Positions 1 to 64,000 of a stretch of 64,000 bases of DNA are shown piece after piece. The DNA is from Arthrobacter gandavensis (lineage in GTDB: Bacteria > Actinomycetota > Actinomycetes > Actinomycetales > Micrococcaceae): the NCBI RefSeq assembly GCF_009192735.1, contig NZ_VTFU01000001.1, positions 496,001 through 560,000 on the forward strand, read 5' to 3'. The translations under genes were made by a program, and so were the position numbers. Numbering within the stretch: the stretch's first letter is position 1; the number at the start of each line of letters is the position of its first letter. The notes below the pieces were generated by a model that made no database searches, had not been told where the DNA came from, and was given only the letters and a program-made list of their open reading frames with translations.

Positions 1-270
<270 letters not shown>

Positions 271-410
271 CCACCCTTCCCCCGCAGCCAACATCCCCCG
301 GGGTTTCCTTGGAGGTTTCCACTACTCCGCGGAGCCCGGGGGACTGGCAGGATGGGATAAGTTGCGTACAAAAGTTGGATACTCTCCACAAAACTTCACG
401 AAGGAGCACT

Positions 411-1160
411 ATGGGCCTGCTGGACGGCAAAGCTGCCATCGTCACCGGATCCTCACGCGGCATCGGAGCCGAGGTGGCCAAATACCTGGCTGCCGAGGGG
501 GCCGGCGTGGTGGTCAATTACCGGCAGAAGGCCCCCCGGGCCAACAAGGTGGTTGCCGGCATTGAGAACGACGGCGGCCGGGCCGTTGCCGTCGGCGCGG
601 ACCTGACGTCCGCCGAGGGTCCGGCGGCCCTGATTGCCGCCGCCACTGAGAATTTCGGCGGCCTGGATGTCCTGGTGCTGAACGCCTCGGGCGGAATGGA
701 AACCGGCGTCGAGGAAGACTATGCGCTGAAGCTCAACCGTGACGCGCAGGTCAACATGCTCACCGCGGCCCTTGAGGTCATGCCGGCCGGATCACGCGTG
801 GTTTTTGTGACCAGCCACCAGGCGCACTTCATCACCACTGTGCCCACCATGCCCGAATACGAGCCGGTGGCGCGCAGCAAGCGGGCCGGCGAGGATGCGC
901 TGCGGGACATGCTGCCGCAGCTGGAAGCCAAGGGCATCACCTTGGTGGTGGTCTCCGGAGACATGATCGAAGGCACCGTCACGGCAACATTGCTGGACCG
1001 CGCCAATCCCGGGGCCATTGAAGCCCGCCGGGTCGAGGCGGGCCGGCTGTACTCCGTGCAGGAGTTCGGCGCCGAAGTGGCCCGGATGGCCACCGCAGAC
1101 GTACCGTCCGGCCACACCGAATACGTGGGCGGCGCGGATTACCTCGGAGCCGCCGGCTAG
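411..1160 (+). CDS. SDR family oxidoreductase with atypical active site
   Basis: 249 aa. ATG at 411 is chosen because AAGGAG (401-406) sits 4 nt upstream; an earlier in-frame start would add a non-family extension. The N-terminus has the SDR cofactor motif (TGSSRGIG, residues about 12-19) and a later LVLNASGG in place of the usual NNAG. The canonical Tyr-x3-Lys is not present in that form: the region reads YEPVARSKRAGEDAL, with Lys seven positions after Tyr. It is probably an NAD(P)-binding SDR of unknown substrate, perhaps linked to the FabG upstream. The C-terminus gives no further clue. The stop codon lies in a GCCGGCTRG repeat. Confidence 0.8.
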   Translation: MGLLDGKAAIVTGSSRGIGAEVAKYLAAEGAGVVVNYRQKAPRANKVVAGIENDGGRAVAVGADLTSAEGPAALIAAATENFGGLDVLVLNASGGMETGVEEDYALKLNRDAQVNMLTAALEVMPAGSRVVFVTSHQAHFITTVPTMPEYEPVARSKRAGEDALRDMLPQLEAKGITLVVVSGDMIEGTVTATLLDRANPGAIEARRVEAGRLYSVQEFGAEVARMATADVPSGHTEYVGGADYLGAAG

Positions 1161-1200
1161 CCTGCCGGCTGGCTCCTTACAGCTGGCTCCCGCCGGCTGG
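1151..1200. repeat. Short repeats across the SDR stop codon
   Basis: CGCCGGCTAG (1151-1160, containing the TAG stop), TGCCGGCTGG (1163-1172) and CGCCGGCTGG (1191-1200) are near-identical 10-mers, with a partial copy AGCTGGCTCC (1181-1190) between them. They resemble a degenerate tandem duplication of the gene's end. Confidence 0.55.
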
Positions 1201-1225
1201 CCCGCCCGGTGCGCCGGACGGGCCA
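1198..1225. terminator. Bidirectional hairpin between converging SDR and serB
   Basis: GGCCCG (1199-1204) and CCGG (1206-1209) pair with CCGG (1214-1217) and CGGGCC (1219-1224), with one C/A mismatch and a TGCG loop; T1198-A1225 extends the stem. No T-tract is visible. Its position between convergent genes suggests a shared terminator. Confidence 0.5.
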
Positions 1226-1234
1226 ACCGGGGGC

Positions 1235-2182
1235 CTACAGCTTCACGAAGTGCTGCACCACGTCCAGGTTGGGCAGGTTCAGCACGGCATCAGCGGCGGC
1301 CTGCACTGCCGGCTTGGCGTTGAACGCCACGCCCAGTGCGGCCGCCGCAAGCATGTCCAGGTCATTGGCGCCGTCGCCCACGGCAATGGTGTGGCGTTCC
1401 TCGATGCCCAGTCCCGCGGCCCACTCGCGCAGCGCCCGGGCCTTGGCGGCGCGGTCCACCACGGGGCCCTCCACGGTGCCCGTCAACACCCCGTCGGCAA
1501 TGCCCAGCAGGTTGGCCCTGGCATGGGTCAGCTGCAGGCGCGCGGCCAGCGGATCCAGCACCTGGCTGAAGCCGCCGGAGACCACCGCCACTGCGTGCCC
1601 GGCTGCGAGGAACTCCTTGACCAGCGCCTCCGCACCGTCGGACAGTTCGATGCGCGCCCCCACTTCATCGATCACGGAGACCGGCAGGCCGGCCAGCGCC
1701 CGAACACGCTGGTGGAGGCTCTGGGTGAAGTCGAGCTCGCCGCGCATCGCCGCCTCGGTGACGGCAGCCACCTCCGTCTCCCGTCCGGCGTGCGCCGCCA
1801 GCAGCTCGATGACCTCCTGCTTGATCAGTGTGGAGTCCACATCCATGACCAGCAGTTTGCGGCCGGGCTCCAGCAGCGACGACGGCACGACGGCGGTCTG
1901 TGCGCCCTCGGCTGCATCTCCCAGGGCGGCCGCTGCCGCGGTGACCGCCATCCGCAGCGTCTGGATTCCGCCGTCGTACCCCACCACCAGCTTGGTGACC
2001 GCATAACCGTCACCGCTTGCGTTCTCCAATTCAAGGATGCTGCCGCCCACCGTGCGCACCGCCTGCTGGACGGCGGAAAGGCAGGCGTCGGGCAGGGTCC
2101 GGCCGTAGCTGACCACGCCGTATTCCGGCAGGGGACCGGGCTGGGCGGAGACAGGGCTTTCCGGGGTGTTCTGGGCGGGCAT
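1235..2182 (-). CDS. serB: Phosphoserine phosphatase SerB
   Basis: 315 aa, HAD superfamily; removes phosphate from phosphoserine in the last step of serine biosynthesis. An N-terminal ACT-like region of about 100 residues is followed by the HAD core. Motif I is DVDSTLI (nucleophile Asp about 114, acid/base Asp about 116), then the SerB-typical KQEVIELLA, motif II VVSGGFSQV, and the metal-binding GDGANDLDML. At 315 residues it is shorter than mycobacterial SerB2, which has two ACT domains. ATG at 2182 is preferred over an upstream GTG (2236), whose extra 18 residues look non-homologous. No clear ribosome binding site is seen. It diverges from the ABC ATPase gene with a 141-bp gap. Confidence 0.92.
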   Translation of the reverse strand: MPAQNTPESPVSAQPGPLPEYGVVSYGRTLPDACLSAVQQAVRTVGGSILELENASGDGYAVTKLVVGYDGGIQTLRMAVTAAAAALGDAAEGAQTAVVPSSLLEPGRKLLVMDVDSTLIKQEVIELLAAHAGRETEVAAVTEAAMRGELDFTQSLHQRVRALAGLPVSVIDEVGARIELSDGAEALVKEFLAAGHAVAVVSGGFSQVLDPLAARLQLTHARANLLGIADGVLTGTVEGPVVDRAAKARALREWAAGLGIEERHTIAVGDGANDLDMLAAAALGVAFNAKPAVQAAADAVLNLPNLDVVQHFVKL

Positions 2183-2323
2183 CGCTATCCGTTTCTTAGG
2201 GAGGAAGGTTGGAGCTGCGGGCCTGGCGCTGCCCACCGGGGCAGCCCGGACAGAGTAAGTGTCCGGAACGCCGCGGCGCCGCGTTTAGCCATCGGCCCTT
2301 TCTTTAGCCTAATGTCTAGTGCT

Positions 2324-3109
2324 ATGAGTGATGTTCTTGAATTTGCCGCCGTGAGTGTCGTTCGCGGCGGCAAGACCCTGTTGGATGCCGTTGACTGGCA
2401 GGTCAAGGAGGGGGAGCGCTGGGTCATCATGGGACCCAACGGCGCGGGGAAAACCACTCTGCTGCAGATCGCCGGCGGCCGCATGCACCCCACCCGCGGC
2501 GTCGCCGGAATCCTTGAGGAAGTCCTCGGAGCCGTTGACGTTTTTGAACTGCGCCCGCGGATCGGCCTGGCTTCGGCGGCCCTCGCAAACCAGATTCCGG
2601 AACACGAAACCGTGCTCAACGTGGTCCTCACCGCCTCCTACGGAATGACCGGCCGGTGGCGCGAAAAGTACGAGAAGCTCGACGAGCGCCGTGCCTTCCG
2701 ACTGCTCCACGATTGGGGCATGTCCACCTTCATGAACCGCAGCTTTGCGTCCCTCAGCGAGGGAGAACGCAAGCGGGTGCAGATTGCCCGTGCCCTGATG
2801 ACCGACCCGGAACTGCTGTTGCTGGACGAGCCCGCCGCCGGACTGGACCTTGCCGGCCGCGAGGACCTGGTCGCCCGTCTGGCCGACCTGGCCCGCGACG
2901 AGGAAGCTCCCGCGATGGTCCTGGTTACCCACCACCTGGAAGAAGTGCCGCCGGGCTTCACGCATGCCCTGCTGCTGCGCGACGGCGGAGTGGTTGCATC
3001 CGGGCCGATCGAGGGCGTCTTCACCGAAGAAAACCTCAGCGCGGCCTTCGACCTGGCGCTTGACGTGCAGCACGACGGCGGACGCTGGTCCGCCACTGCA
3101 CGCCGCTGA
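2324..3109 (+). CDS. Solitary ABC transporter ATP-binding protein
   Basis: 261 aa from ATG 2324; an in-frame ATG at 2312 would add four residues. One complete nucleotide-binding domain: Walker A GPNGAGKT (residues about 35-42), signature LSEGERKRVQIARAL (SEGE instead of SGGE), Walker B ELLLLDEPAAGLD, and the switch His in VTHHLEE. No permease or binding protein is adjacent, so the partner and substrate are unknown; it may serve a permease elsewhere or act as a soluble ABC ATPase. A TAATGT hexamer (2309-2314) lies 9 nt before the chosen ATG, so the transcript may have almost no leader. Confidence 0.85.
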   Translation: MSDVLEFAAVSVVRGGKTLLDAVDWQVKEGERWVIMGPNGAGKTTLLQIAGGRMHPTRGVAGILEEVLGAVDVFELRPRIGLASAALANQIPEHETVLNVVLTASYGMTGRWREKYEKLDERRAFRLLHDWGMSTFMNRSFASLSEGERKRVQIARALMTDPELLLLDEPAAGLDLAGREDLVARLADLARDEEAPAMVLVTHHLEEVPPGFTHALLLRDGGVVASGPIEGVFTEENLSAAFDLALDVQHDGGRWSATARR

Positions 3110-3132
3110 CCTCCGCCTGACAGAACATCCCG

Positions 3133-3948
3133 GTGGACCTGTTCCATGGCGCCCTGGTATTGGTCGCCGGACTGTGAGCGGGAACGATCAACGCCGTCGT
3201 CGGCTCCGGCACGCTGGTAACCTTCCCTGTTCTCGTAGCGCTGGGCTATGCCCCGGTGGCCGCCACCATCTCCAATGCCATGGGGCTGATCGCCGGGAAC
3301 CTTGCCGGTTCCTGGGGGTACCGCAGGGAACTGGCCGGACTTAAAACCACCCTGCTGAAATTGCTGCCGGCCTCCGTCCTGGGCGGCATCACCGGTGCTG
3401 CGCTGCTGCTCCACCTGCCGGAGTCCGTCTTCGGCACCGTGGCTCCGTACCTGGTTGTGGTGGCGCTGCTGTTTGTTGTTTTCCAGCCGAAACTCCAGGC
3501 TTGGGTTCGCCGGCGGGCGGAACTGCCAGGGCAGGTGCCCGCGGTGGCGGGAGGACCGGCAATGCCGGCGGTTCCGGCCAAGCCGCCCCGCCGCCAGAGT
3601 GTGATTCTTGTCATCCTGATCTACCTGGCCGGGGTCTACGGAGGCTACTTTGTCGCGGCGCAGGGAATCCTGCTGGTGGGGATCCTGGGCATTTTCCTGC
3701 ACGGCAGCATCCAGAATGCCAATGCGATGAAGAACATCCTGGTGCTGGGCGTGAACATTGTTGCCGCGGTTTCCTACCTGATTTTTGCCTTTGACCGGAT
3801 CGTGTGGCCCGTGGTGGCGCTCATTGCGGTCAGCTCACTGATCGGAGGGTTCCTGGGTGCCGCCGTCGGCCGCAGGCTCTCCCCGGTGGTGCTGCGGACC
3901 GTCATTGTGCTGCTCGGACTGCTCGCCCTGTGGAATATGGTGTTCTAA
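3133..3948 (+). pseudogene. TauE/SafE-family permease interrupted by an in-frame TGA
   Basis: Reading from GTG 3133, the frame gives VDLFHGALVLVAGL, then TGA at 3175-3177, then AGTINAVVGSGTLVTFP in the same frame and a full membrane protein to the TAA at 3948. The residues on both sides belong to the first conserved helix of the TauE/SafE (anion or organosulfur exporter) family, so the stop falls inside a conserved block. The next in-frame start after the TGA is GTG 3256, which would lose that helix and its GSGT motif. Without the stop the product is about 271 aa with several hydrophobic helices. Either a recent nonsense mutation, a sequencing error, or read-through. An in-frame stop at 3118-3120 rules out a longer upstream start. 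The RNA methyltransferase gene begins on the next base after the TAA. Confidence 0.8.
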
Positions 3949-4767
3949 GTGACCCTTCACCCTTTAACTTCAGCGGCCGACCCGCGCGTGGCTGACTACA
4001 CCGGCCTGACAGACACCGCCCTGCGGCGCCGGCGAGAGCCCGAGGAAGGCATGTACATTGCCGAGTCCTCGAAAGTGCTTCGCCGGGCGCTGGACGCGGG
4101 GCACCGGCCCCGGTCCTTTTTCCTTGCTGAAAAGTGGATTCCGGATCTCCAGGATCTTCTGGACCGGTATCCGGAGGTGCCCGCCTATGTGGGACCGGCA
4201 GACATTCTGGAGGAAATCACCGGTTTCCACCTGCACCGCGGCGCACTGGCGGCCATGGAACGCCCGGCCCCGCTGGAGCTGGCGCCCCTGCTCGCCTCGG
4301 CACGGCGGGTGGCCGTGCTCGAAGACATTGTGGACCACACCAACATTGGCGCCATCTTCCGCTCAGCCGCAGCACTGCAGGTGGACGCGGTCCTGGTTAG
4401 TCCCCGCTGCGCGGACCCGCTGTACCGCAGGGCCATCCGGGTCAGCATGGGCGCCGTCTTCCAGGTGCCCTGGGTGCGTCTGACGGAGTGGCCCGGCCAG
4501 CTCCAGGCCCTCCGTGACGCCGGTTTTGTTACCGCCGCCCTTGCCCTGACCGAGGATTCAATCACCCTGGACGGGCTGAGCGGCCGGCGGGACGAGCGCC
4601 TGGCCCTGGTGCTGGGCACCGAGGGCGACGGCCTGGCAGTGGACACCCTTGCCGCCGTCGACCTCACCGTGCGCATCCCGATGAGTGGTGGAGTTGACTC
4701 CCTGAACGTAGCGGCTGCAAGTGCCGTGGCCTTTTGGGAGTGCAGGCCGCCAGCTCAGAGCAGGTAG
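3949..4767 (+). CDS. TrmH/SpoU-family RNA methyltransferase
   Basis: 272 aa. The C-terminal half has the SPOUT knot motifs: NIGAIFRSAAALQVDAVL (motif 1), LVLGTEGDGL (motif 2) and IPMSGGVDSLNVAAASAVA (motif 3), which bind SAM in 2'-O-ribose methylases of tRNA or rRNA. The N-terminal part (YIAESSKVLRRALDAG) resembles the substrate-binding domain of this family. The exact target nucleotide cannot be read from sequence. Its GTG start is immediately adjacent to the TAA of the TauE-like gene, which suggests translational coupling; a premature stop upstream could therefore reduce its expression. Confidence 0.88.
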   Translation: MTLHPLTSAADPRVADYTGLTDTALRRRREPEEGMYIAESSKVLRRALDAGHRPRSFFLAEKWIPDLQDLLDRYPEVPAYVGPADILEEITGFHLHRGALAAMERPAPLELAPLLASARRVAVLEDIVDHTNIGAIFRSAAALQVDAVLVSPRCADPLYRRAIRVSMGAVFQVPWVRLTEWPGQLQALRDAGFVTAALALTEDSITLDGLSGRRDERLALVLGTEGDGLAVDTLAAVDLTVRIPMSGGVDSLNVAAASAVAFWECRPPAQSR

Positions 4768-4854
4768 GCGCCCCCCCCGCCGCGCTCGTTGCCCGCAGGC
4801 GCGTGAGAAAAAGCACGCACAAAATCCCTTGCAGGCGCAGTGCCCGGTCCCTTA

Positions 4855-4945
4855 TCTATATGTACGGAGCATCGCACCGATGGGTGAAAGCCCCGATGCG
4901 GCGCCAGGCTGGGGACCCGGAATCTGACCGGTCCGTTGGCAGCCG
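4855..4945 (+). promoter_or_regulatory. AT-rich -10 region and structured 5' leader of the SipW-type cluster
   Basis: An AT-rich TATCTATAT (4855-4863) is a plausible -10 region in an otherwise GC-rich spacer. The transcript would then start directly at a hairpin: GCATCG (4869-4874) pairs with CGATGC (4894-4899), and inside it GGGT-GAAA-GCCC (4882-4893) forms a short stem with a GAAA (GNRA-type) tetraloop; CACC (4875-4878) could pair instead with GGTG (4882-4885). CTGGGGACCCGG follows. The ATG of the first gene is about 100 nt further on. It looks like an RNA regulatory leader, but I cannot match it to a known riboswitch class. Confidence 0.4.
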
Positions 4946-5003
4946 CGGTGCGGCGCAGCCACAAATGTGTTTCGTGTATTGAGCGTTCCAAGGGAGCGCC
5001 TCG

Positions 5004-5459
5004 ATGATGGAGGACAATGTGACTTCTGCCAACACCAACACCAACAGCAACACCAACAAGTCGAACAAGACCCGCAAGGCCGCAGCTCTCGGTCTCGCCG
5101 TCCTCGCTATCGGCGGTTTGACCCTGGCTTCCGCAGCCCAGCTGAACATGGGCACCGGGAGCTTGGGCGCAGGGACAACAGTCGTCGCCAGCTGCCAGCC
5201 TGAGGGCCAGCCGATTGGCGTTGATTTCGAGAGCAGCTTTGTAGCCACCGACGGGGAATACAAGGCGACCAGCCTCAACCTGACGTCCATTGCCGACGCC
5301 TGCAACGGCTTGGACTACAAGGTGACCGTCACTGACAGCAGCGGGAACGCCCTTGGCCAGGAAGCAACCGGGAAAGTCGCCGGCACTTCTCTGAATGTTC
5401 CGCTGCGGGATGTTTCGGCCGAAGACATCAGCAACGTTGCGGTAGTTATCAACTCCTAG
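5004..5459 (+). CDS. Exported protein with SipW-dependent-type signal (TasA-like family)
   Basis: 151 aa. N-terminus is an Asn/Thr-rich stretch, then NKTRKAAALGLAVLAIGG, a basic patch plus hydrophobic helix ending LASAAQLNMG, typical of the alternate signal peptides cut by SipW-type peptidases. The mature part is small, with two Cys (SCQPEG and DACNGLDY) that could form a disulfide, and shows beta-rich alternation. ATG 5004 has AAGGGAG (4990-4996) 7 nt upstream; GTG 5019 with GGAGGA (5009-5014) is an alternative. The next gene is a dedicated signal peptidase. Its body aligns with the first domain of the protein at 6089. Likely a secreted surface or fibre component by analogy; function not shown. 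Confidence 0.75.
   Translation: MMEDNVTSANTNTNSNTNKSNKTRKAAALGLAVLAIGGLTLASAAQLNMGTGSLGAGTTVVASCQPEGQPIGVDFESSFVATDGEYKATSLNLTSIADACNGLDYKVTVTDSSGNALGQEATGKVAGTSLNVPLRDVSAEDISNVAVVINS
5031..5060 (+). repeat. AACACC-type hexanucleotide repeats in the signal region
   Basis: Five consecutive 6-mers (AACACC, AACACC, AACAGC, AACACC, AACAAG) encode the Asn-Thr run before the signal helix. Unit gain or loss by slippage would keep the frame and change only the n-region length. Confidence 0.7.
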
Positions 5460-5471
5460 CGGAGGGTGACC

Positions 5472-6092
5472 GTGCGTATCCACCGTCACCGGCCGTTCGC
5501 CGGCGTGCCACGGGCACGCCGGCTCCGGCCGTTCTTGCAGAGCCTGATTGTGCTTGCCCTCCTCGCAGGACTGGGGTACCTCTTCTGGCCCTCGTCGTTG
5601 GGCGGATGCAGCACCCTAACGATCGTTTCCGGTCATTCCATGGACCCCACCTATGCCACAGGTGACCTGGTGTGGTCGCGTTGCGGCGATCCCGCCGTCG
5701 GCGATGTTGTGGTCTACACGCCGTCGGATGCCGGCGGCGCCAGGGTGATCCACCGGATCATCGGCGGCAACGGCACGGACGGCTGGATCCTGCAGGGCGA
5801 CAACAACGACTTCTTGGATCCGTGGCACCCGGACAATTCGGAAATTCTGGGCATTGCCACCGTGCACATCCCCGGGCTGGGCAGCATCCTGTACGGCCTG
5901 GGGAACACGTGGGTTTGGGCTTCGCTGCTGATCATCGCAGCGGCAATCTACCTCTGGCCCGAGCCGGCGCCCAGCGGAGCCGATTCTTCGAAAAAACCTG
6001 ACCCATCAGGGGATACCTTGCCCCCGGAGGATACCCTGCCCCCGGAGTCCCCGCAGGCGGTCGACGATGAAATGAAAGGAGCACTGCTGTGA
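5472..6092 (+). CDS. S26 signal peptidase, SipW/ER type
   Basis: 206 aa from GTG 5472; GGAGG at 5461-5465 is 6 nt away, whereas GTG 5466 abuts it and is unlikely. After a basic N-terminus comes one transmembrane helix (LIVLALLAGLGYLFW), then the nucleophile motif SGHSMDPT (Ser about 56). The general base position reads VIHRIIGG: a His (about 94) where eubacterial LepB has Lys, the mark of the SipW/endoplasmic-reticulum subfamily. ILQGDNND is the third conserved box. A second helix (WVWASLLIIAAAIYLW) sits near the C-terminus, followed by a repeated DTLPPE tail. It probably processes the two neighbouring exported proteins, whose genes it lies between. Confidence 0.9.
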   Translation: MRIHRHRPFAGVPRARRLRPFLQSLIVLALLAGLGYLFWPSSLGGCSTLTIVSGHSMDPTYATGDLVWSRCGDPAVGDVVVYTPSDAGGARVIHRIIGGNGTDGWILQGDNNDFLDPWHPDNSEILGIATVHIPGLGSILYGLGNTWVWASLLIIAAAIYLWPEPAPSGADSSKKPDPSGDTLPPEDTLPPESPQAVDDEMKGALL

Positions 6093-6943
6093 ACGGATAC
6101 CGCCCGGCTGCAGCGAAGTCCCGGTTCGGGCCGCTGTTGTTAGCGGCAGTCCTTGCCGTGCTGGCGATGCTCCCTGCTTTGACGGCGGCCCCGGGTGCAG
6201 CTGCCCGGCTTCCCCTGGAGCCGGCGAACTTCACGAGCGTCTCTGTTGCGGACAGGTGCACTGAATCCGTGCAGGCAACCCACGAGACTGCCGCCACCGG
6301 AAAAGTCACCACGGTTACGGTGTCGGGGCTGGGAGCGGCATGCGGCGGACGGGATCTCGAACTGACCCTGTACGGAGCGCGCGGCGAGGCCTTGACCAGC
6401 GGAAGGGCGCCGGTGGCAACAGGGACCGGTGAATCAATGACCGTAACCGTTCCGGCCTACACTCCGGCTGAGGTTGCCGGGATAGCCGTCACGGTCGGAA
6501 CCTGGGGTGTTCCGGCAACGTGGTCCTATACCTTCCCCGTGGAAAAGCCGTTGGCGAACTGCACGGTCCTCAACGACCCGACAGGGGCCAAGACCTGCGA
6601 GGTAAAGGACATCCGCGTCGATGCCTGGGGCTACCCGGACATCGACAGTTACAACCTCTATGCCACCGTGGAGAGCCCTTCCGGGGACCAGGATGTGGAG
6701 TGGGAACTCGAGATTAACCTTGCAGACCCCGAATTCAAGGTCCTCGCCAATCTTGCGGACAGCAATAATGACGTGACGTTGTCCCCGGGATGGACCTGTT
6801 CATCAATGCCGATGCTCAAGCTGCGGGGACGGGATGAAGTGAACAGCCGGTACATTGGCGGCGGTAAGACCGTTACGGTGTGGGTGCAGGGCAAGTCCGT
6901 ATCGGACCAGGCCGAAGGCGGTAACCTCTTCAACTGCTCCTGA
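6089..6943 (+). CDS. Secreted protein of the SipW-type cluster
   Basis: 284 aa. GTG 6089 overlaps the peptidase stop (GTGA) and follows AAAGGAG (6074-6080), so it is translationally coupled. The N-terminus has a basic stretch and a hydrophobic helix (PLLLAAVLAVLAMLPALTAA). Residues about 55-140 repeat the pattern of the protein at 5004: a Cys, then AACGGRDLELTLYGARGEAL against DACNGLDYKVTVTDSSGNAL, then GTGESMTVTVP and a VAGIAVTV ending. The second half (ANCTVLND, KTCEVKDI, WTCSSMPM, FNCS) adds four or more Cys and matches no family I know. There is no anchor helix or LPXTG sorting motif. Confidence 0.7.
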   Translation: MNGYRPAAAKSRFGPLLLAAVLAVLAMLPALTAAPGAAARLPLEPANFTSVSVADRCTESVQATHETAATGKVTTVTVSGLGAACGGRDLELTLYGARGEALTSGRAPVATGTGESMTVTVPAYTPAEVAGIAVTVGTWGVPATWSYTFPVEKPLANCTVLNDPTGAKTCEVKDIRVDAWGYPDIDSYNLYATVESPSGDQDVEWELEINLADPEFKVLANLADSNNDVTLSPGWTCSSMPMLKLRGRDEVNSRYIGGGKTVTVWVQGKSVSDQAEGGNLFNCS

Positions 6944-7089
6944 TGCCAGCCGGGCGCGCTGAAACTCAGGCCTGCAGGCAACTGGCCTCCGGATTTCAAC
7001 AACCGGCGGAGTTCCCTTACCCTCGGCTGGGTTTAGTGCAACACTTGCGGCGTCACTGCTAATCCTCCGCATATCGTTCTGGGGCCGCC

Positions 7090-8019
7090 ATGCGAACACG
7101 TCACAGCCGGAATCCGCCGAGCCGGCCTTTGTCCGGTGCGGATTTCCGGACCGGTTCCCGGCCTGCCCGGAAGGCCGTCCGGGCAGCCGCCGCGGCATTG
7201 GCCGGCGTGGTGATGCTTTCCATGGCTGCCTGCGGACCCACGGCGGAGCAGCTGAACGCACGGGAAAGCGTCACCAGTCCCGCCTCTATCCCACAGGCAC
7301 CCACACCACGCCCGGTTGTGCCCACACCTGATGCGCCGGCCACACCAAGCCCGGAACCGCCGCCAACACCGGAACCCATGAAGGTGGGTGTCAGCGGCAG
7401 CCAGGCAGGCATGGCACAGCCGGTCCAGGACGCCTGCCAGTTCCTGCTGAGGCGGGATGTGGCGCCCCTGCCGGCGGAAGAGGCCGCAGCATGCGTACGC
7501 GCCGCCATGACCGCCGGAGGCGGAGCAACCCAAACCTTGGAAACGGCGTCCAGCTGGCTCCCGCCGGGCACGCACACGGTGGAATTCACCACCGCACCTG
7601 AGTTCTCCATGACGCTGGCCAACGAGGACCTTGATCTGCAGATCACCGCGGGCGCCGCCGGCGGCAGCGTCGACACCGGAAGCGGGCGGATCGCCGCGGT
7701 TCCCGGCGGCACTCCGGAGGAAGCCTATGCGGCGGTGCTGGCCTCAGCGGCGGAACTGACCGTGAACCCGGAACGGGTGGCCGAACTGCTCACTGGATCC
7801 GCGCCACTGAGCGTGGACTACGCGGCCGTGCTTAACGGCGCCGCCAGAACCAAGATCAGCGGTGTCCGGCTGGAGGACGCCAACACTGATGACATGATGC
7901 CCACGGGACTGACGCTGTGGCTGGACGACTATTACCGGCCGGTGCGGTTTGAACTCACCGGGCGCGCCCGGGGCATCACCTCCAGCATCACTGCGGTCAA
8001 CAGCAGCTGGGCACAGTGA
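7090..8019 (+). CDS. Predicted lipoprotein of unknown function
   Basis: 309 aa. Basic n-region (RPARKAVRAAA), hydrophobic helix and lipobox LSMAAC (Cys about 48) predict lipidation at the outer face of the membrane. Next is a Pro-rich linker (TPRPVVPTPDAPATPSPEP), then a globular domain with ATTIC-free, beta-rich sequence; the C-terminal part (VDYAAVLNGAARTKISGV, LWLDDYYRPVRFELTG) resembles the lipoprotein fold seen in LppX/LprG-like or DUF-type mycobacterial lipoproteins, but I cannot assign it. ATG 7090 has no good ribosome binding site; TTG 7129 is a possible shorter start. It follows the SipW-type cluster by 146 bp and may be unrelated to it. Confidence 0.65.
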   Translation: MRTRHSRNPPSRPLSGADFRTGSRPARKAVRAAAAALAGVVMLSMAACGPTAEQLNARESVTSPASIPQAPTPRPVVPTPDAPATPSPEPPPTPEPMKVGVSGSQAGMAQPVQDACQFLLRRDVAPLPAEEAAACVRAAMTAGGGATQTLETASSWLPPGTHTVEFTTAPEFSMTLANEDLDLQITAGAAGGSVDTGSGRIAAVPGGTPEEAYAAVLASAAELTVNPERVAELLTGSAPLSVDYAAVLNGAARTKISGVRLEDANTDDMMPTGLTLWLDDYYRPVRFELTGRARGITSSITAVNSSWAQ

Positions 8020-8079
8020 CGGGCCCTGCGGAACCTACGCCGTCGCGTCCGCGGCTTTAACCCGCACCCCGGAATGCGG

Positions 8080-8085
8080 TATGCT
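8080..8085 (+). promoter_or_regulatory. Candidate -10 box of the L31 gene
   Basis: TATGCT at 8080-8085, with TTTAAC (8056-8061) 18 bp upstream as a weak -35. This leaves a leader of about 105 nt before the TTG start. I saw no convincing Zur-type palindrome in it. Confidence 0.35.
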
Positions 8086-8193
8086 GAATTGCTGATCCCC
8101 GTGGAAAGTGCTCAACCCGCGGTCCATGGGGACAATCCAAGCTTTCACCCACCAGTGCCTGGCAAAATCCAGGCACCAAAAGAAGGTAATACA

Positions 8194-8451
8194 TTGAAGT
8201 CTGATATCCACCCCAAGTATGGCCCGGTTGTGTTCCGCGATCTCGCGTCCGACACCTCCTTCCTGACCAACTCCACGGCTACTTCCGCCAAGACGATCGA
8301 GTGGGAAGACGGCAACACCTACCCCCTCATCGAGGTGGAAATCTCCTCCGCATCGCACCCGTTCTACACGGGCAAGCAGCGCATCATGGACTCCGCCGGC
8401 CGTGTCGAGCGCTTCAACGCACGCTTCAAGGGCTTCGGCGCCAAGAAGTAA
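8194..8451 (+). CDS. rpmE2: 50S ribosomal protein L31 type B
   Basis: 85 aa, the usual length of type B L31. The start ([16 protein letters not shown]) and the end ([20 protein letters not shown]) are diagnostic. It lacks the CxxC zinc ligands of type A L31, so it is the zinc-independent form that replaces L31A in many bacteria under zinc limitation. TTG 8194 is chosen because the family begins exactly here and AGAAGG (8181-8186) is correctly spaced. A strong terminator follows, so it is monocistronic. Confidence 0.96.
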
Positions 8452-8487
8452 TCCGTTCGTAAAGAACAGCAGAGCTTCTAGACTAGG

Positions 8488-8520
8488 AAGGCCCGCCCGG
8501 ATATCCGGGCGGGCCTTTTT
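8488..8520 (+). terminator. Intrinsic terminator of rpmE2
   Basis: A perfect 30-nt palindrome (8488-8517; arms AAGGCCCGCCCGGAT and its complement) runs directly into TTTTT. Confidence 0.93.
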
Positions 8521-8541
8521 ACTTGTGGACAAGGAAATTGA

Positions 8542-9624
8542 ATGAGCAGCAGCACAGAGCAGGACAACGGCCGCCGTCACGGAGAGTTCAAGGTGGCCGG
8601 CGGCAAACTGGTGGTTGTGGACCTGGACGTCCGGGACGGGAAACTGTCCAACGTTTCGCTCAGCGGTGACTTCTTCCTCGAGCCGGATGATGCCCTGCTG
8701 AACATCAACCAGGCGCTCGAAGGACTGCCGGAAGATGCCACCGGGGTGGACATTGCCGAGGCCGTGCGGCGGAACCTGCCGTCCGACGCCGTGCTGTTTG
8801 GTTTCTCGCCGGAGGCCATCGCCACGGCCGTCCGCCGGGCACTGGCGAAGGCCACGGGCTGGAACGACCACCAGTGGGAGATCATCCCTCCCACGCCACT
8901 GTCCACGCCGATGCACGTGGCCATGGATGAAGTCCTCGCCGAAGAGGTGGGTTCCGGCAGGCGCAATCCCACCCTGCGCTTCTGGGAATGGGAAACACCG
9001 TCAGTGGTGATTGGCAGTTTCCAGTCGCTCCGCAACGAAGTGGATGCGGAGGGTGCCCGGAAGCACGGCGTGACGGTGGTGCGGCGCATCAGCGGCGGCG
9101 GAGCCATGTTCATGGAACACGGCAACGCGATTACCTATTCGATATACGTCCCGCAATCCCTGGTGGACGGGCTCAGCTTCGCTGAGTCCTACCCGTTCCT
9201 GGATGCGTGGGTGATGGAGTCACTGGAAAAACTGGGCATCAAGGCCTGGTACCAGCCGCTCAATGACATTGCCACGGACCAGGGGAAGATTGGCGGCGCC
9301 GCACAGAAGCGCTTCAGCAACGGCGGCATGCTGCACCACGTCACCATGTCCTACGACATTGATGCTGACAAGATGCTGGAGGTCCTGAGGATCGGCAAGG
9401 AAAAGCTGTCCGACAAGGGAACCACCAGCGCCAAGAAGCGCGTTGATCCGCTGCGCCGTCAAACCGGGCTGACCCGGGAAGAAATCATCGCCACCATGAC
9501 GGAGACCTTCGCCGCCCGTTACGGCGCCGTAACCGCCGGCATTTCCGAAGAGGAAACGGCCAAGGCGGAAACCAAGGTCGCCGAGAAATTCGGCACCGCC
9601 GAATGGCTCAACCGGGTTCCCTAG
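8542..9624 (+). CDS. Lipoate-protein ligase-like protein, accessory domain first
   Basis: 360 aa. Residues about 10-110 (GGKLVVVDLDVRDGKLSNVS, EPDDALLNINQALEGLP) match the LplA accessory domain, which normally follows the catalytic domain. Residues about 115-340 are the LplA/BirA-type ligase core: RRISGGGAMF for ATP and lipoyl binding and the conserved Lys in GKIGGAAQKR (about 249). The enzyme would activate lipoate with ATP and attach it to E2 or GcvH lysines. The domain order is the reverse of E. coli LplA and recalls the split LplA/LplB of some archaea. ATG 8542 follows AAGGAAATTGA. Substrate (lipoate or octanoate) is not proven. Confidence 0.8.
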   Translation: MSSSTEQDNGRRHGEFKVAGGKLVVVDLDVRDGKLSNVSLSGDFFLEPDDALLNINQALEGLPEDATGVDIAEAVRRNLPSDAVLFGFSPEAIATAVRRALAKATGWNDHQWEIIPPTPLSTPMHVAMDEVLAEEVGSGRRNPTLRFWEWETPSVVIGSFQSLRNEVDAEGARKHGVTVVRRISGGGAMFMEHGNAITYSIYVPQSLVDGLSFAESYPFLDAWVMESLEKLGIKAWYQPLNDIATDQGKIGGAAQKRFSNGGMLHHVTMSYDIDADKMLEVLRIGKEKLSDKGTTSAKKRVDPLRRQTGLTREEIIATMTETFAARYGAVTAGISEEETAKAETKVAEKFGTAEWLNRVP

Positions 9625-9753
9625 CGTTCCGCCGCCGGATGCCCCGGCGGGTATGGCCGGCGCATCCGGCGGTGCCTGCCCGGGGCGTGCCGGTAATGGG
9701 CTGCTCTGCGGACAGGAGCGGCGGTTCATGGCACCGGCCCCTGGCTGCCCGCG

Positions 9754-9759
9754 TAGACT
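9754..9759 (+). promoter_or_regulatory. -10 box of a leaderless transcript (cupin gene)
   Basis: TAGACT ends 7 nt before ATG 9767, and no Shine-Dalgarno sequence precedes that ATG. The transcript probably begins at the start codon. Confidence 0.6.
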
Positions 9760-9766
9760 GCCGACC

Positions 9767-10108
9767 ATGGAAAAAAAGTCCCTGACCGCCTTGGTGCGGA
9801 ACCAGCTGCAAATCGCCGGAGGCGCGTCAAGCGGCCGCAGCGCCCAGACGGTGTACGGCGGCCACGAACACGTGCTCCGGCAAACGCTCATCGCGCTGAA
9901 CGCCGGGGTCATCCTGGATGAGCACGAAAACCCGGGCGAGGCGACGGTCTTCGTCCTGAAGGGCCGTGTCCTGCTCCATTCGGAGGGCGATTCCTGGGAG
10001 GGATCGGCGGGAGATCTGCTGATCGTGCCGCAGGCCCGCCACTCGGTGGAGGCTGTGGAGGACTCAGCCGTGCTGCTGACGGTCGCCAAGAGGGACCGCT
10101 GGCCTTAG
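9767..10108 (+). CDS. Small cupin-domain protein
   Basis: 113 aa. A single cupin barrel: motif 1 region HENPGEATVFVLKGRVLL and motif 2 GDLLIVPQARHSVEAVEDS. Only one His is seen in motif 1 where metal cupins usually have two, so metal binding is uncertain. Similar short cupins in actinobacteria are annotated only by fold. ATG 9767 is supported by a TAGACT -10 box 7 nt upstream (leaderless). It converges with pepN across a hairpin. Confidence 0.78.
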   Translation: MEKKSLTALVRNQLQIAGGASSGRSAQTVYGGHEHVLRQTLIALNAGVILDEHENPGEATVFVLKGRVLLHSEGDSWEGSAGDLLIVPQARHSVEAVEDSAVLLTVAKRDRWP

Positions 10109-10115
10109 GCCCCTG

Positions 10116-10152
10116 GCATGCGGGAAGTCCCGACGCTGACCTTCCCGCATGC
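10116..10152. terminator. Bidirectional hairpin between cupin and pepN
   Basis: GCATGCGGGAAG (10116-10127) and CTTCCCGCATGC (10141-10152) form a perfect 12-bp stem around a 13-nt loop between the two converging genes. There is no U-tract on the + side. Confidence 0.6.
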
Positions 10153-10174
10153 TGGCCCGCCGCCCGTCGGCGCC

Positions 10175-10251
10175 CGTCGGCTCTGCTGCCTTCCCGTCGG
10201 CTCGGCTACCTTCCGGCCGCTCTGCTACCTTCCGGCGGCCTGCTACCTTCC
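10175..10251. repeat. Degenerate tandem repeats across and after the pepN stop
   Basis: About four units of 18-20 bp, each ending CTACCTTCC or CTGCCTTCC: boundaries near 10194, 10214, 10233 and 10251. On the minus strand each unit reads GGAAGGTAGC..., and the pepN TAG stop (10243-10245) lies in the first of them, so the gene's last codons and stop are repeated downstream. Confidence 0.7.
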
Positions 10252-12852
10252 CGCGGCCTGTGCCCGGAGCGCCCGCAGCAGCTGGTCCTGCTGCTCCAGG
10301 ATAATCCGGCGCAGGGCCGCAGGAGCCTCGGGATTTGCTTCCAACCAGTCCATGCTTGCCACCAGGACCGGGTGGTCGGCCGGAACCATGTGCGGGGGCA
10401 GATCCTGTGCCCCGGGGAAAAGGCCCGCAACAACGCGGCTGGCCAGCTCGATGCTGCGTGAACGCCACACCAGGGTCAGGGACGCGAAATAGTCTGCGGA
10501 GAAGACGGACAGCAGTTCGGTGCTGCCCATGGTGAATCCGTTAATGGTGGCGGTGAGCAGCTGATTGGACAGGTCCTCTGAACGGACTGCTTCCTGCCAT
10601 GCCGCCGCCTTGACGGCAGGGTCCGGGAAGGCAGCCGCGGCGGTGGTAAAGCCCACCCGGCCCGAAGCGGTGGCGTCCCGTTCCGCTTCAGCCTCCAGCT
10701 CAGCGCGCGTGGCATTTCCGGTGGCCGCCAGCGCCTGCCACAGCAGCCAGCGCAGATCCGAATCAACCACCAAGCCCGGAACCTGAGCTGTACCCTCCAA
10801 CAGCCCGCGCAGCAGGTCTGCGTGCGAGGTGCTGCGGCGGCCCAGCGCGGCGGCAGTGCGGGCCCAGATCAGCTGCCGGTCGCTGCCGGGCTCGGCGGAA
10901 TGGAGCTGTTCAACCACCAGGGAGTACAAGCTTTCGCGCAGTCCGTCACGCCGTTCAGCCGGGGCGAAGCGCTCCACGGCAAACCCTGCGTTGTCCAGAA
11001 CGACCTGCAGCACACCGGCACCGGTTTCCAACGGTGCGGCATGCACGATGAGCCGTACATAGTCCTGGGCGCTGAGGGCTCCGTCGCGGACGCTGTTCCA
11101 CAGGGCCGAGAAACACACGGCACGGGCCAGCGGATCGGGCATCCGGCCCAGGTAATGCAGCAGGGTTTGCAGGGACTCGTTGTCGAAGCGGATCTTGGCG
11201 TATGTCAGGTCCTCGTCATTGAGCAGCAGCAGTGCGGGCCGGGCGGTTCCCACAAGCTCGGGAACCTCTGTCCGGGAGCCAACGACGTCGATCTCCACGC
11301 TTCCGGTGCGCACCAGGGCAGCGCCGGTGCTGTCCGGGTTGTACAGTCCGATGCGGAGGCGGTGCGGACGCGGAACCTGCTCGCCGCTGACGGGATCCGG
11401 CGCGTCCTGGACGATCGTCACCGAGGTGTAGACGCCGTCGTCGTCCGTTTCCACCAGCGGAGTGAGCGCCGGTACGCCGGCCGTCTGCAGCCACAGGCGG
11501 GACCACGCCGCCATGTCCCGTCCCGATGCGGCGCTCAGCGCGCCGAGGAGGTCAGCGAGGGTGGTGTTGCCGAAGGCATGATCGCGGAAGTAGCCGCGGG
11601 ATGCCTCGATGAAGGCGTCGAAGCCCACGTAGGCAACCAGCTGCTTGAGCACTGAAGCGCCCTTGGCATAGGTGATGCCGTCAAAGTTCTGCTTTGCGGC
11701 TTCGAGGTCGGTGATGTCGGCGACAATCGGATGCGTGGTGGGGAGCTGGTCCTGGACATAAGCCCAGGCCTTGCGCCGGTTCGCGAAGGATACCCAGGAG
11801 TTGGTGAAGTCAGTGGCTTTGTCCACGGCCAGGGCGCCCATGTAGTCGGCAAAGGACTCCTTCAGCCACAGGTCATCCCACCATGCCATCGTGACCAGGT
11901 CCCCGAACCACATGTGCGCCATCTCGTGCAGGATCGTGTTCGCCCGTGCTTCGTACTGGGCTTCCGTGGCCTTGGACCGGAAAACGTAGGCTTCGGTGAA
12001 GGTCACCAGGCCGGGATTCTCCATCGCGCCGAGGTTGTATTCCGGCACAAACGCGGAATCGTATTTGCCGAAGGGGTACGGGTACGCAAACAGTGTGTGG
12101 AAGTAGTCCAGGCCGCGCTTGGTGATGTCGAAGATGTTCTCCGGATCGAAGTGCTCCGCGAGCGATGCGCGGCAGTAGGCGGCCAGGGGTATCTCCAGGA
12201 CCGAGCCGTCGTCCATGGTGCCGGACCAGGAGTCCGACGCCCTGAAGTACGGCCCGGCCAGCACAGTGGTGATGTAGGTGGAGATGCGCTGCGTGGGGGC
12301 GAAGTCCCACCGGCTCAGTGCGTTTCCGAGGTCCGTGCGGTTGGTTGCCACCGCGTTGGAGGCGACTTCCCAGTCCGATGGCGCCGTGACGTGGAACGTG
12401 AAGCTGGCCTTGAGGTCCGGTTGCTCAAAGTTCGCAAAGACCCTCCGCGCGTCGGCAGGTTCGTACTGGGTGTAGAGGTAGGTGCGCGAATCCGCAGGAT
12501 CGGTGAACCGGTGCATTCCCTCGCCGCTGCGGCTGTAGAGAGCGGTGCCGTCCACGGTGACGACATTAACGAGTTCCAGGCCGGGAAGGTGGATGCGGGA
12601 ACCGTCCACGGTGCTCTCGAGCGGCAGCTCCCTGCCGTTCAGGACCACTGACGTTACGCCGCCGTGGATGAAGTCGAGGAACGTCTCGGCTCCGGCCTCG
12701 GTGCAGGTGAAACCGATGGTGCTGCGGGATCGGAATCCCGCGGCGTCCGGATCTTCGGCGGTTCTCAGATCGAGTTCGACGTCGTAGGCGTCAACGGAGA
12801 TGATGGCGGAGCGGGCGGCGGCTTCTTCACGGCGCAGATTCTGGTTCGACAC
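10243..12852 (-). CDS. pepN: Aminopeptidase N (M1 family)
   Basis: 869 aa from GTG 12852 (product SNQNLRREEAAARSAIISV...); a TTG at 12864 is possible. Features of M1 metallo-aminopeptidases: substrate motif GAMENPGLVTF, zinc motif HEMAHMWFGDLV followed by the third ligand Glu in LWLKESFADYMG, and a long ERAP1-like C-terminal helical region. It removes N-terminal residues from peptides in the cytoplasm and could act downstream of the proteasome also encoded in this window. Length is normal for the family. A 17-bp tandem duplication lies just upstream, and the 3' end carries repeats. Confidence 0.95.
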   Translation of the reverse strand: MSNQNLRREEAAARSAIISVDAYDVELDLRTAEDPDAAGFRSRSTIGFTCTEAGAETFLDFIHGGVTSVVLNGRELPLESTVDGSRIHLPGLELVNVVTVDGTALYSRSGEGMHRFTDPADSRTYLYTQYEPADARRVFANFEQPDLKASFTFHVTAPSDWEVASNAVATNRTDLGNALSRWDFAPTQRISTYITTVLAGPYFRASDSWSGTMDDGSVLEIPLAAYCRASLAEHFDPENIFDITKRGLDYFHTLFAYPYPFGKYDSAFVPEYNLGAMENPGLVTFTEAYVFRSKATEAQYEARANTILHEMAHMWFGDLVTMAWWDDLWLKESFADYMGALAVDKATDFTNSWVSFANRRKAWAYVQDQLPTTHPIVADITDLEAAKQNFDGITYAKGASVLKQLVAYVGFDAFIEASRGYFRDHAFGNTTLADLLGALSAASGRDMAAWSRLWLQTAGVPALTPLVETDDDGVYTSVTIVQDAPDPVSGEQVPRPHRLRIGLYNPDSTGAALVRTGSVEIDVVGSRTEVPELVGTARPALLLLNDEDLTYAKIRFDNESLQTLLHYLGRMPDPLARAVCFSALWNSVRDGALSAQDYVRLIVHAAPLETGAGVLQVVLDNAGFAVERFAPAERRDGLRESLYSLVVEQLHSAEPGSDRQLIWARTAAALGRRSTSHADLLRGLLEGTAQVPGLVVDSDLRWLLWQALAATGNATRAELEAEAERDATASGRVGFTTAAAAFPDPAVKAAAWQEAVRSEDLSNQLLTATINGFTMGSTELLSVFSADYFASLTLVWRSRSIELASRVVAGLFPGAQDLPPHMVPADHPVLVASMDWLEANPEAPAALRRIILEQQDQLLRALRAQAAGR

Positions 12853-12857
12853 TCCAT

Positions 12858-12891
12858 CATTCAATCATCTTCCGCATTCAATCATCTTCCG
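12858..12891. repeat. Perfect 17-bp tandem duplication upstream of pepN
   Basis: CATTCAATCATCTTCCG occurs twice without a gap (12858-12874, 12875-12891), 6 bp upstream of the pepN GTG. It would be part of the pepN promoter or leader. Confidence 0.9.
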
Positions 12892-12956
12892 CCTCCGGCC
12901 GGACCCGAGGATGAGGAGAGGCTGCCGGGGCAGGAGTGCTGCCCAGCCGGGAAGGG

Positions 12957-13988
12957 CTACCGGGACAGGAAGAGTGCGAGAGCCAGGCCCAAGCTGCCGA
13001 TGAGGAACCAGGAGGCCAGAGCGGCGGCCACCGCACGGACACCGGATGCGAACAGCATCCGGAACCGCACTCCCGCCCCGAGGGCGAAAAGCGATGCCGC
13101 AAAGAGGATCTCCTGCACCACAGCTGCCGCTGACAGGACGCTTTCCGGGAGCACCCCGGTGGTGCGGACAACAATCAGGGCCAGAAATCCGAGCACGAAC
13201 AGGGGGACCAGCGGCGGGAGCTTCCCGGCCCCTTCCTCTCCGCGGGCGGCCTTGCGGTCCACGAGGCCGGCCAAGGCTGCCGCCGGCGCCAGCAGGACCA
13301 CCCGGGCGAGCTTGACGACGACGGCGGCTGCGAGTGCCGCTGTCCCGGCGGTTTGGGCCGTGGCCACAACCTGCCCGACGTCGTGGACGGAGGCACCGGT
13401 CCAGATGCCGAACGTTTCCGCCGGCAGGCCCATGAGCGAGGACAGGAGCGGCAGCACCCCGATCGCGAGGGTGCCGCACAAAGTCACCAGGGCAATCGGC
13501 ACCACGGTGTCCTCGTGCCGGACCCTTCGGGCGGCGGCAATCGCGCCGATGGCCGATACACCGCAGATCGAAAAGCCGGAAGCGATCAGCAGGGGTTCAT
13601 CGCCCGGCAGCCGGAAGGCCCGGCAGATCAGGTACGTGCCGCCAAAAGCGGCCGCCACCAAAGCCACGATCAGGACCAGCGCCACCCAGCCCAACCCGGC
13701 GATGTCGACCAGCGACACCTTGAGCCCCAACAGCACGATGCCGGCGCGCATGAGGGTTTTTCCGGCCTTCGACAAACCGGGCTTCAGCGGGCCGGCGACT
13801 GCCGTGGAGGCGCCGGGGACGTTGGCGGCCAGGAGCCCGAGAAGCACCGCCGCCGTCAGGACGGGAAGCCAGGGAAAGATCCAGTGCAGGAGGAACGCGG
13901 GCAGGACGGCCGCTGCTGCGGCGATAAGGCCGGGCAGCATGGCGGTGCCGGCGCTGCGCGGGGAAATGCTGTTCACGGGTTCAACCAT
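12957..13988 (-). CDS. YeiH/UPF0324 family putative sulfate exporter
   Basis: 343 aa integral membrane protein with about ten hydrophobic segments. Family signatures: GIVLLGLKVSLVDIAGLG, SGFSICGVSAIGAIA and GASVHDVGQVVATAQTAG. Members are annotated putative sulfate exporters; E. coli YeiH is a member, and the substrate is generally unproven. ATG 13988 gives the usual length. It lies upstream of pepN on the same strand with a 104-bp gap containing the 17-bp duplication, and diverges from the P-type ATPase. Confidence 0.88.
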   Translation of the reverse strand: MVEPVNSISPRSAGTAMLPGLIAAAAAVLPAFLLHWIFPWLPVLTAAVLLGLLAANVPGASTAVAGPLKPGLSKAGKTLMRAGIVLLGLKVSLVDIAGLGWVALVLIVALVAAAFGGTYLICRAFRLPGDEPLLIASGFSICGVSAIGAIAAARRVRHEDTVVPIALVTLCGTLAIGVLPLLSSLMGLPAETFGIWTGASVHDVGQVVATAQTAGTAALAAAVVVKLARVVLLAPAAALAGLVDRKAARGEEGAGKLPPLVPLFVLGFLALIVVRTTGVLPESVLSAAAVVQEILFAASLFALGAGVRFRMLFASGVRAVAAALASWFLIGSLGLALALFLSR

Positions 13989-14224
13989 GCCGCACTATTG
14001 AATTCCCGCCAAACAGGGACGCCTGCATTTCCACCCACCGCGGACACCTGAATTTCTGCCGGCAGGGTGGCCGCCGGGGACCAGCGAAGACCGGACACTG
14101 CACTGACCCGGCGCCGACGTGACACATATGGCCTGCCCATACCGGTTTGTGTCTTAGAGGGATTTCACCTGAGAACTGCTTTGTTAGAGTGAGGAACACC
14201 CCCTATTTCTCGAGGCAACGCCCC

Positions 14225-16999
14225 ATGCACGTGGACGATCACATCCGGATTCCGGAACATCCCTGGACCCTGACAGCCTCCCAGACCGCGTCGGAGCTGG
14301 ATGTTCCTCCGGGCGCCGGACTGTCCGCCGATCAGGCCCTGCAGCGCAGGGAACGGTACGGGTCCAACGAGCTCAGCGCCGGCCGGAAGGTTCCGGCTTG
14401 GCGGAAGATCCTCGCGCTCCTGGCGGACCGGCTGATTCTGGTGCTGATTACCGCCGCGGTCATCAGCGCCGTGGTATCGCGGGAGTGGGAAACGCCGGTG
14501 GTCATCCTTGCGGTCATCATCCTGAACACCGTCCTGAACTATGTCCAGGAACAACGCGCGGAAAACAGTCTGGAGGCGCTGCGGAGCACGTCGGTATCCG
14601 TCGCCACCGTACGCCGCGGCGGGCAGATCATGGACATTCCGCGGTCCGAACTGGTCCCCGGTGACGTGGTCCTCCTGGAAGCCGGGGACACTGTTCCGGC
14701 CGACGGCCGGCTGATCGAGGCTGTGCGCCTGCAGGTGGCCGAAGCGGCCCTGACCGGAGAGTCCCAGCCCGTCAGCAAGAACACCGCAGTCCTGGATGAT
14801 CCGGCCCTTCCCGTGGCGGACCGCGCCAACATGCTCTACATGGACACCGACGTCAGCCGCGGCCGGGCGGTGCTGCTGGTCACCGGCACGGGGATGAACA
14901 CCCAGATTGGCCGGATTGCGCACCTGCTGGGCTCAACGGTGGAGGAAAAGACCACTCTTCAGCGCAGTATCGACCAGCTGGCGCGGCTGCTGACCTATGT
15001 CGCCCTCGTGGTGGTGGCCGTGGTCTTCGTCCTGGGGCTGCTGCGCGGCGACAGCTGGGAGGACCTGTTCCTGACAGCTGTGTCCCTGGCCGTGGCCACC
15101 ATCCCGGAGGGGCTCACCGCGGTGGTGGCGTTTACGCTGGCCATGGGAGCTTCCCGGCTGGCGGCCCGCGGAGCGATCATCAAGCAGCTCGCGGCGGTGG
15201 AAACCCTGGGCAGCACATCGCAGATCTGCACCGACAAAACCGGAACACTGACCCTGAACGAGATGACGGTCCGCCGTGTGATCACCGCGTCCGGCCGCGT
15301 GTTCCGGGTCTCGGGTTCAGGCTATTCCACGGAGGGCAGCGTGCTCAGTGCTGACGGCCGACCCTCTCCGGTGCTGACCCGGGCTCTGCTCGGCTTTGCC
15401 CTGTGCAACGACGCATCGGTACAGGACGGTGTCTTGACTGGGGACCCCACCGAAGGCGCCCTGGTGGTGCTGGCTGAGAAGGGCGGCATCGACGCCGGGG
15501 GAGCGCGGGCATCACACCCCCGTATTGCGGAAGTTCCGTTCGACTCCGAATACAAGTTCATGGCCACGTTCCACCGCCTCCCGGAGGACGAGGAGGGATC
15601 CATCGATAGCGTGCCTGACGCCGTCGTCTGCTACGCCAAGGGTGCGCCGGGCGTGCTGCTGCAGCGGTCGGAGTTCCTGGCCACGGCTGAAGGACAGCGT
15701 CCGCTGGAGCCCGGCGACCGTGAACGCATCGCCGCTGAGGTGGACGCTCTGGCCAAGCAGGGGCTGCGGACGATGGCGGTTGCGGGCCGGCCGGCCGGCA
15801 CCAGCCTGCCGTCGGACCCTGATCAGCTGCGGGACAGTATCAACGGGCTGGTGTTCTACGCGGTGGCAGGCATCATGGATCCGCCCCGGCCTGAAGCTGC
15901 CGAAGCGATTACCCGGGCCCGCGGGGCCGGTATCAGTGTGCACATGATTACCGGTGACCACTTGGTGACTGCTTCCGCCATCGCCGGCGACCTCGGCATC
16001 AGGGGTGCTGCGGTTTCCGGGGCGGAACTGGACACCATGGACGATGCGGAGCTGCAGCGGCGTGCCCCCGGCTACGGGGTGCTCGCCAGGGTTTCGCCCG
16101 AGCACAAGATCCGGATGGTCGAGGCGCTGCAGGCCGACGGCGCCGTGGTGGCCATGACCGGCGACGGCGTGAACGACGCCCCGGCCCTGAAACGGGCCAA
16201 CATTGGCATTGCCATGGGAATCACCGGCACCGACGTGTCCAAGGGTGCGGCCAAGATGATCCTGACCGATGACAATTTCGCCACTATTGTCACCGCGGTC
16301 CAGGAGGGCCGCGGGATTTACGCGAACATCCTGAAGTTCGTCAGCTTCCAGCTCACCACGGCCTGGGGTTTCGTGCTGATCTTCCTGGCGGCCGCGGCGT
16401 TCGGCCTGGCCGGGGGAGCGCCCTTCACAGCACTGCAGATCCTGTGGGTCAACATCATCATGGACGGCCCGCCGGCCCTTGCTCTTGGCGTGGACCCCGC
16501 CGATCCCGACCTGATGAAACAGCGGCCGCGCCCGGCCAGGGAACCGCTGCTGACCGGACAGCGCATCCTGCGGATCCTGACCATGGGCGTGGTCATGGCC
16601 GTGGGAACGTGCTCCGTCCTGTACCTGGCCCCGCAAATGTATCCGCAGAGCGCGGGGGATCCGCTGTTCGCCACCACGCTGGCTTTCACCACTTTTGTGT
16701 TCTACCAGGCCTTCAACCTGCTCAACGTCCGGTCCTCGACCGGCAGCGTCTTCTCGCTGCGCACCTTCACCAACCGTGCGGTCTGGGTGTCGCTGGCCGC
16801 CGTCGTCGTGCTCCAGGTCCTGGTGGTGCAGCTGGGCGTGCTGCAGGGACTGTTCGACACCACCGACCTCACCTCGGGCCAGTGGTTCCTGGCCCTGGGC
16901 GTGGGATCAACCGTGCTGTGGATTTCCGAAATCAGGAAGGCGGTCTCCCGCTTCCGGCTGCGGAGCGCGGCGCCGGCCTACCAGGGCGACGGCTTGTAA
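14225..16999 (+). CDS. Cation-translocating P-type ATPase (P2, Ca-ATPase-like)
   Basis: 924 aa. Complete P-type ATPase: actuator motif LTGESQPVSKN, M4 ion-site motif TIPEGLTAVV, phosphorylation motif DKTGTLT (Asp about 337), nucleotide-binding KGAPGVLL, and hinge GDGVNDAPALK. The PEGL element and overall length fit type IIA (Ca2+ or Mn2+ export), although the ion is inferred. ATG 14225 is preferred over an upstream GTG that lies in the promoter region; TAGAGT at about 14181 is a possible -10. The 3' end overlaps the convergent SDR gene by 22 bp. Confidence 0.92.
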   Translation: MHVDDHIRIPEHPWTLTASQTASELDVPPGAGLSADQALQRRERYGSNELSAGRKVPAWRKILALLADRLILVLITAAVISAVVSREWETPVVILAVIILNTVLNYVQEQRAENSLEALRSTSVSVATVRRGGQIMDIPRSELVPGDVVLLEAGDTVPADGRLIEAVRLQVAEAALTGESQPVSKNTAVLDDPALPVADRANMLYMDTDVSRGRAVLLVTGTGMNTQIGRIAHLLGSTVEEKTTLQRSIDQLARLLTYVALVVVAVVFVLGLLRGDSWEDLFLTAVSLAVATIPEGLTAVVAFTLAMGASRLAARGAIIKQLAAVETLGSTSQICTDKTGTLTLNEMTVRRVITASGRVFRVSGSGYSTEGSVLSADGRPSPVLTRALLGFALCNDASVQDGVLTGDPTEGALVVLAEKGGIDAGGARASHPRIAEVPFDSEYKFMATFHRLPEDEEGSIDSVPDAVVCYAKGAPGVLLQRSEFLATAEGQRPLEPGDRERIAAEVDALAKQGLRTMAVAGRPAGTSLPSDPDQLRDSINGLVFYAVAGIMDPPRPEAAEAITRARGAGISVHMITGDHLVTASAIAGDLGIRGAAVSGAELDTMDDAELQRRAPGYGVLARVSPEHKIRMVEALQADGAVVAMTGDGVNDAPALKRANIGIAMGITGTDVSKGAAKMILTDDNFATIVTAVQEGRGIYANILKFVSFQLTTAWGFVLIFLAAAAFGLAGGAPFTALQILWVNIIMDGPPALALGVDPADPDLMKQRPRPAREPLLTGQRILRILTMGVVMAVGTCSVLYLAPQMYPQSAGDPLFATTLAFTTFVFYQAFNLLNVRSSTGSVFSLRTFTNRAVWVSLAAVVVLQVLVVQLGVLQGLFDTTDLTSGQWFLALGVGSTVLWISEIRKAVSRFRLRSAAPAYQGDGL

Positions 17000-18414
17000 T
17001 CCTTCAGGAAAACACCAAACTGGTCCTCGCCGGCTTCGCCCATCACGATGGGGTCGTAGACGCGGGCGGCACCGTCCACCAGGTCCAGGGGAGCGTGGAA
17101 GCCCTCCTCGGCCAGACGCACCTTGGTGGGGTGCGGCCGCTCGTCAGTGATCCAGCCCGTGTCCACCGCCGTCATCAGGATGCCGTCGGCTTCCAGCATT
17201 TCCCCGGCACTGGTGCGGGTGAGCATGTTCAGGGATGCCTTGGCCATGTTCGTGTGCGGGTGCCCGGGGCCCTTGTACCGGCGCGAGAACTGCCCTTCCA
17301 TGGCGGAAACGTTGACGATGTACTTGCGGCGCGCCGCGGAGGCTGCCATCGCCGGGCGCAGCCGGTTGACCAGCAGGAACGGGGCGGTGACGTTGCAGAG
17401 CTGCACTTCCAGCATTTCCAGCGGCTCCACTTGGTCCACCACCTGGGTCCAGCTGTTGATGGGCGCCGTGTCCGGCACCAGGCCGCCGGCATCGATCGCG
17501 GTTCCGGCGCCAAGCTTCTCCAGCGACGATGATCCGGCGGTCAGGGCCAGGGAGGTGACTGCGTCGCCGGCAAGAACCGGATGTTCGGCGATGGAACCGG
17601 CCAGCGCGGTTGGGTGCGCGTTGTGGGTATGGCCGAAGGTGACCAGTTCCGGCATGTCGCCGGCCGGCAGGGCCTCGAGTTCGGCATCCACCAGCGGCTG
17701 GTACGCGTTGGAAGAGCGCCGGACCGTCTGGGCGGCATTGTTAATCAGGATGTCCAGGGGGCCGGCGTCGGCCACTGAATCGGCCAGCGAGATCACCTGG
17801 GCCGGGTCGCGCAGGTCGATGCCGACAATGCGCAGCCGGTGCAGCCAGTCCGCTGAGTCCTCCATGGCGGCGAAGCGCCGGGCCGCGTCCTTCGGGAAGC
17901 GGGTGGTGATGGTGGTGTGCGCACCGTCGCGCAGCAGCCTCAGGGCAATGTACATGCCAATCTTGGCCCGGCCTCCGGTCAGCAGCGCACGCTTTCCGGT
18001 CAGGTCGGTGCGCGCATCGCGCTTGGTGTGGCTGAAGGCGGCGCATTCCGGGCACAGCTGGTGATAAAACGCGTCCACCACTGTGTAGGGCTGCTTGCAG
18101 ATATAGCAGTTGCGTGGCTTGAGCAGCGTCCCGGCCGAGGGGCCGTGCGCGGAAGACGTCAACTGGGCGCCGCGCGTTTCATCATCGATGCGGTCGGAGG
18201 CGCCCGTGGCGGTGCGGGCGACGACGGCGCGGTCGGCATCCGCCGCGGCGTCGCGCTTTTCGTTCTTCCGGTGTTTCTTCACGGATTTGAACATTTTGGC
18301 GGTTGCCCGCCGGACGGCGATGTAATCCGGGTGTTCCTCGTCCAGGACGTGGATGGAGGACAGGACCCGCAGGCAGGCCTGCAGGTCCTCGGGGCTCAGA
18401 TCGGGGGTGCTCAT
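16978..18414 (-). CDS. Zinc-ribbon SDR protein lacking the catalytic Tyr
   Basis: 478 aa. Residues about 1-85 are helical and basic, 100-125 hold a Cys4 cluster (CYICKQPY...LCPECAAF) likely to bind zinc, and the rest is an SDR Rossmann domain (LLTGGRAKIGMYIA, ILINNAAQT). The usual Tyr-x3-Lys becomes Thr-Asn-Met-Ala-Lys in PHTNMAKASLNMLTRT, so Lys is kept and Tyr is absent. Homologues with this layout occur in other bacteria and in fungi by my recollection; no reaction is established. It may be a binding or regulatory protein. ATG 18414; the ribosome binding site is weak. It converges on, and overlaps by 22 bp, the P-type ATPase. Confidence 0.8.
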   Translation of the reverse strand: MSTPDLSPEDLQACLRVLSSIHVLDEEHPDYIAVRRATAKMFKSVKKHRKNEKRDAAADADRAVVARTATGASDRIDDETRGAQLTSSAHGPSAGTLLKPRNCYICKQPYTVVDAFYHQLCPECAAFSHTKRDARTDLTGKRALLTGGRAKIGMYIALRLLRDGAHTTITTRFPKDAARRFAAMEDSADWLHRLRIVGIDLRDPAQVISLADSVADAGPLDILINNAAQTVRRSSNAYQPLVDAELEALPAGDMPELVTFGHTHNAHPTALAGSIAEHPVLAGDAVTSLALTAGSSSLEKLGAGTAIDAGGLVPDTAPINSWTQVVDQVEPLEMLEVQLCNVTAPFLLVNRLRPAMAASAARRKYIVNVSAMEGQFSRRYKGPGHPHTNMAKASLNMLTRTSAGEMLEADGILMTAVDTGWITDERPHPTKVRLAEEGFHAPLDLVDGAARVYDPIVMGEAGEDQFGVFLKDYKPSPW

Positions 18415-18485
18415 GAAAGTCGTTTCTGCTGTGTTTCCCGCCGGCGAAAAACACGGCGAAGGCAAATTTGCTGCCTTCCGACCTT

Positions 18486-18526
18486 ACAACGAAACACCGC
18501 GGCGCCCGGTATCCCGGGCGCCGCGG
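18486..18526 (-). terminator. Terminator of glgC
   Basis: CCGCGGCGCCCGG (18497-18509) pairs perfectly with 18514-18526 around a TATC loop. Read on the minus strand, the stem is followed by T-rich TGTTTCGTTGT. Confidence 0.75.
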
Positions 18527-18562
18527 CGGACAAACATCACAGCGGAGGTTTGCTCCGGACCG

Positions 18563-19840
18563 CTACACTGCGGCGGCCTCTGCCTCTGCCTCGGGTTCGG
18601 GCAGTGATACTTTCTGCCCCTTGCTGAGCACCGTCAAGCCGGACGCGGTGACGGTAAACCCGCGGGCAAGGTCCAGGTCCCGGTCCACGCCGATCGTTGC
18701 GCCGGGCGGAATCTGCACATTCTTGTCGATAATGGCCCGCCGGACCACGGCGCCGGCTCCGACATGGATCCCGTCCATCAGCACCGAATCGGAAACCACC
18801 GCTCCGGAGTCCACATACACGTCCTGTGCCAGTACTGAGCCCGTCACGGTGCCGCCGGAGATCACCACGCCGTTGGAGACAATCGAGTCGAACGCGCTGC
18901 CGGCCTGGTCGGCCGCGCTGCGGACGAACTTTGCGGGCGGTGAAATGCTCTGGCGGGTGTAGATGGGCCACTGCAGGTTGTACAGGTTGAACGCCGGCAG
19001 GGGCGAAATGAGGTCCATGGTGGCGTCGTAGTACGAGTCGAGGGTACCGACGTCGCGCCAGTACTGGTGGTCGCTGCCGGTGGCCCCGGGGATCACGTTG
19101 TGCGAGAAGTCGTAAACGGCGGCGTCGCCGCGCTCCACAAAGTACGGGATGATGTCCCCGCCCATGTCGTGCTTGGTGATCAGCCGTTCGGCGTCGACCT
19201 TCAGTGCCTCCACCAGGGCATCGGTGTTGAATACGTAGTTGCCCATGGACGCCAGGAACATGTCCGGGTCATCCGGCAGGCCGGGCGTGGTTGCCGGCTT
19301 TTCCACAAACGCTCCGATGCGTCCGGGACTTTCCGGATCCGTTTCGATCACTCCGAACTGATCGGCCAGGTGCAGCGGCTGGCGGACGGCGGCCACCGAC
19401 ACCGAGGCGCCGGACGCTATGTGGGCGTCCACCATCTGGGAGAAGTCCATCCGGTACACGTGGTCAGCGCCGATGACCACCACGATGTCCGGACGGGCAT
19501 CGTCGATCAGGTTCATGGACTGGTAGATCGCGTTGGCGCTGCCCAGGAACCAGCTCTTGCCGACCCGCTGCTGCGCGGGAACGGAAGCCACGTAGTTCTG
19601 CAGTTGAGTGGACAGCCGCCACGTCTCGGAAATGTGCCGGTCAAGACTGTGGGACTTGTACTGGGTCAGGACCACTATTTGCAGGTATCCCGAGTTCACC
19701 AGGTTCGACAAGGCAAAGTCGATAAGCCGGTAGCGGCCGGCGAATGGAACGGCAGGTTTTGCACGGTCCGCTGTCAGCGGCATGAGGCGCTTGCCTTCTC
19801 CACCCGCAAGGACAACGGCCAGGACCTTCTTTGGCGCCAT
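18563..19840 (-). CDS. glgC: Glucose-1-phosphate adenylyltransferase
   Basis: 425 aa; makes ADP-glucose from ATP and glucose 1-phosphate for glycogen and related alpha-glucans. The N-terminal nucleotidyltransferase domain has [14 protein letters not shown], the activator-region residues [14 protein letters not shown], the catalytic GADHVYRMD and the sugar-site FVEKP. The C-terminal third is a left-handed beta helix (hexapeptide-like [20 protein letters not shown]). Length is normal. ATG 19840. It diverges from glgA with a 205-bp gap, a common actinobacterial arrangement, so both may share control. Confidence 0.96.
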
Positions 19841-20033
19841 ATTGTGTTTCCCCTGTTTCCGCTTCTTGTCTAGCGTTGCTTGCTTTGCGCTTATTGCTCT
19901 GCGCCTGTTACTTCATACGTGTTACTTGATACGTGTCACTTGATGCTTGCTGGTTTTCGAATATTACTCCCGGCGCAGCCGTCAGTAATAAGTCTGCTGT
20001 CCTTCACACTAGATCACCCAAGCACCGGTGCAC

Positions 20034-20039
20034 TACGTT
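20034..20039 (+). promoter_or_regulatory. -10 box of leaderless glgA transcript
   Basis: TACGTT ends 6 nt before GTG 20046, and no Shine-Dalgarno sequence is present. Confidence 0.55.
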
Positions 20040-20045
20040 GGTTTG

Positions 20046-21251
20046 GTGCGAGTAGATATTGTGTCAAAGGAATTCCCGCCCGAAATCTATGGCGGGGCAG
20101 GCGTCCATGTAGCGGAACTGAGCCGGGTGCTGGCCGCTGAGGTGGACCTGCGCGTCCACTGCTTCGGCGCCCCCCGTCCGGCCGACTACCACGGGGCCGT
20201 GGTCAGCACCTATGCGGTGCCCGCGGAACTGGACGAGGCCAATCCAGCCGTCCAGACGCTGGGCACGGACCTGGAAATCCTCAGGGGCCTGGACGGCGCC
20301 GACGTCGTGCATTCGCACACCTGGTACGCCAACATGGCCGGGCACCTCGGCTCGCTGCTGTACGGCATTCCCCACGTGCTCAGCGCGCACAGCCTGGAGC
20401 CGCTGCGCCCCTGGAAGGCCGAGCAGCTTGGCGGCGGTTACGCCCTGTCCTCCTGGGTGGAAAAAACGGCGTACGACGCCGCTGCCGCCATCATCGCGGT
20501 CTCCGAGGGCATGCGGCAGGATATTCTGCGCAGCTATCCGAAGGTGGACCCGGCCAAGGTGCGCGTGGTCCACAACGGCATCGACGTTGACCTGTGGCGC
20601 CCGGACAACGATCCCGAGGGACTCAGTGCCCTGGGCATTGATGCGGACCGTCCCAGCGTGGTTTTCGTGGGACGCAATACCCGGCAGAAAGGGGTTCCGT
20701 ACCTGCTCCGTGCGGCGGCACTGCTGCCGCCCGAGGTGCAGCTGGTCCTGTGCCTGGGTGCTGCGGACACCCCGGAGCTGGCGGCGGAGACCAACGTCCT
20801 GATCGAGGAGCTGCGGCTCATGCGCAGCGGCGTCGTCGTGATTGAGCGGATGCTGCCGCGCGCCGAACTGATCAAGGTGCTCAGCTCCGCCACGGTGTTT
20901 GCGTGCCCCTCCATTTACGAACCCCTCGGGATCGTCAATCTTGAGGCCATGGCCTGCGGCACCGCCGTCGTTGCATCGGCCACCGGAGGCATTCCCGAAG
21001 TGGTGGATTCCGGTGTGACCGGCCTGCTGGTCCCGCTGGAGCAGCTCTCGGACGGCACCGGAACACCGCTGGATCCTGAGAAGTTCGTGCGGGACTTTGC
21101 CGCCGCGCTGACCGAAGTCGTGGCGGATCCTGACCGGGCTGCCCGGATGGGGCAGGCCGGACGGCAGCGTGCCACGGAGCAGTTCTCCTGGACGTCCATC
21201 GCGGCGGCCACGATGGAGGTCTACCGCTCAGTGCTTCCGCAGAAGCACTGA
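20046..21251 (+). CDS. glgA: GT4-type glycogen synthase / maltose-1-phosphate synthase
   Basis: 401 aa from GTG 20046, where the family starts (RVDIVSKEFPPEIYGGAGVH). Motifs: the N-terminal KEFPPEIYGGAG for ADP-glucose binding, VVFVGRNTRQKGVPYL at the domain junction, and EPLGIVNLEAMACG (E-x7-E). The size and the E-x7-E motif fit GT4 enzymes of the mycobacterial Rv1212c/GlgM kind, which are often annotated GlgA but make maltose 1-phosphate from ADP-glucose and glucose 1-phosphate; true GT5 GlgA is about 480 aa. It is divergent from glgC. A 9-bp inverted repeat covers its stop codon. Confidence 0.88.
   Translation: MRVDIVSKEFPPEIYGGAGVHVAELSRVLAAEVDLRVHCFGAPRPADYHGAVVSTYAVPAELDEANPAVQTLGTDLEILRGLDGADVVHSHTWYANMAGHLGSLLYGIPHVLSAHSLEPLRPWKAEQLGGGYALSSWVEKTAYDAAAAIIAVSEGMRQDILRSYPKVDPAKVRVVHNGIDVDLWRPDNDPEGLSALGIDADRPSVVFVGRNTRQKGVPYLLRAAALLPPEVQLVLCLGAADTPELAAETNVLIEELRLMRSGVVVIERMLPRAELIKVLSSATVFACPSIYEPLGIVNLEAMACGTAVVASATGGIPEVVDSGVTGLLVPLEQLSDGTGTPLDPEKFVRDFAAALTEVVADPDRAARMGQAGRQRATEQFSWTSIAAATMEVYRSVLPQKH
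21229..21250. repeat. Inverted repeat at the glgA stop
   Basis: CAGTGCTTC (21229-21237) and GAAGCACTG (21242-21250) form a 9-bp stem with loop CGCA that includes the stop codon region. Confidence 0.6.
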
Positions 21252-21273
21252 CGGCGAGCCCGCCAGAGGACAC

Positions 21274-21309
21274 GGAAGCCCCCGGCCGGTATCCCGGCCG
21301 GGGGCTTCC
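21274..21309. terminator. Bidirectional terminator between glgA and acyl-CoA dehydrogenase
   Basis: A perfect 16-bp stem (21274-21289 with 21294-21309, outer bases GGAAGC) closes on a TATC loop, between two converging genes. The T-tract is poor on both sides. Confidence 0.8.
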
Positions 21310-21341
21310 CCTGTTCGGAACTTCTTCAGTTCCCGCAGAAC

Positions 21342-23438
21342 CTAGCGCTTGGCTTTGGCAGCCTGCTTTTTGCGCTGGATCAGGATTTTTTCATCCACCG
21401 GAGATGCTCCGCTGGCCCGCATGAGCCGCTGGTATTCCATTGCTTCGTCCTGCCGGGCTTTCTCGGCGCCGGAGGCGATGGAGGCGCGCAGGTGGTCCGG
21501 GCCGTAGCCAAAGGCGTCCACCAGGTCCAGGGCGTGCGGACGAATCTTGGCCAGCAGCCGGTTGATGTACGGGCCAAGCGTGCGGGCACGCTGCGAGGAC
21601 AGCCGGCCGTGCATCAGGTACCAGGACAGGTTCTTCTCGATCAGGCACAGGCCAAACAGGTCCCGCAGCCAGGTCATGACCTGGCGGGTGCCGTCATCTT
21701 CAATGTTTTCCAGCGCACGGGTGAAGGCTTCCCACTGCAGCAGTTCGGAGTGTGCGCGGGCCGCCTCGATCAGGTCGTGCTGGTTGTTGTTGAAGACGGC
21801 AGCGCCCTTGTCCTTGGGCAGGCGGCGGGCTTCGCGCAGGGCGCCGGCCACCTCTGCCACCATGGTTCCCACGCGGTCCGTCAGCAGATCCCGCTGCGTC
21901 CGGGGATCCCGCAGGGCAATGGCGGACTTCTTCTCCGAGCCGGTGTCCGCAAAGGCCTGGACAATCTGCCGCAGGCCGGTGCGGTGCATCGTCCGGTCGG
22001 TTGCCTGTCCAACGGCGTAGCGGGCCAGGACGCCGAAGTCGGCGCCCACGAATTCCTTGGCGTAGTCGGCCAGCAGCCGCTTGGCCACCAGCTGCAGCAG
22101 CACCGTGTTGTCGCCTTCGAAGGTGACGTAGATGTCCAGGTCCGCACGCAGCGCGGTCAGCCGGTTCTCCGCCAGGAAGCCGGCGCCGCCGGTGGCCTCG
22201 CGGGCCTCCTGCAGCGTGTCCAGGGCATGCCAGGTGGACAGCGACTTCAGGCCGGCGGCCAGGGTTTCAAGATCCTGGCGGTCCTCGTCCGTGTCATGGG
22301 CGCCCGAGAACACGTCGTCGAACTTCTGCAGCAGTTCCTCGTGCGCGAAGGCCGCAGCGTACGTGGTGGCGAGCCGCGGCAGCAGCCGGCGCTGGTGCTG
22401 CTGGTAGTCCATGAGGACTTCCTCAGTGATGTCCGAGGCGCCGTTGAACTGGCGGCGTTCGGTTCCGTACTGGATGGCTGTCTTCAGGGCCATCTTGCTG
22501 GCGGCCACCGCAGCGCCGTCCAGCGACACCCGGCCCTGGACCAGGGTGCCGATCATGGTGAAGAAGCGCCGGCCCGGGCTTTCGATCGGTGAGGTGTAGG
22601 TGCCGTCCGCCGCAACGTCACCGTAACGGTTGAGCAGATTGGTGCGGGGAATGCGGACGTTGGTGAAGTGCAGCCGGCCGTTGTCGATGCCGTTCAAACC
22701 GCCCTTGACGCCGTCGTCCTCGCCACCGATGCCGGGCAGGAAGCCGTCGTCGTTGCGCAGGTCGACATAGAACGCATGCACGCCGTGGTCCACGCCGGCC
22801 GTGATCAGGTGGGCGAACACGACGGCAGCCCTGCCGTGCACGGCGGCGTTGCCGATGTAGTCCTTCCACGCCGCGCGGAAGGGGGTGTTGATGATGAATT
22901 CCTCGGCTGCCGGGTCATATTCGGCCGTGGTGGCAATGCTGGCGACGTCGGATCCGTGTCCGGTTTCCGTCATGGCAAAGCAACCGGGGATTTCCAGGTT
23001 CATGATGCCCGGAAGCCACTTCTCGTGGTGTTCCCGCGTGCCCAGGTGCATCACAGCACCTCCGAACAGGCCCCACTGGACGCCGGCCTTGATCTGCAGG
23101 GACGGGTCCGCCACCACCAGCTCGTCGAAGCCGGCCACATTGCCGCCGTGATTGTCTTCCCCTCCCACGTAGGCGGGGAAGGCGCGGTGCACGGCCTTGC
23201 TGTCCGCGAGCAGCTTCATCTGGGTCATGACGCGTTCACGGTGTTCCGTGTACGACAAGCCGGCAGGAGTATGCAGGGCCTCGGTTGCTGCGAGCGCGCG
23301 GGCCTGGAGGCGGACGTCCGCCCACTTGCCCAGCAGGGCCCGGCCGAGGGCTTCCACGTTGACGACGGCGTTGTCATCGTCGCGGACTGCGGCGCCGGCG
23401 GGGATCTGGCGTTCCGGGGTGGAGGCTACTTGCGTCAT
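21342..23438 (-). CDS. Acyl-CoA dehydrogenase/oxidase family protein
   Basis: 698 aa. ATG 23438 follows AAGGA with 7 nt spacing. It is larger than usual acyl-CoA dehydrogenases (about 380-400 aa) and looks like the acyl-CoA oxidase branch: helical N-terminal domain, CFAMTETGHGSDV for FAD/substrate binding, and YVTFEGDNTVLLQLVAKRLL, typical of ACOX. It would introduce the first double bond in fatty acyl-CoA oxidation. It lies downstream of the TetR gene on the minus strand and opposite the thiolase operon, an arrangement similar to mycobacterial fadE5. Confidence 0.88.
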   Translation of the reverse strand: MTQVASTPERQIPAGAAVRDDDNAVVNVEALGRALLGKWADVRLQARALAATEALHTPAGLSYTEHRERVMTQMKLLADSKAVHRAFPAYVGGEDNHGGNVAGFDELVVADPSLQIKAGVQWGLFGGAVMHLGTREHHEKWLPGIMNLEIPGCFAMTETGHGSDVASIATTAEYDPAAEEFIINTPFRAAWKDYIGNAAVHGRAAVVFAHLITAGVDHGVHAFYVDLRNDDGFLPGIGGEDDGVKGGLNGIDNGRLHFTNVRIPRTNLLNRYGDVAADGTYTSPIESPGRRFFTMIGTLVQGRVSLDGAAVAASKMALKTAIQYGTERRQFNGASDITEEVLMDYQQHQRRLLPRLATTYAAAFAHEELLQKFDDVFSGAHDTDEDRQDLETLAAGLKSLSTWHALDTLQEAREATGGAGFLAENRLTALRADLDIYVTFEGDNTVLLQLVAKRLLADYAKEFVGADFGVLARYAVGQATDRTMHRTGLRQIVQAFADTGSEKKSAIALRDPRTQRDLLTDRVGTMVAEVAGALREARRLPKDKGAAVFNNNQHDLIEAARAHSELLQWEAFTRALENIEDDGTRQVMTWLRDLFGLCLIEKNLSWYLMHGRLSSQRARTLGPYINRLLAKIRPHALDLVDAFGYGPDHLRASIASGAEKARQDEAMEYQRLMRASGASPVDEKILIQRKKQAAKAKR

Positions 23439-23536
23439 TGCGTGTCCTTCTCTTAGTGGTGATGCCTGGGGGTCGGGGTGAGCGCTTGGCGCGCCCTGGT
23501 CGGTGGCGGAAAGCGGCGGGGGAGCGGACCGGCTTT

Positions 23537-24229
23537 TCATGCCGGCCCCGGCTCGTAGCCAATGCCGTCGAAGAGCCAAACGGTGAGTTGGCGGGTCATT
23601 TCAGCTTCGGAAGGTTTGTCCGGGCCGGGTTCGGCGGCCAGCCACCGTTCGCCGGCGGCGCGGACCATCCCGAGTGCCGCCGTCGGCCAGAAACCGGCGG
23701 CGATCCCCAGCTTCGGGGCGGGAGATCCGCTGTCGAGGTACGCGCGCATGGCACGGTCCATCATGGTGGTGATGGCGTCAAAGAAAGAGGTCAGGCTTTC
23801 CGCGAAGCGGGGTCCCGCCGTTCCCGTGGCCTCGCCGGCGGTGACAAAGGCGTAAACGTTAGGCGATGTCTGCGCCATCTGCAGATACGCCGAGACCATG
23901 GCCTGCAGCCCGGCCCGCGGAGATTCAGCGGTTCGGCCGGCGGCCAGGATTTTGTCCTGCATCTGGGAGAGGACCACTTCACCCATCGCCTGCTGCAGTC
24001 CCGCCTTGTCTCCGAAGTAGCGGTAGTACACCGACTTCGAAGTGCCGGACGCGGCCGCGATCTCCTCCATGGATGCACCGGCGCCGAGGGCATGGACGGC
24101 GCGGCGGGCCGCCTTGATCAAATCACCGCGGCGCTCGGCGCGGTGGGCCTCCCAGCGCAGGGACCGTCCGTCCGATGGTGCGGCGGGTGGCGGTGCCGGG
24201 GAGGAGGGGTCTCGTAGAGCAGTGTTCAC
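23537..24229 (-). CDS. TetR family transcriptional regulator
   Basis: 230 aa from GTG 24229. HTH domain at residues about 33-78 (RGDLIKAARRAVHALG, MEEIAAASGTSKSVYYRYFG); the rest is an all-helical ligand-binding domain. It probably senses a fatty acyl or acyl-CoA ligand and controls the flanking beta-oxidation genes. The start is supported by TACGCT ending 7 nt upstream on the minus strand, which is also one arm of the operator at 24236-24254, so autoregulation is likely. Confidence 0.9.
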   Translation of the reverse strand: MNTALRDPSSPAPPPAAPSDGRSLRWEAHRAERRGDLIKAARRAVHALGAGASMEEIAAASGTSKSVYYRYFGDKAGLQQAMGEVVLSQMQDKILAAGRTAESPRAGLQAMVSAYLQMAQTSPNVYAFVTAGEATGTAGPRFAESLTSFFDAITTMMDRAMRAYLDSGSPAPKLGIAAGFWPTAALGMVRAAGERWLAAEPGPDKPSEAEMTRQLTVWLFDGIGYEPGPA

Positions 24230-24235
24230 GATACT

Positions 24236-24254
24236 CAGCGTATCAGGTACGCTG
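24236..24254. promoter_or_regulatory. TetR operator made of two divergent -10 boxes
   Basis: CAGCGTA-TCAGG-TACGCTG is a perfect 7+5+7 palindrome. Its right arm gives TACGCT on the + strand (24248-24253), a -10 for the thiolase operon. Its left arm read on the minus strand is also TACGCT (24242 to 24237), 7 nt before the TetR GTG. One dimer bound here would block both promoters. Confidence 0.7.
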
Positions 24255-24306
24255 GGTTGCAGTAACTCCCCTCACATTTTGCAGAACTCCCAAGGAGAAC
24301 AGACCC

Positions 24307-25644
24307 ATGGCTGCACAGCCCCAGTCCGAACACGCCGCATCCGACGGACCCACCCCTGCTCAGGCCGTCCGCAAGGCCGTCGTGATCGGCGGAAACCGCA
24401 TCCCCTTCGCCCGCTCCGGCGGCAAGTACACGTACAGCTCCAACCAGGACATGCTGACCGCAGCCCTTGACGGACTCGTGGCCCGGTTCGGCCTCCAGGG
24501 CGAGCGCATCGGCGAAGTGGCCGGAGGTGCCGTCCTGAAGCACTCCCGGGACTTCAACCTCACCCGCGAAGCCGTCCTCGGCTCGGCACTGTCGGCGGAG
24601 ACCCCCGCCTACGACGTCCAGCAGGCATGCGCCACCGGGCTGGAGACCGTCATCAGCCTGGCCAACAAGATCAAGCTCGGCCAGCTGGATTCGGCCATTG
24701 CCGGCGGCGTCGATTCCGCATCGGATGCCCCCATCGCCGTCAGCGAAGGCCTGCGCCGCGCACTGCTGGACCTGTCCCGGGCCAAGACCACCAAGCAGAA
24801 GCTGGCCGCCGTCGCCAAGATCCGGCCGCGGGACCTGTCCCCGAACGCCCCCTCCACGGGAGAGCCGCGCACCGGCCTGGCCATGGGTGAGCACCAGGCC
24901 CTGACAACCGCGCAGTGGAAGATCACCCGCGAAGCGCAGGATGAACTGGCTTTGGCCAGCCACCGGAACATGGCCGCGGCTTATGACCGGGGATTCTTCG
25001 ACGACCTCGTGACCCCGTACCGCGGCCTTTCCCGCGATGCCAACCTGCGTCCGGACACCACCATGGAAAAGCTTGGCAAGCTGAAGCCGGTCTTCGGCCG
25101 CAGCCTTGGCGACGAGGCCACCATGACCGCCGGCAACTCCACGCCGCTGACCGACGGCGCTTCGGTGGTCCTGCTGGGATCCGAAGACTTTGCCCGTGAA
25201 CACGACCTGCCGATCCTGGCGGACATCGTGGATGCCGAAGCCGGCGCCGTCGACTTTGTCCACGGCAAGGACGGGCTGCTCATGGCCCCGGCCTTCGCCG
25301 TGCCGCGCCTGCTGGCCCGCAACGGCCTTACGCTGGACGACTTCGATTTCTTCGAAATCCATGAAGCCTTCGCGGGCACGGTGCTGAGCACGCTGGCCGC
25401 ATGGGAGGACGACGAATTCTGCCGCACCCGGCTGGGCCTCGAAGGCCCGCTGGGAACGGTCGACCGCTCCAAGCTCAACGTCAACGGCTCTTCGCTTGCC
25501 GCCGGACACCCGTTCGCCGCCACCGGCGGCCGGATCGTGGCATCGCTGGCCAAGATGCTGCATGAGAAGGGTTCGGGCCGCGGCCTGATTTCCATCTGCG
25601 CCGCCGGCGGCCAGGGCCTCGTAGCGATTCTCGAGGCACGCTGA
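24307..25644 (+). CDS. Acetyl-CoA C-acyltransferase (thiolase, FadI/FadA2-like)
   Basis: 445 aa. Thiolase active-site set: nucleophile Cys about 108 in QQACATGLE, FFEIHEAFAG, SSLAAGHPFAATGGR and the second Cys in ISICAAGGQG. It cleaves 3-ketoacyl-CoA to acetyl-CoA, or the reverse. Its length and the insertion around PRDLSPNAPSTGEPRTG fit the FadI/trifunctional-beta group. ATG 24307 has AAGGAGA upstream. It is the first gene of a three-gene operon (3-bp gap, then a 4-bp overlap). Confidence 0.92.
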   Translation: MAAQPQSEHAASDGPTPAQAVRKAVVIGGNRIPFARSGGKYTYSSNQDMLTAALDGLVARFGLQGERIGEVAGGAVLKHSRDFNLTREAVLGSALSAETPAYDVQQACATGLETVISLANKIKLGQLDSAIAGGVDSASDAPIAVSEGLRRALLDLSRAKTTKQKLAAVAKIRPRDLSPNAPSTGEPRTGLAMGEHQALTTAQWKITREAQDELALASHRNMAAAYDRGFFDDLVTPYRGLSRDANLRPDTTMEKLGKLKPVFGRSLGDEATMTAGNSTPLTDGASVVLLGSEDFAREHDLPILADIVDAEAGAVDFVHGKDGLLMAPAFAVPRLLARNGLTLDDFDFFEIHEAFAGTVLSTLAAWEDDEFCRTRLGLEGPLGTVDRSKLNVNGSSLAAGHPFAATGGRIVASLAKMLHEKGSGRGLISICAAGGQGLVAILEAR

Positions 25645-25646
25645 TC

Positions 25647-26987
25647 ATGAACGACGCATACCTGAACCTCGTGAACACCGGTATCACCAAGGAAATCGCC
25701 AAGAAGCTCGGGCTGCCCCGGCCGTCCATCCTGCGGCGCTTCGACCCGGCCAAGCCTTTGATCCCCGGACCGGTGCTGGTCCTGGGCAAGGGCGAAGCGG
25801 CCGACGCACTCTCCCAGCTGCTGCTGGGCTGGGACCAGGATGTCCGCCGGCATGCCACGCCCAAGGAAAAGCTCGGCGCGATCCTGCTGGTGCTTGACGC
25901 CGCAGCCGCCCCCGAGGACCTGGGCGACGCCACACTGGCCGCGGGCGCGGCCCTGCGCGATCTTGCCCCGGGCGGGCGGGTTGTCACAGTGTCCCGCCCC
26001 GCGGCCGAAGCGCAGGATCCCGAGGCTGCAGCGGCACGGCAGGGAGTTGACGGGCTGCTCCGTTCCATCGCCCACGAACTGCGCGGCGGCGCCACGGCAA
26101 ACGGCATTGTCCTTGCCAACGGAGTGCCGGCCACGGTTCCCGGGGTGGCAGCCGCGCTGCGGTTCCTCCTGTCCGGGAAGAGCGCCTACGTCAGCGGACA
26201 GTTCATCATCGTCGGTTCCGACGCCGGGACGCTCCCCAGCGACTGGAATGCGCCGCTGGCCGGCAAAGTGGCCGTGGTGACCGGTGCGGCGCGGGGGATC
26301 GGCGCCGCCATCGCCCGAACCCTGCACCGCGACGGCGCCACCGTGATTGTGGTCGACGTTCCGGCTGCCGGTGAACAGCTCGCCAAGGTCGCGAACGAGG
26401 TCTCCGGCACCGCCCTGCAGGTGGACATCACCCGCGACGACGCAGCCGACAGGATCCTGGCGCACGCCAAGGAACGCTACGGGCACCTGGACATCGTCAT
26501 CCACAACGCGGGCATCACCCGTGACAAGCTGCTGGCCAACATGGATGAATCACGCTGGCAGTCCGTCATTGCCGTGAACATCGCGTCCCAGCTCAAGATG
26601 AACCGGGTGCTGCTTGCCTCGGACACCTTCAGCTCCGAAGGACGCATCGTTTCGCTGGCCTCCACCAGCGGCATTGCCGGCAACCGGGGCCAGACCAACT
26701 ACGCCGCTTCCAAGGGCGGCGTCATTGGCATGGTCCGGGCGACGGCGCCGCTGCTGGCACCGCGCGGCGGGTCCATCAACGCCGTCGCACCGGGATTCAT
26801 CGAAACTGACATGACCGCAGCGATTCCCGCACTCACCCGCCAGGTGGCACGCCGCCTGAGCAGCCTGCAGCAGGGCGGCCTGCCCATCGACGTTGCCGAG
26901 ACCATTTCCTTCCTGGCCTCCGATGCCGCCGCCGGTGTCAACGGCCAGGTGGTCCGGGTCTGCGGACAGAACATGGTGGGCGCATGA
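25647..26987 (+). CDS. fabG4: High-molecular-weight 3-oxoacyl reductase (FabG4-like)
   Basis: 446 aa. Two Rossmann parts: residues 1-200 are a degenerate SDR/flavodoxin-like domain, and 207-446 a complete SDR domain (VVTGAARGIGAAIA, IHNAGITRD, catalytic NYAASKGG, VAPGFIETDMT). This layout is that of mycobacterial FabG4 (HMwFabG), which reduces 3-oxoacyl-CoA with NADH. ATG 25647 is 2 nt after the thiolase stop, and the stop overlaps the MaoC gene start (ATGA). It is likely the 3-hydroxyacyl-CoA dehydrogenase step of this operon. Confidence 0.9.
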   Translation: MNDAYLNLVNTGITKEIAKKLGLPRPSILRRFDPAKPLIPGPVLVLGKGEAADALSQLLLGWDQDVRRHATPKEKLGAILLVLDAAAAPEDLGDATLAAGAALRDLAPGGRVVTVSRPAAEAQDPEAAAARQGVDGLLRSIAHELRGGATANGIVLANGVPATVPGVAAALRFLLSGKSAYVSGQFIIVGSDAGTLPSDWNAPLAGKVAVVTGAARGIGAAIARTLHRDGATVIVVDVPAAGEQLAKVANEVSGTALQVDITRDDAADRILAHAKERYGHLDIVIHNAGITRDKLLANMDESRWQSVIAVNIASQLKMNRVLLASDTFSSEGRIVSLASTSGIAGNRGQTNYAASKGGVIGMVRATAPLLAPRGGSINAVAPGFIETDMTAAIPALTRQVARRLSSLQQGGLPIDVAETISFLASDAAAGVNGQVVRVCGQNMVGA

Positions 26988-27895
26988 CCGAAACCCAGCT
27001 CGATGAGATTCCCGCGCTCGGAAAGCTCTACGTAGGTGCCGTCGGCTCGGCGGCCAAGGCCCGGCTGTCCTCCGCGGAGGCGCCGCAGACGCTGCCCGAA
27101 GCCCGGCACACCGTGCGGGGCGCCCGGGTGGACCTGCAGCGGCTCGCGGACTTCCAGCGGCTCGTGCTGCACAGCGCCTCCGACTACCTGCCGTCCGGCT
27201 TCGTGCACACCTTTGCGTTCCCGGTGGCGATGAGCCTGATGTCCCGGGACGACTTTCCCCTGCCGCTGCTGGGCATGGTGCATCTGAGCAACAGCGTGGA
27301 GCACCTGCGGCCCATCCACTACGCCGAACCGCTCACGGTCACGGCATGGGCGGAAAACCTCGCCGGCCACCGCGCGGGCACCTCCGTGGAGCTGATCGCC
27401 GAGGTCAGCACGGGAGAGGCCGGCGCCGATGCCGTTGTATGGCGCGGCCGCTCGACGTACTTGGCCAAGGGCGTGTTCCTGCCCCGCCTGGACCGCCCGG
27501 AAGCCAGTGGTCCACGGCCGGACTTCACGCCGCCGCCGCCAACGGCGCTGTGGCGTCTCGGTGCCGACGCCGGCCGGAACTATGCCATGGTCTCCGGCGA
27601 CTTCAACCCCATTCACCTCAGCCGCCTGTCGGCCAAGGCCCTGGGCATGAAGCGGTCACTGGCACACGGCATGTACCTGGCCTCGCGGGTGGTGGCCGAC
27701 ATCGTGGTAAACCGTCAGGAGCCGTACGAGTGGACCATCGACTTTGATTCCCCGGTGTTCCTCCCGGCCGCTGTGTCCCTGTCTATTTCAGATACTGAGG
27801 GCGACGACGGGTATTCCGGTTCCACCTTTGTTGGCTGGAACCAGCGTTCCCTGCGCCGCCATTTCGCCGGCAGCGTCCGGCCGCTTCCGGCTTAG
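26984..27895 (+). CDS. MaoC-type (R)-hydratase, HtdX-like
   Basis: 303 aa with two hotdog halves. The C-terminal hydratase-2 motif reads YAMVSGDFNPIHLSRLSAKALG then MKRSLAHGMYLASRV, with the catalytic Asp/His pair in GDFNPIH. It hydrates enoyl-CoA to (R)-3-hydroxyacyl-CoA. The stereochemistry fits the FabG4-type reductase before it. Order thiolase-fabG4-maoC equals mycobacterial fadA2-fabG4-htdX. Start overlaps the preceding stop by 4 bp. Confidence 0.9.
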   Translation: MTETQLDEIPALGKLYVGAVGSAAKARLSSAEAPQTLPEARHTVRGARVDLQRLADFQRLVLHSASDYLPSGFVHTFAFPVAMSLMSRDDFPLPLLGMVHLSNSVEHLRPIHYAEPLTVTAWAENLAGHRAGTSVELIAEVSTGEAGADAVVWRGRSTYLAKGVFLPRLDRPEASGPRPDFTPPPPTALWRLGADAGRNYAMVSGDFNPIHLSRLSAKALGMKRSLAHGMYLASRVVADIVVNRQEPYEWTIDFDSPVFLPAAVSLSISDTEGDDGYSGSTFVGWNQRSLRRHFAGSVRPLPA

Positions 27896-27909
27896 CGGCC
27901 GGTCACTGT

Positions 27910-27915
27910 TAGGGT
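27910..27915 (+). promoter_or_regulatory. -10 box of leaderless kynureninase transcript
   Basis: TAGGGT ends 6 nt before ATG 27922, with no Shine-Dalgarno sequence between. Confidence 0.55.
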
Positions 27916-27921
27916 GCCCAC

Positions 27922-29145
27922 ATGACTGAACTGGATGAGCTGCTTTCCACTGCCCGGGACCTGGACGCCGCGGACCCGCTGGCAGGGTTCCGGGACCGCT
28001 TCCTGGAGGCCGACGGGGTCCTCTCCTACCTCGACGGCAACTCGCTGGGCCGGCCGCTGCGGGCCACCGCGGAGCACCTGCAGGACTTTGTGCGGGAGCA
28101 GTGGGGCACCAGGCTCATCCGCGGCTGGGACGAGCAGTGGCTGGAGCTGCCCCAGCGGCTCGGTGACCAGCTCGGGGCTGCGGTCCTCGGGGCTGCCCCC
28201 GGGCAGTGCATCGTGGCGGATTCCACCACCGTCCTGCTGTACAAGCTTGCCCGGGCCGCGGTGGCGGCCCGGCCCGGGCGCAGCGAGATACTCCTGGACG
28301 CCGAGAACTTCCCCACCGACCGGTACGTCATGGAAGGCATCGCCCGGGAATGCGGACTGACCCTCCGCTGGGTCCATGCCGGCTACGACGGCGGCGTCAC
28401 GGCGGCAGATGTGGCAGCCGCAGCGGGTCCGCAGACAGCCCTGGCGGTTTTCAGCCACGTGGCCTACCGGTCCGGCTTCCTCGCCGACGCCGCCGCCATC
28501 ACGAAGGTGGTGCACGACGCCGGGGGACTGGTGCTGTGGGACCTGTGCCATTCCGCCGGGTCGGTTCCGGCGGAACTGGATGCCTGGGGCGTGGACTACG
28601 CCGCGGGCTGCAGCTACAAGTACCTCAACGGCGGGCCCGGCGCTCCGGCCTGGGCCTACGTGGCCACCCGGCACCAAGAGGAGTTTAGCCAGCCGATCCA
28701 GGGCTGGCTGGGCAGCGCCGATCCCTTCGGGATGGCACAGGGCTACGAGCCGGCCGCCGGAATCCGGCGGCTGGTCTCCGGCACGCCGCCCGTGCTCGGC
28801 ATGCTGCCCGTTCAGGACATGGTCTCCCTGATCGCTGAGGCGGGCATCGACGCCGTCCGGGCGAAGTCGGTGGCGCTCACCGAGTACGCCCTGACGGTGG
28901 TGGACGCGGTGCTGGCACCGCGCGGCGTCGTCCTGGCGTCCCCGCGTGACCCACAGCGGCGCGGCAGCCACATCACCATCGACCATCCCGAGTTCAAGGC
29001 CATCACCGCCGAGCTGTGGAAGCAGGGGATTATTCCCGACTACCGGAACCCCTCGGGAATCCGGCTCGGACTGTCCCCGCTGTCCACGTCCTTTGAAGAG
29101 GTCTGTCTGGGCATCAAAGCCATCGACGATGAGCTGTCCCGATAG
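27922..29145 (+). CDS. kynU: Kynureninase
   Basis: 407 aa PLP enzyme that cleaves kynurenine to anthranilate and alanine in tryptophan catabolism. Seen: YLDGNSLGRPL near the N-terminus, phosphate-binding VADSTTVLLYKLA, WDLCHSAGSVP for PLP, and the Schiff-base Lys about 233 in CSYKYLNGGPGAPAW. C-terminal RRGSHITIDHPEFK and FRNPSGIRLGLSPLS-like YRNPSGIRLGLSPLS are diagnostic. No kynA or kynB is adjacent, so the pathway partners lie elsewhere. It starts 26 bp after the MaoC gene but has its own -10. Confidence 0.93.
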   Translation: MTELDELLSTARDLDAADPLAGFRDRFLEADGVLSYLDGNSLGRPLRATAEHLQDFVREQWGTRLIRGWDEQWLELPQRLGDQLGAAVLGAAPGQCIVADSTTVLLYKLARAAVAARPGRSEILLDAENFPTDRYVMEGIARECGLTLRWVHAGYDGGVTAADVAAAAGPQTALAVFSHVAYRSGFLADAAAITKVVHDAGGLVLWDLCHSAGSVPAELDAWGVDYAAGCSYKYLNGGPGAPAWAYVATRHQEEFSQPIQGWLGSADPFGMAQGYEPAAGIRRLVSGTPPVLGMLPVQDMVSLIAEAGIDAVRAKSVALTEYALTVVDAVLAPRGVVLASPRDPQRRGSHITIDHPEFKAITAELWKQGIIPDYRNPSGIRLGLSPLSTSFEEVCLGIKAIDDELSR

Positions 29146-29176
29146 GCGGCAGGCAGAGGCCGGCAGCCGGGTGCGG

Positions 29177-29182
29177 CATGAT
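29177..29182 (+). promoter_or_regulatory. -10 box of leaderless NUDIX transcript
   Basis: CATGAT ends 7 nt before ATG 29190. The upstream in-frame ATGs at 29178 and 29181 lie within it, which argues for 29190 as the real start. Confidence 0.5.
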
Positions 29183-29189
29183 GGACAGA

Positions 29190-29756
29190 ATGCCCCTTAA
29201 ACAGCTGCTGGCCGGCATCACGGCACTTCCGCAATCAGAACAGCGGGACCCATATCTGCGGTTCCTCCAGACCGCGGGGGACGCCGCGCTGCGCAGGGAC
29301 GGCGGCCCGGAGCATGTCACGGGATCCTGCTTCGTCTTTTCGCCTGGGTTCGATCAGGTTCTCCTGTGCTTCCACCGCAAGGGACAGTTCTGGGTGCAGT
29401 TTGGGGGCCATGTCGAGCCGCAGGATGCATCAGTGGCGGAAACTGCGCAGCGGGAAGCCCGCGAGGAGTCAGGCGTTGCTGACCTGACCCTGCTGTCCGG
29501 CGCGGTCATGGATCTTGACCGGCACGACCTGCATGCCGGATTTTCCTGCGCCGCCCACTGGGATGTGGGGTTTGCCGCGGTCGTGGCTCCGGATGCCGTG
29601 ACCGCGGTCAGTGACGAAAGCGAGGATGTCCGCTGGTTCCCCATCGACGGATTGCCGGCGCAGGTGCCGCCGACCTTCCGCGCGCGCCTGGAGCACGTCC
29701 GGCGCGTGGCGCTCGATGGTCTGGATCGAAGTTCCGCGGCTGCTCCCACCCAGTAG
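29190..29756 (+). CDS. NUDIX hydrolase
   Basis: 188 aa. Nudix box region FGGHVEPQDASVAETA then QREAREESGV: the REAREESG core is intact, while the first Glu of the classical box is replaced, as in related GGHVEPGD proteins. It hydrolyses a nucleoside diphosphate-X compound; the substrate is unknown. C-terminal part is VRWFPIDGLP and LEHVRRVALD. ATG 29190 was chosen from the -10 box spacing; ATG 29178 would add four residues. Confidence 0.85.
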   Translation: MPLKQLLAGITALPQSEQRDPYLRFLQTAGDAALRRDGGPEHVTGSCFVFSPGFDQVLLCFHRKGQFWVQFGGHVEPQDASVAETAQREAREESGVADLTLLSGAVMDLDRHDLHAGFSCAAHWDVGFAAVVAPDAVTAVSDESEDVRWFPIDGLPAQVPPTFRARLEHVRRVALDGLDRSSAAAPTQ

Positions 29757-29898
29757 GAGCTCCCGAGGAGTTCCGGCACGGCGCGGTCCTTCCTGACGGC
29801 GCGGTCGCGCCCGGCCCTGGTCCGCCGGTTTGTCGGGAGATATTCCCCCTGATGTGGCCTTGCCGTTGAGGGCCGGATACGCCGCACGACGGCCGAAT

Positions 29899-29942
29899 TG
29901 ACAATGAGGCCCTCCCGGGAGCCATAATGTTAGCGCTCACAT
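29899..29942 (+). promoter_or_regulatory. Promoter and LacI-type operator of the sugar transporter operon
   Basis: TTGACA (29899-29904) and CATAAT (29924-29929) form a promoter with a 19-bp spacer. Overlapping the -10 and start point, TGTTAGCGCTCACA (29929-29942) matches the LacI-family TGTGAGCGCTCACA palindrome with one difference. The rest of the 306-bp gap (29757-30062) shows nothing else recognisable except AAAGGG (30050-30055) before the GTG. No LacI gene is in the window. Confidence 0.75.
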
Positions 29943-30062
29943 CAGCATGTGACGCACTTCTCACCCCCGCTCCTGCCGGGGTTTCGGGAAAGGACCGCAC
30001 AGCGGGTCCCCGAACCGGCAGTTTCTCCGTTAGACAACGATGTCCACCGAAAGGGCTCCTTC

Positions 30063-31190
30063 GTGAAAATGCGTAAACTCCTTCTCAGCGTGACGGCCGG
30101 TATCCTGGCCGTTTCCGTGGCAGGCTGCGGCTCGGGCCGCGGCGGCGCTGAAAGCGATTCCGCCGGCGAGTCCGGTGACAACTCCGGCGCCCTGGTGGGC
30201 ATTGCCATGCCGACCAAGACGTCCGAACGGTGGATCAAAGACGGCGACGCCATCAAGGCCGAGCTGGAAGACCTCGGCTACGACACCACGCTGGAATATG
30301 CCGACGACGACATCCCCACCCAGGTCCAGCAGGTGTCGAACATGATCACCAAGGGTGCCAAGGTCCTGGTCATTGCAGCCATCGACGGCACCGCGCTCAG
30401 CGACCAGCTGGACAATGCAGCCGATGCGGGCATCAAGGTCATCGCCTACGACCGCCTGATCACTGGCAACGAGAACGTGGATTACTACACCACGTTCGAC
30501 AACTACACGGTTGGCGTCCAGCAGGCAACGTCGCTGCTCACCGGCCTGGGCATCCTCGATGCCGACGGCAAGGACACCGGCGCCACGGAACCGAAGAACA
30601 TCGAACTCTTCGCCGGCAGCCCGGATGACAACAACGCCAACTTCTTCTACAAAGGCGCGATGGACACCCTCCAGCCGTACATCGACAAGGGAACCCTTGT
30701 GGTCCAGAGCGGCCAGACCGGCTTCACCCAGATCGCCACCCTGCGCTGGGACCCGGCCACCGCCCAGAAGCGCATGCAGAACCTGATCGCCAGCACGTAC
30801 TCCGGCGGCCAGAAGGTGGACGGCGTGCTGTCCCCGTACGACGGCATCTCGCTGGGCATCATCTCCGCACTCACCGGCTCCGGCTACGCACCGGACGCCC
30901 TGCCCGTCATTACGGGCCAGGACGCCGAAGCGGCATCAGTGAAGTCGATCATGAACAACCAGCAGTACTCCACGATCTACAAGGACACCCGTGCCCTCGG
31001 CGAGCAGGCCGTGGCCATGGTCGACGCCGTCCTCAAGGGTGAAGACCCCGAGGTCAATGACACCGAGACGTACGACAACAAGGTCAAGATCGTTCCGACC
31101 TACCTGCTGGACCCGATGGTGGTCACCAAGGACAACTACGAGGAAGTCCTCGTCGACAGCGGTTACTACGAGGCCTCCGACCTCAAGTAA
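30063..31190 (+). CDS. chvE: Multiple-monosaccharide ABC transporter substrate-binding lipoprotein (ChvE-like)
   Basis: 375 aa from GTG 30063 (AAAGGG 7 nt upstream; ATG 30069 is also possible). Signal peptide [19 protein letters not shown] with lipidated Cys about 22, then a periplasmic-binding-protein type I fold: [50 protein letters not shown] and YDRLI. These match ChvE/MmsE proteins that bind galactose, xylose or arabinose. It is the first gene of the operon with mmsA and mmsB and lies under the LacI-type operator. Confidence 0.92.
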
Positions 31191-31261
31191 CTCCCTACCA
31201 CCGCGGTGGTTCCGGGCGGCAGCCGAACGCGGCTGCCGCCCGGCACACCGCGGGCAAGGAC

Positions 31262-32830
31262 ATGAACGTGAACGCGAATATTCTTTCCATGCGGGGAATC
31301 ACCAAGTCCTTCCCCGGGGTCAAGGCACTCCAGGACGTTTCCCTGGAGGTCCGCCAGGGCACCGTGCACGCCATCTGCGGCGAGAACGGTGCCGGGAAGT
31401 CCACCCTGATGAAGGTCCTGTCCGGGGTATATCCGGCCGGCACCTACGATGGCGGGATCTACCTGGAAGGCGAGCTCCAGGAATATAAGGACATCAAGGA
31501 TTCGGAATCGGCCGGCGTGGTGATCATTCACCAGGAACTGGCGCTGAGCCCGTTCCTTTCCATTGCCGAGAACATCTACCTGGGCAATGAACAGTCCAGG
31601 GGCGGTTTTATCGACTGGCACCGCACCAACCTTGAAGCGGCAAAGCTCCTGGAGCGGGTGGGCCTGTCCGAAAATCCCGCAACCAGGATCCAGGACATCG
31701 GCGTGGGCAAGCAGCAGCTGGTGGAAATCGCCAAGGCCCTGTCCAAGCGGGTCAAGCTGCTCATCCTCGACGAGCCGACGGCCGCCCTGAACGATGAAGA
31801 CTCCGAGCATCTCCTGGGGCTGATCAAGGACCTGCGCCGCGACGGCATCACCTGCATCATCATCAGCCACAAGCTCAACGAGATTAAGTCGATCGCCGAC
31901 GCCGTCACCATCATCCGTGACGGACGGACCATTGAAACCCTGGACATGCAGGCGGACGAGATCTCCGAAGAGCGCATTATCCGCGGCATGGTGGGCCGCG
32001 ACCTCGACAGCCGGTACCCGGACCACACCCCGGTGATCGGCGAGGAAGTCCTGCGCATCGAGGACTGGACCGTGCATCATCCGCTGGACCGGTCCCGCAA
32101 GGTTGTCAACGGCGCAAACCTGAACGTTCGTGCCGGGGAGATTGTCGGCATTGCCGGCCTGATGGGCGCCGGCCGCACCGAGCTGGCGATGAGTGTTTTT
32201 GGACGCAGTTACGGACACAACATCAGCGGACGCGTGTACAAGAACGGCCGCGAAATCACCATGAAGAACGTCGGACAGGCTATCGCGCACGGGCTGGCCT
32301 ATGCCACTGAGGACCGGAAGCGGTACGGCCTGAACCTCATCGAGGACATTCGGCGCAACATCTCCACCTCCAGCCTGAACAAGCTCTCCGTCCGCGGCTG
32401 GGTGGACCCGTACCGGGAACACCTGACGGCGGAAAAGTACCGGACCAGCATGAACATCAAGGCCCCCTCCGTCCTGGCACTGACCGGAAAGCTCTCCGGC
32501 GGGAACCAGCAGAAGGTCGTGCTGTCCAAATGGATCCACACCAACCCCGACGTGCTGATTCTCGACGAGCCCACCCGCGGCATCGACATCGGCGCCAAGT
32601 ACGAGATTTACACCATCATCAATGAACTGGCGGACCAGGGTAAGGCGATCATCGTGATCTCCTCCGAGCTGCCGGAGCTGCTGGGAATCTGCGACCGCAT
32701 CTACACGCTGGCGGAAGGCCGCATCACTGCCGACGTCCCGCGGGAAAAAGCCACCGCCGAATATCTCATGCAATACATGACCCGTGACGCCAGGACTCCT
32801 GCAGCCGCGACAGACAAGGAACGCCAATGA
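31262..32830 (+). CDS. mmsA: Multiple-monosaccharide ABC transporter ATP-binding protein
   Basis: 522 aa with two fused ABC domains, as in all sugar CUT2 ATPases. First domain: Walker [32 protein letters not shown]. Second domain: [17 protein letters not shown] (degenerate Walker A), signature [22 protein letters not shown]. It energises uptake through MmsB. ATG 31262 lies only 1 nt after AAGGA, so GTG 31268 (7 nt spacing) may be the true start. The stop overlaps mmsB by 4 bp. Confidence 0.93.
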
Positions 32831-34074
32831 GCACTCTCACCGACCAGGGGGCGTCCACCGGCGCCCCGGCACCAAAGGAACGTCCGGCAGGGATTGTCGG
32901 CACCGCCCTGAACTACCTGACCGGGCAGCTGCGCCAAGTGGGCCTGTTCATCGCGCTGATCGCGATCATCATTTTCTTCCAGATCACCACCAACGGGATC
33001 ACGCTGGCCCCGATCAACGTCTCGAACCTGATCATCCAGAACAGCTACATCCTGATCCTCGCCGTCGGCATGGTGCTGGTGATTATCGCCGGACACATTG
33101 ACCTCTCGGTTGGCTCCGTCGTCGCCTTCACCGGGGCCGCGGCCGGCGTCATGATCACCCAGTGGGGCCTGCCCTGGTGGATGGCAGCAATCCTGTGCCT
33201 GGTCCTCGGCGCCGCCGTCGGAGCCTGGCAGGGGTTCTGGATTGCCTACTTCGGGATTCCGGCGTTTATCGTCACCCTGGCGGGCATGCTGACCTTCCGC
33301 GGACTGACCCAGATCGTCCTGCAGAACCAGCAGATCTCGCCCTTCCCGGACAAGTTCCGCGACCTCGGCAGCGGCTTCCTCCCCGACCTTGGCGGGGGCA
33401 CCAGCTTCCTGGAACCGCTCACGATCATCATTGGCGTGCTGTCCGCAGCAGCCCTGGTTGGCTCCGGCATCCGCCAGCGGATGATCCGCCGCCGCCACCA
33501 GCTGGTGGACGAGCCGATCCTGTGGTTCGCCGCCAAGCTGCTGCTGACCGCCGGCCTGATCCTGTTCATCACCTACCTGCTGGCCAGCTACCGGGGCACT
33601 CCCATCGTCCTGGTCATTCTGGGCCTGCTGACCGTGGGCTACTCGGCCGTCATGAACCGCAGCGTATGGGGCCGCCACATCTATGCGATGGGCGGGAACC
33701 TGCACGCCGCGGATCTCTCCGGAATCAACACCAAGCGGACCACCTTCACCGTCTTCATCAACATGGGTGTCCTCGCGGCGCTGGCCGGCCTGGTCTTCAC
33801 CGCGCAGCTGAACCTTGCCAGCCCCAAGGCCGGCGAAGGCTTTGAACTCGATGCGATCGCAGCCGTCTTCATCGGCGGTGCTGCGGTCACCGGCGGCATC
33901 GGCCGCGTGACCGGTGCCATCATTGGCGGCCTGATCATCGGCATCCTGAACAACGGAATGTCCATCATGGGCGTCGGCACCGAATACCAGCAGCTGATCA
34001 AGGGGCTCGTGCTCCTGGCCGCCGTGGCGTTCGATGTCTTCAACAAGCGCCGCGGATCCGCCTCGATCACCTAG
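32827..34074 (+). CDS. mmsB: Multiple-monosaccharide ABC transporter permease
   Basis: 415 aa membrane protein of the CUT2 permease family with about ten hydrophobic helices. Diagnostic: [57 protein letters not shown] and [20 protein letters not shown]. It forms the membrane channel for the ChvE/MmsA system. A central extra hydrophilic loop ([19 protein letters not shown]) is typical of MmsB. A strong terminator follows. Confidence 0.94.
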
Positions 34075-34102
34075 GCGAAGGTTTTCGGCAGGAATCCCGC
34101 GC

Positions 34103-34153
34103 AACGCCAAAGTGGCCGGCACCCAGCATTGGGTGCCGGCCACTTTGGCGTTT
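34103..34153. terminator. Strong bidirectional terminator
   Basis: A perfect 23-bp stem (34103-34125 with 34130-34152; loop GCAT) followed by TTT on the + side and A-rich sequence on the other, between mmsB and the convergent stress-protein gene. Confidence 0.92.
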
Positions 34154-34193
34154 CATTGTGGCCTCTTTTACGGAGGTGTTGCCGCGCTGACTG

Positions 34194-34598
34194 CTAGTCG
34201 CCGGCCTTGACCGCGAGGACCGGGCAGTCGGCCTGGAGCAGCACCCGCTGCGCCGTGCTGCCCAGCAGCATCTTGCCCACCGGGGTGCGGCGGCGCAGTC
34301 CCAGGACAATGAGCTCGACGCCGGGAGCATCGGCGGCCTTCAGGATCTCCTCGGCCGGGTCGTAGTCGCCCACCGGGTGGATCAGCTTATAGGAGGTCTG
34401 CGCTGATTTCAGTTCCCCTTCAAGCTCCTTCAGCGCGGCGTTGTTGGCGTCTTCCTGCTCCTGGTGGTGCAGTCCGTGGCGGGGAAACGCCACGTTGACG
34501 ATGACCAGCTGCGTCGAGCGCGCAGTGGCTTCCCGGCGGGCGGCGTCCAGCGCGGCCGTCCCCTCGGGGGTGGGAAGAAATCCGACGACAATACTCAT
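34194..34598 (-). CDS. Universal stress protein, UspA family
   Basis: 134 aa, one Usp domain. The ATP-binding pattern G-x2-R..G-x9-G-S/T is present: VLGLRRRTPVGKMLLGSTAQ. N-terminus IVVGFLPTPEGTAALDAA begins the fold. It probably binds ATP and responds to stress or energy state. ATG 34598 has AGGAG 5 nt upstream. It is downstream of, and probably cotranscribed with, the APC permease gene (39-bp gap). Confidence 0.9.
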   Translation of the reverse strand: MSIVVGFLPTPEGTAALDAARREATARSTQLVIVNVAFPRHGLHHQEQEDANNAALKELEGELKSAQTSYKLIHPVGDYDPAEEILKAADAPGVELIVLGLRRRTPVGKMLLGSTAQRVLLQADCPVLAVKAGD

Positions 34599-34637
34599 GG
34601 TGCTCCTGACCTAGGGATGGAAAAGCGGGTGGGCGAA

Positions 34638-36044
34638 TTATCCCCGGAGTTCTTCTGCGTCCGTAAAGCGGGTCTTCTTGGCGCGCACGGCGCGGTTCCA
34701 GAACCAGGTCAGCACCCACAGCAGCAGGCCGAGCAGCAGCATGAGACCGGCAATCCGGTATTCGATCGGGTCCTGCGCCCACGGGCCCAGGAGGAAGGCG
34801 CAGGTGAACACGCCCACATAGGGAAGGAAGCCGGGGGAGCGGAAGTGCTTACCCTCATGCGGAGTGCGGCGCAGCACCAGGCAGGCGATGTTGACCACGG
34901 TGAACACTGCGAGCAGCAGCAGCGCCGTTGTTCCACCCAGGGCGGTGACCGTTTCCTTGCCCATGAAGTTCGTGACGAGGATGATCAGGCCCAGCGCGAT
35001 GGCGGTGGTGAAAAGAATGGAGGCCCAGGGTGTGCGCCGGCCCGGAAGGACCTTGGAGAGTGAACGCGGAAGGACGTCCTGCTTGGCCATGCCGTAGAGC
35101 AGGCGGCTGGCCATGAGCATGTTGATCAGGGCGGTGTTGGCCACGGCAAAAATGGAGAGGAACGGGTAGATGACGTCGACCGGGAGGTTCGGGGCACCGG
35201 CGCGCACAACCTCCAGCAGCGGCGTTGCGCTTTCGGACAGCTGCCCAACCGGGACAATTGCAACGGCGGCGATGGAGACCAACAGGTAGACAATCACCGT
35301 GATGCTCAGCCCGGTCAGCATCACCTTCGGGAAGATCTTGGCCGGGTCGCGGGTTTCCTCGGCCATGTTGACTGAGTCTTCAAAGCCCACCATGGAGAAG
35401 AACGCCAGCGAGGTGGCTGCCGTCAGGGCCAGGAACACGCTCTTGTTCCCTTCGGTCTCAAAGACCATGACTCGGGAGAAATCTACATTTCCCTGGCTCA
35501 TTGCCCAGAAGCCGATCAAGATAACAATCAGCAGACCGGTCAGTTCGATAATCGTCAGGACCACATTGAACTTGATGCTCTCGCCGACTCCCCGGAGATT
35601 GATGGCGGCGAGCACCAGCATGAAGATGACGGCCACCCAGGTGACACCGGTCTGCCCCCACTCAAGGTCAAAGCCGACGATGAAGTTTTCGGCCAGGAAC
35701 TTGGCGGCTGTGGATGCCGAAGTAATTCCTGAACTGAGCACGGCAAACGTCACCAGGAAGGTCAGGAAGTGAATGCCGAAAGCTTTATGCGCGTAGAGCG
35801 CGGCCCCTGCAGCCTGCGGGAATTTGGTCACCAGCTCCAGATAGGACAGGGCGGTGATGGTGGCGACGGCGAACGCCACCAGGATGGGCGCCCACGCGGC
35901 ACCGCCAATTTCCCCGGCGACCTGACCCGTGAGGGCATAGACGCCGGTGCCGAGAATGTCGCCGACGATGAAGAGCAGTAGAAGTTTGGTCCCCATCACC
36001 CGCTTGAGTTCGGGTTCCCCGGAGCTGATTTTTGTATCGCCCAT
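34638..36044 (-). CDS. APC family amino acid permease
   Basis: 468 aa from ATG 36044 (AGGA upstream); longer starts give a non-family leader. About twelve hydrophobic helices. First helix GDILGTGVYALTGQVAGEIG contains the conserved GTGVY substrate-binding turn; later VGFEDSVNMAEETRDPAKIFP is the APC consensus loop. It is an amino acid/polyamine importer or exchanger of unknown substrate. A Usp gene follows, a pairing seen in other permease operons where the Usp may regulate the transporter. Confidence 0.9.
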   Translation of the reverse strand: MGDTKISSGEPELKRVMGTKLLLLFIVGDILGTGVYALTGQVAGEIGGAAWAPILVAFAVATITALSYLELVTKFPQAAGAALYAHKAFGIHFLTFLVTFAVLSSGITSASTAAKFLAENFIVGFDLEWGQTGVTWVAVIFMLVLAAINLRGVGESIKFNVVLTIIELTGLLIVILIGFWAMSQGNVDFSRVMVFETEGNKSVFLALTAATSLAFFSMVGFEDSVNMAEETRDPAKIFPKVMLTGLSITVIVYLLVSIAAVAIVPVGQLSESATPLLEVVRAGAPNLPVDVIYPFLSIFAVANTALINMLMASRLLYGMAKQDVLPRSLSKVLPGRRTPWASILFTTAIALGLIILVTNFMGKETVTALGGTTALLLLAVFTVVNIACLVLRRTPHEGKHFRSPGFLPYVGVFTCAFLLGPWAQDPIEYRIAGLMLLLGLLLWVLTWFWNRAVRAKKTRFTDAEELRG

Positions 36045-36153
36045 GGCTGGTTTCCTGCTTTCTGTGGATCTGCACTGCGGCTCGGGACGCGGACCGGGAA
36101 TTGGTCTCGTCCGCTGCCCGGTATTCTCTGCGCTGTTTAGAGGCATATCAATG

Positions 36154-37482
36154 TTACGGGAGGTGACGCTCCTCCGTGCGCGCCGAAGTTTCGCGGATCA
36201 CCCGTACCGCAACAATTCGCCGGTGCTGCAGGGTGAGCACTTCCAATTCACATCCGGGTGCCCCCACGGTGTCTCCGGGGCGGGCAATCCGGCCGAGGCG
36301 TTCCATAATGTAGCCGCCAACCGTTTCATAGGGTCCTTCCGGGAGGGCGACTCCGGTGAGCCGTTCAAATTCCTGCAGGATCAGTGCCCCGTCCACCACC
36401 AGATCGCCGCGCACCCGGCGATGCCGGTCTTCGGGATCCCGTGAGGTGTCGTATTCATCGTAAATTTCACCCACGAGCTCCTCGACCAGATCCTCCAGGG
36501 TGACAATGCCGTCCGTTCCGCCGTACTCATCAGCCACCACTGCGATATGGCTTCCGTCCCGGCGCATGACCGACAGCGAGGGCACCACGGCGGCGGTCCC
36601 GGGAAGGAACAGGATGGGCCGGACAATATCGCTCAGCCGCCGTTCGGACATCGGCGGTCCGCCGCCGGCGTCTTCGCGCAGCAAGTCCCGGACATGGATG
36701 AAGCCCAGGACGTCATCGGGGGAGTCCTTGATCACCGGATACCGCGAGTACGGCATGGTGTGCACCGCGCTGCGGGCCTGGGCGACGGTGAGGTCCGCCG
36801 AGAGGAACTGCACCTGCGGCCGCGGCCGCATGACCTCCTGCAGCAGCCGGTTTCCCGCACCAAAGACATCGGAGAGAATGCGGCGGCTGTCTTCGGCCAG
36901 CGCCGGGCTGGCGGACACCATGTCCCACAGCTCCTGGGACGTCACCGGCGGCGTCCGAAGCTTGGGATCCCCGCCGAGAAGCCTGACCACGGTGTCGGTG
37001 GAGACCGACAGCAGCTTGATGACCGGCCGCATGATGACGGCAAACACGTTCAGGGGCGGGGCGAGGAGCCGGGCGAAGCGCTCCGCATTCTGCATGGCCA
37101 GCCGCTTGGGCACCAGTTCGCCGAAGACCAGGGACAGGTAGGCGACGGCGAGTGTCAGCAGGATGAAAGCGGCGGCATTGGCTGCTCCCGGCGCGAAACC
37201 GATGCCCCGCAGTGCCGGAGCAAGCGTGGGAGCCAAAGCTGAGGCTCCGTAGGCGGCCGAGAAAAATCCGGAGAGGGTGACCCCGATCTGGATGGAGGAG
37301 AGAAAGAGGTTTGGGTTGCGGGCCAGTTCCGCAATTTTCCGCCCGCCTGCCCCGGATGCCTCGATCCTGCTGAGCTGGCTTTCGCGAAGTGAGACCAACG
37401 CCATTTCGGTTCCGGCAAAAATTCCGCCCAGCAGGACAAAAAACACCACGAGAAGCGCATTGGTAAGCGTGCTGCCATCCAT
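36154..37482 (-). CDS. CNNM/HlyC-CorC family membrane protein with CBS pair
   Basis: 442 aa. N-terminal DUF21/CNNM domain with three or four helices (LLVVFFVLLGGIFAGTEMALVSL), two CBS domains (VQFLSADLTVAQARSAV, VVPSLSVMRRDGSHIAVV) and a C-terminal CorC_HlyC domain (DGALILQEFERLTGVALPEG). Members are linked to Mg2+ or Co2+ efflux. ATG 37482 is 6 nt after a TACGCT -10 box and lacks a Shine-Dalgarno sequence, so it is preferred over a start at 37524. Confidence 0.9.
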   Translation of the reverse strand: MDGSTLTNALLVVFFVLLGGIFAGTEMALVSLRESQLSRIEASGAGGRKIAELARNPNLFLSSIQIGVTLSGFFSAAYGASALAPTLAPALRGIGFAPGAANAAAFILLTLAVAYLSLVFGELVPKRLAMQNAERFARLLAPPLNVFAVIMRPVIKLLSVSTDTVVRLLGGDPKLRTPPVTSQELWDMVSASPALAEDSRRILSDVFGAGNRLLQEVMRPRPQVQFLSADLTVAQARSAVHTMPYSRYPVIKDSPDDVLGFIHVRDLLREDAGGGPPMSERRLSDIVRPILFLPGTAAVVPSLSVMRRDGSHIAVVADEYGGTDGIVTLEDLVEELVGEIYDEYDTSRDPEDRHRRVRGDLVVDGALILQEFERLTGVALPEGPYETVGGYIMERLGRIARPGDTVGAPGCELEVLTLQHRRIVAVRVIRETSARTEERHLP

Positions 37483-37488
37483 GGTCAG

Positions 37489-37494
37489 AGCGTA
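37489..37494 (-). promoter_or_regulatory. -10 box of leaderless CNNM/CBS transcript
   Basis: TACGCT on the minus strand ends 6 nt before ATG 37482. Confidence 0.55.
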
Positions 37495-37544
37495 CCGGTG
37501 TGCACCGGCGTAAAGTATGGACACAGACCCGCCAGCAGCGGAGA

Positions 37545-37583
37545 GAACAAAAAACCCCCGGAATCCGATGGATTCCGGGGGTT
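37545..37583 (-). terminator. Terminator of the tRNA-Leu gene
   Basis: A 14-bp stem (37553-37566 with 37570-37583) followed on the minus strand by a T6 tract. It lies just after the tRNA 3' end. Confidence 0.92.
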
Positions 37584-37589
37584 GAATTG

Positions 37590-37672
37590 TGCGCGGAGGG
37601 GGACTTGAACCCCCACCCTCGTTAGAGGACTAGCACCTCAAGCTAGCGCGTCTGCCATTCCGCCACCCGCGC
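37590..37672 (-). tRNA. tRNA-Leu (anticodon GAG)
   Basis: Reading the minus strand, acceptor GCGCGGG pairs with TCCGCGC, the anticodon stem CTAGC/GCTAG encloses TTGAGGT (anticodon GAG, reading CUC/CUU), a long variable arm (CCTCTAACGAGG) marks a class II leucine tRNA, and the T arm is GGGGGTTCAAGTCCCCC. Discriminator base is A. CCA is not encoded. A terminator follows. Confidence 0.96.
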
Positions 37673-37820
37673 CTGGGTGTTTTCCGCAAGGCCCTCAGTC
37701 GTTCAAAAGCTGCGGAAGCAACGGGAAAAACTCTAACACGGTTTTGGCGCGAACCGTAAATCGGTGCTGGTCAGCGCTTCGATCGCTAGGCTGGCAGCAA
37801 CGCCACCCGAAGGAGAAACC

Positions 37821-39140
37821 ATGTCTGAGACCACCGAGCCGGCGCTGTCGGCCGAAGCCGAAGTGACGCGGATCTGCCAGGAACTGATCCGCTTTGACAC
37901 GTCCAACTTCGGTGACGGATCCGGTCCCGGCGAACGTGCGGCGGCCGAATACACGGCCGGCCTCATTGAAGAGGCCGGGCTGCACGCGGACCTCTTCGAA
38001 TCCGCTCCGGGCCGGGCCTCCGTGGTGACCCGCATGGAGGGCACCGATCCCACGCTCCCCGCCCTCGTGGTTCACGGACACCTTGACGTGGTCCCCGCCC
38101 AGAAGCAGGACTGGTCCGTGGACCCGTTCAGCGCAGAGGAGCGGGACGGGCTGATCTGGGGGCGCGGTGCCGTGGACATGAAGGATATGGACGCCATGAT
38201 CCTCTCCGTCATGCGGAACATGGCCCGTACCGGGACCAAGCCCAAGCGCGACCTCATCTTCGCGTTTTTCGCCGACGAGGAGGCCGGCGGCAAATACGGG
38301 GCCACCTGGGCGGTGGAAAACCGCCGCGAACTGTTCGACGGCGCCACTGAAGCCATCTCGGAGGTGGGCGGGTTTTCCGCCACGATTGGCGGGAAGCGCA
38401 CCTACCTGCTGCAGACGGCCGAGAAGGGGATCTCCTGGCTGCGGCTGGTGGCCCACGGCCGCGCCGGCCACGGTTCGCAGATCAACACCGACAACGCGGT
38501 AACCCGGCTTGCCCGCGCCGTGGCCACCATCGGGGAGCACCCCTGGCCCATTGAGCTCACCGACACTACCAGGGCTTTCCTCGACGGCGTGACCGAACTC
38601 ACCGGCGTCGAGTTCGATCCGGACAACCCGGACCGGCTGCTGGCCGAGCTGGGCACCGTGGCCCGGTTTGTCGGAGCGACACTGCAGAACACCTCCAATC
38701 CGACCGTCCTGAAGGCCGGTTACAAGCACAATGTCATCCCCGGGACGGCCGAGGCCCTGATCGATGTCCGCACCCTTCCCGGACAGGAGGAGCAGGTCCT
38801 CGCCGTCATCAAGGATCTTGCCGGCCCTGGAATCGACGTCAGCTACGAACACAAGGATGTCTCGCTGGAGGTGCCGTTCAAGGGCAACCTGGTGGACTCC
38901 ATGGTGGGCGCCCTGCAGGCGGAGGATCCGGGAGCTCCGGTCCTGCCCTACACGCTGTCCGGCGGAACGGACAACAAGTCACTGAGCCGACTGGGCATCA
39001 CCGGATACGGATTCGCTCCGCTGCGCCTGCCGGAGGAGCTGGACTTCACCGGAATGTTCCACGGCGTGGACGAGCGGGTCCCGGTGGACTCCCTGAAGTT
39101 CGGCACCCGGGTGCTCTCCCGCCTGCTCACCGGATACTAG
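37821..39140 (+). CDS. M20 family metallopeptidase/dipeptidase
   Basis: 439 aa. ATG 37821 has AAGGAG upstream. Zinc-site motifs in order: VVHGHLDVVPA (His, then the catalytic Asp), WGRGAVDMKDM (bridging Asp), FADEEAGGKYG (catalytic Glu and ligand Glu). C-terminal part has the dimerisation lid domain and SGGTDNKSLSRLGITGYGF with a late ligand. It hydrolyses a peptide or N-acyl amino acid; substrate unknown. TAGGCT (37787-37792) is a candidate -10. The acyl-CoA dehydrogenase gene follows after 9 bp. Confidence 0.9.
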   Translation: MSETTEPALSAEAEVTRICQELIRFDTSNFGDGSGPGERAAAEYTAGLIEEAGLHADLFESAPGRASVVTRMEGTDPTLPALVVHGHLDVVPAQKQDWSVDPFSAEERDGLIWGRGAVDMKDMDAMILSVMRNMARTGTKPKRDLIFAFFADEEAGGKYGATWAVENRRELFDGATEAISEVGGFSATIGGKRTYLLQTAEKGISWLRLVAHGRAGHGSQINTDNAVTRLARAVATIGEHPWPIELTDTTRAFLDGVTELTGVEFDPDNPDRLLAELGTVARFVGATLQNTSNPTVLKAGYKHNVIPGTAEALIDVRTLPGQEEQVLAVIKDLAGPGIDVSYEHKDVSLEVPFKGNLVDSMVGALQAEDPGAPVLPYTLSGGTDNKSLSRLGITGYGFAPLRLPEELDFTGMFHGVDERVPVDSLKFGTRVLSRLLTGY

Positions 39141-39149
39141 GAGGACGCC

Positions 39150-40301
39150 GTGAACCCCGCCGACATCCTGACGCCGGAGCTCCTGGACCGCCTGCGCGGC
39201 CGGGCCGCCGGGTACGACCGCGACAACACCTTCTTCACCGAAGACCTCGACGACCTTCGGGCCGCCGGCTACCTCGCCCTCTTCACGCCGGAAGCGGCGG
39301 GAGGGGCGGGCTTCAGCATTCCCCAGGTGGTCCAGGCCCAGCGGCTGCTGGCCACTGCGGCTCCCGCCACCGCGCTGGCCGTGAACATGCACCAGGTCTG
39401 GTGCGGGGTGGCTCACCTGCTGTCCCTGCGCGGGGACGACTCCCTGGCGTTCGTGCTGGAGGACGCAGCCAACGGTGAGCTGTACGCCTTCGGCATCTCC
39501 GAGCCGGGCAACTCGGCGGTGCTCTTCGATTCGTTCACGGCGGCCCGGCCGAAGGGCGGCGGCGCTTATGCGTTCACCGGCACCAAGATCTTCACCAGCC
39601 TGTCCCCGGCGTGGACCCGGCTGGGCATCTTTGGCCGGGATGACTCGGATCCGGAGGAACCGCGGCTGGTCTTCGGCTTCGCACCGCGGGGCACCGAAGG
39701 AATTACGGTGCGGGACGACTGGAACACCATGGGCATGCGCGCCAGCCAGTCCTGCACCACCATCCTCGATAACGCAGTGCTCACTGCTGATCAGCTGGTG
39801 CGGACCACACCGGTGGGTCCGCACGGGGACGCCTTCGTGTTTGGCATCTTCAGCCTCTTCGAAACGCTGCTTTCCGCCGTGTACACGGGGGTGGGGGACC
39901 GCGCCGTCGAGCTGGCGGTCCAGGCCGCCCGGGGAAGGACGACGGCGGGAGGCGGACCGGCAGCCCACGATCCGCACACCCGGTGGAAGATTGCCGACGC
40001 CGCGATCCGGATGGACGGCATCCATCCGCAGCTCGAAGCAATGGCTCAGGACCTGGAGAACGGCACCGACCACGGGAACCTCTGGTTCCCCAAGCTGTCA
40101 TCGCTGAAGTACCGGGCCACCGAGACCGCGCGCACCGTCGTCGAAACCGCTGTGCGGGTGTCGGGAGGAAGAAGCTACTTCCGGGGAGCGGAGCTGGAAC
40201 GCCTCTACCGGGACGTCCTGGCGGGCATGTTCCACCCGTCCAGCGAAGACTCGGTCCACGCCTCGGTCGCGAACGCCTGGCTGGGACCCGTCCCTGAGTA
40301 A
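39150..40301 (+). CDS. Acyl-CoA dehydrogenase family protein
   Basis: 383 aa, the usual length. GTG 39150 is preceded by AGGAGG. N-terminal helical domain with FFTEDLDDLRAAGYL, middle beta domain (YAFGISEPGNSAVLFDSF, FTGTKIFTSLSPAWTRLGIF), C-terminal helices with VRVSGGRSYFRGAELERLYRD. The catalytic Glu position is not obvious, and the middle motif diverges from the classical dehydrogenase, closer to the DszC/IBD-like branch. It follows the M20 gene by 9 bp, so likely cotranscribed. Substrate unknown. The stop codon sits in a tandem repeat. Confidence 0.82.
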   Translation: MNPADILTPELLDRLRGRAAGYDRDNTFFTEDLDDLRAAGYLALFTPEAAGGAGFSIPQVVQAQRLLATAAPATALAVNMHQVWCGVAHLLSLRGDDSLAFVLEDAANGELYAFGISEPGNSAVLFDSFTAARPKGGGAYAFTGTKIFTSLSPAWTRLGIFGRDDSDPEEPRLVFGFAPRGTEGITVRDDWNTMGMRASQSCTTILDNAVLTADQLVRTTPVGPHGDAFVFGIFSLFETLLSAVYTGVGDRAVELAVQAARGRTTAGGGPAAHDPHTRWKIADAAIRMDGIHPQLEAMAQDLENGTDHGNLWFPKLSSLKYRATETARTVVETAVRVSGGRSYFRGAELERLYRDVLAGMFHPSSEDSVHASVANAWLGPVPE

Positions 40302-40363
40302 TCCTGAATCCCCGAGTAATCCTGAATACCGGGTGAGCCTGAATACCGGGTGAGCCTGAATCC
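40294..40363. repeat. Four tandem 17-18 bp repeats across the acyl-CoA dehydrogenase stop
   Basis: CTGAGTAATCCTGAATCC (40294-40311), CCGAGTAATCCTGAATAC (40312-40329), CGGGTGAGCCTGAATAC (40330-40346) and CGGGTGAGCCTGAATCC (40347-40363). The first contains the TAA stop (40299-40301). All share CCTGAATMC. Confidence 0.9.
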
Positions 40364-40370
40364 CGGCGGG

Positions 40371-40407
40371 CTCCGTCCGGCATGCCTCCTGGCCGGACCG
40401 GACGGAG
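40371..40407. terminator. Possible hairpin terminator between converging genes
   Basis: CTCCGTCCGG (40371-40380) pairs with CCGGACGGAG (40398-40407) around a 17-nt loop; no T-tract follows. It lies between the acyl-CoA dehydrogenase and the convergent DUF5703 gene. Confidence 0.5.
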
Positions 40408-40641
40408 TCAGGCCGTGCGCTGAACCCGCATGACGCGCCGGCGGAGCCAGAACCGCCTGCCTCCGCCGCGGTAGATGCAGCTGCGGTGCAGCTCCCACTT
40501 GCCGTATTCAGCGTGCTCCCGGATGAGGCTCCGGGCCTCAGAAACTGAGTCGCCGGGGTTCACGGAGACCACGAGGTATTCGTAGTCCCGGAAGTTCTCG
40601 TCTGGCCGGAGTCCGCCGGGCCGAAGAATTTGTTCGCGCAT
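40408..40641 (-). CDS. DUF5703 family small protein
   Basis: 77 aa. ATG 40641 with GGAGGG just upstream. The FRDYEYLVVSVNPGDSVSEA and EHAEYGKWELHRSCIYRGG blocks are characteristic of this conserved actinobacterial family of unknown function; the C-terminus is basic (RRFWLRRRVMRVQR), which suggests nucleic-acid contact, but nothing is established. It is divergent from the acidic small gene at 40683. Confidence 0.85.
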   Translation of the reverse strand: MREQILRPGGLRPDENFRDYEYLVVSVNPGDSVSEARSLIREHAEYGKWELHRSCIYRGGGRRFWLRRRVMRVQRTA

Positions 40642-40669
40642 ATCCCTCCAATTTTGCCTTCTTTACGGC

Positions 40670-40675
40670 TAACGT
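40670..40675 (+). promoter_or_regulatory. -10 box of leaderless small-gene transcript
   Basis: TAACGT ends 7 nt before ATG 40683. Confidence 0.5.
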
Positions 40676-40682
40676 CTAGGGC

Positions 40683-40967
40683 ATGAGCATAGATCCGCAC
40701 GTCGCGCTGCAATCACTCATGGCCGCGCTGGAGGAACACCTGACGGCGGCTTCCCAGCGCCGCGGGGACAAAGACCCGCTCGTGGAGAGAGCTTATCTGG
40801 CGGTGGCGGATGCCTTCGAGGTTTATGAAGAGGTCCTCTACGACGCGTACGGCGAGGTGACGCCGCTGGAAATCTACGAGGATGACGATGACGAATTCGA
40901 CGGCGGGTTCGCTGAAGACAGCGAAGGCGCCGACGAACGATCCTCCGGGGTCCAGCCCGGTCAGTAG
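40683..40967 (+). CDS. Small acidic protein of unknown function
   Basis: 94 aa. N-terminal half is helical ([39 protein letters not shown]); the C-terminal third is strongly acidic ([10 protein letters not shown]). I recognise no domain; it resembles small acidic conserved proteins seen near uppP in Micrococcaceae. ATG 40683 is leaderless by its -10 box. It is divergent from the DUF5703 gene and ends 89 bp before uppP. Confidence 0.7.
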
Positions 40968-41042
40968 CCCGGGCCCTGTGGAGCGGGCCGCACCCGGACA
41001 CGGCTCCGGGCGGCGTCGCACGGCCAAACCGCGGCTGTGGCC

Positions 41043-41048
41043 TAGAGT
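41043..41048 (+). promoter_or_regulatory. -10 box of leaderless uppP transcript
   Basis: TAGAGT ends 8 nt before GTG 41057; no Shine-Dalgarno sequence is present. Confidence 0.5.
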
Positions 41049-41056
41049 TCTATGTT

Positions 41057-41881
41057 GTGAATTGGTTTGAAGCGCTCTTCCTTGGTCTTATCCAGGGCCT
41101 GACAGAATTTCTCCCCATCTCCTCCAGCGCCCACCTGCGCATAGTGGGTGAGTTGCTGCCCGGAGCCCAGGATCCCGGCGCCGCGTTCACCGCGATTACG
41201 CAGCTGGGCACGGAAACCGCGGTGGCGGTCTACTTCTGGAAGGACATTGTCCGGATCATCAAGGCGTGGATCGGTTCGCTTGCCGGGCGAGTTCCGCGCA
41301 GCGATCCCGACGCCCGGATGGGTTGGCTCATCATTATCGGTACGCTGCCCATCGTGGTGCTTGGCCTGCTGTTCCAGGACCAGATCGAAAGCACCTTCCG
41401 CAGTCTCTGGATCGTGGCAACCATGCTCATCGTCTTCGGCGTCATCCTTGCCGTGGCCGACGCCGTCGGCAAGCAGCAGCGCACCTTGGACAAGCTCACC
41501 TACAAGCACGGCATCCTGTACGGCTTCGCGCAGGCACTGGCGCTGATTCCCGGCGTCAGCCGCTCCGGCGGAACCATCACCGCCGGCCTCTTCATGGGAT
41601 ACACCCGCGAGGCGGCCGCCCGGTACGCGTTCCTGCTGGCCATCCCCGCGGTGTTCGGCAGCGGACTCTTCCAGCTGGTCAAGTCACTGGACGAGCCGAT
41701 GGTGTACGGCGGATGGGAAACCGCCGGCGCCACCCTGGTGGCATTTATTGTGGGGTTCATCATCATCGGATGGTTCCTGAAATACGTATCGACCCGCGGT
41801 TACGGACTCTTCGTCTGGTACCGGATCCTCCTCGGCGCCGTGATTTACCTCCTGCTCGGCTTCGGCGTGCTGAACGCCTAG
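41057..41881 (+). CDS. uppP: Undecaprenyl-diphosphatase UppP/BacA
   Basis: 274 aa from GTG 41057. Integral membrane enzyme that recycles undecaprenyl diphosphate to the monophosphate for cell-wall synthesis and contributes to bacitracin tolerance. N-terminal [17 protein letters not shown] is the E-x3-Ser-containing catalytic motif, and [17 protein letters not shown] is the second one. About eight hydrophobic segments. It is the first gene of the uppP-mshC block. Confidence 0.96.
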
Positions 41882-41891
41882 CAACGGAAAG

Positions 41892-41897
41892 TAGAGT
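41892..41897 (+). promoter_or_regulatory. -10 box of leaderless mshC transcript
   Basis: TAGAGT ends 7 nt before GTG 41905, between uppP and mshC. Confidence 0.55.
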
Positions 41898-41904
41898 TGA
41901 ACCT

Positions 41905-43185
41905 GTGATCGCGTGGAAAAGCTCCCCCCTGCCCGTCCTGCCCGGAAATTCTCCGGAGCTGTCCCTCTACGATTCGGCCCTCCGCCGGACCGTTCCCGTA
42001 CGCACGGGAGGTGAGGCCAGCCTGTATGTCTGCGGAATCACCCCCTATGACGCAACGCACATGGGGCATGCATCCACCTATGTGGCCTTCGACCTCCTGA
42101 ACCGGCAGTGGCGGGACTCCGGCAATACCGTGCGCTACGTGCAGAACGTGACGGACGTTGACGATCCGCTGCTTGAGCGGGCCAATGACCGCGGCCTGGA
42201 CTGGCGTGCCCTGGCGCAGGAACAGACTCAGCTGTTCCGCGACGACATGGAAGCCCTCAATGTCATTGCGCCGGACCACTACATCGGTGCCGTGGAGTCC
42301 ATCGAGTGGATTGTTCCAGTGGTGGAGGACCTCCTGCGCCGCGGAATTGCGTACCGCGTGCCCGGAGAAGGCAACGGCCCCGACGGCGACGTGTACTTTT
42401 CCGTTGACGCCGCCTCCGCCCTGGACACCGGCGATGACGCTTGGAAGCTGGGTGCGGTATCCGGACTCAGCCCGGAACAAATGCTGCCGCTCTTCGCGGA
42501 GCGCGGCGGGGATCCGCTGCGCCCGGGCAAGCGCAATGCCCTGGATCCGCTGCTGTGGCGCGTTGAACGCCCCGGCGAGCCGTTCTGGGACGGCGCATCG
42601 CTGGGATCCGGCCGGCCCGGCTGGCACATCGAATGTTCGGTCATCGCGCAGCGTTTCCTTCCGGCACCCTTCACAGTGCAGGCGGGCGGCTCGGACCTGG
42701 TCTTCCCGCACCATGAAATGAGTGCGGGCCATGCCTACGCCTGCACCGGAACGGCGCTGGCCCGCCACTACGCGCACGCCGGAATGGTCGGCCTCGACGG
42801 GGAAAAGATGAGCAAGTCCCTGGGCAACCTCGTGCTGGTCTCATCCCTGCGCGCCCAGGACACCGATCCCGCCGCCATCCGCGCCGTCCTGCTGAGCCAC
42901 CACTACCGCACTGATTGGTTCTGGACCGCCGGGCAGCTGACCGCCGCCGAGGAACGCCTGTCCCTCTGGCGTCAGGCACTGCCCCTCACCGGACGCACGC
43001 AGGCGGAACAGATGCTCGCGGACATCCGTGCCGCACTGGCCCGTGACCTCGACGCACCGGCGGCCCTGGCCGCCGTCGACGCCTGGGCCGCAGCCGCCCT
43101 GGAAGCTCCCGCCGAAGACCGGGACGGCGGCGCGGCGGACCTTGCCGCGTCAGCGCTCGACGCACTCCTGGGAATCCGGCTCTAG
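41905..43185 (+). CDS. mshC: Cysteine-1-D-myo-inosityl glucosaminide ligase MshC
   Basis: 426 aa, third-stage ligase of mycothiol biosynthesis: joins cysteine to GlcN-Ins with ATP. It is a class I cysteinyl-tRNA synthetase relative. Seen: zinc-ligand Cys in [15 protein letters not shown]-like [18 protein letters not shown] with a second Cys, [11 protein letters not shown] and KMSKS as [10 protein letters not shown]. It ends much sooner than CysRS because it lacks the anticodon-binding region. GTG 41905 is supported by TAGAGT and a normal length. Its stop abuts the stop of the opposite gene. Confidence 0.95.
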
Positions 43186-44064
43186 CTAATCGCGCCGGCG
43201 GCGTTTGAGATACCGCTCGAATTCACGGGCAATCGACTCGCCGCTGGCTTCGGGCAGCTCCGCCGTATCTTTGGCTTCTTCCAGCTGCCTCACATACGCG
43301 GCGATTTCCGGATCCTCCGTGGCCAGTTCATCCACTCCGCGCTCCCAAGCATCCGCTTCATCGGTGAGCAGCCTGGTGTCAAGGGGCGCCTGCAGGAGTT
43401 CTTCGATGCGGTGCAGCAGCGACAATTCCGCCTTGGGCGAGGGGGAGTGCCCCACGTAGTGCGGCACGGCTGCCCACAGGGAGACAGCGGGGATGTCGGC
43501 GAGGCCTGCCATCTCGGCCAGGACGCCCACAATCCCGATGGGCCCCTCGTAGTGTGATGCCTCCACCTTCAGGTCTTCGCGCAGGTCCCCGTCCTCGCAG
43601 GTGACCGTCACCGGAATGGGCCGGGTATGCGGAACATCGGCAAGCAGGGCGCCGGCCAGGACAATGCAGTCCACGCCCAGTTCCTTGGCGAGGGCAATCA
43701 ATTCGGCCGTGTAGGCGCGCCACTTGTACGAGGGTTCAATTCCGGACACAAAAATAACGTCCAGGTTGCTGTCCGGCACCTCGGCGCGGGAAATCCGGGT
43801 GGTCGGCCACTTGATCCTCCGCTCTCCGGACGCAAGCCGTTCGATCACCGGGCGGGTGAACTGGAAGTCGTAGTATTCGTCGGCGTTCAGGCTGGCTATT
43901 TTCTCGCTTTCCCAGAACGTGCTCAGGTACTTCACGGCGTCGCTGGCTGCCTCGCCGGCGTCGTTCCACCCTTCAAAGGCGGCAAGCATGACGGTGGTGC
44001 GTTCCTGGGAACCGCCGAAAAAATCCTGGAGACCAAGGGGCGGGGTTTTGTCGGTATTGCTCAC
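43186..44064 (-). CDS. PAC2 family protein
   Basis: 292 aa from GTG 44064. The PAC2 domain (FEGWNDAGEAASDAVKYLS, FTRPVIERLASGERRIKWP, YEGPIGIVGVLAEMAGLADIP, VPHYVGHSPSPKAELSLL) is related to the archaeal/eukaryotic proteasome assembly chaperone. In actinobacteria it occurs with the Pup-proteasome, and its gene is 3 kb upstream of arc here. A direct role has not been shown to my knowledge. The C-terminus is charged and helical. TATGGT 6 nt upstream makes it leaderless. Confidence 0.86.
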   Translation of the reverse strand: MSNTDKTPPLGLQDFFGGSQERTTVMLAAFEGWNDAGEAASDAVKYLSTFWESEKIASLNADEYYDFQFTRPVIERLASGERRIKWPTTRISRAEVPDSNLDVIFVSGIEPSYKWRAYTAELIALAKELGVDCIVLAGALLADVPHTRPIPVTVTCEDGDLREDLKVEASHYEGPIGIVGVLAEMAGLADIPAVSLWAAVPHYVGHSPSPKAELSLLHRIEELLQAPLDTRLLTDEADAWERGVDELATEDPEIAAYVRQLEEAKDTAELPEASGESIAREFERYLKRRRRD

Positions 44065-44070
44065 AGACTC

Positions 44071-44076
44071 ACCATA
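44071..44076 (-). promoter_or_regulatory. -10 box of leaderless PAC2 transcript
   Basis: On the minus strand TATGGT ends 6 nt before GTG 44064. Confidence 0.5.
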
Positions 44077-44155
44077 AGCCCAGCACGCCGCGCTGTCAGG
44101 ACCGGGTGCAACGCTTCACGGGGGCCACAGTAAACCCGGCGCCCGGCACGCCCAG

Positions 44156-44161
44156 TAGACT
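44156..44161 (+). promoter_or_regulatory. -10 box of leaderless HAD transcript
   Basis: TAGACT ends 7 nt before ATG 44169. Confidence 0.6.
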
Positions 44162-44168
44162 GGTAAGC

Positions 44169-44897
44169 ATGTCTTCCACAGCCCAGGCGCCCCAGGAATC
44201 CGAACCAGCAAACGGCCCGCTCCAGGCGGTGCTGTGGGACATGGACGGGACGATCGTGGACACGGAACCGTACTGGATCCAGGCTGAGAAGGACCTGGTC
44301 CACTCCTACGGCGGCTCCTGGACCACCTCCGACGCCGAAGCAATGATTGGCCAGGCGCTGACGTTCAGCGCCGGACTGCTGCAAAACGCCGGCGTCCCGC
44401 TGACCGTCCGGGAGATCATCGACCACCTCATTTCCCGGGTCACGGAACAGGTTCGGCGCGAGGTGCCCTGGCGCCCGGGAGCACGCGAGCTGCTTGCCGA
44501 GCTCGCCGGGGCCGGTGTTCCCTGCGTGTTGGTGACCATGTCGGAGACCGTCCTGGCCGAAGAGGTCAGCAGCCACCTGCCGGCCGGAACCTTTTCCTTC
44601 CTCGTGACCGGCGACATGGTCCAGCAGGGCAAGCCGCACCCCGAGCCTTACCAGCTGGCGTTTGACCGGTTGGCTGACCAGGTTCCCGGCCTGTCCAAGG
44701 ACCGCGTCGTGGCCATTGAAGATTCCCTCCCCGGGGTCACCTCCGCCCGCGCCGCCGGGCTCGTCACCCTGGGCGTTCCCCATTTCCTGCCGCTGCCTCC
44801 GGACGACGGACGGCATGAGTGGGAGACCCTGGCGGGCAAAACGGCTGCGGATCTCGCATCGCTCGTCCAGGCCTCAGTTTCCGGGGCTGCCCGGTGA
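44169..44897 (+). CDS. HAD family phosphatase
   Basis: 242 aa. Motif I LWDMDGTIVDTEPYW (Asp nucleophile, second Asp), motif II VLVTMSE, motif III Lys in GKPHPEPYQLA, motif IV VVAIEDSLPGVTSARAAG. This is the beta-phosphoglucomutase/sugar phosphatase subfamily with a helical cap; substrate unknown. ATG 44169 is leaderless by its TAGACT box. The stop overlaps the M50 gene start by 4 bp. Confidence 0.9.
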   Translation: MSSTAQAPQESEPANGPLQAVLWDMDGTIVDTEPYWIQAEKDLVHSYGGSWTTSDAEAMIGQALTFSAGLLQNAGVPLTVREIIDHLISRVTEQVRREVPWRPGARELLAELAGAGVPCVLVTMSETVLAEEVSSHLPAGTFSFLVTGDMVQQGKPHPEPYQLAFDRLADQVPGLSKDRVVAIEDSLPGVTSARAAGLVTLGVPHFLPLPPDDGRHEWETLAGKTAADLASLVQASVSGAAR

Positions 44898-46060
44898 GCA
44901 CCGGCCGCGGCGGCGGCACTCCCACTCCGGTCCGGCGTGACGGGATCCCGCTCGGCCGGATTGCCGGGGTTCCCGTGTACCTGGCGTATTCCTGGTTCAT
45001 CATCGCGGCGGCGATCGTGCTCTTTTTCGGACCGCTGGTCGGACGCAACTTTCCGTTCCTGGGTGCCGGAGCCTACGCCGTCGCGCTTGGTTATGCCGTC
45101 CTGCTGCTGGTCTCCGTGCTCGTCCATGAAATGGCCCATGCGCTGACCGCCCGCGCCTACCGCTGGCCGACGGCGAAAATCGTCCTCACGCTGTGGGGCG
45201 GCCACACCCAGTTCGGGAACGTGCGATCCACGCCCGGGCCATCCCTGCTGGTGGCGCTGGCCGGTCCCGCCGCGAATTTCCTGCTGGCCGTACTCGGCTG
45301 GCTTCTCCTTCTGGCGGTGCCCCTGAACGCGGTGGCGGAGTTGCTGGTGGAGATCCTTATCTGGGCCAACGTCCTGGTGGCCATCTTCAATATCCTGCCG
45401 GGACTTCCGCTGGACGGCGGACGCATCGTCGAGTCGGCCGTATGGAAAGCCACCGGATCGCAGGACAAGGGAACCGTTGCCGCCGGTTACGCCGGGCGGA
45501 TCATCGCCGTGGCCCTGGCCGCCGCCGTCGTCGTGCCGCCGTACCTTCGCCAGCAATCCCCGGACCTGCAGGTGGTTCTGCTCACCGCGCTCATTTCGGG
45601 ATTCCTGTGGATGGGAGCCGGAGCCAGCATCACCAACGCCCGGCTGCGGCTGCGGCTGCCCTCCATCAGCGCCGGCGCCCTGATGGCGCCGGCCGTTTCG
45701 GTTCCGGCATCATCGCCGGTGTCGGTGGCCCGGGAGAAGCTTGCCGCCCATCCCGGAGCCGCCCTCGTGATTACCGCCGCCACCGGCCAGCCCTGGGCTG
45801 TTGCGGACACGGGGGCGCTGGCCCAGGTGCCCGGGCAGCTGGCGGCTTCCACGCCCGTTGACGCGGTGGCCCGGCCCCTCGCGCCCGGCGCGTATGTTCC
45901 GGCGCCCGCCGCGGGTTCTGAACTCGTGGAGTATCTCGCTAAACTACAGGGCAGCGAGTACGCGGTGATCGACCGGGACGGCAGGGTAGTGGGACTGCTG
46001 ACCCAGGCAGCGGTCCTGGCCGCCATGAACGCCAAGCCGGACCGGCGCCGCACCCCCTGA
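44894..46060 (+). CDS. Site-2 protease (M50 family) with C-terminal CBS-like domain
   Basis: 388 aa from GTG 44894, overlapping the HAD stop. Intramembrane zinc metalloprotease: HEMAHALTARA is the HExxH motif in a hydrophobic helix, and FNILPGLPLDGG supplies the third zinc ligand Asp. About six helices. The C-terminal part (PAVSVPASSPVSVAREKL, YAVIDRDGRVVGLLTQAAVL) is a CBS-like pair, as in the Rip/SpoIVFB group. It may cleave a membrane-bound regulator; no sigma or anti-sigma gene is adjacent. Ribosome binding relies on coupling to the HAD gene. Confidence 0.9.
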   Translation: MSTGRGGGTPTPVRRDGIPLGRIAGVPVYLAYSWFIIAAAIVLFFGPLVGRNFPFLGAGAYAVALGYAVLLLVSVLVHEMAHALTARAYRWPTAKIVLTLWGGHTQFGNVRSTPGPSLLVALAGPAANFLLAVLGWLLLLAVPLNAVAELLVEILIWANVLVAIFNILPGLPLDGGRIVESAVWKATGSQDKGTVAAGYAGRIIAVALAAAVVVPPYLRQQSPDLQVVLLTALISGFLWMGAGASITNARLRLRLPSISAGALMAPAVSVPASSPVSVAREKLAAHPGAALVITAATGQPWAVADTGALAQVPGQLAASTPVDAVARPLAPGAYVPAPAAGSELVEYLAKLQGSEYAVIDRDGRVVGLLTQAAVLAAMNAKPDRRRTP

Positions 46061-46146
46061 GCCGGCTTCTTTCCGGCGCCGGCTCTCCGGCACCCCATAA
46101 GACTTCACCCCCATCAGCACCACCTCGATCCAAAGGAAACGCATCC

Positions 46147-47214
46147 ATGAACTCGGAGACCCCGGGCCAGACTGCCGCTACAGCTCCCCACGGCGCCGAC
46201 CACCGCCGGGGAGAACTGCGTCCGGGGGAGCGCGTCCAGCTCACCGACGAAAAAGGCCGCCACAGCACCATCACCCTGACCGTGGGCGGCGCCTTCCACA
46301 CGCACCGCGGATACCTCTCCCATGACGCGATCATTGGCGTTCCCGAAGGCACCATCGTCACCAACACCACCGGCCAGCAGTACCAGGTGCTGCGGCCGCT
46401 GCTGTCGGATTTCGTGCTGTCCATGCCGCGGGGCGCGGCCGTTGTCTATCCCAAGGACGCCGGCCAGATTGTCACGATGGCCGACATCTATCCGGGCGCG
46501 CGCGTGGTCGAGGCCGGTGTCGGTTCCGGTGCGCTGAGCATCTCGCTGCTGCGCGCCGTGGGAGACCAGGGCTCACTGCATTCCTTCGAGCGCCGGGAAG
46601 AGTTTGCCGACATTGCCCGCGGCAACGTGGAAACGTTCTTCGGCGGGCCGCACCCGGCCTGGAACATCACGCTCGGCGACTTCCAGGAGGAAGTTGTCCG
46701 CACTGAAGAACCCGGCAGCGTGGACCGCGTGGTCCTGGACATGCTGGCGCCCTGGGAATGCACCGACGCCGTGGCCACCGTCCTGGCTCCGGGCGGGGTA
46801 TGGATTTCCTACGTGGCAACGGTCACCCAGCTGTCCCGCACAGCGGAGGCGATCCGCGCCGACGGCAGGTTCACCGAACCGGACGCATGGGAATCCATGG
46901 TCCGCGGCTGGCACCTGGAAGGCCTCGCGGTCCGTCCCGACCACCGCATGGTGGCCCACACCGGTTTCCTGCTGACCGCCCGCCGGCTCGCCGAGGGCGC
47001 CACCGGCCTGGTGGCCAAGCGCCGGGCGTCAAAGACCAACTTCAGCCAGGAAGACCTGAACGCCTGGACTCCGGCAGCCGTGGGGGAGCGGGAGGTTTCC
47101 GCCCACAAGCTGCGCCGGGCGGCCAAAGACGCGGCTTCCAAGACCCAGCGGGGCGCCCTGGAAAAGGCGGAAAAGTTCGGGGCCGATCAGGAAGGTACGA
47201 CGGAAACCCCCTAG
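46147..47214 (+). CDS. trmI: tRNA (adenine-58-N1)-methyltransferase TrmI
   Basis: 355 aa. ATG 46147 with AAAGGAA 8 nt upstream. N-terminal small beta domain (PGERVQLTDEKGRHSTITL), then a Rossmann MTase with VVEAGVGSGALSISL (SAM motif I) and VVLDMLAPWE (motif IV, Asp). The C-terminal extension (RRASKTNFSQEDL, RRAAKDAASKTQRG) is basic. It makes m1A58 in the T loop of tRNA, a tetramer in mycobacteria and Thermus. It sits directly upstream of arc, as in other actinobacteria. Confidence 0.92.
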   Translation: MNSETPGQTAATAPHGADHRRGELRPGERVQLTDEKGRHSTITLTVGGAFHTHRGYLSHDAIIGVPEGTIVTNTTGQQYQVLRPLLSDFVLSMPRGAAVVYPKDAGQIVTMADIYPGARVVEAGVGSGALSISLLRAVGDQGSLHSFERREEFADIARGNVETFFGGPHPAWNITLGDFQEEVVRTEEPGSVDRVVLDMLAPWECTDAVATVLAPGGVWISYVATVTQLSRTAEAIRADGRFTEPDAWESMVRGWHLEGLAVRPDHRMVAHTGFLLTARRLAEGATGLVAKRRASKTNFSQEDLNAWTPAAVGEREVSAHKLRRAAKDAASKTQRGALEKAEKFGADQEGTTETP

Positions 47215-47338
47215 CCGCAATTAGATTGGCGGTTAACCGGCAGACTGGAAAGACAAGAGGCCGGAACCCGTGTGTTGCCCGCGTTGCTGGGCTATCGTCA
47301 ATTCGATAGACCCTGCGCAACGTGAAGGTGGTCGTACC

Positions 47339-49102
47339 ATGGCTGAAGCAGAGAACACCGTCGATTCCGGGGCCGAGGACCCACGCGGATATTTCCGTGG
47401 ACAGTCCATTCCAAGCGCTGATGCCCAGCAGCTGAGCGTGCTGCGGGACAAGCTGCGCAACGTGGACCGGCAGCTGTCGGCGCTGACCCATAACAATGCC
47501 CGCCTGGTGGCGATGCTGGAGACGGCAAAGGCGGAGATCATCCGCCTGAAGGATGCCCTCGAAAAGGAGGGCGCCACGCCCTTCAGCTTCGCCACCGTCA
47601 TTTCGGTAAACCACCGGGTGGCGCCCAGCAGCGGCAGGACGACCACCGCCGCCGTCCAGGACAGCCTGGACATCATCCAGTCCGGCCGGAAACTGCGCGT
47701 GTCGGTCAGCCCGCTGCTGGACATGAACCAGATTGTTGCGGGCCAGGAAGTGCTCCTGAACGAATCCCTCGTGGCCGTGGCGTCACTGGGCTTCGAACGC
47801 AGCGGTGAACTGTTCACCGTGAAGGAACTCCTGGGCCGGGACCGGTGCCTCGTCATCGGGCGGGCCGACGACGAACGGGTGGTCCGGCTGAACGGGCCCC
47901 TGGAAGCCGAACGGGTGCGGGTGGGCGACGCCCTGACCGTTGACACCCGGATCGGGTACGCGCTGGAGAAAATTCCGCGCAGCGAGGTGGAGAACCTGGT
48001 CCTGGAGGAAGTGCCGGACATTTCCTACTCCGACATTGGTGGACTCGGCCCGCAGATCGAACAGATCCGCGACGCCGTCGAACTGCCCTTCCTTCACCCC
48101 GACCTGTACCGCGAACACGGTTTGAAGGCCCCCAAGGGCATCCTGCTCTACGGCCCTCCCGGCTGCGGGAAGACGCTGATCGCGAAGGCGGTCGCCCACT
48201 CCCTGGCGGCACGCGTCATGGAGCAGACCGGCTCGCTGGGCACCCGCAGCTACTTCCTGAACATCAAGGGCCCGGAGCTGCTGGACAAGTACGTGGGAGA
48301 AACCGAACGGCACATCCGGCTGATCTTTGCCCGCGCCCGGGAAAAGGCCTCCGGCGGCAGCCCGGTGGTGGTGTTCTTCGATGAGATGGACTCGCTGTTC
48401 CGCACCCGCGGAACCGGCATATCCTCCGACGTCGAAACCACCATCGTTCCCCAGCTGCTCTCCGAGATCGACGGCGTGGAGAAGCTGGAAAACGTGATCG
48501 TCATCGGTGCTTCCAACCGTGAGGACATGATAGATCCGGCCATCCTGCGGCCTGGGCGGCTGGACGTGAAGATCAAGATCCTCCGGCCGGACGCCGAGGG
48601 AGCGGCTGAGATCTTCGCCAAGTACCTCACCCCCGACCTGCCGCTGCACCGTGAGGACCTCGCGGAGTACGCCTTTGACCCGGAGATGACGGTCCGCGAA
48701 ATGATCCGCAGGACGGTGGAGAAAATGTACGCCGAGGACAAGTCCAACGAGTACCTCGAAGTCACCTACGCCAACGGCGACACCGAGATGCTCTACTTCA
48801 AGGACTTCAACTCCGGCGCGGTCATCCAGAACGTGGTGGACCGGGCCAAGAAGTACGCGATCAAGGATCTGCTGACCCTTAACCAGCGTGGACTGCGGAT
48901 CGATCACCTGATGCGGGCCGTGGTGGATGAATTCCGTGAGCACGAGGACATGCCCAACACCACCAACCCGGACGACTGGGCACGCATTTCCGGCAAGAAG
49001 GGCGAGCGCATCACGTACATCCGCACCATCATCCAGGGCAAGGCCGGGCAGGAACCCGGACGCACCATCGAAACGACCGCCAACCCCGGGCAGTATCTAT
49101 GA
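47339..49102 (+). CDS. arc: Proteasome-associated AAA ATPase Arc/Mpa
   Basis: 587 aa. ATG 47339 with GAAGGTGG upstream. Domain order: N-terminal coiled coil (residues about 32-75, [20 protein letters not shown]) that binds Pup, tandem OB domains, and an AAA+ module with Walker A GPPGCGKT (about 272), Walker [12 protein letters not shown] and [13 protein letters not shown]. The C-terminus is NPGQYL, the GQYL-type tail that docks on the 20S core. It unfolds pupylated proteins. Slightly shorter than M. tuberculosis Mpa (609). Overlaps dop by 4 bp. Confidence 0.97.
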
Positions 49103-50709
49103 GTGTGCGCCGTGTGATGGGGACGGAAACCGAGTACGGCGTGCTGGCGCCCGCCCTGCCCGCCGCCAACGCCACGGTCCTGTCCAGCCAGATCATCAAC
49201 GCCTATGCCGCATCCCGGCGCAGCGGCATGGGCAACTTCTCCGGAACGCGCTGGGACTACACCGACGAAGCGCCCCTGAATGATGCGCGCGGATTTGCCG
49301 TGCCGCGCACCGCCGCGGATCCGACCCAGCTGACGGACGCACCTCCGGTGCTGGACGCGGAGCAGATTGCCATGGAGGGAGGGGGCCCCGCGGCCCTCTA
49401 CGGAGAGCAGACCACGGACAACCCCGTGCTGATGAACATGGTGCTCTCCAACGGTGCGCGCCTGTACGTGGACCACGCCCACCCGGAGTACTCGTCACCG
49501 GAAGTGACCACCCCGCGCGACGCGGTGCTGTGGGACAAGGCCGGAGACGCCATTGTGCTGGCCGCCATGCGCCATATTGCCTCGGCGCCGGGCTTCTCGC
49601 CGGTGAACCTGTACAAGAACAACACGGACAGCAAGGGAGCTTCCTACGGCTCCCACGAGAACTATCTCGTGCCCCGCGGCGTCCCGTTCGCGAATCTGGT
49701 CCAGGGACTTGTTCCCTTCTTCGTCAGCCGACAGGTCATTGTCGGCTCCGGCCGGGTGGGCATGGGCACCAACAACCAGCGCCAGGGGTACCAGCTCAGC
49801 CAGCGGGCGGATTTTTTCGAAGCCGAAGTGGGTCTCGAGACCACCATCCGGCGGCCGATCGTGAACACGCGCGACGAACCGCATGCGGTGGCCGAAAAAT
49901 ACCGGCGGCTGCACGTCATCATCGGCGACGCCAACCTCAGTGAAGTGTCGGCGCTGCTGAAAGTGGGCACAACATCCATAGTGCTGTCCATGATCGAGGA
50001 GGGCACCGCACCCGCCGTGGAGCTGAGGGACCCGGTGGGTGCCCTGCAGCTCATCAGCCACGATCCGGCCCTGGAGCAGCTCGTGGAGCTCAAGGACGGC
50101 CGGATGGTCAGCGGCCTGGACCTGCAGGAGATCTATCTCGAAGCTGCCGCCCGGCACTGCCGCAGCCGCGGAGCCGACCCGGAAACCGAGGACGTCCTCA
50201 GCCGGTGGACCTCCCTGGTGGGCACCCTGAAGCGGGATCCCATGGAAGCCGCGGCTCAGGTGGACTGGGTGGCCAAGCTTCGGCTGCTGCAGGCCTACCG
50301 CGACCGGGACGGACTGGCATGGTCCGATGCCCGGCTGCACCTGGTTGACCTGCAGTACTCGGACATGCGGCCGGAGAAGGGCCTGTACTACCGGTTGGCC
50401 GCGCGGGGGCAGATGGAACGGATCCTTACCGACCAGGAAATCGCCCGCGCGGTCACCGAGCCCCCGGACGACACCCGCGCCTACTTCCGCGGCAAGTGCG
50501 TCAGCCGCTTTCCGCATGAAGTGGTGGGAGCGAGCTGGGACTCGATCATCTTCGAACTGCCGTCGCACCGGCGCCTGCAGCGGATCCCAACCCGCGAACC
50601 GCTGCGCGGCACACGGGCGCTGACCGAGGAACTTTTTGCAGCTTCGTCCGACGCGGAGGATTTTGTGGCCAGACTCCTGACCGGTCCGGAACATAGCGTG
50701 GCACCATAG
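49099..50709 (+). CDS. dop: Depupylase/Pup deamidase Dop
   Basis: 536 aa. ATG 49099 overlaps the arc stop. Carboxylate-amine-ligase-like fold: MGTETEYG (metal-binding Glu), [24 protein letters not shown] (catalytic Asp region) and [20 protein letters not shown]. The region about residues 40-80 is the Dop-loop insertion that separates it from PafA. It deamidates Pup C-terminal Gln to Glu and removes Pup from substrates. Length is typical. Pup follows 72 bp downstream. Confidence 0.95.
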
Positions 50710-50723
50710 GACTAGCAGTCAGC

Positions 50724-50743
50724 GTCAGGACCCGTCAGGACCC
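50724..50743. repeat. 10-bp tandem duplication between dop and pup
   Basis: GTCAGGACCC is repeated twice without a gap (50724-50733, 50734-50743) just before the pup ribosome binding region; a third partial copy, GTCA, follows. Confidence 0.8.
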
Positions 50744-50781
50744 GTCATATGGCCGGAATCCGGCCCGGAGAGGTAATGATC

Positions 50782-50985
50782 ATGGCAACCCAGGACCGCA
50801 AAAACACCGCATCCCGCGCCGAGGAAGAGGAACTGGAGGAGACAGCGCCTCCGGCCGGCCCGGAAGCGGCTGCCGCAGCTCCGCAGACTGAGGGCGTGGA
50901 TGACCTCTTGGACGAAATTGACGGAGTGCTGGAGAACAACGCCGAGGAATTTGTCCGGGGATTCATCCAGAAGGGCGGACAGTAG
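50782..50985 (+). CDS. pup: Prokaryotic ubiquitin-like protein Pup
   Basis: 67 aa from ATG 50782, with GGAGAGG 8 nt upstream; the longer reading from 50749 adds residues outside the family. Disordered acidic protein: N-terminal DRKNTASRAEEEELEET, then DDLLDEIDGVLENNAEEFVR, the helix that binds the Arc coiled coil, and C-terminal QKGGQ. The terminal Gln must be deamidated by Dop before PafA can ligate it to lysines. Length and ending are typical. Confidence 0.98.
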   Translation: MATQDRKNTASRAEEEELEETAPPAGPEAAAAAPQTEGVDDLLDEIDGVLENNAEEFVRGFIQKGGQ

Positions 50986-50988
50986 CGG

Positions 50989-51813
50989 ATGACCCACCGG
51001 GACCCTGCGGCAGCGGTAAACGGAACACCGCCGCCCTCCTTCAGTGACCACCTGGCCCGGCACCACCCCGATCTGCTGCCGTCCGCCCGCCGCATCGGCA
51101 CCGCGCCCGCCGGGTCGGCGTCGGCGGCGGCACCCCAGGCCACCACCATTGTTTCGCTGACCTACGCCGGCGGCGTGCTGATGGCCGGAGACCGGCGCGC
51201 CACCATGGGCAACATGATCGCAAGCCGGCACATCAAGAAGGTATTCCCGGCCGACACCTACTCGGTTGTCGGGATTGCGGGCACCGCCGGACTCGCCCTG
51301 GACATGATCCGGCTTTTCCAGGTGGAGCTGGAGCACTACGACAAGATCGAGGGCACCCCCATGAGCTTGGACGGAAAGTCCAACCGGCTTGCGGCCATGG
51401 TGCGCTCCAACCTTCCCCTCGCCCTCCAGGGCCTGGCCGTGGTGCCGCTGTTTGCCGGCTACGACACCGAACGGCACATCGGCAGGCTGTTTTCCTACGA
51501 CGTCACCGGAGGCCGGTACGAGGAATACGAACACCACAGTGTGGGATCGGGTTCGGTGTTTGCCCGCGGGGCTTTGAAGAAGCTGTGGCGTCCGGGCCTT
51601 GACGAGGAGCAGGCGGTCGCCGTCGCCGTCGAGTCGCTGTACGACGCGGCCGACGACGACTCAGCGACCGGCGGCCCGGACCTGGTCCGGCAGCTGTGGC
51701 CGGTTGTCTACGTGGTCAACAGCGCCGGAAACCGGGAGATCCCTGAACGTGAGCTGCAAATGATGGCCCGGGAACTCGTTGACCGCCGCTCCATCGCCGG
51801 GCGGGAGAGCTGA
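50989..51813 (+). CDS. prcB: Proteasome beta subunit PrcB
   Basis: 274 aa. ATG 50989 lies 3 nt after the pup stop. A propeptide of about 51 residues precedes the mature Thr: in [20 protein letters not shown] the cut is expected before Thr52, the N-terminal nucleophile. [11 protein letters not shown] and [18 protein letters not shown] are conserved. C-terminal [18 protein letters not shown] is diagnostic. It forms the catalytic rings of the 20S core with PrcA. The gene is 1 bp from prcA. Confidence 0.97.
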
Positions 51814-51814
51814 C

Positions 51815-52603
51815 ATGACACAGCAGTTTTACGTTTCGCCTGAACAGCTGATGAAGGACCGGGCGGACTTCGCCCGGAAGGGAATTGCCCGGGGCCGCTC
51901 AGTGGTGGTCCTGACCTGCCGGGACGGCATCGCCCTCGTGGCCGAGAACCCGTCACCATCGCTGCACAAGCTCGGAGAAATCTACGACCGGATCGGATTT
52001 GCCGCCGTCGGCAAGTACAACGAGTTCGAGAGCCTCCGCCAGGCCGGAGTCCGGTATGCCGATGTCCGGGGGTACTCCTATTCCCGTGAGGACGTCTCGG
52101 CCCGGGGCCTGGCCAGCGTCTATGCCCAAAGCCTGGGCTCCGTGTTCACCACCGAAGGCAAGCCCTTCGAAGTGGAACTCGCCGTCGCCGAGGTGGGTGC
52201 CGAGCCCTACGCCGACCACCTGTACCGCCTGACCTTTGACGGTTCGATCGCCGACGAAAGCAACTTCGTGGTGATGGGCGGCCAGGCCGAGGTGGTCCGG
52301 GAAGCCCTGGCCCGCACCTGGAACCAGGACACCGGTTTTCCGGAGGCGGTGAGGACGGCGGTTGCCGCGCTTTCGGCAACCCGGAACCCAGCGGATGCCG
52401 GGTCCAACGGCAACGGCTCATCACCGTCCGGGTACAACGGCGGCGACACGCCTCCGCCGGAGCCCGAGCGGCTCGGGGCCGGCCTGCTGGAGGTGGCCGT
52501 GCTCGACCGGTCTCCGCTGTCATCCCGGGGCACCGTGCGGGCGTTCCGAAGAATCAACACTGTGGAGCTGGACCGCTTGTTGTCCGGCCCGGAGGGAGAC
52601 TGA
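51815..52603 (+). CDS. prcA: Proteasome alpha subunit PrcA
   Basis: 262 aa. ATG 51815 immediately after the prcB stop, GGGAGAG upstream. N-terminal [20 protein letters not shown] is the gate and alpha-ring helix H0; then [40 protein letters not shown]-terminal tail ([20 protein letters not shown]) is longer and less conserved. It forms the outer rings that receive substrate from Arc. The stop overlaps the pafA ATG by 1 bp (TGATG). Confidence 0.97.
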
Positions 52604-53964
52604 TGGACCGCAGGATCTTTGGAATCGAGACGGAATTCGGAATCGCCTATTCAGGCCCTGATTCGCGGCCGCTGTCCCCGGAGGAAGTGGCGCGTTACCT
52701 GTTCCGGAAAGTCGTCAGCTGGGGGAGGTCCTCCAACGTCTTCCTGACCAACGGCTCTCGGCTCTACCTGGACGTTGGGTCACACCCGGAGTACGCCACC
52801 GCTGAGTGTGATGACCCGGCACAGCTGGTGGCCCACGACCGGGCCGGTGAACTGATCTTGGACGACCTCGTGGATGAGGCGGAGGACCGGCTGCGGGCCG
52901 AAGGCTTCAACGGCAGCGTCTACCTGTTCAAGAACAACACCGATTCGGCCGGCAATTCCTACGGCAGCCACGAGAACTATCTGATTCCCCGGCGCCTGGA
53001 GTTCTCCCGGCTTGCGGACATCCTCATCCCCTTCCTGGTGACCCGCCAGCTGCTGGTCGGGGCGGGAAAAGTGCTGAAGACCCAGTCCGGGTCCCTCTTC
53101 GCCTTTTCCCAGCGGGCCGACCACATCTGGGAGGGAGTGTCTTCGGCCACCACCCGGTCCCGTCCCATCATCAACACCCGCGACGAGCCGCACGCCGACG
53201 CCGAGCATTACCGCCGGCTGCATGTCATTGCCGGGGACTCCAACATGTCGGAGACCACCACGCTGCTCAAGGTCGGCTCGGTGGACCTGATGCTGCGGCT
53301 CATCGAGTCCGGAGCGGTGATGCGCGATCTTCGGCTGGAGAACCCCATCCGGAGCATCCGTGAAATATCCCACGATATGACCGGGAGAATGCCGCTGAAA
53401 CTGGCCAACGGAGCCACTATGACGGCCCTGGACCTGCAGCGGGTGTACCTGGAACGCGTCCAGGAATTCGTGGCGGTGAACGGAGCCCATAACCGTCATG
53501 TGGGGCGGGTGCTGGACCTCTGGGAACGGACCCTCGACGCCATCGAACTCGGCGACACGTCCGGGATCGACACGGAAATCGACTGGGCCATCAAGAAAAA
53601 GCTCGTGGAGCGGTACGCGGAGCGGCACTCCCTGGAACTGACGTCGTCCCGGCTCGCCCAGATTGACCTGACCTACCACGATATTTCGCGCCGCCGCGGG
53701 TTGTTCTACCTGCTTCAGTCCCGGGGAGAAACGGCCCGCGTCGTGGAGGACAGCGACGTCAAGGAGGCCGTGGACGTTCCGCCCCAGAGCACCCGGGCGA
53801 AACTTCGCGGCGACTTTGTCCGCCGCGCCAAGGCCGCCAACCGCGACTTCACGGTGGACTGGGTGCATTTGAAGCTCAACGACCGCGCCCAGCAGACCGT
53901 GCTGTGCAAGGATCCGTTTGCCTCAGTGGATGAGCGGGTGGAAGCACTGCTCGCAACGCTGTAG
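52603..53964 (+). CDS. pafA: Pup-protein ligase PafA
   Basis: 453 aa. ATG 52603 overlaps the prcA stop. Glutamine-synthetase-like fold: [12 protein letters not shown] (metal Glu), [14 protein letters not shown] with the catalytic Asp, [21 protein letters not shown] for ATP, and [18 protein letters not shown]. It attaches Pup to lysine side chains with ATP. No Dop-loop insertion is present, which separates it from Dop. Length is normal. The stop lies within a small tandem repeat. Confidence 0.97.
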
Positions 53965-53990
53965 GAAACGGTGCAACGCTGCAGGAACGG
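53953..53990. repeat. Tandem duplication across the pafA stop
   Basis: GCAACGCTGTAGGAAACGG (53953-53971, containing the TAG stop) and GCAACGCTGCAGGAACGG (53973-53990) are almost identical and adjacent. Confidence 0.8.
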
Positions 53991-54179
53991 CGCTGCGGGC
54001 GGCAGCGGCCGGCAGGTGCCGGCGCAGCCCGCCCTGCTGCGGGCGGAATTCCTGTTTATGGTGGTCCTAAGGCAGCACTCAGGGAGAAACGCTAGGCTGG
54101 ATGCGACCGTCCGCGCCGGTTCCCCGGACTAGACTCGGGGAGGCCGCGGGCCAATCTGTCCACCACTGAAAGAAGTACT

Positions 54180-55157
54180 GTGCGAAAAGTACTAGCCGTA
54201 AGCCTGTCCTCCCTGCTCTTAATTTCCGCCTGCTCCGGCGGGGACACAGGTGCTGCGGGCAAATCCGCAGGCCAGCCCGGGGTTTTTGACTCCGTGAAGG
54301 TCAAGGTCGAGGACCAGGAGACCGTCCCGGAGGTCGAATTCGACGCTCCGCTCGACATCACCGAGAGTGCCGCCAAGATCGTCTACACCGGCGACGGCGA
54401 CACGGTTGCCGAGGGTCAGAGCATCACGTTCCAGTTCGTGGCGCTCAACGCCGAGGATGCAAGCGTCCTGGGTGACACCTACGGGCAGGCCGCCTCCACC
54501 CTGCCCGTCAATGATCAGCTGAAGGAACAGGACCCGGTGCTGTACGAGGTCCTGCTGGGCGCCAAGGTTGGCTCCCACATCGCCTATGCTTTCCCCGACG
54601 CGCAGGCGCAGGCCACCGAGGGTGACCAGCCCACCCAAGTGATGGTGCTGAGCGTTCAGAGTGCACAGGACACCGTCCCGATGCTCTCGCCGGATGAGGC
54701 GGCGGCACGCAACGCCGAGGGCACGCTGCTGATGAGCCCCGAAGACGTCGCGAAGCTCGACTCCGAGGGGAAGCTGCCTGAGGTCGAATTCGGTGAGGAC
54801 GGAGTTCCGTCGATCACCGTCCCGGAGAACGCCGAAGAGCCCGAGAAACTGATCGTGAAGGTCCTGGAAGAGGGCGACGGCGCGGTCCTGGAAGAAACCG
54901 GAACCGTCAAGGCGAACTACCTCGGCGTCTCGCTGCGTGACGGCACCACTTTCGATTCCAGCTATGAAGGCGGCGAGGCGATTGAGTTCGGCCTCGACGG
55001 CGTCATCTCCGGCTGGACCTACGGACTGGCCGGCCAGAAGGCCGGATCCAAGGTTCTGCTGGTCCTTCCGACGGAGCTGGCCTACGGCGATCCCGCCGGC
55101 GGCAGCGCACCGTCCGGCCCGCTCGTCTTTGTCGTGGAGATCGAAGAAGTCAAGTAG
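54180..55157 (+). CDS. FKBP-type peptidyl-prolyl isomerase lipoprotein
   Basis: 325 aa from GTG 54180. Lipobox LISAC (Cys about 18) predicts membrane anchoring. The C-terminal FKBP domain shows VKANYLGVSLRDGTTFDSSY, ISGWTYGLAGQKAGSKVLLV and LAYGDPAG. The N-terminal half (residues 30-190) has a second, divergent FKBP-like repeat (GDTVAEGQSITFQFVALN, GDTYG, PVLYEVLLGAKVGS). It is a likely folding factor for exported proteins. TAGACT (54130-54135) is a candidate -10 with a leader of about 44 nt. The 215-bp gap before it holds GC-rich inverted repeats and nothing clear. Confidence 0.9.
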   Translation: MRKVLAVSLSSLLLISACSGGDTGAAGKSAGQPGVFDSVKVKVEDQETVPEVEFDAPLDITESAAKIVYTGDGDTVAEGQSITFQFVALNAEDASVLGDTYGQAASTLPVNDQLKEQDPVLYEVLLGAKVGSHIAYAFPDAQAQATEGDQPTQVMVLSVQSAQDTVPMLSPDEAAARNAEGTLLMSPEDVAKLDSEGKLPEVEFGEDGVPSITVPENAEEPEKLIVKVLEEGDGAVLEETGTVKANYLGVSLRDGTTFDSSYEGGEAIEFGLDGVISGWTYGLAGQKAGSKVLLVLPTELAYGDPAGGSAPSGPLVFVVEIEEVK

Positions 55158-55208
55158 CGTTGGAACCGGAAACAGCGTTGACGCGGCACCGCCGCAGCTA
55201 GGAGCACC

Positions 55209-55604
55209 ATGTCATTCGGAAAGCGTGAGTACGACCGCCAGAAGCCCGAGATCGACTTCCCGGACCACGAAGCTCCCTCCGAGCTTCGGATCGAGGACAT
55301 CGTTGTCGGCGACGGCCGCGAGGCCAAGGCCGGGGACACCGTCTCCACCCACTATGTCGGTGTCGCCTTCTCGACCGGAGAAGAGTTCGACGCATCGTGG
55401 AACCGCGGCACGCCGCTGGACTTCCGCGTCGGCGTCGGACAGGTCATCGAAGGCTGGGACCAGGGCCTGCTGGGCATGAAGGTCGGCGGCCGGCGCCGGC
55501 TCGAGATCCCCGCGCACATGGCGTACGGCGACCGCGGCGCGGGTTCCGCCGTCGCCCCGGGTGAATCACTGATCTTTGTGGTCGACCTGCTGGGTGTCCG
55601 CTAG
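55209..55604 (+). CDS. FKBP-type peptidyl-prolyl cis-trans isomerase
   Basis: 131 aa, one cytoplasmic FKBP domain: VVGDGREAKAGDTVSTHYVG, EFDASWNRGTPLDFRVGVGQ, VIEGWDQGLLGMKVGGRR and MAYGDRGAG. The active-site Asp, Trp and Tyr of FKBPs are present. It catalyses prolyl isomerisation. ATG 55209 has GGAG just upstream and is 51 nt after the lipoprotein FKBP gene, so the pair is probably an operon. A terminator follows. Confidence 0.94.
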   Translation: MSFGKREYDRQKPEIDFPDHEAPSELRIEDIVVGDGREAKAGDTVSTHYVGVAFSTGEEFDASWNRGTPLDFRVGVGQVIEGWDQGLLGMKVGGRRRLEIPAHMAYGDRGAGSAVAPGESLIFVVDLLGVR

Positions 55605-55627
55605 CCCTTAGTGCCGGCAACACCAGG

Positions 55628-55666
55628 GGCGGGCCCGCAGCTGCTGCAGCTGCGGGCCCGCCTTTT
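55628..55666 (+). terminator. Terminator after the FKBP genes
   Basis: GGCGGGCCCGCAGCT (55628-55642) pairs perfectly with AGCTGCGGGCCCGCC (55648-55662) around GCTGC, followed by TTTT. Confidence 0.93.
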
Positions 55667-55725
55667 GCATGCTCCGGTGGCCTGCGCCTGAACCCCGCCG
55701 CACTCCACCAGCGGCCCCGGCGCGG

Positions 55726-55731
55726 TAGATT
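55726..55731 (+). promoter_or_regulatory. -10 box of leaderless pafBC transcript
   Basis: TAGATT ends 7 nt before GTG 55739, with no ribosome binding site. Confidence 0.6.
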
Positions 55732-55738
55732 GGCTTCC

Positions 55739-57793
55739 GTGTCCGCCAACAGAACCGAACGACTCCTCACCCTGGTCATTGTGCTGCTCTCCTCCAGTCG
55801 GGGCTTCACCAAGCATGAACTGTTCGAAGAAATAGAGCTCTATGGCGAGGCGCCGTCCACGGCCGCCCGGGAAAAGCTCTTCGACCGGGACAAGGCCTTC
55901 CTGCGGGAGCAGGGGATCCCCGTGGAGTCCTACAGCGAGGAAACCCTCTACGACCAGGACAACTCGGTGCGCCGGTACCGCATCCGCGCCGACGCCTACC
56001 GGCTTCCCGGCGTGCGGTTCACGCCCGAGGAGTCAGCGGTGCTGGCACTGGCGGCAAACATGTGGGAACAGGCATCGCTGGGTTCCGCGGCGGCACGGGC
56101 CCTGCGCAAGCTGCAGGCCCGGGGCGTGGTGGCCGAAGCGGCCGCCGCCAGCCCGCTGCAGCCCCGGATCCGCACGAACGACCCGAACTTTGACACCGTT
56201 TGGAAGGCAACAACCACCCGGACCCCCATCTCGTTCGGCTACCGGCCGGCCACCCGGCCGCGCGCCGCTTCCGGGCAGGCGAAAACCGCCCGGAGGCGGA
56301 GCAGCCAGCGCCATGTCCAGCCATGGGGGATGGGCAGCAGGTTCGGTCACTGGTATGTGGTGGGGTGGGACCTGGACCGGAAGGCGGAGCGGTTCTTCCG
56401 GCTGTCCCGGATCACGACTCCCGTGGCGCTGGAGACCGGAAGTTACGATGTTCCGGCGGACTTCGCCATCGAAGAGTCGCTGGCGTCCCTGGACCGCGTC
56501 TTTGCGCCGGCCACCGCCGTGGTCGAGGTGCGGGAGGGGGCCGCTGCGGAACTTCGGCTGCGCGCCGACACGCCTCCGGTGCCGGCCGGCCGCCCCGGCT
56601 GGGAGGTGCTGCGGCTGACCGTCCCGGATCTGGACGCGCTTGCCGCAGACACCGCCGGGCTGGGAGCAAGCGCAGCCGCCGTCGACCCGCCCGAGTTCAG
56701 GCAGGGTGTGGCTGAGAAGCTGCAGCAGGCCTTGGCTGCCCAGCTCAAGCCACTGCCTTCCTTCACTCTGGCCCGCCGCGCTCCGGCACCGGCATCCAGC
56801 TCGACGGCAGCCCAAAGCCATCTCACCCGGCTGCTCGATCTGGTTCCCTACATCCTGGGCAACCAGGGCGCGGATCTGGAGAGCACGGCCCGCCGCTTCG
56901 GTGTCAGTGCCACACAGCTGGCCAGTGACCTGAACCTGCTTTTTGTCAGCGGGCCGCGCCACTATCCCAACGGCCTGATGGACGTGAACTTCGAAAACGG
57001 CCAGATCTACATCGACAACGCCGAGGACCTTTCCGAACCGGTGCGGCTTGGGATGGACGAAGCCGCCGCCTTGATCGTGGGCCTCGAAACGCTGTCCGGA
57101 CTGCCGGGCGTGGGCGAAGCACCGGCACTCGCCAGCGCCCTGGACAAGCTCAGCGAAGCGGCCGGGGAGTCAGGGCGGGCGGCCAGCGGCGTGGCTGCCC
57201 GGCTCGCCGAACCCGAGGGCACCGCCCTGATCCTGGACCAGCTGCAGCAGGCCATCTCCGGCCGCCGCCAGCTCGCCCTGCGGTACCTGGTGCCGAGCCG
57301 GGACGAGATGACCGACCGGATCGTGGATCCGCGCCGGCTCGTCTCCGTCAACGACCGCTGGTACCTCGAAGCCTGGTGCCACCGTTCCGAGGGTGTGCGG
57401 ACCTTTCGGGTGGACCGCATCCACGGAGTCACTGATTCCGGTCCCGCTTCCTGGCAGGGGCCGGACCAGGACAGTTTTGCCTCCGGCCTGTTCCGGCCAA
57501 GCGCTGAGGATGAACTGGTGACCCTGCTGCTGGAGCCCTCGGCCAGCTGGGTGGAGAGCGCGTACGACGCCGGGCGCCGGGCCGATCTGCCCCGGGGCCG
57601 AAGCGCGGTGGAGCTGAGGGTCGGCAACACCCGCTGGATCCCCGGCTTTGTTGCCGCACAGGGCGGCAGCGTTGTGGTGGCTGCCCCGGAGGCGCTGAGG
57701 CAGGAAACCGAGGGATGGCTGCGCGGCGCCCTCGCAAACTATGCGGAGCAGAGTCCTGCCCCAACGGCTGGACCAGCGGCGCAGCAGGATTGA
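55739..57793 (+). CDS. pafBC: PafB-PafC fusion, WYL-domain transcriptional regulator
   Basis: 684 aa from GTG 55739. Two halves of similar layout. Half 1 (1-350): winged HTH (ERLLTLVIVLLSSSRGFTKH) and a WYL domain (ISFGYRP, GHWYVVGWDLDRKAERFFRL). Half 2 (from about 360): a second HTH-like region (LLDLVPYILGNQGADLEST) and WYL (LALRYLVPSRDEM, RWYLEAWCHRSEGVRTFRV). In mycobacteria PafB and PafC are separate proteins that form a heterodimer activating DNA-damage genes; here they are one chain, as in other Arthrobacter. Lies downstream of the proteasome locus but with its own promoter. Confidence 0.9.
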   Translation: MSANRTERLLTLVIVLLSSSRGFTKHELFEEIELYGEAPSTAAREKLFDRDKAFLREQGIPVESYSEETLYDQDNSVRRYRIRADAYRLPGVRFTPEESAVLALAANMWEQASLGSAAARALRKLQARGVVAEAAAASPLQPRIRTNDPNFDTVWKATTTRTPISFGYRPATRPRAASGQAKTARRRSSQRHVQPWGMGSRFGHWYVVGWDLDRKAERFFRLSRITTPVALETGSYDVPADFAIEESLASLDRVFAPATAVVEVREGAAAELRLRADTPPVPAGRPGWEVLRLTVPDLDALAADTAGLGASAAAVDPPEFRQGVAEKLQQALAAQLKPLPSFTLARRAPAPASSSTAAQSHLTRLLDLVPYILGNQGADLESTARRFGVSATQLASDLNLLFVSGPRHYPNGLMDVNFENGQIYIDNAEDLSEPVRLGMDEAAALIVGLETLSGLPGVGEAPALASALDKLSEAAGESGRAASGVAARLAEPEGTALILDQLQQAISGRRQLALRYLVPSRDEMTDRIVDPRRLVSVNDRWYLEAWCHRSEGVRTFRVDRIHGVTDSGPASWQGPDQDSFASGLFRPSAEDELVTLLLEPSASWVESAYDAGRRADLPRGRSAVELRVGNTRWIPGFVAAQGGSVVVAAPEALRQETEGWLRGALANYAEQSPAPTAGPAAQQD

Positions 57794-57871
57794 CCGGGCC
57801 CGTAAGGGCAGCCCCGGTTCGGCCCGGACAGCCCGGGCTGCGGCGATGCGGGTCCGTGCGTCCGGCGGCAC

Positions 57872-57877
57872 TATGCT
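57872..57877 (+). promoter_or_regulatory. -10 box of leaderless small membrane protein transcript
   Basis: TATGCT ends 6 nt before ATG 57884; GGAG within the spacer could also serve as a ribosome binding site if transcription starts earlier. Confidence 0.5.
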
Positions 57878-57883
57878 GGAGTC

Positions 57884-58222
57884 ATGCCTTGGTGGTCCTG
57901 GATTCTGATATGGTCGGCTCTTGTCGTTGCAGCAGCCGCTTTTTACGCCCTGATCGGGTGGCGGGTTTTCCGCAGGCTCATGGCGGTGCTGAGGGAGGCT
58001 GAAGCTGCCCTTTCGTCGCTGGCAGTGTCTGCACCCGCACCGGTGCCGGCAGCGGTCCAGACTCCGGAACGTGAGCTTGGAATCTTCGTGGACCCCATCC
58101 TGGCGCGGGCCCGCTACGAAGAAGGCAAAGGGGCACGCAGGGAGCAGCGGCGGGAGCGGCGGATCGACCGCAGGATCGCTTCCGGCCAGCCCCGCGCCCT
58201 GCGCGATTTTCCAGGACTCTGA
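57884..58222 (+). CDS. Small single-span membrane protein
   Basis: 112 aa. One N-terminal transmembrane helix (WWSWILIWSALVVAAAAFYA) then an Ala/Pro-rich linker and a basic C-terminal region (GKGARREQRRERRIDRRIAS) facing the cytoplasm. I recognise no domain. It lies between pafBC and tatA, a place where relatives carry a similar short gene. It ends 31 bp before tatA, so a link to Tat export is possible but not shown. Confidence 0.72.
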   Translation: MPWWSWILIWSALVVAAAAFYALIGWRVFRRLMAVLREAEAALSSLAVSAPAPVPAAVQTPERELGIFVDPILARARYEEGKGARREQRRERRIDRRIASGQPRALRDFPGL

Positions 58223-58253
58223 CGTAAACTGGCACAAACGAAAGGACACCGGC

Positions 58254-58592
58254 ATGAATATTCAAGGCTGGCAAATTCTTATCCTGGTCGCTCTGGCCAT
58301 CCTGCTCTTCGGCGCCAACAAGCTCCCGGGCCTCGCCCGCAGCATGGGCCAGTCCCTGCGCATTTTCAAGTCGGAAGTTCGGCAGATGAAGGACGAAAAC
58401 CCGTCCAATACGTCGGGCGGCGATCCCGTTGAAGGACGGATCGTGAACAACCCGCCGGCCGCCGGCAACCCCGGGGCAGCAACGCCTCCGGCAGCAACCC
58501 CTCCCGCCGCAACGCCTCCGGCAGCCCCGCACACGCCGGACGCCACCGGCACTGATCACCGCCCCGCGGGTAACCCTCCCGCCAGCCTCTAA
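58254..58592 (+). CDS. tatA: Twin-arginine translocase subunit TatA
   Basis: 112 aa. ATG 58254 with AAAGGA upstream. N-terminal transmembrane helix (GWQILILVALAILLFGANKL) with the FGxxKLP hinge, then amphipathic helix (PGLARSMGQSLRIFKSEVR). The C-terminal tail is low-complexity Ala/Thr/Pro (three AATPP units), typical of long actinobacterial TatA. It forms the channel for folded proteins with TatC. Ends 5 bp before tatC. Confidence 0.95.
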   Translation: MNIQGWQILILVALAILLFGANKLPGLARSMGQSLRIFKSEVRQMKDENPSNTSGGDPVEGRIVNNPPAAGNPGAATPPAATPPAATPPAAPHTPDATGTDHRPAGNPPASL

Positions 58593-58597
58593 TTGCT

Positions 58598-59425
58598 GTG
58601 GCGCTGACCAAAGGGCGCAAATCCAACCCTGAAGGGCGGATGGCCCTTAAGGAACACCTGCGGGAAGCCCGCAACCGCCTGTTCAAGGCCGCCTTGGCGG
58701 TGGCCTTGGGAACGGTGGGAGGCTTCTTCCTGTATATGCCCGTCTTCAATGCCCTGACCAAGCCGGTCATGGATGTGGGCAACGAGGACGGCCGGCTGGC
58801 GACCATCAACTTCGAGGGTGTTGTCACACCCTTCGACCAGATGGTCCAGGTGTCCGTGTTTATCGGGCTGCTGCTCTCCTGCCCGGTGTGGCTTTACCAG
58901 TTGTGGGCGTTCATCACGCCCGGACTCAAGACCAAGGAACGGCGCATAGCGCTTGGGTTCATGGGCGCATCGGTCCCGCTGTTCCTCGGTGGAGTCGTGT
59001 TGGCGTGGCTGCTCCTGCCCAGCGCCATCGAAGTCCTCACGGGATTCACTCCCGAGGGCAGCGCCAACGTGATTACGGCCACGGTTTACCTGGCCTTTGT
59101 GCTCCGCCTGATGCTGGCCTTCGGTATCGCCTTCCTCATCCCGGTGGTGCTGGTGGGCCTGAACATGACCGGTATCCTGCCGGGCAAGGTCATCATCAAG
59201 TATTGGCGGATCACCCTCTTCCTGATCTGTGTCTTCGCTGCCATGGCGGCTCCGGGCGGAGATGCCCTCACCATGTTCTACATGGCCGCACCGCTGCTGG
59301 TGCTCTTCGGCGTCGCAGTGGGAATCTGTCTGCTGAACGACAAGCGCCGAGCGCGCCGGAATGCCGCCCGTGAAGCATCCGTCGGCGAAACCGCTGACAC
59401 CGCAACGCCCTTGGAGAATCTGTAG
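58598..59425 (+). CDS. tatC: Sec-independent translocase subunit TatC
   Basis: 275 aa from GTG 58598 (ATG 58640 is an alternative). Six hydrophobic helices; N-terminal LKEHLREARNRLFKAALAV and ITPGLKTKERRIALG contain the conserved Glu and FxxPGL-type loop that recognises twin-arginine signals. C-terminal TMFYMAAPLLVLFGVAVGICL ends the sixth helix. With TatA it exports folded proteins. No tatB is adjacent, as is common in actinobacteria. Confidence 0.95.
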   Translation: MALTKGRKSNPEGRMALKEHLREARNRLFKAALAVALGTVGGFFLYMPVFNALTKPVMDVGNEDGRLATINFEGVVTPFDQMVQVSVFIGLLLSCPVWLYQLWAFITPGLKTKERRIALGFMGASVPLFLGGVVLAWLLLPSAIEVLTGFTPEGSANVITATVYLAFVLRLMLAFGIAFLIPVVLVGLNMTGILPGKVIIKYWRITLFLICVFAAMAAPGGDALTMFYMAAPLLVLFGVAVGICLLNDKRRARRNAAREASVGETADTATPLENL

Positions 59426-59431
59426 GCTGCG

Positions 59432-59497
59432 GGCCCCGGCCCTGTTCGCCGTTTCAGCCCACCGCTAAGCAGCGCGGTGCGGCGAGCGGACGGGGCC
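59432..59497 (+). terminator. Long imperfect hairpin after tatC
   Basis: GGCCCCG (59432-59438) pairs with CGGGGCC (59491-59497), TCGCCG (59446-59451) with CGGCGA (59480-59485), and ACCGC with GCGGT inside. It lies between tatC and the helicase -10 box. No T-tract. Confidence 0.45.
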
Positions 59498-59507
59498 GGT
59501 CAGAGTC

Positions 59508-59513
59508 TAGGCT
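59508..59513 (+). promoter_or_regulatory. -10 box of leaderless helicase transcript
   Basis: TAGGCT ends 6 nt before ATG 59520. Confidence 0.6.
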
Positions 59514-59519
59514 GGGAAC

Positions 59520-62375
59520 ATGACTTCCCCGTCGGAGCGGTACCTGGCCGCGAAACAACTAGCCGAACACTCCAAGACCCAACTGGCGGTTTTTGAGCAG
59601 CAGCTCGGCTTTGACCTTGATCCCTTCCAAACCGAAGCATGCCGGTCCGTGGAGGCCGGCCGCGGCGTTTTGGTTGCGGCCCCCACCGGAGCGGGCAAGA
59701 CCGTAGTGGGGGAGTTTGCCGTCTACATGGCCCTCCAACGCGGCCTCAAGGCGTTCTACACCACGCCGATCAAGGCACTGAGCAACCAGAAGTACCTGGA
59801 ACTCTCGGCATCCTACGGCGCGGAGCGGGTTGGCCTGCTCACCGGCGACACCAGCATCAATCCGGACGCCGACGTCGTCGTTATGACCACTGAAGTGCTG
59901 CGGAACATGCTGTACTCCAACTCGTCCACGCTGGACGAGCTGGGCTACGTGGTGATGGACGAAGTGCACTATCTGGCCGACCGCTTCCGGGGCGCCGTCT
60001 GGGAAGAAGTCATCATCCACCTGAGCTCCGACGTTCAGCTGGTCTCCCTCAGCGCCACGGTGTCCAACGCCGAGGAATTCGGCGCCTGGCTGGACACCGT
60101 CCGCGGAGACACCGACGTCGTGGTGTCTGAACACCGCCCCGTGCCGCTGTGGCAGCACGTGATGGTGGGACGGGACATCATGGACCTCTTTGAATCCGAC
60201 GTGTCCTTTGACGAGGCAGCCGAACCCGAGCAGCCGGCCGGCATCCAGGAACGCTACCGTGTAAATCCGGAGCTGCTGGAGCTGGCCCGCGCGGAGTCCC
60301 GGATTAACCAGCGTGGACACTGGGGCGGATCCCGTGGATCGTCCCGCGGCGGACACCGCGACGGGCACCGCGACGCCTCGCGGCGCGGACATGGCGGCCC
60401 GCCGATGAGCCGGATTCCCAAGGCGTCCCGTCCCGCCGTCATAGCCCAGCTGGACAAGCGGGGACTGCTCCCGGCCATCACCTTCATCTTCTCCCGCAAC
60501 GGCTGTGAAGGCGCCGTGCGGCAGTGCGTGGACTCCGGCCTGTGGCTCACCAGCGAACCCGAGCGCCTGGCCATTGCGCGCATCGTGGATGAAGCCAGCC
60601 AGGACATTCCCGAGGACGATCTGGAAGTCCTGGGTTTCTGGACCTGGCGGGAGGGCCTGGTCCGCGGATTCGCCGCCCACCATGCCGGCATGCTGCCCAC
60701 CTTCAAGGAAGTGGTGGAACGGCTGTTCACCGCCGGGCTGGTCCGTGCGGTCTTCGCCACCGAAACGCTGGCGCTGGGGATCAACATGCCCGCCCGCACC
60801 GTGGTGCTGGAGAAACTGGACAAGTTCAACGGTGAAGCCCACGTGGACATCACCGCGGGGGAGTACACCCAGCTCACCGGCCGGGCCGGACGCCGGGGGA
60901 TCGACGTCGAAGGCCATGCCGTGGTCCTGTGGCAGCCCGGCACCGACCCCGCCGCCGTGGCGGGCCTGGCCTCGCGCCGAACCTATCCGCTGAACTCGAG
61001 TTTCCGGCCCACGTACAACATGAGCATCAACCTCATGGCACAGTTTGGCCGGAACCGGTCCCGCGAAATCCTTGAATCCTCCTTCGCCCAGTTCCAGGCG
61101 GACCGGTCGGTGGTGGGCCTGGCGAAGCAGGTTCGGTCCAGGGAGGAGTCCCTCGCCGGGTACGAAAAAGCCATGACCTGCCACCTGGGAGATTTCACCG
61201 AGTACGCGGCACTGCGGCGGGAACTCTCCGACGCCGAAGCCCAGGCGTCCAAGTCACGGGCGCGGGACCGGCGGTCCGCCGTGGCCGCCTCACTGGACGC
61301 CCTGGCACCCGGCGACATCATCCTGATCAACGGCGGCCGGAATTCCGGGTACGCCGTCGTGCTGCCCGGAGACGCCCAGCCGAGCCGGGAGGCCAGGACC
61401 ACGGTCCTGACCGAAGATAAGCAGATCCGGCGGATTACCGCTTCGGAACTGGACGGAGCGGTGGAAGCCGTTTCGCATATCCGGATTCCCAAGTCCTTCA
61501 ATTCCCGCGCCGCCAAGGACCGCAGGGATCTTGCGTCCTCGATGCGCAACGCCCTGCACGACCACCGGCCGCCCCGGCCCGCCGCCCAGCGCGGGGTCCT
61601 GCACGCCAGCGGCGCTGACCGGCGGGAGCGGGCCATCACCGAGCTGCGCCGGAAACTGCGGGCCCACCCCTGCCACGGCTGCAGCGACCGTGAGGACCAC
61701 GCCCGCTGGGCGGAACGCTGGTGGAAGCTGCGGCGCGAGACGGACAACCTGACTGCGCAGATCCGGGGCCGCACCAACACGATCGCCAAGACGTTTGACC
61801 GCGTCTGCGACGTTCTGGAGCACTACGGTTACGTTGCCCCGGATGACGACGGAAGCTCCGCCGTGACTGCGGCCGGACAGAAGCTTCGCCGCATCTACGG
61901 TGAGAAGGACCTGCTGATCGCGTTGTCGCTCCAGCACGGTGCGTTCAACGACGTCGATCCGTCGGAACTGGCGGCGCTGGCCACCGCTCTGGTGTATCAG
62001 GCCAAGCGGGAGGAGCGGGGTGTCCGTCCACGGCTGCCCAGTGTCTCGCTCGAGGTTGCCATGGACATCATCGTCCAGCAGTGGTCCCGGCTGACCGACA
62101 TCGAGGAAGCCGAACGCCTTCCGCAGACCGGAGAACCGGAAATGGGCCTGGTCTGGCCCATGTACAAGTGGGCCAAGGGCAAGCACCTCCAACTGGCGCT
62201 CAACGGCACGGAGCTGGCCGCCGGTGATTTTGTGAGGTGGGCCAAGCAGGTGATCGACCTGCTGGACCAGCTCGCCAAGGTCAACGATTTGCCCCAGGGG
62301 CTGCGCCGGCGCTGCATTGACGCCATCGGCCTGATCCGCCGTGGCGTCGTCGCGTACTCCGCGGTCAGCGAGTAG
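59520..62375 (+). CDS. helY: HelY-type DEAD/DEAH RNA helicase
   Basis: 951 aa, Ski2-like superfamily 2. Helicase core: AAPTGAGKTVVGEFA (Walker A), YTTPIKALSNQKY (Ia), TTEVLRN (Ib), VVMDEVHYLAD (DEVH box), SLSATVSNAEEF (III), ATETLALGINMPARTVV and QLTGRAGRRGID (VI). A Gly/Arg/His-rich insert lies at residues about 261-297. The C-terminal part has a CHGC motif, a coiled segment and the DSHCT domain. It is probably an ATP-dependent 3'-to-5' RNA helicase in RNA turnover. A TAGGCT box supports the start. Confidence 0.94.
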   Translation: MTSPSERYLAAKQLAEHSKTQLAVFEQQLGFDLDPFQTEACRSVEAGRGVLVAAPTGAGKTVVGEFAVYMALQRGLKAFYTTPIKALSNQKYLELSASYGAERVGLLTGDTSINPDADVVVMTTEVLRNMLYSNSSTLDELGYVVMDEVHYLADRFRGAVWEEVIIHLSSDVQLVSLSATVSNAEEFGAWLDTVRGDTDVVVSEHRPVPLWQHVMVGRDIMDLFESDVSFDEAAEPEQPAGIQERYRVNPELLELARAESRINQRGHWGGSRGSSRGGHRDGHRDASRRGHGGPPMSRIPKASRPAVIAQLDKRGLLPAITFIFSRNGCEGAVRQCVDSGLWLTSEPERLAIARIVDEASQDIPEDDLEVLGFWTWREGLVRGFAAHHAGMLPTFKEVVERLFTAGLVRAVFATETLALGINMPARTVVLEKLDKFNGEAHVDITAGEYTQLTGRAGRRGIDVEGHAVVLWQPGTDPAAVAGLASRRTYPLNSSFRPTYNMSINLMAQFGRNRSREILESSFAQFQADRSVVGLAKQVRSREESLAGYEKAMTCHLGDFTEYAALRRELSDAEAQASKSRARDRRSAVAASLDALAPGDIILINGGRNSGYAVVLPGDAQPSREARTTVLTEDKQIRRITASELDGAVEAVSHIRIPKSFNSRAAKDRRDLASSMRNALHDHRPPRPAAQRGVLHASGADRRERAITELRRKLRAHPCHGCSDREDHARWAERWWKLRRETDNLTAQIRGRTNTIAKTFDRVCDVLEHYGYVAPDDDGSSAVTAAGQKLRRIYGEKDLLIALSLQHGAFNDVDPSELAALATALVYQAKREERGVRPRLPSVSLEVAMDIIVQQWSRLTDIEEAERLPQTGEPEMGLVWPMYKWAKGKHLQLALNGTELAAGDFVRWAKQVIDLLDQLAKVNDLPQGLRRRCIDAIGLIRRGVVAYSAVSE

Positions 62376-62450
62376 CCGGTCCTTCCCGGCTGCTGCCGTC
62401 AGGCCGCAGCTTCACAACCACACAGCACAACAGAAAAAACAGGTGAGTCC

Positions 62451-64000
62451 TTGAACACGCAGCATCCTCCCGCCACACCGGCGCTGACCCTTTACCGCAA
62501 CGGGTCCGTTTACAGCGCCGCCGATCCATTTGCCACGGCGATGCTGGTGGAGGGGGACACCGTGGCCTGGGTGGGATCCGAACACGCCGCGGAATCCCTG
62601 CAGGATGCGCGGATGACGGTGGTCGACCTCCAGGGCGCCCTCATCACGCCCGGGTTCGTGGATGCGCACGCCCACGTGACCGAGACCGGGGCAGCACTGT
62701 CCTCACTGGACCTCACCGGCGCCGCTTCGCTGGATGAGCTGCTCGACTTGGTGGCCAAGGCTGCCGCGGGCACGCAGGGACTGATCGCCGGTTACGGGTG
62801 GGACGAGTCGGCGTGGCCCGAACGCAGGGTTCCCACGGCTGCCGAACTCGACGCCGCGTCAGGCCACCGTCCGGTGTACCTCGCCCGAACCGACGTGCAC
62901 TGCGCCGTGGTGTCCGGAACCTTGGCCGCCGAGCTGAAGCTGGCGGAGCATGATGGCTGGGACAACGGCTTCGTGGTGCGGGCGGCCCATGCGCTTGCGC
63001 GCACGGCGTCACGGTCGATGGACCTGGCGCAGCGCTCCCGCTACCAGCAGGCTGCCCTGAAGCACGCTGCAAGCCGGGGCATCATTGCCGTGACCGAAAT
63101 GGCGGCGCCGCATCTGTCCACGGTCGCCGACCTGAGGCAGTTGATGGGCCTTGAAGGTTCCCTCGGTGAGGATCCGCTGCCGCAGATCCTGCCGTACTGG
63201 GGCCAGCTGGTGCAGTCGGAGTCGGAACTGGCCGAGGTCACCGCACCCTTTGAGGGGCGCCTGATCGGTTTGGCGGGTGACCTGAACATGGACGGTTCCC
63301 TTGGAGCCCGCACCGCTGCCCTGCGGTCGCCCTACGCGGACGCGCCGGAATCGCGCGGCACCCTGTACCTGTCAGCCGAGCAGGCCGGCCGCCACTTGGC
63401 GCTGGCTACCCGTGCCGGACTCCAGGGCGGATTCCACGTTATTGGCGACGCCGGGCTGGACACCGTCCTGGCCGGGCTGCGCGCCGCCGCCGATGAGGTG
63501 GGAGAGGAACGCATCCGCGCTTCGCATCACCGCATGGAACACCTGGAGCTGGCCGACGACGACGCCATCGCCGAACTGGTGCGTTTCGGCGCCGTCGCCA
63601 GCATGCAGCCGGGTTTCGACGCCGCATGGGGCGGCAGCGGCGGCCTGTACGAGCAGCGGCTGGGGGAGAGGAGCGCCTCCATGAACCGGTTCGCATCCCT
63701 GCTCTCGGCCGGAGTAATGGTCGCCGTGGGGTCAGACTCGCCGGTTATGCCGATGAGCCCCTGGGCGGCAATCCGCGCCGCGGTGTCGCATTCGAATCCC
63801 GCCGAACGCATTTCCGCCCGGGCGGCCTTTATCGGCCACACCCGCGCCGGATGGCGCGCGGCGGGGGCGGGGAACTTCATGCTCGGGCAGCTTGCGCCCG
63901 GGGCACCCGCGTCCTATGCCGTCTGGGAAGTCGAAGAGCTGATGGTGCAGACGCCTGAGGCCAAGGGGGCTGCATGGAGTACCGATCCCCGGGCCGGAAC
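62451..64000 (+). CDS. Amidohydrolase family 3 protein, truncated by window end
   Basis: Reads from TTG 62451 to the right edge without a stop (at least 516 residues). N-terminal PALTLYRNGSVYSAADP, LVEGDTVAWVGSE, then LITPGFVDAHAHVTETG with the HxH metal ligands. Later HRMEHLELADDDAI gives the His after strand 5, and VMVAVGSDSPVMPMSPWAA the catalytic Asp. This is the YtcJ-like metal-dependent hydrolase group of unknown substrate. AGGTGAG is 3 nt before the TTG; a later start at ATG 62540 is less likely because it would lose the first strands. It has a 75-bp gap from the helicase gene. Confidence 0.86.
   Translation, partial: MNTQHPPATPALTLYRNGSVYSAADPFATAMLVEGDTVAWVGSEHAAESLQDARMTVVDLQGALITPGFVDAHAHVTETGAALSSLDLTGAASLDELLDLVAKAAAGTQGLIAGYGWDESAWPERRVPTAAELDAASGHRPVYLARTDVHCAVVSGTLAAELKLAEHDGWDNGFVVRAAHALARTASRSMDLAQRSRYQQAALKHAASRGIIAVTEMAAPHLSTVADLRQLMGLEGSLGEDPLPQILPYWGQLVQSESELAEVTAPFEGRLIGLAGDLNMDGSLGARTAALRSPYADAPESRGTLYLSAEQAGRHLALATRAGLQGGFHVIGDAGLDTVLAGLRAAADEVGEERIRASHHRMEHLELADDDAIAELVRFGAVASMQPGFDAAWGGSGGLYEQRLGERSASMNRFASLLSAGVMVAVGSDSPVMPMSPWAAIRAAVSHSNPAERISARAAFIGHTRAGWRAAGAGNFMLGQLAPGAPASYAVWEVEELMVQTPEAKGAAWSTDPRAG

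Follow-up and report, generated by a model that had tools for sequence, protein, structure and literature searches.

In the genome of Arthrobacter gandavensis, a gene encoding a TauE/SafE-family permease carries a TGA codon in frame within its first conserved helix. This raises the question of whether the gene has recently been inactivated, whether the stop is partly translated, or whether the TGA is an error in the sequence.

The interrupted permease gene and its neighbors

The permease frame extends on the forward strand from GTG 3133 to the TAA at 3946–3948 of the window, i.e., of the whole stretch of 64,000 nucleotides analyzed here, and contains a single in-frame TGA at 3175–3177. In translation, 14 residues are followed by the TGA as codon 15 and by 256 sense codons up to the TAA; the initial annotation had counted 257 codons after the stop. 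The TGA is flanked by VDLFHGALVLVAGL (before) and AGTINAVVGSGTLVTFP (after). Family sequence had been proposed for both sides of the stop, and this was confirmed: the part after the TGA alone matches Pfam TauE (PF01925; E = 3.3e-33) over profile positions 8–234 of 237, and the residues before it align with the N-terminal start of orthologous proteins. With 115.8 bits against a gathering cut-off of 32.6, the post-stop part places the protein in PF01925, but the stop interrupts the reading frame within the first helix. As for transport of sulfite or related anions, which would mark the family, the only NCBIfam match of the permease is far below the cut-off (38.2 vs. 383 bits). A sequence search for related solved structures found none at E ≤ 0.01, and nothing among the literature titles listed fixes a substrate for TauE/SafE permeases. 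The feature at 3133–3948, a permease gene interrupted at codon 15 as described from its translation, Pfam, the related loci, the tree, and the constraint, is likely a fresh pseudogene. If the TGA terminates, only the 14-codon open frame at 3133–3177 (forward strand) would be translated, the ribosome-binding site (RBS) of which is weak by the measure of the script used (−1.3 kcal/mol).

The neighboring genes have the same orientation. An ABC transporter ATPase gene (2309–3109; 2309 is the boundary of the query used rather than a mapped start) ends in TGA, 23 nt upstream of the permease GTG. Downstream, the gene of a SpoU-family RNA methyltransferase (3949–4767; NCBIfam matches, the best of which is RlmB, are all below cut-off) begins with GTG 3949 directly after the permease TAA, as the initial annotation had stated.

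Following the methyltransferase gene, the segment 4801–5003 shares 93% identity with the corresponding place in G021 (206 bases aligned) and lies ahead of an open reading frame at 5004 and a gene resembling that of signal peptidase I at 5466–6092 (below the NCBIfam cut-off). Rfam gave nothing for the segment at E values of up to 1, and its fold is unremarkable (z −0.09). Beyond its own genome, a sample of 197 genomes of the family yielded just two short matches, of 30 and 24 bases. It is probably a recently shared segment.

The codon at the position of the stop in related loci

Related loci were collected with the post-stop part as the sole query, which matched 53 of 59 whole genomes at E 0.001. 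The 110 loci compared comprise the best 30 places from the whole genomes, including that of the window, and at least 80 from named genomes. Among the matches listed, a set of 110 that includes the window's own locus, 102 carry TGG (Trp) at the column of the TGA, as do 95 of the 103 left after the removal of seven duplicates. The remaining eight loci carry GCC (two), GCA, GCG, GGC, TGC, GTG, and the TGA of the window itself (one each). The GTG belongs to L060 (Arthrobacter sp. OVS8) and reflects a frame shifted by one base in the following codon rather than a substitution; the deletion, within approximately 1464–1530 of L060, lies in a G+C-rich run, one codon past the column of the TGA, and may be a sequencing artefact.

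The TGA is private to the window genome (1 of 110 loci examined). Close relatives lack it at this column, as is characteristic of a recent nonsense pseudogene, and the conservation between species that would mark a programmed readthrough site is missing. A single-base change from TGG, as the initial annotation had suggested, is supported by the codons found at this column, and GGA, its alternative ancestral codon, gains no support from them. Among the 103 deduplicated loci, only the window's own gene lacked a start codon in frame ahead of the column; L014 (ATA002) was set aside as frameshifted in this comparison, and L060 passed only owing to its shifted frame. The homologues thus include the first helix, and a family beginning after the stop, which had been named as an observation that would speak against an interruption, was not encountered.

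Selective constraint and the age of the stop

The part of the gene beyond the stop looks strongly constrained. A codon model was applied to six genomes and 239 of the 256 codons (gapped columns dropped; G013 was left out as frameshifted and G007 does not have the gene). It gave an omega of 0.028 for the window's own branch and 0.056 for the background, and a separate omega on the own branch did not significantly improve the fit (lnL gain 0.82). An omega of 1 on this branch was rejected, being 17.8 lnL units worse. The corresponding own/background values of the neighbors are 0.0086/0.033 for the ABC gene and 0.037/0.0275 for the methyltransferase gene. When a neutral phase was placed at the end of the branch and all other parameters were kept fixed, a length of 2% or 5% of the branch cost 1.4 or 3.4 lnL units, respectively, which by interpolation limits such a phase to about 3% of the own branch.

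The relaxed selection that may follow a nonsense mutation is therefore not seen, since the own-branch omega is not raised; this is compatible with a stop too young for decay. Because of the constraint beyond it, the TGA either arose very recently, stems from a sequencing error, or is partly read through, with selection still acting on the gene. The initial annotation had described the stop as recent or read through, which agrees with the strong constraint seen in the remainder of the gene.

Genuine stop codon or sequence error

The window was compared with three sister genomes, using for each the 51 best non-overlapping homologous open reading frames obtained by greedy choice. Only the permease combined high identity (87–89%) with a stop in mid-gene in every one of the three comparisons. 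Further rows were flagged at lower identity or at gene ends, e.g., 7060 against G021, 40715 against G004, and 34613–34857 against G001, which resemble shadow frames or genes that end at different points.

The uniqueness of the interruption bears on the main rival explanation, namely that a base-call or assembly error produced the TGA and that the living strain has an intact gene. The otherwise intact and constrained permease would suit an error, and the frameshifts in the same gene in ATA002 and OVS8, the former accompanied by a frameshifted ABC gene, make errors likely in this set of sequences. However, the window contains no second high-identity gene interrupted in this way, the completeness of the genome is given as 100% and its contamination as 0.01, and substitution errors are rare in polished assemblies. 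An error is therefore considered unlikely, and the TGA is probably an ordinary, recent nonsense allele that is real.

Decoding of the TGA codon

Nothing points to a dedicated recoding mechanism. Insertion of selenocysteine at UGA was rejected, since the matches to its machinery remain below cut-off: the best RF01852 (tRNA-Sec) match scores 43.3 vs. 47 bits and is a tRNA-Ser according to ARAGORN, and the best match to SelB (TIGR00475) reaches 193.8 vs. 242.25 bits. The genome has 53 tRNA matches, 52 of which were typed by ARAGORN (the weakest, at 29 bits, gave no type), and there is no stop-reading anticodon and no UCA among the typed ones. A reassignment of UGA to Trp was also rejected, because the single tRNA-Trp type has the anticodon CCA on a 5-bp anticodon stem and the neighboring ABC gene terminates in TGA. 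Increased readthrough of UGA is reported for a tRNA-Trp variant with a 4-bp anticodon stem (PMC13092985). A structured recoding element was dismissed on account of the RNA around the stop, which shows no unusual stability (z = 0.53 and 1.05); Rfam matches are absent from 3000–5100 at E up to 1.

Background misreading is a different matter. TGA is described as the leakiest stop in E. coli, with termination less efficient when a G follows, and mean TGA readthrough of reporters in rich medium rose from 0.51% at 37°C to 7.23% at 18°C, with Trp as the main residue inserted (PMC11126739). The base directly after the TGA at 3175–3177 is a G. By analogy with the misreading in E. coli, a trace of full-length permease is likely.

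Such misreading could matter to the cell if the near-cognate tRNA-Trp decoded the TGA often enough to supply a low but useful level of permease, so that the stop dims the gene rather than abolishing it. The residue inserted would be the Trp that relatives carry at this column, and in-frame stops in prokaryotic genes are reported to be widespread and short-lived, with dN/dS below 1 (Belinky et al., 2021, PMC7918605). The stop nevertheless occurs in no other locus examined, and neither the typed tRNAs, the search for the selenocysteine machinery, nor the RNA structure near the stop offers a means of decoding it; useful readthrough is thus regarded as very unlikely.

Distribution and loss of the permease gene in the genus

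The permease is dispensable in the genus. It was found in 16 of 29 genomes and not in the other 13 (E 1e-15), and the methyltransferase is present in all 29. In the 13 genomes without the permease, the ABC and methyltransferase genes are neighbors; the distance from the end of the ABC match to the methyltransferase start is 19–21 nt in 12 of them and 50 nt in G007. In a tree of the ABC and methyltransferase genes, which has several weak nodes (47–65), the 13 genomes fall in two places: 12 form one group (support 79), and G007 pairs with the permease-bearing G013 (support 82), near the window genome. The junctions between the two genes also differ between the group of 12 and G007. The simplest reading of the tree and the junctions would be that the permease was lost at least two separate times, once in a near sister of the window genome. 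The 50-nt spacer of G007 (L146) starts like the leader in the window and contains a 5-codon GTG..TGA frame adjoining the methyltransferase GTG, which we infer to be the remnant of an in-frame deletion. A distant TauE-type match (29–37% identity) exists in each of the 29 genomes, so some functional redundancy is possible.

Frameshifted copies were treated with caution. Those of ATA002 and OVS8 were not counted as additional losses because the neighboring ABC gene of ATA002 is frameshifted as well and the change in OVS8 affects one base in a G+C-rich run. In G013 (L114), the permease and the adjoining ABC gene both look frameshifted, which suggests assembly errors.

Possible translational coupling to the methyltransferase

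The methyltransferase gene lies downstream of the permease gene on the same strand in 109 of 110 loci, and its start was assigned in 108, in 87 of which its distance to the permease stop is −4 to 14 nt (duplicates included). Of the 16 genomes of the genus with the permease, 15 have the stop and start abutting or overlapping; G010 is the exception, with a 14-nt gap. In reporters in E. coli and Haloferax, a stop-to-start distance of about 20 nt is reported to have nearly abolished coupling and reinitiation (PMC10666635). Termination at the TGA of the window leaves 771 nt to the methyltransferase start; because ribosomes would stop this far ahead of it, coupling by termination and reinitiation would be lost, and translation of the methyltransferase would probably fall.

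How strongly the methyltransferase depends on this coupling was approached via its RBS, which is at −3.3 kcal/mol by a simple duplex measure. The same measure gave −2.6, −4.7, and −5.2 for three other genes of the window, −4.8 for the methyltransferase of G007, and −2.7 to −10.7 for nine methyltransferases measured in the deletion group of 12, seven of which are stronger than that of the window. The RBS is weak but not exceptional, so the dependence of the methyltransferase on permease translation is only suggestive. A lowered methyltransferase translation in the window strain, which the initial annotation had already considered, is plausible.

The abutting stop and start also allow for an extended form of the readthrough explanation, in which a condition-dependent insertion of Trp at the TGA preserves some permease and at the same time sets the output of the methyltransferase. 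One stop codon would then tune two genes at once, a working regulatory device that we hold to be highly improbable. A further explanation, judged very unlikely, is a shorter functional permease starting downstream, e.g., at GTG 3256, which opens a frame of 230 codons (3256–3948, forward strand) but has a weak RBS (−2.4) and would yield a product without the first conserved helix. GTG 3174, which overlaps the TGA, belongs to another frame ending at 3344, and the relatives, L014 and L060 aside, have their in-frame starts ahead of the TGA column.

A probable young nonsense allele on the way to gene loss

Taken together, we consider it probable that the window carries a recent nonsense allele, generated by a single base change of the conserved Trp codon 15 in the first helix from TGG to TGA. 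Translation would mostly terminate after 14 residues, leaving the permease nearly null save for the low-level insertion of Trp that UGA is known to permit in E. coli, the coupling to the methyltransferase would be lost, and the allele would represent an early step toward the loss of the permease that has been completed in relatives.

This reading places the gene among the nonsense-mutated young pseudogenes and polymorphisms of bacteria. It shares with them a single in-frame stop in an otherwise intact frame, the restriction to one lineage, and a patchy presence in the genus (absent from 13 of 29 genomes at two places in the tree); no difference from them was found, the case being known from one genome of the species. 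It also resembles the stops described by Belinky et al. (PMC7918605) in that a TGA lies within a gene under purifying selection. That study is reported to focus on stops present in at least two genomes, with a dN/dS of 0.66 for TGA, whereas the stop of the window is present in one genome and its omega is a between-species value.

The locus is mainly a worked example of the loss of a dispensable gene. The permease forms a series: it is intact in some relatives, freshly stopped in the window genome, reduced in a near sister to a 5-codon frame that keeps the junction with the methyltransferase, and absent in a larger group. It thereby provides a natural test of whether the routes by which the upstream gene can be lost are limited by translational coupling to the methyltransferase downstream.
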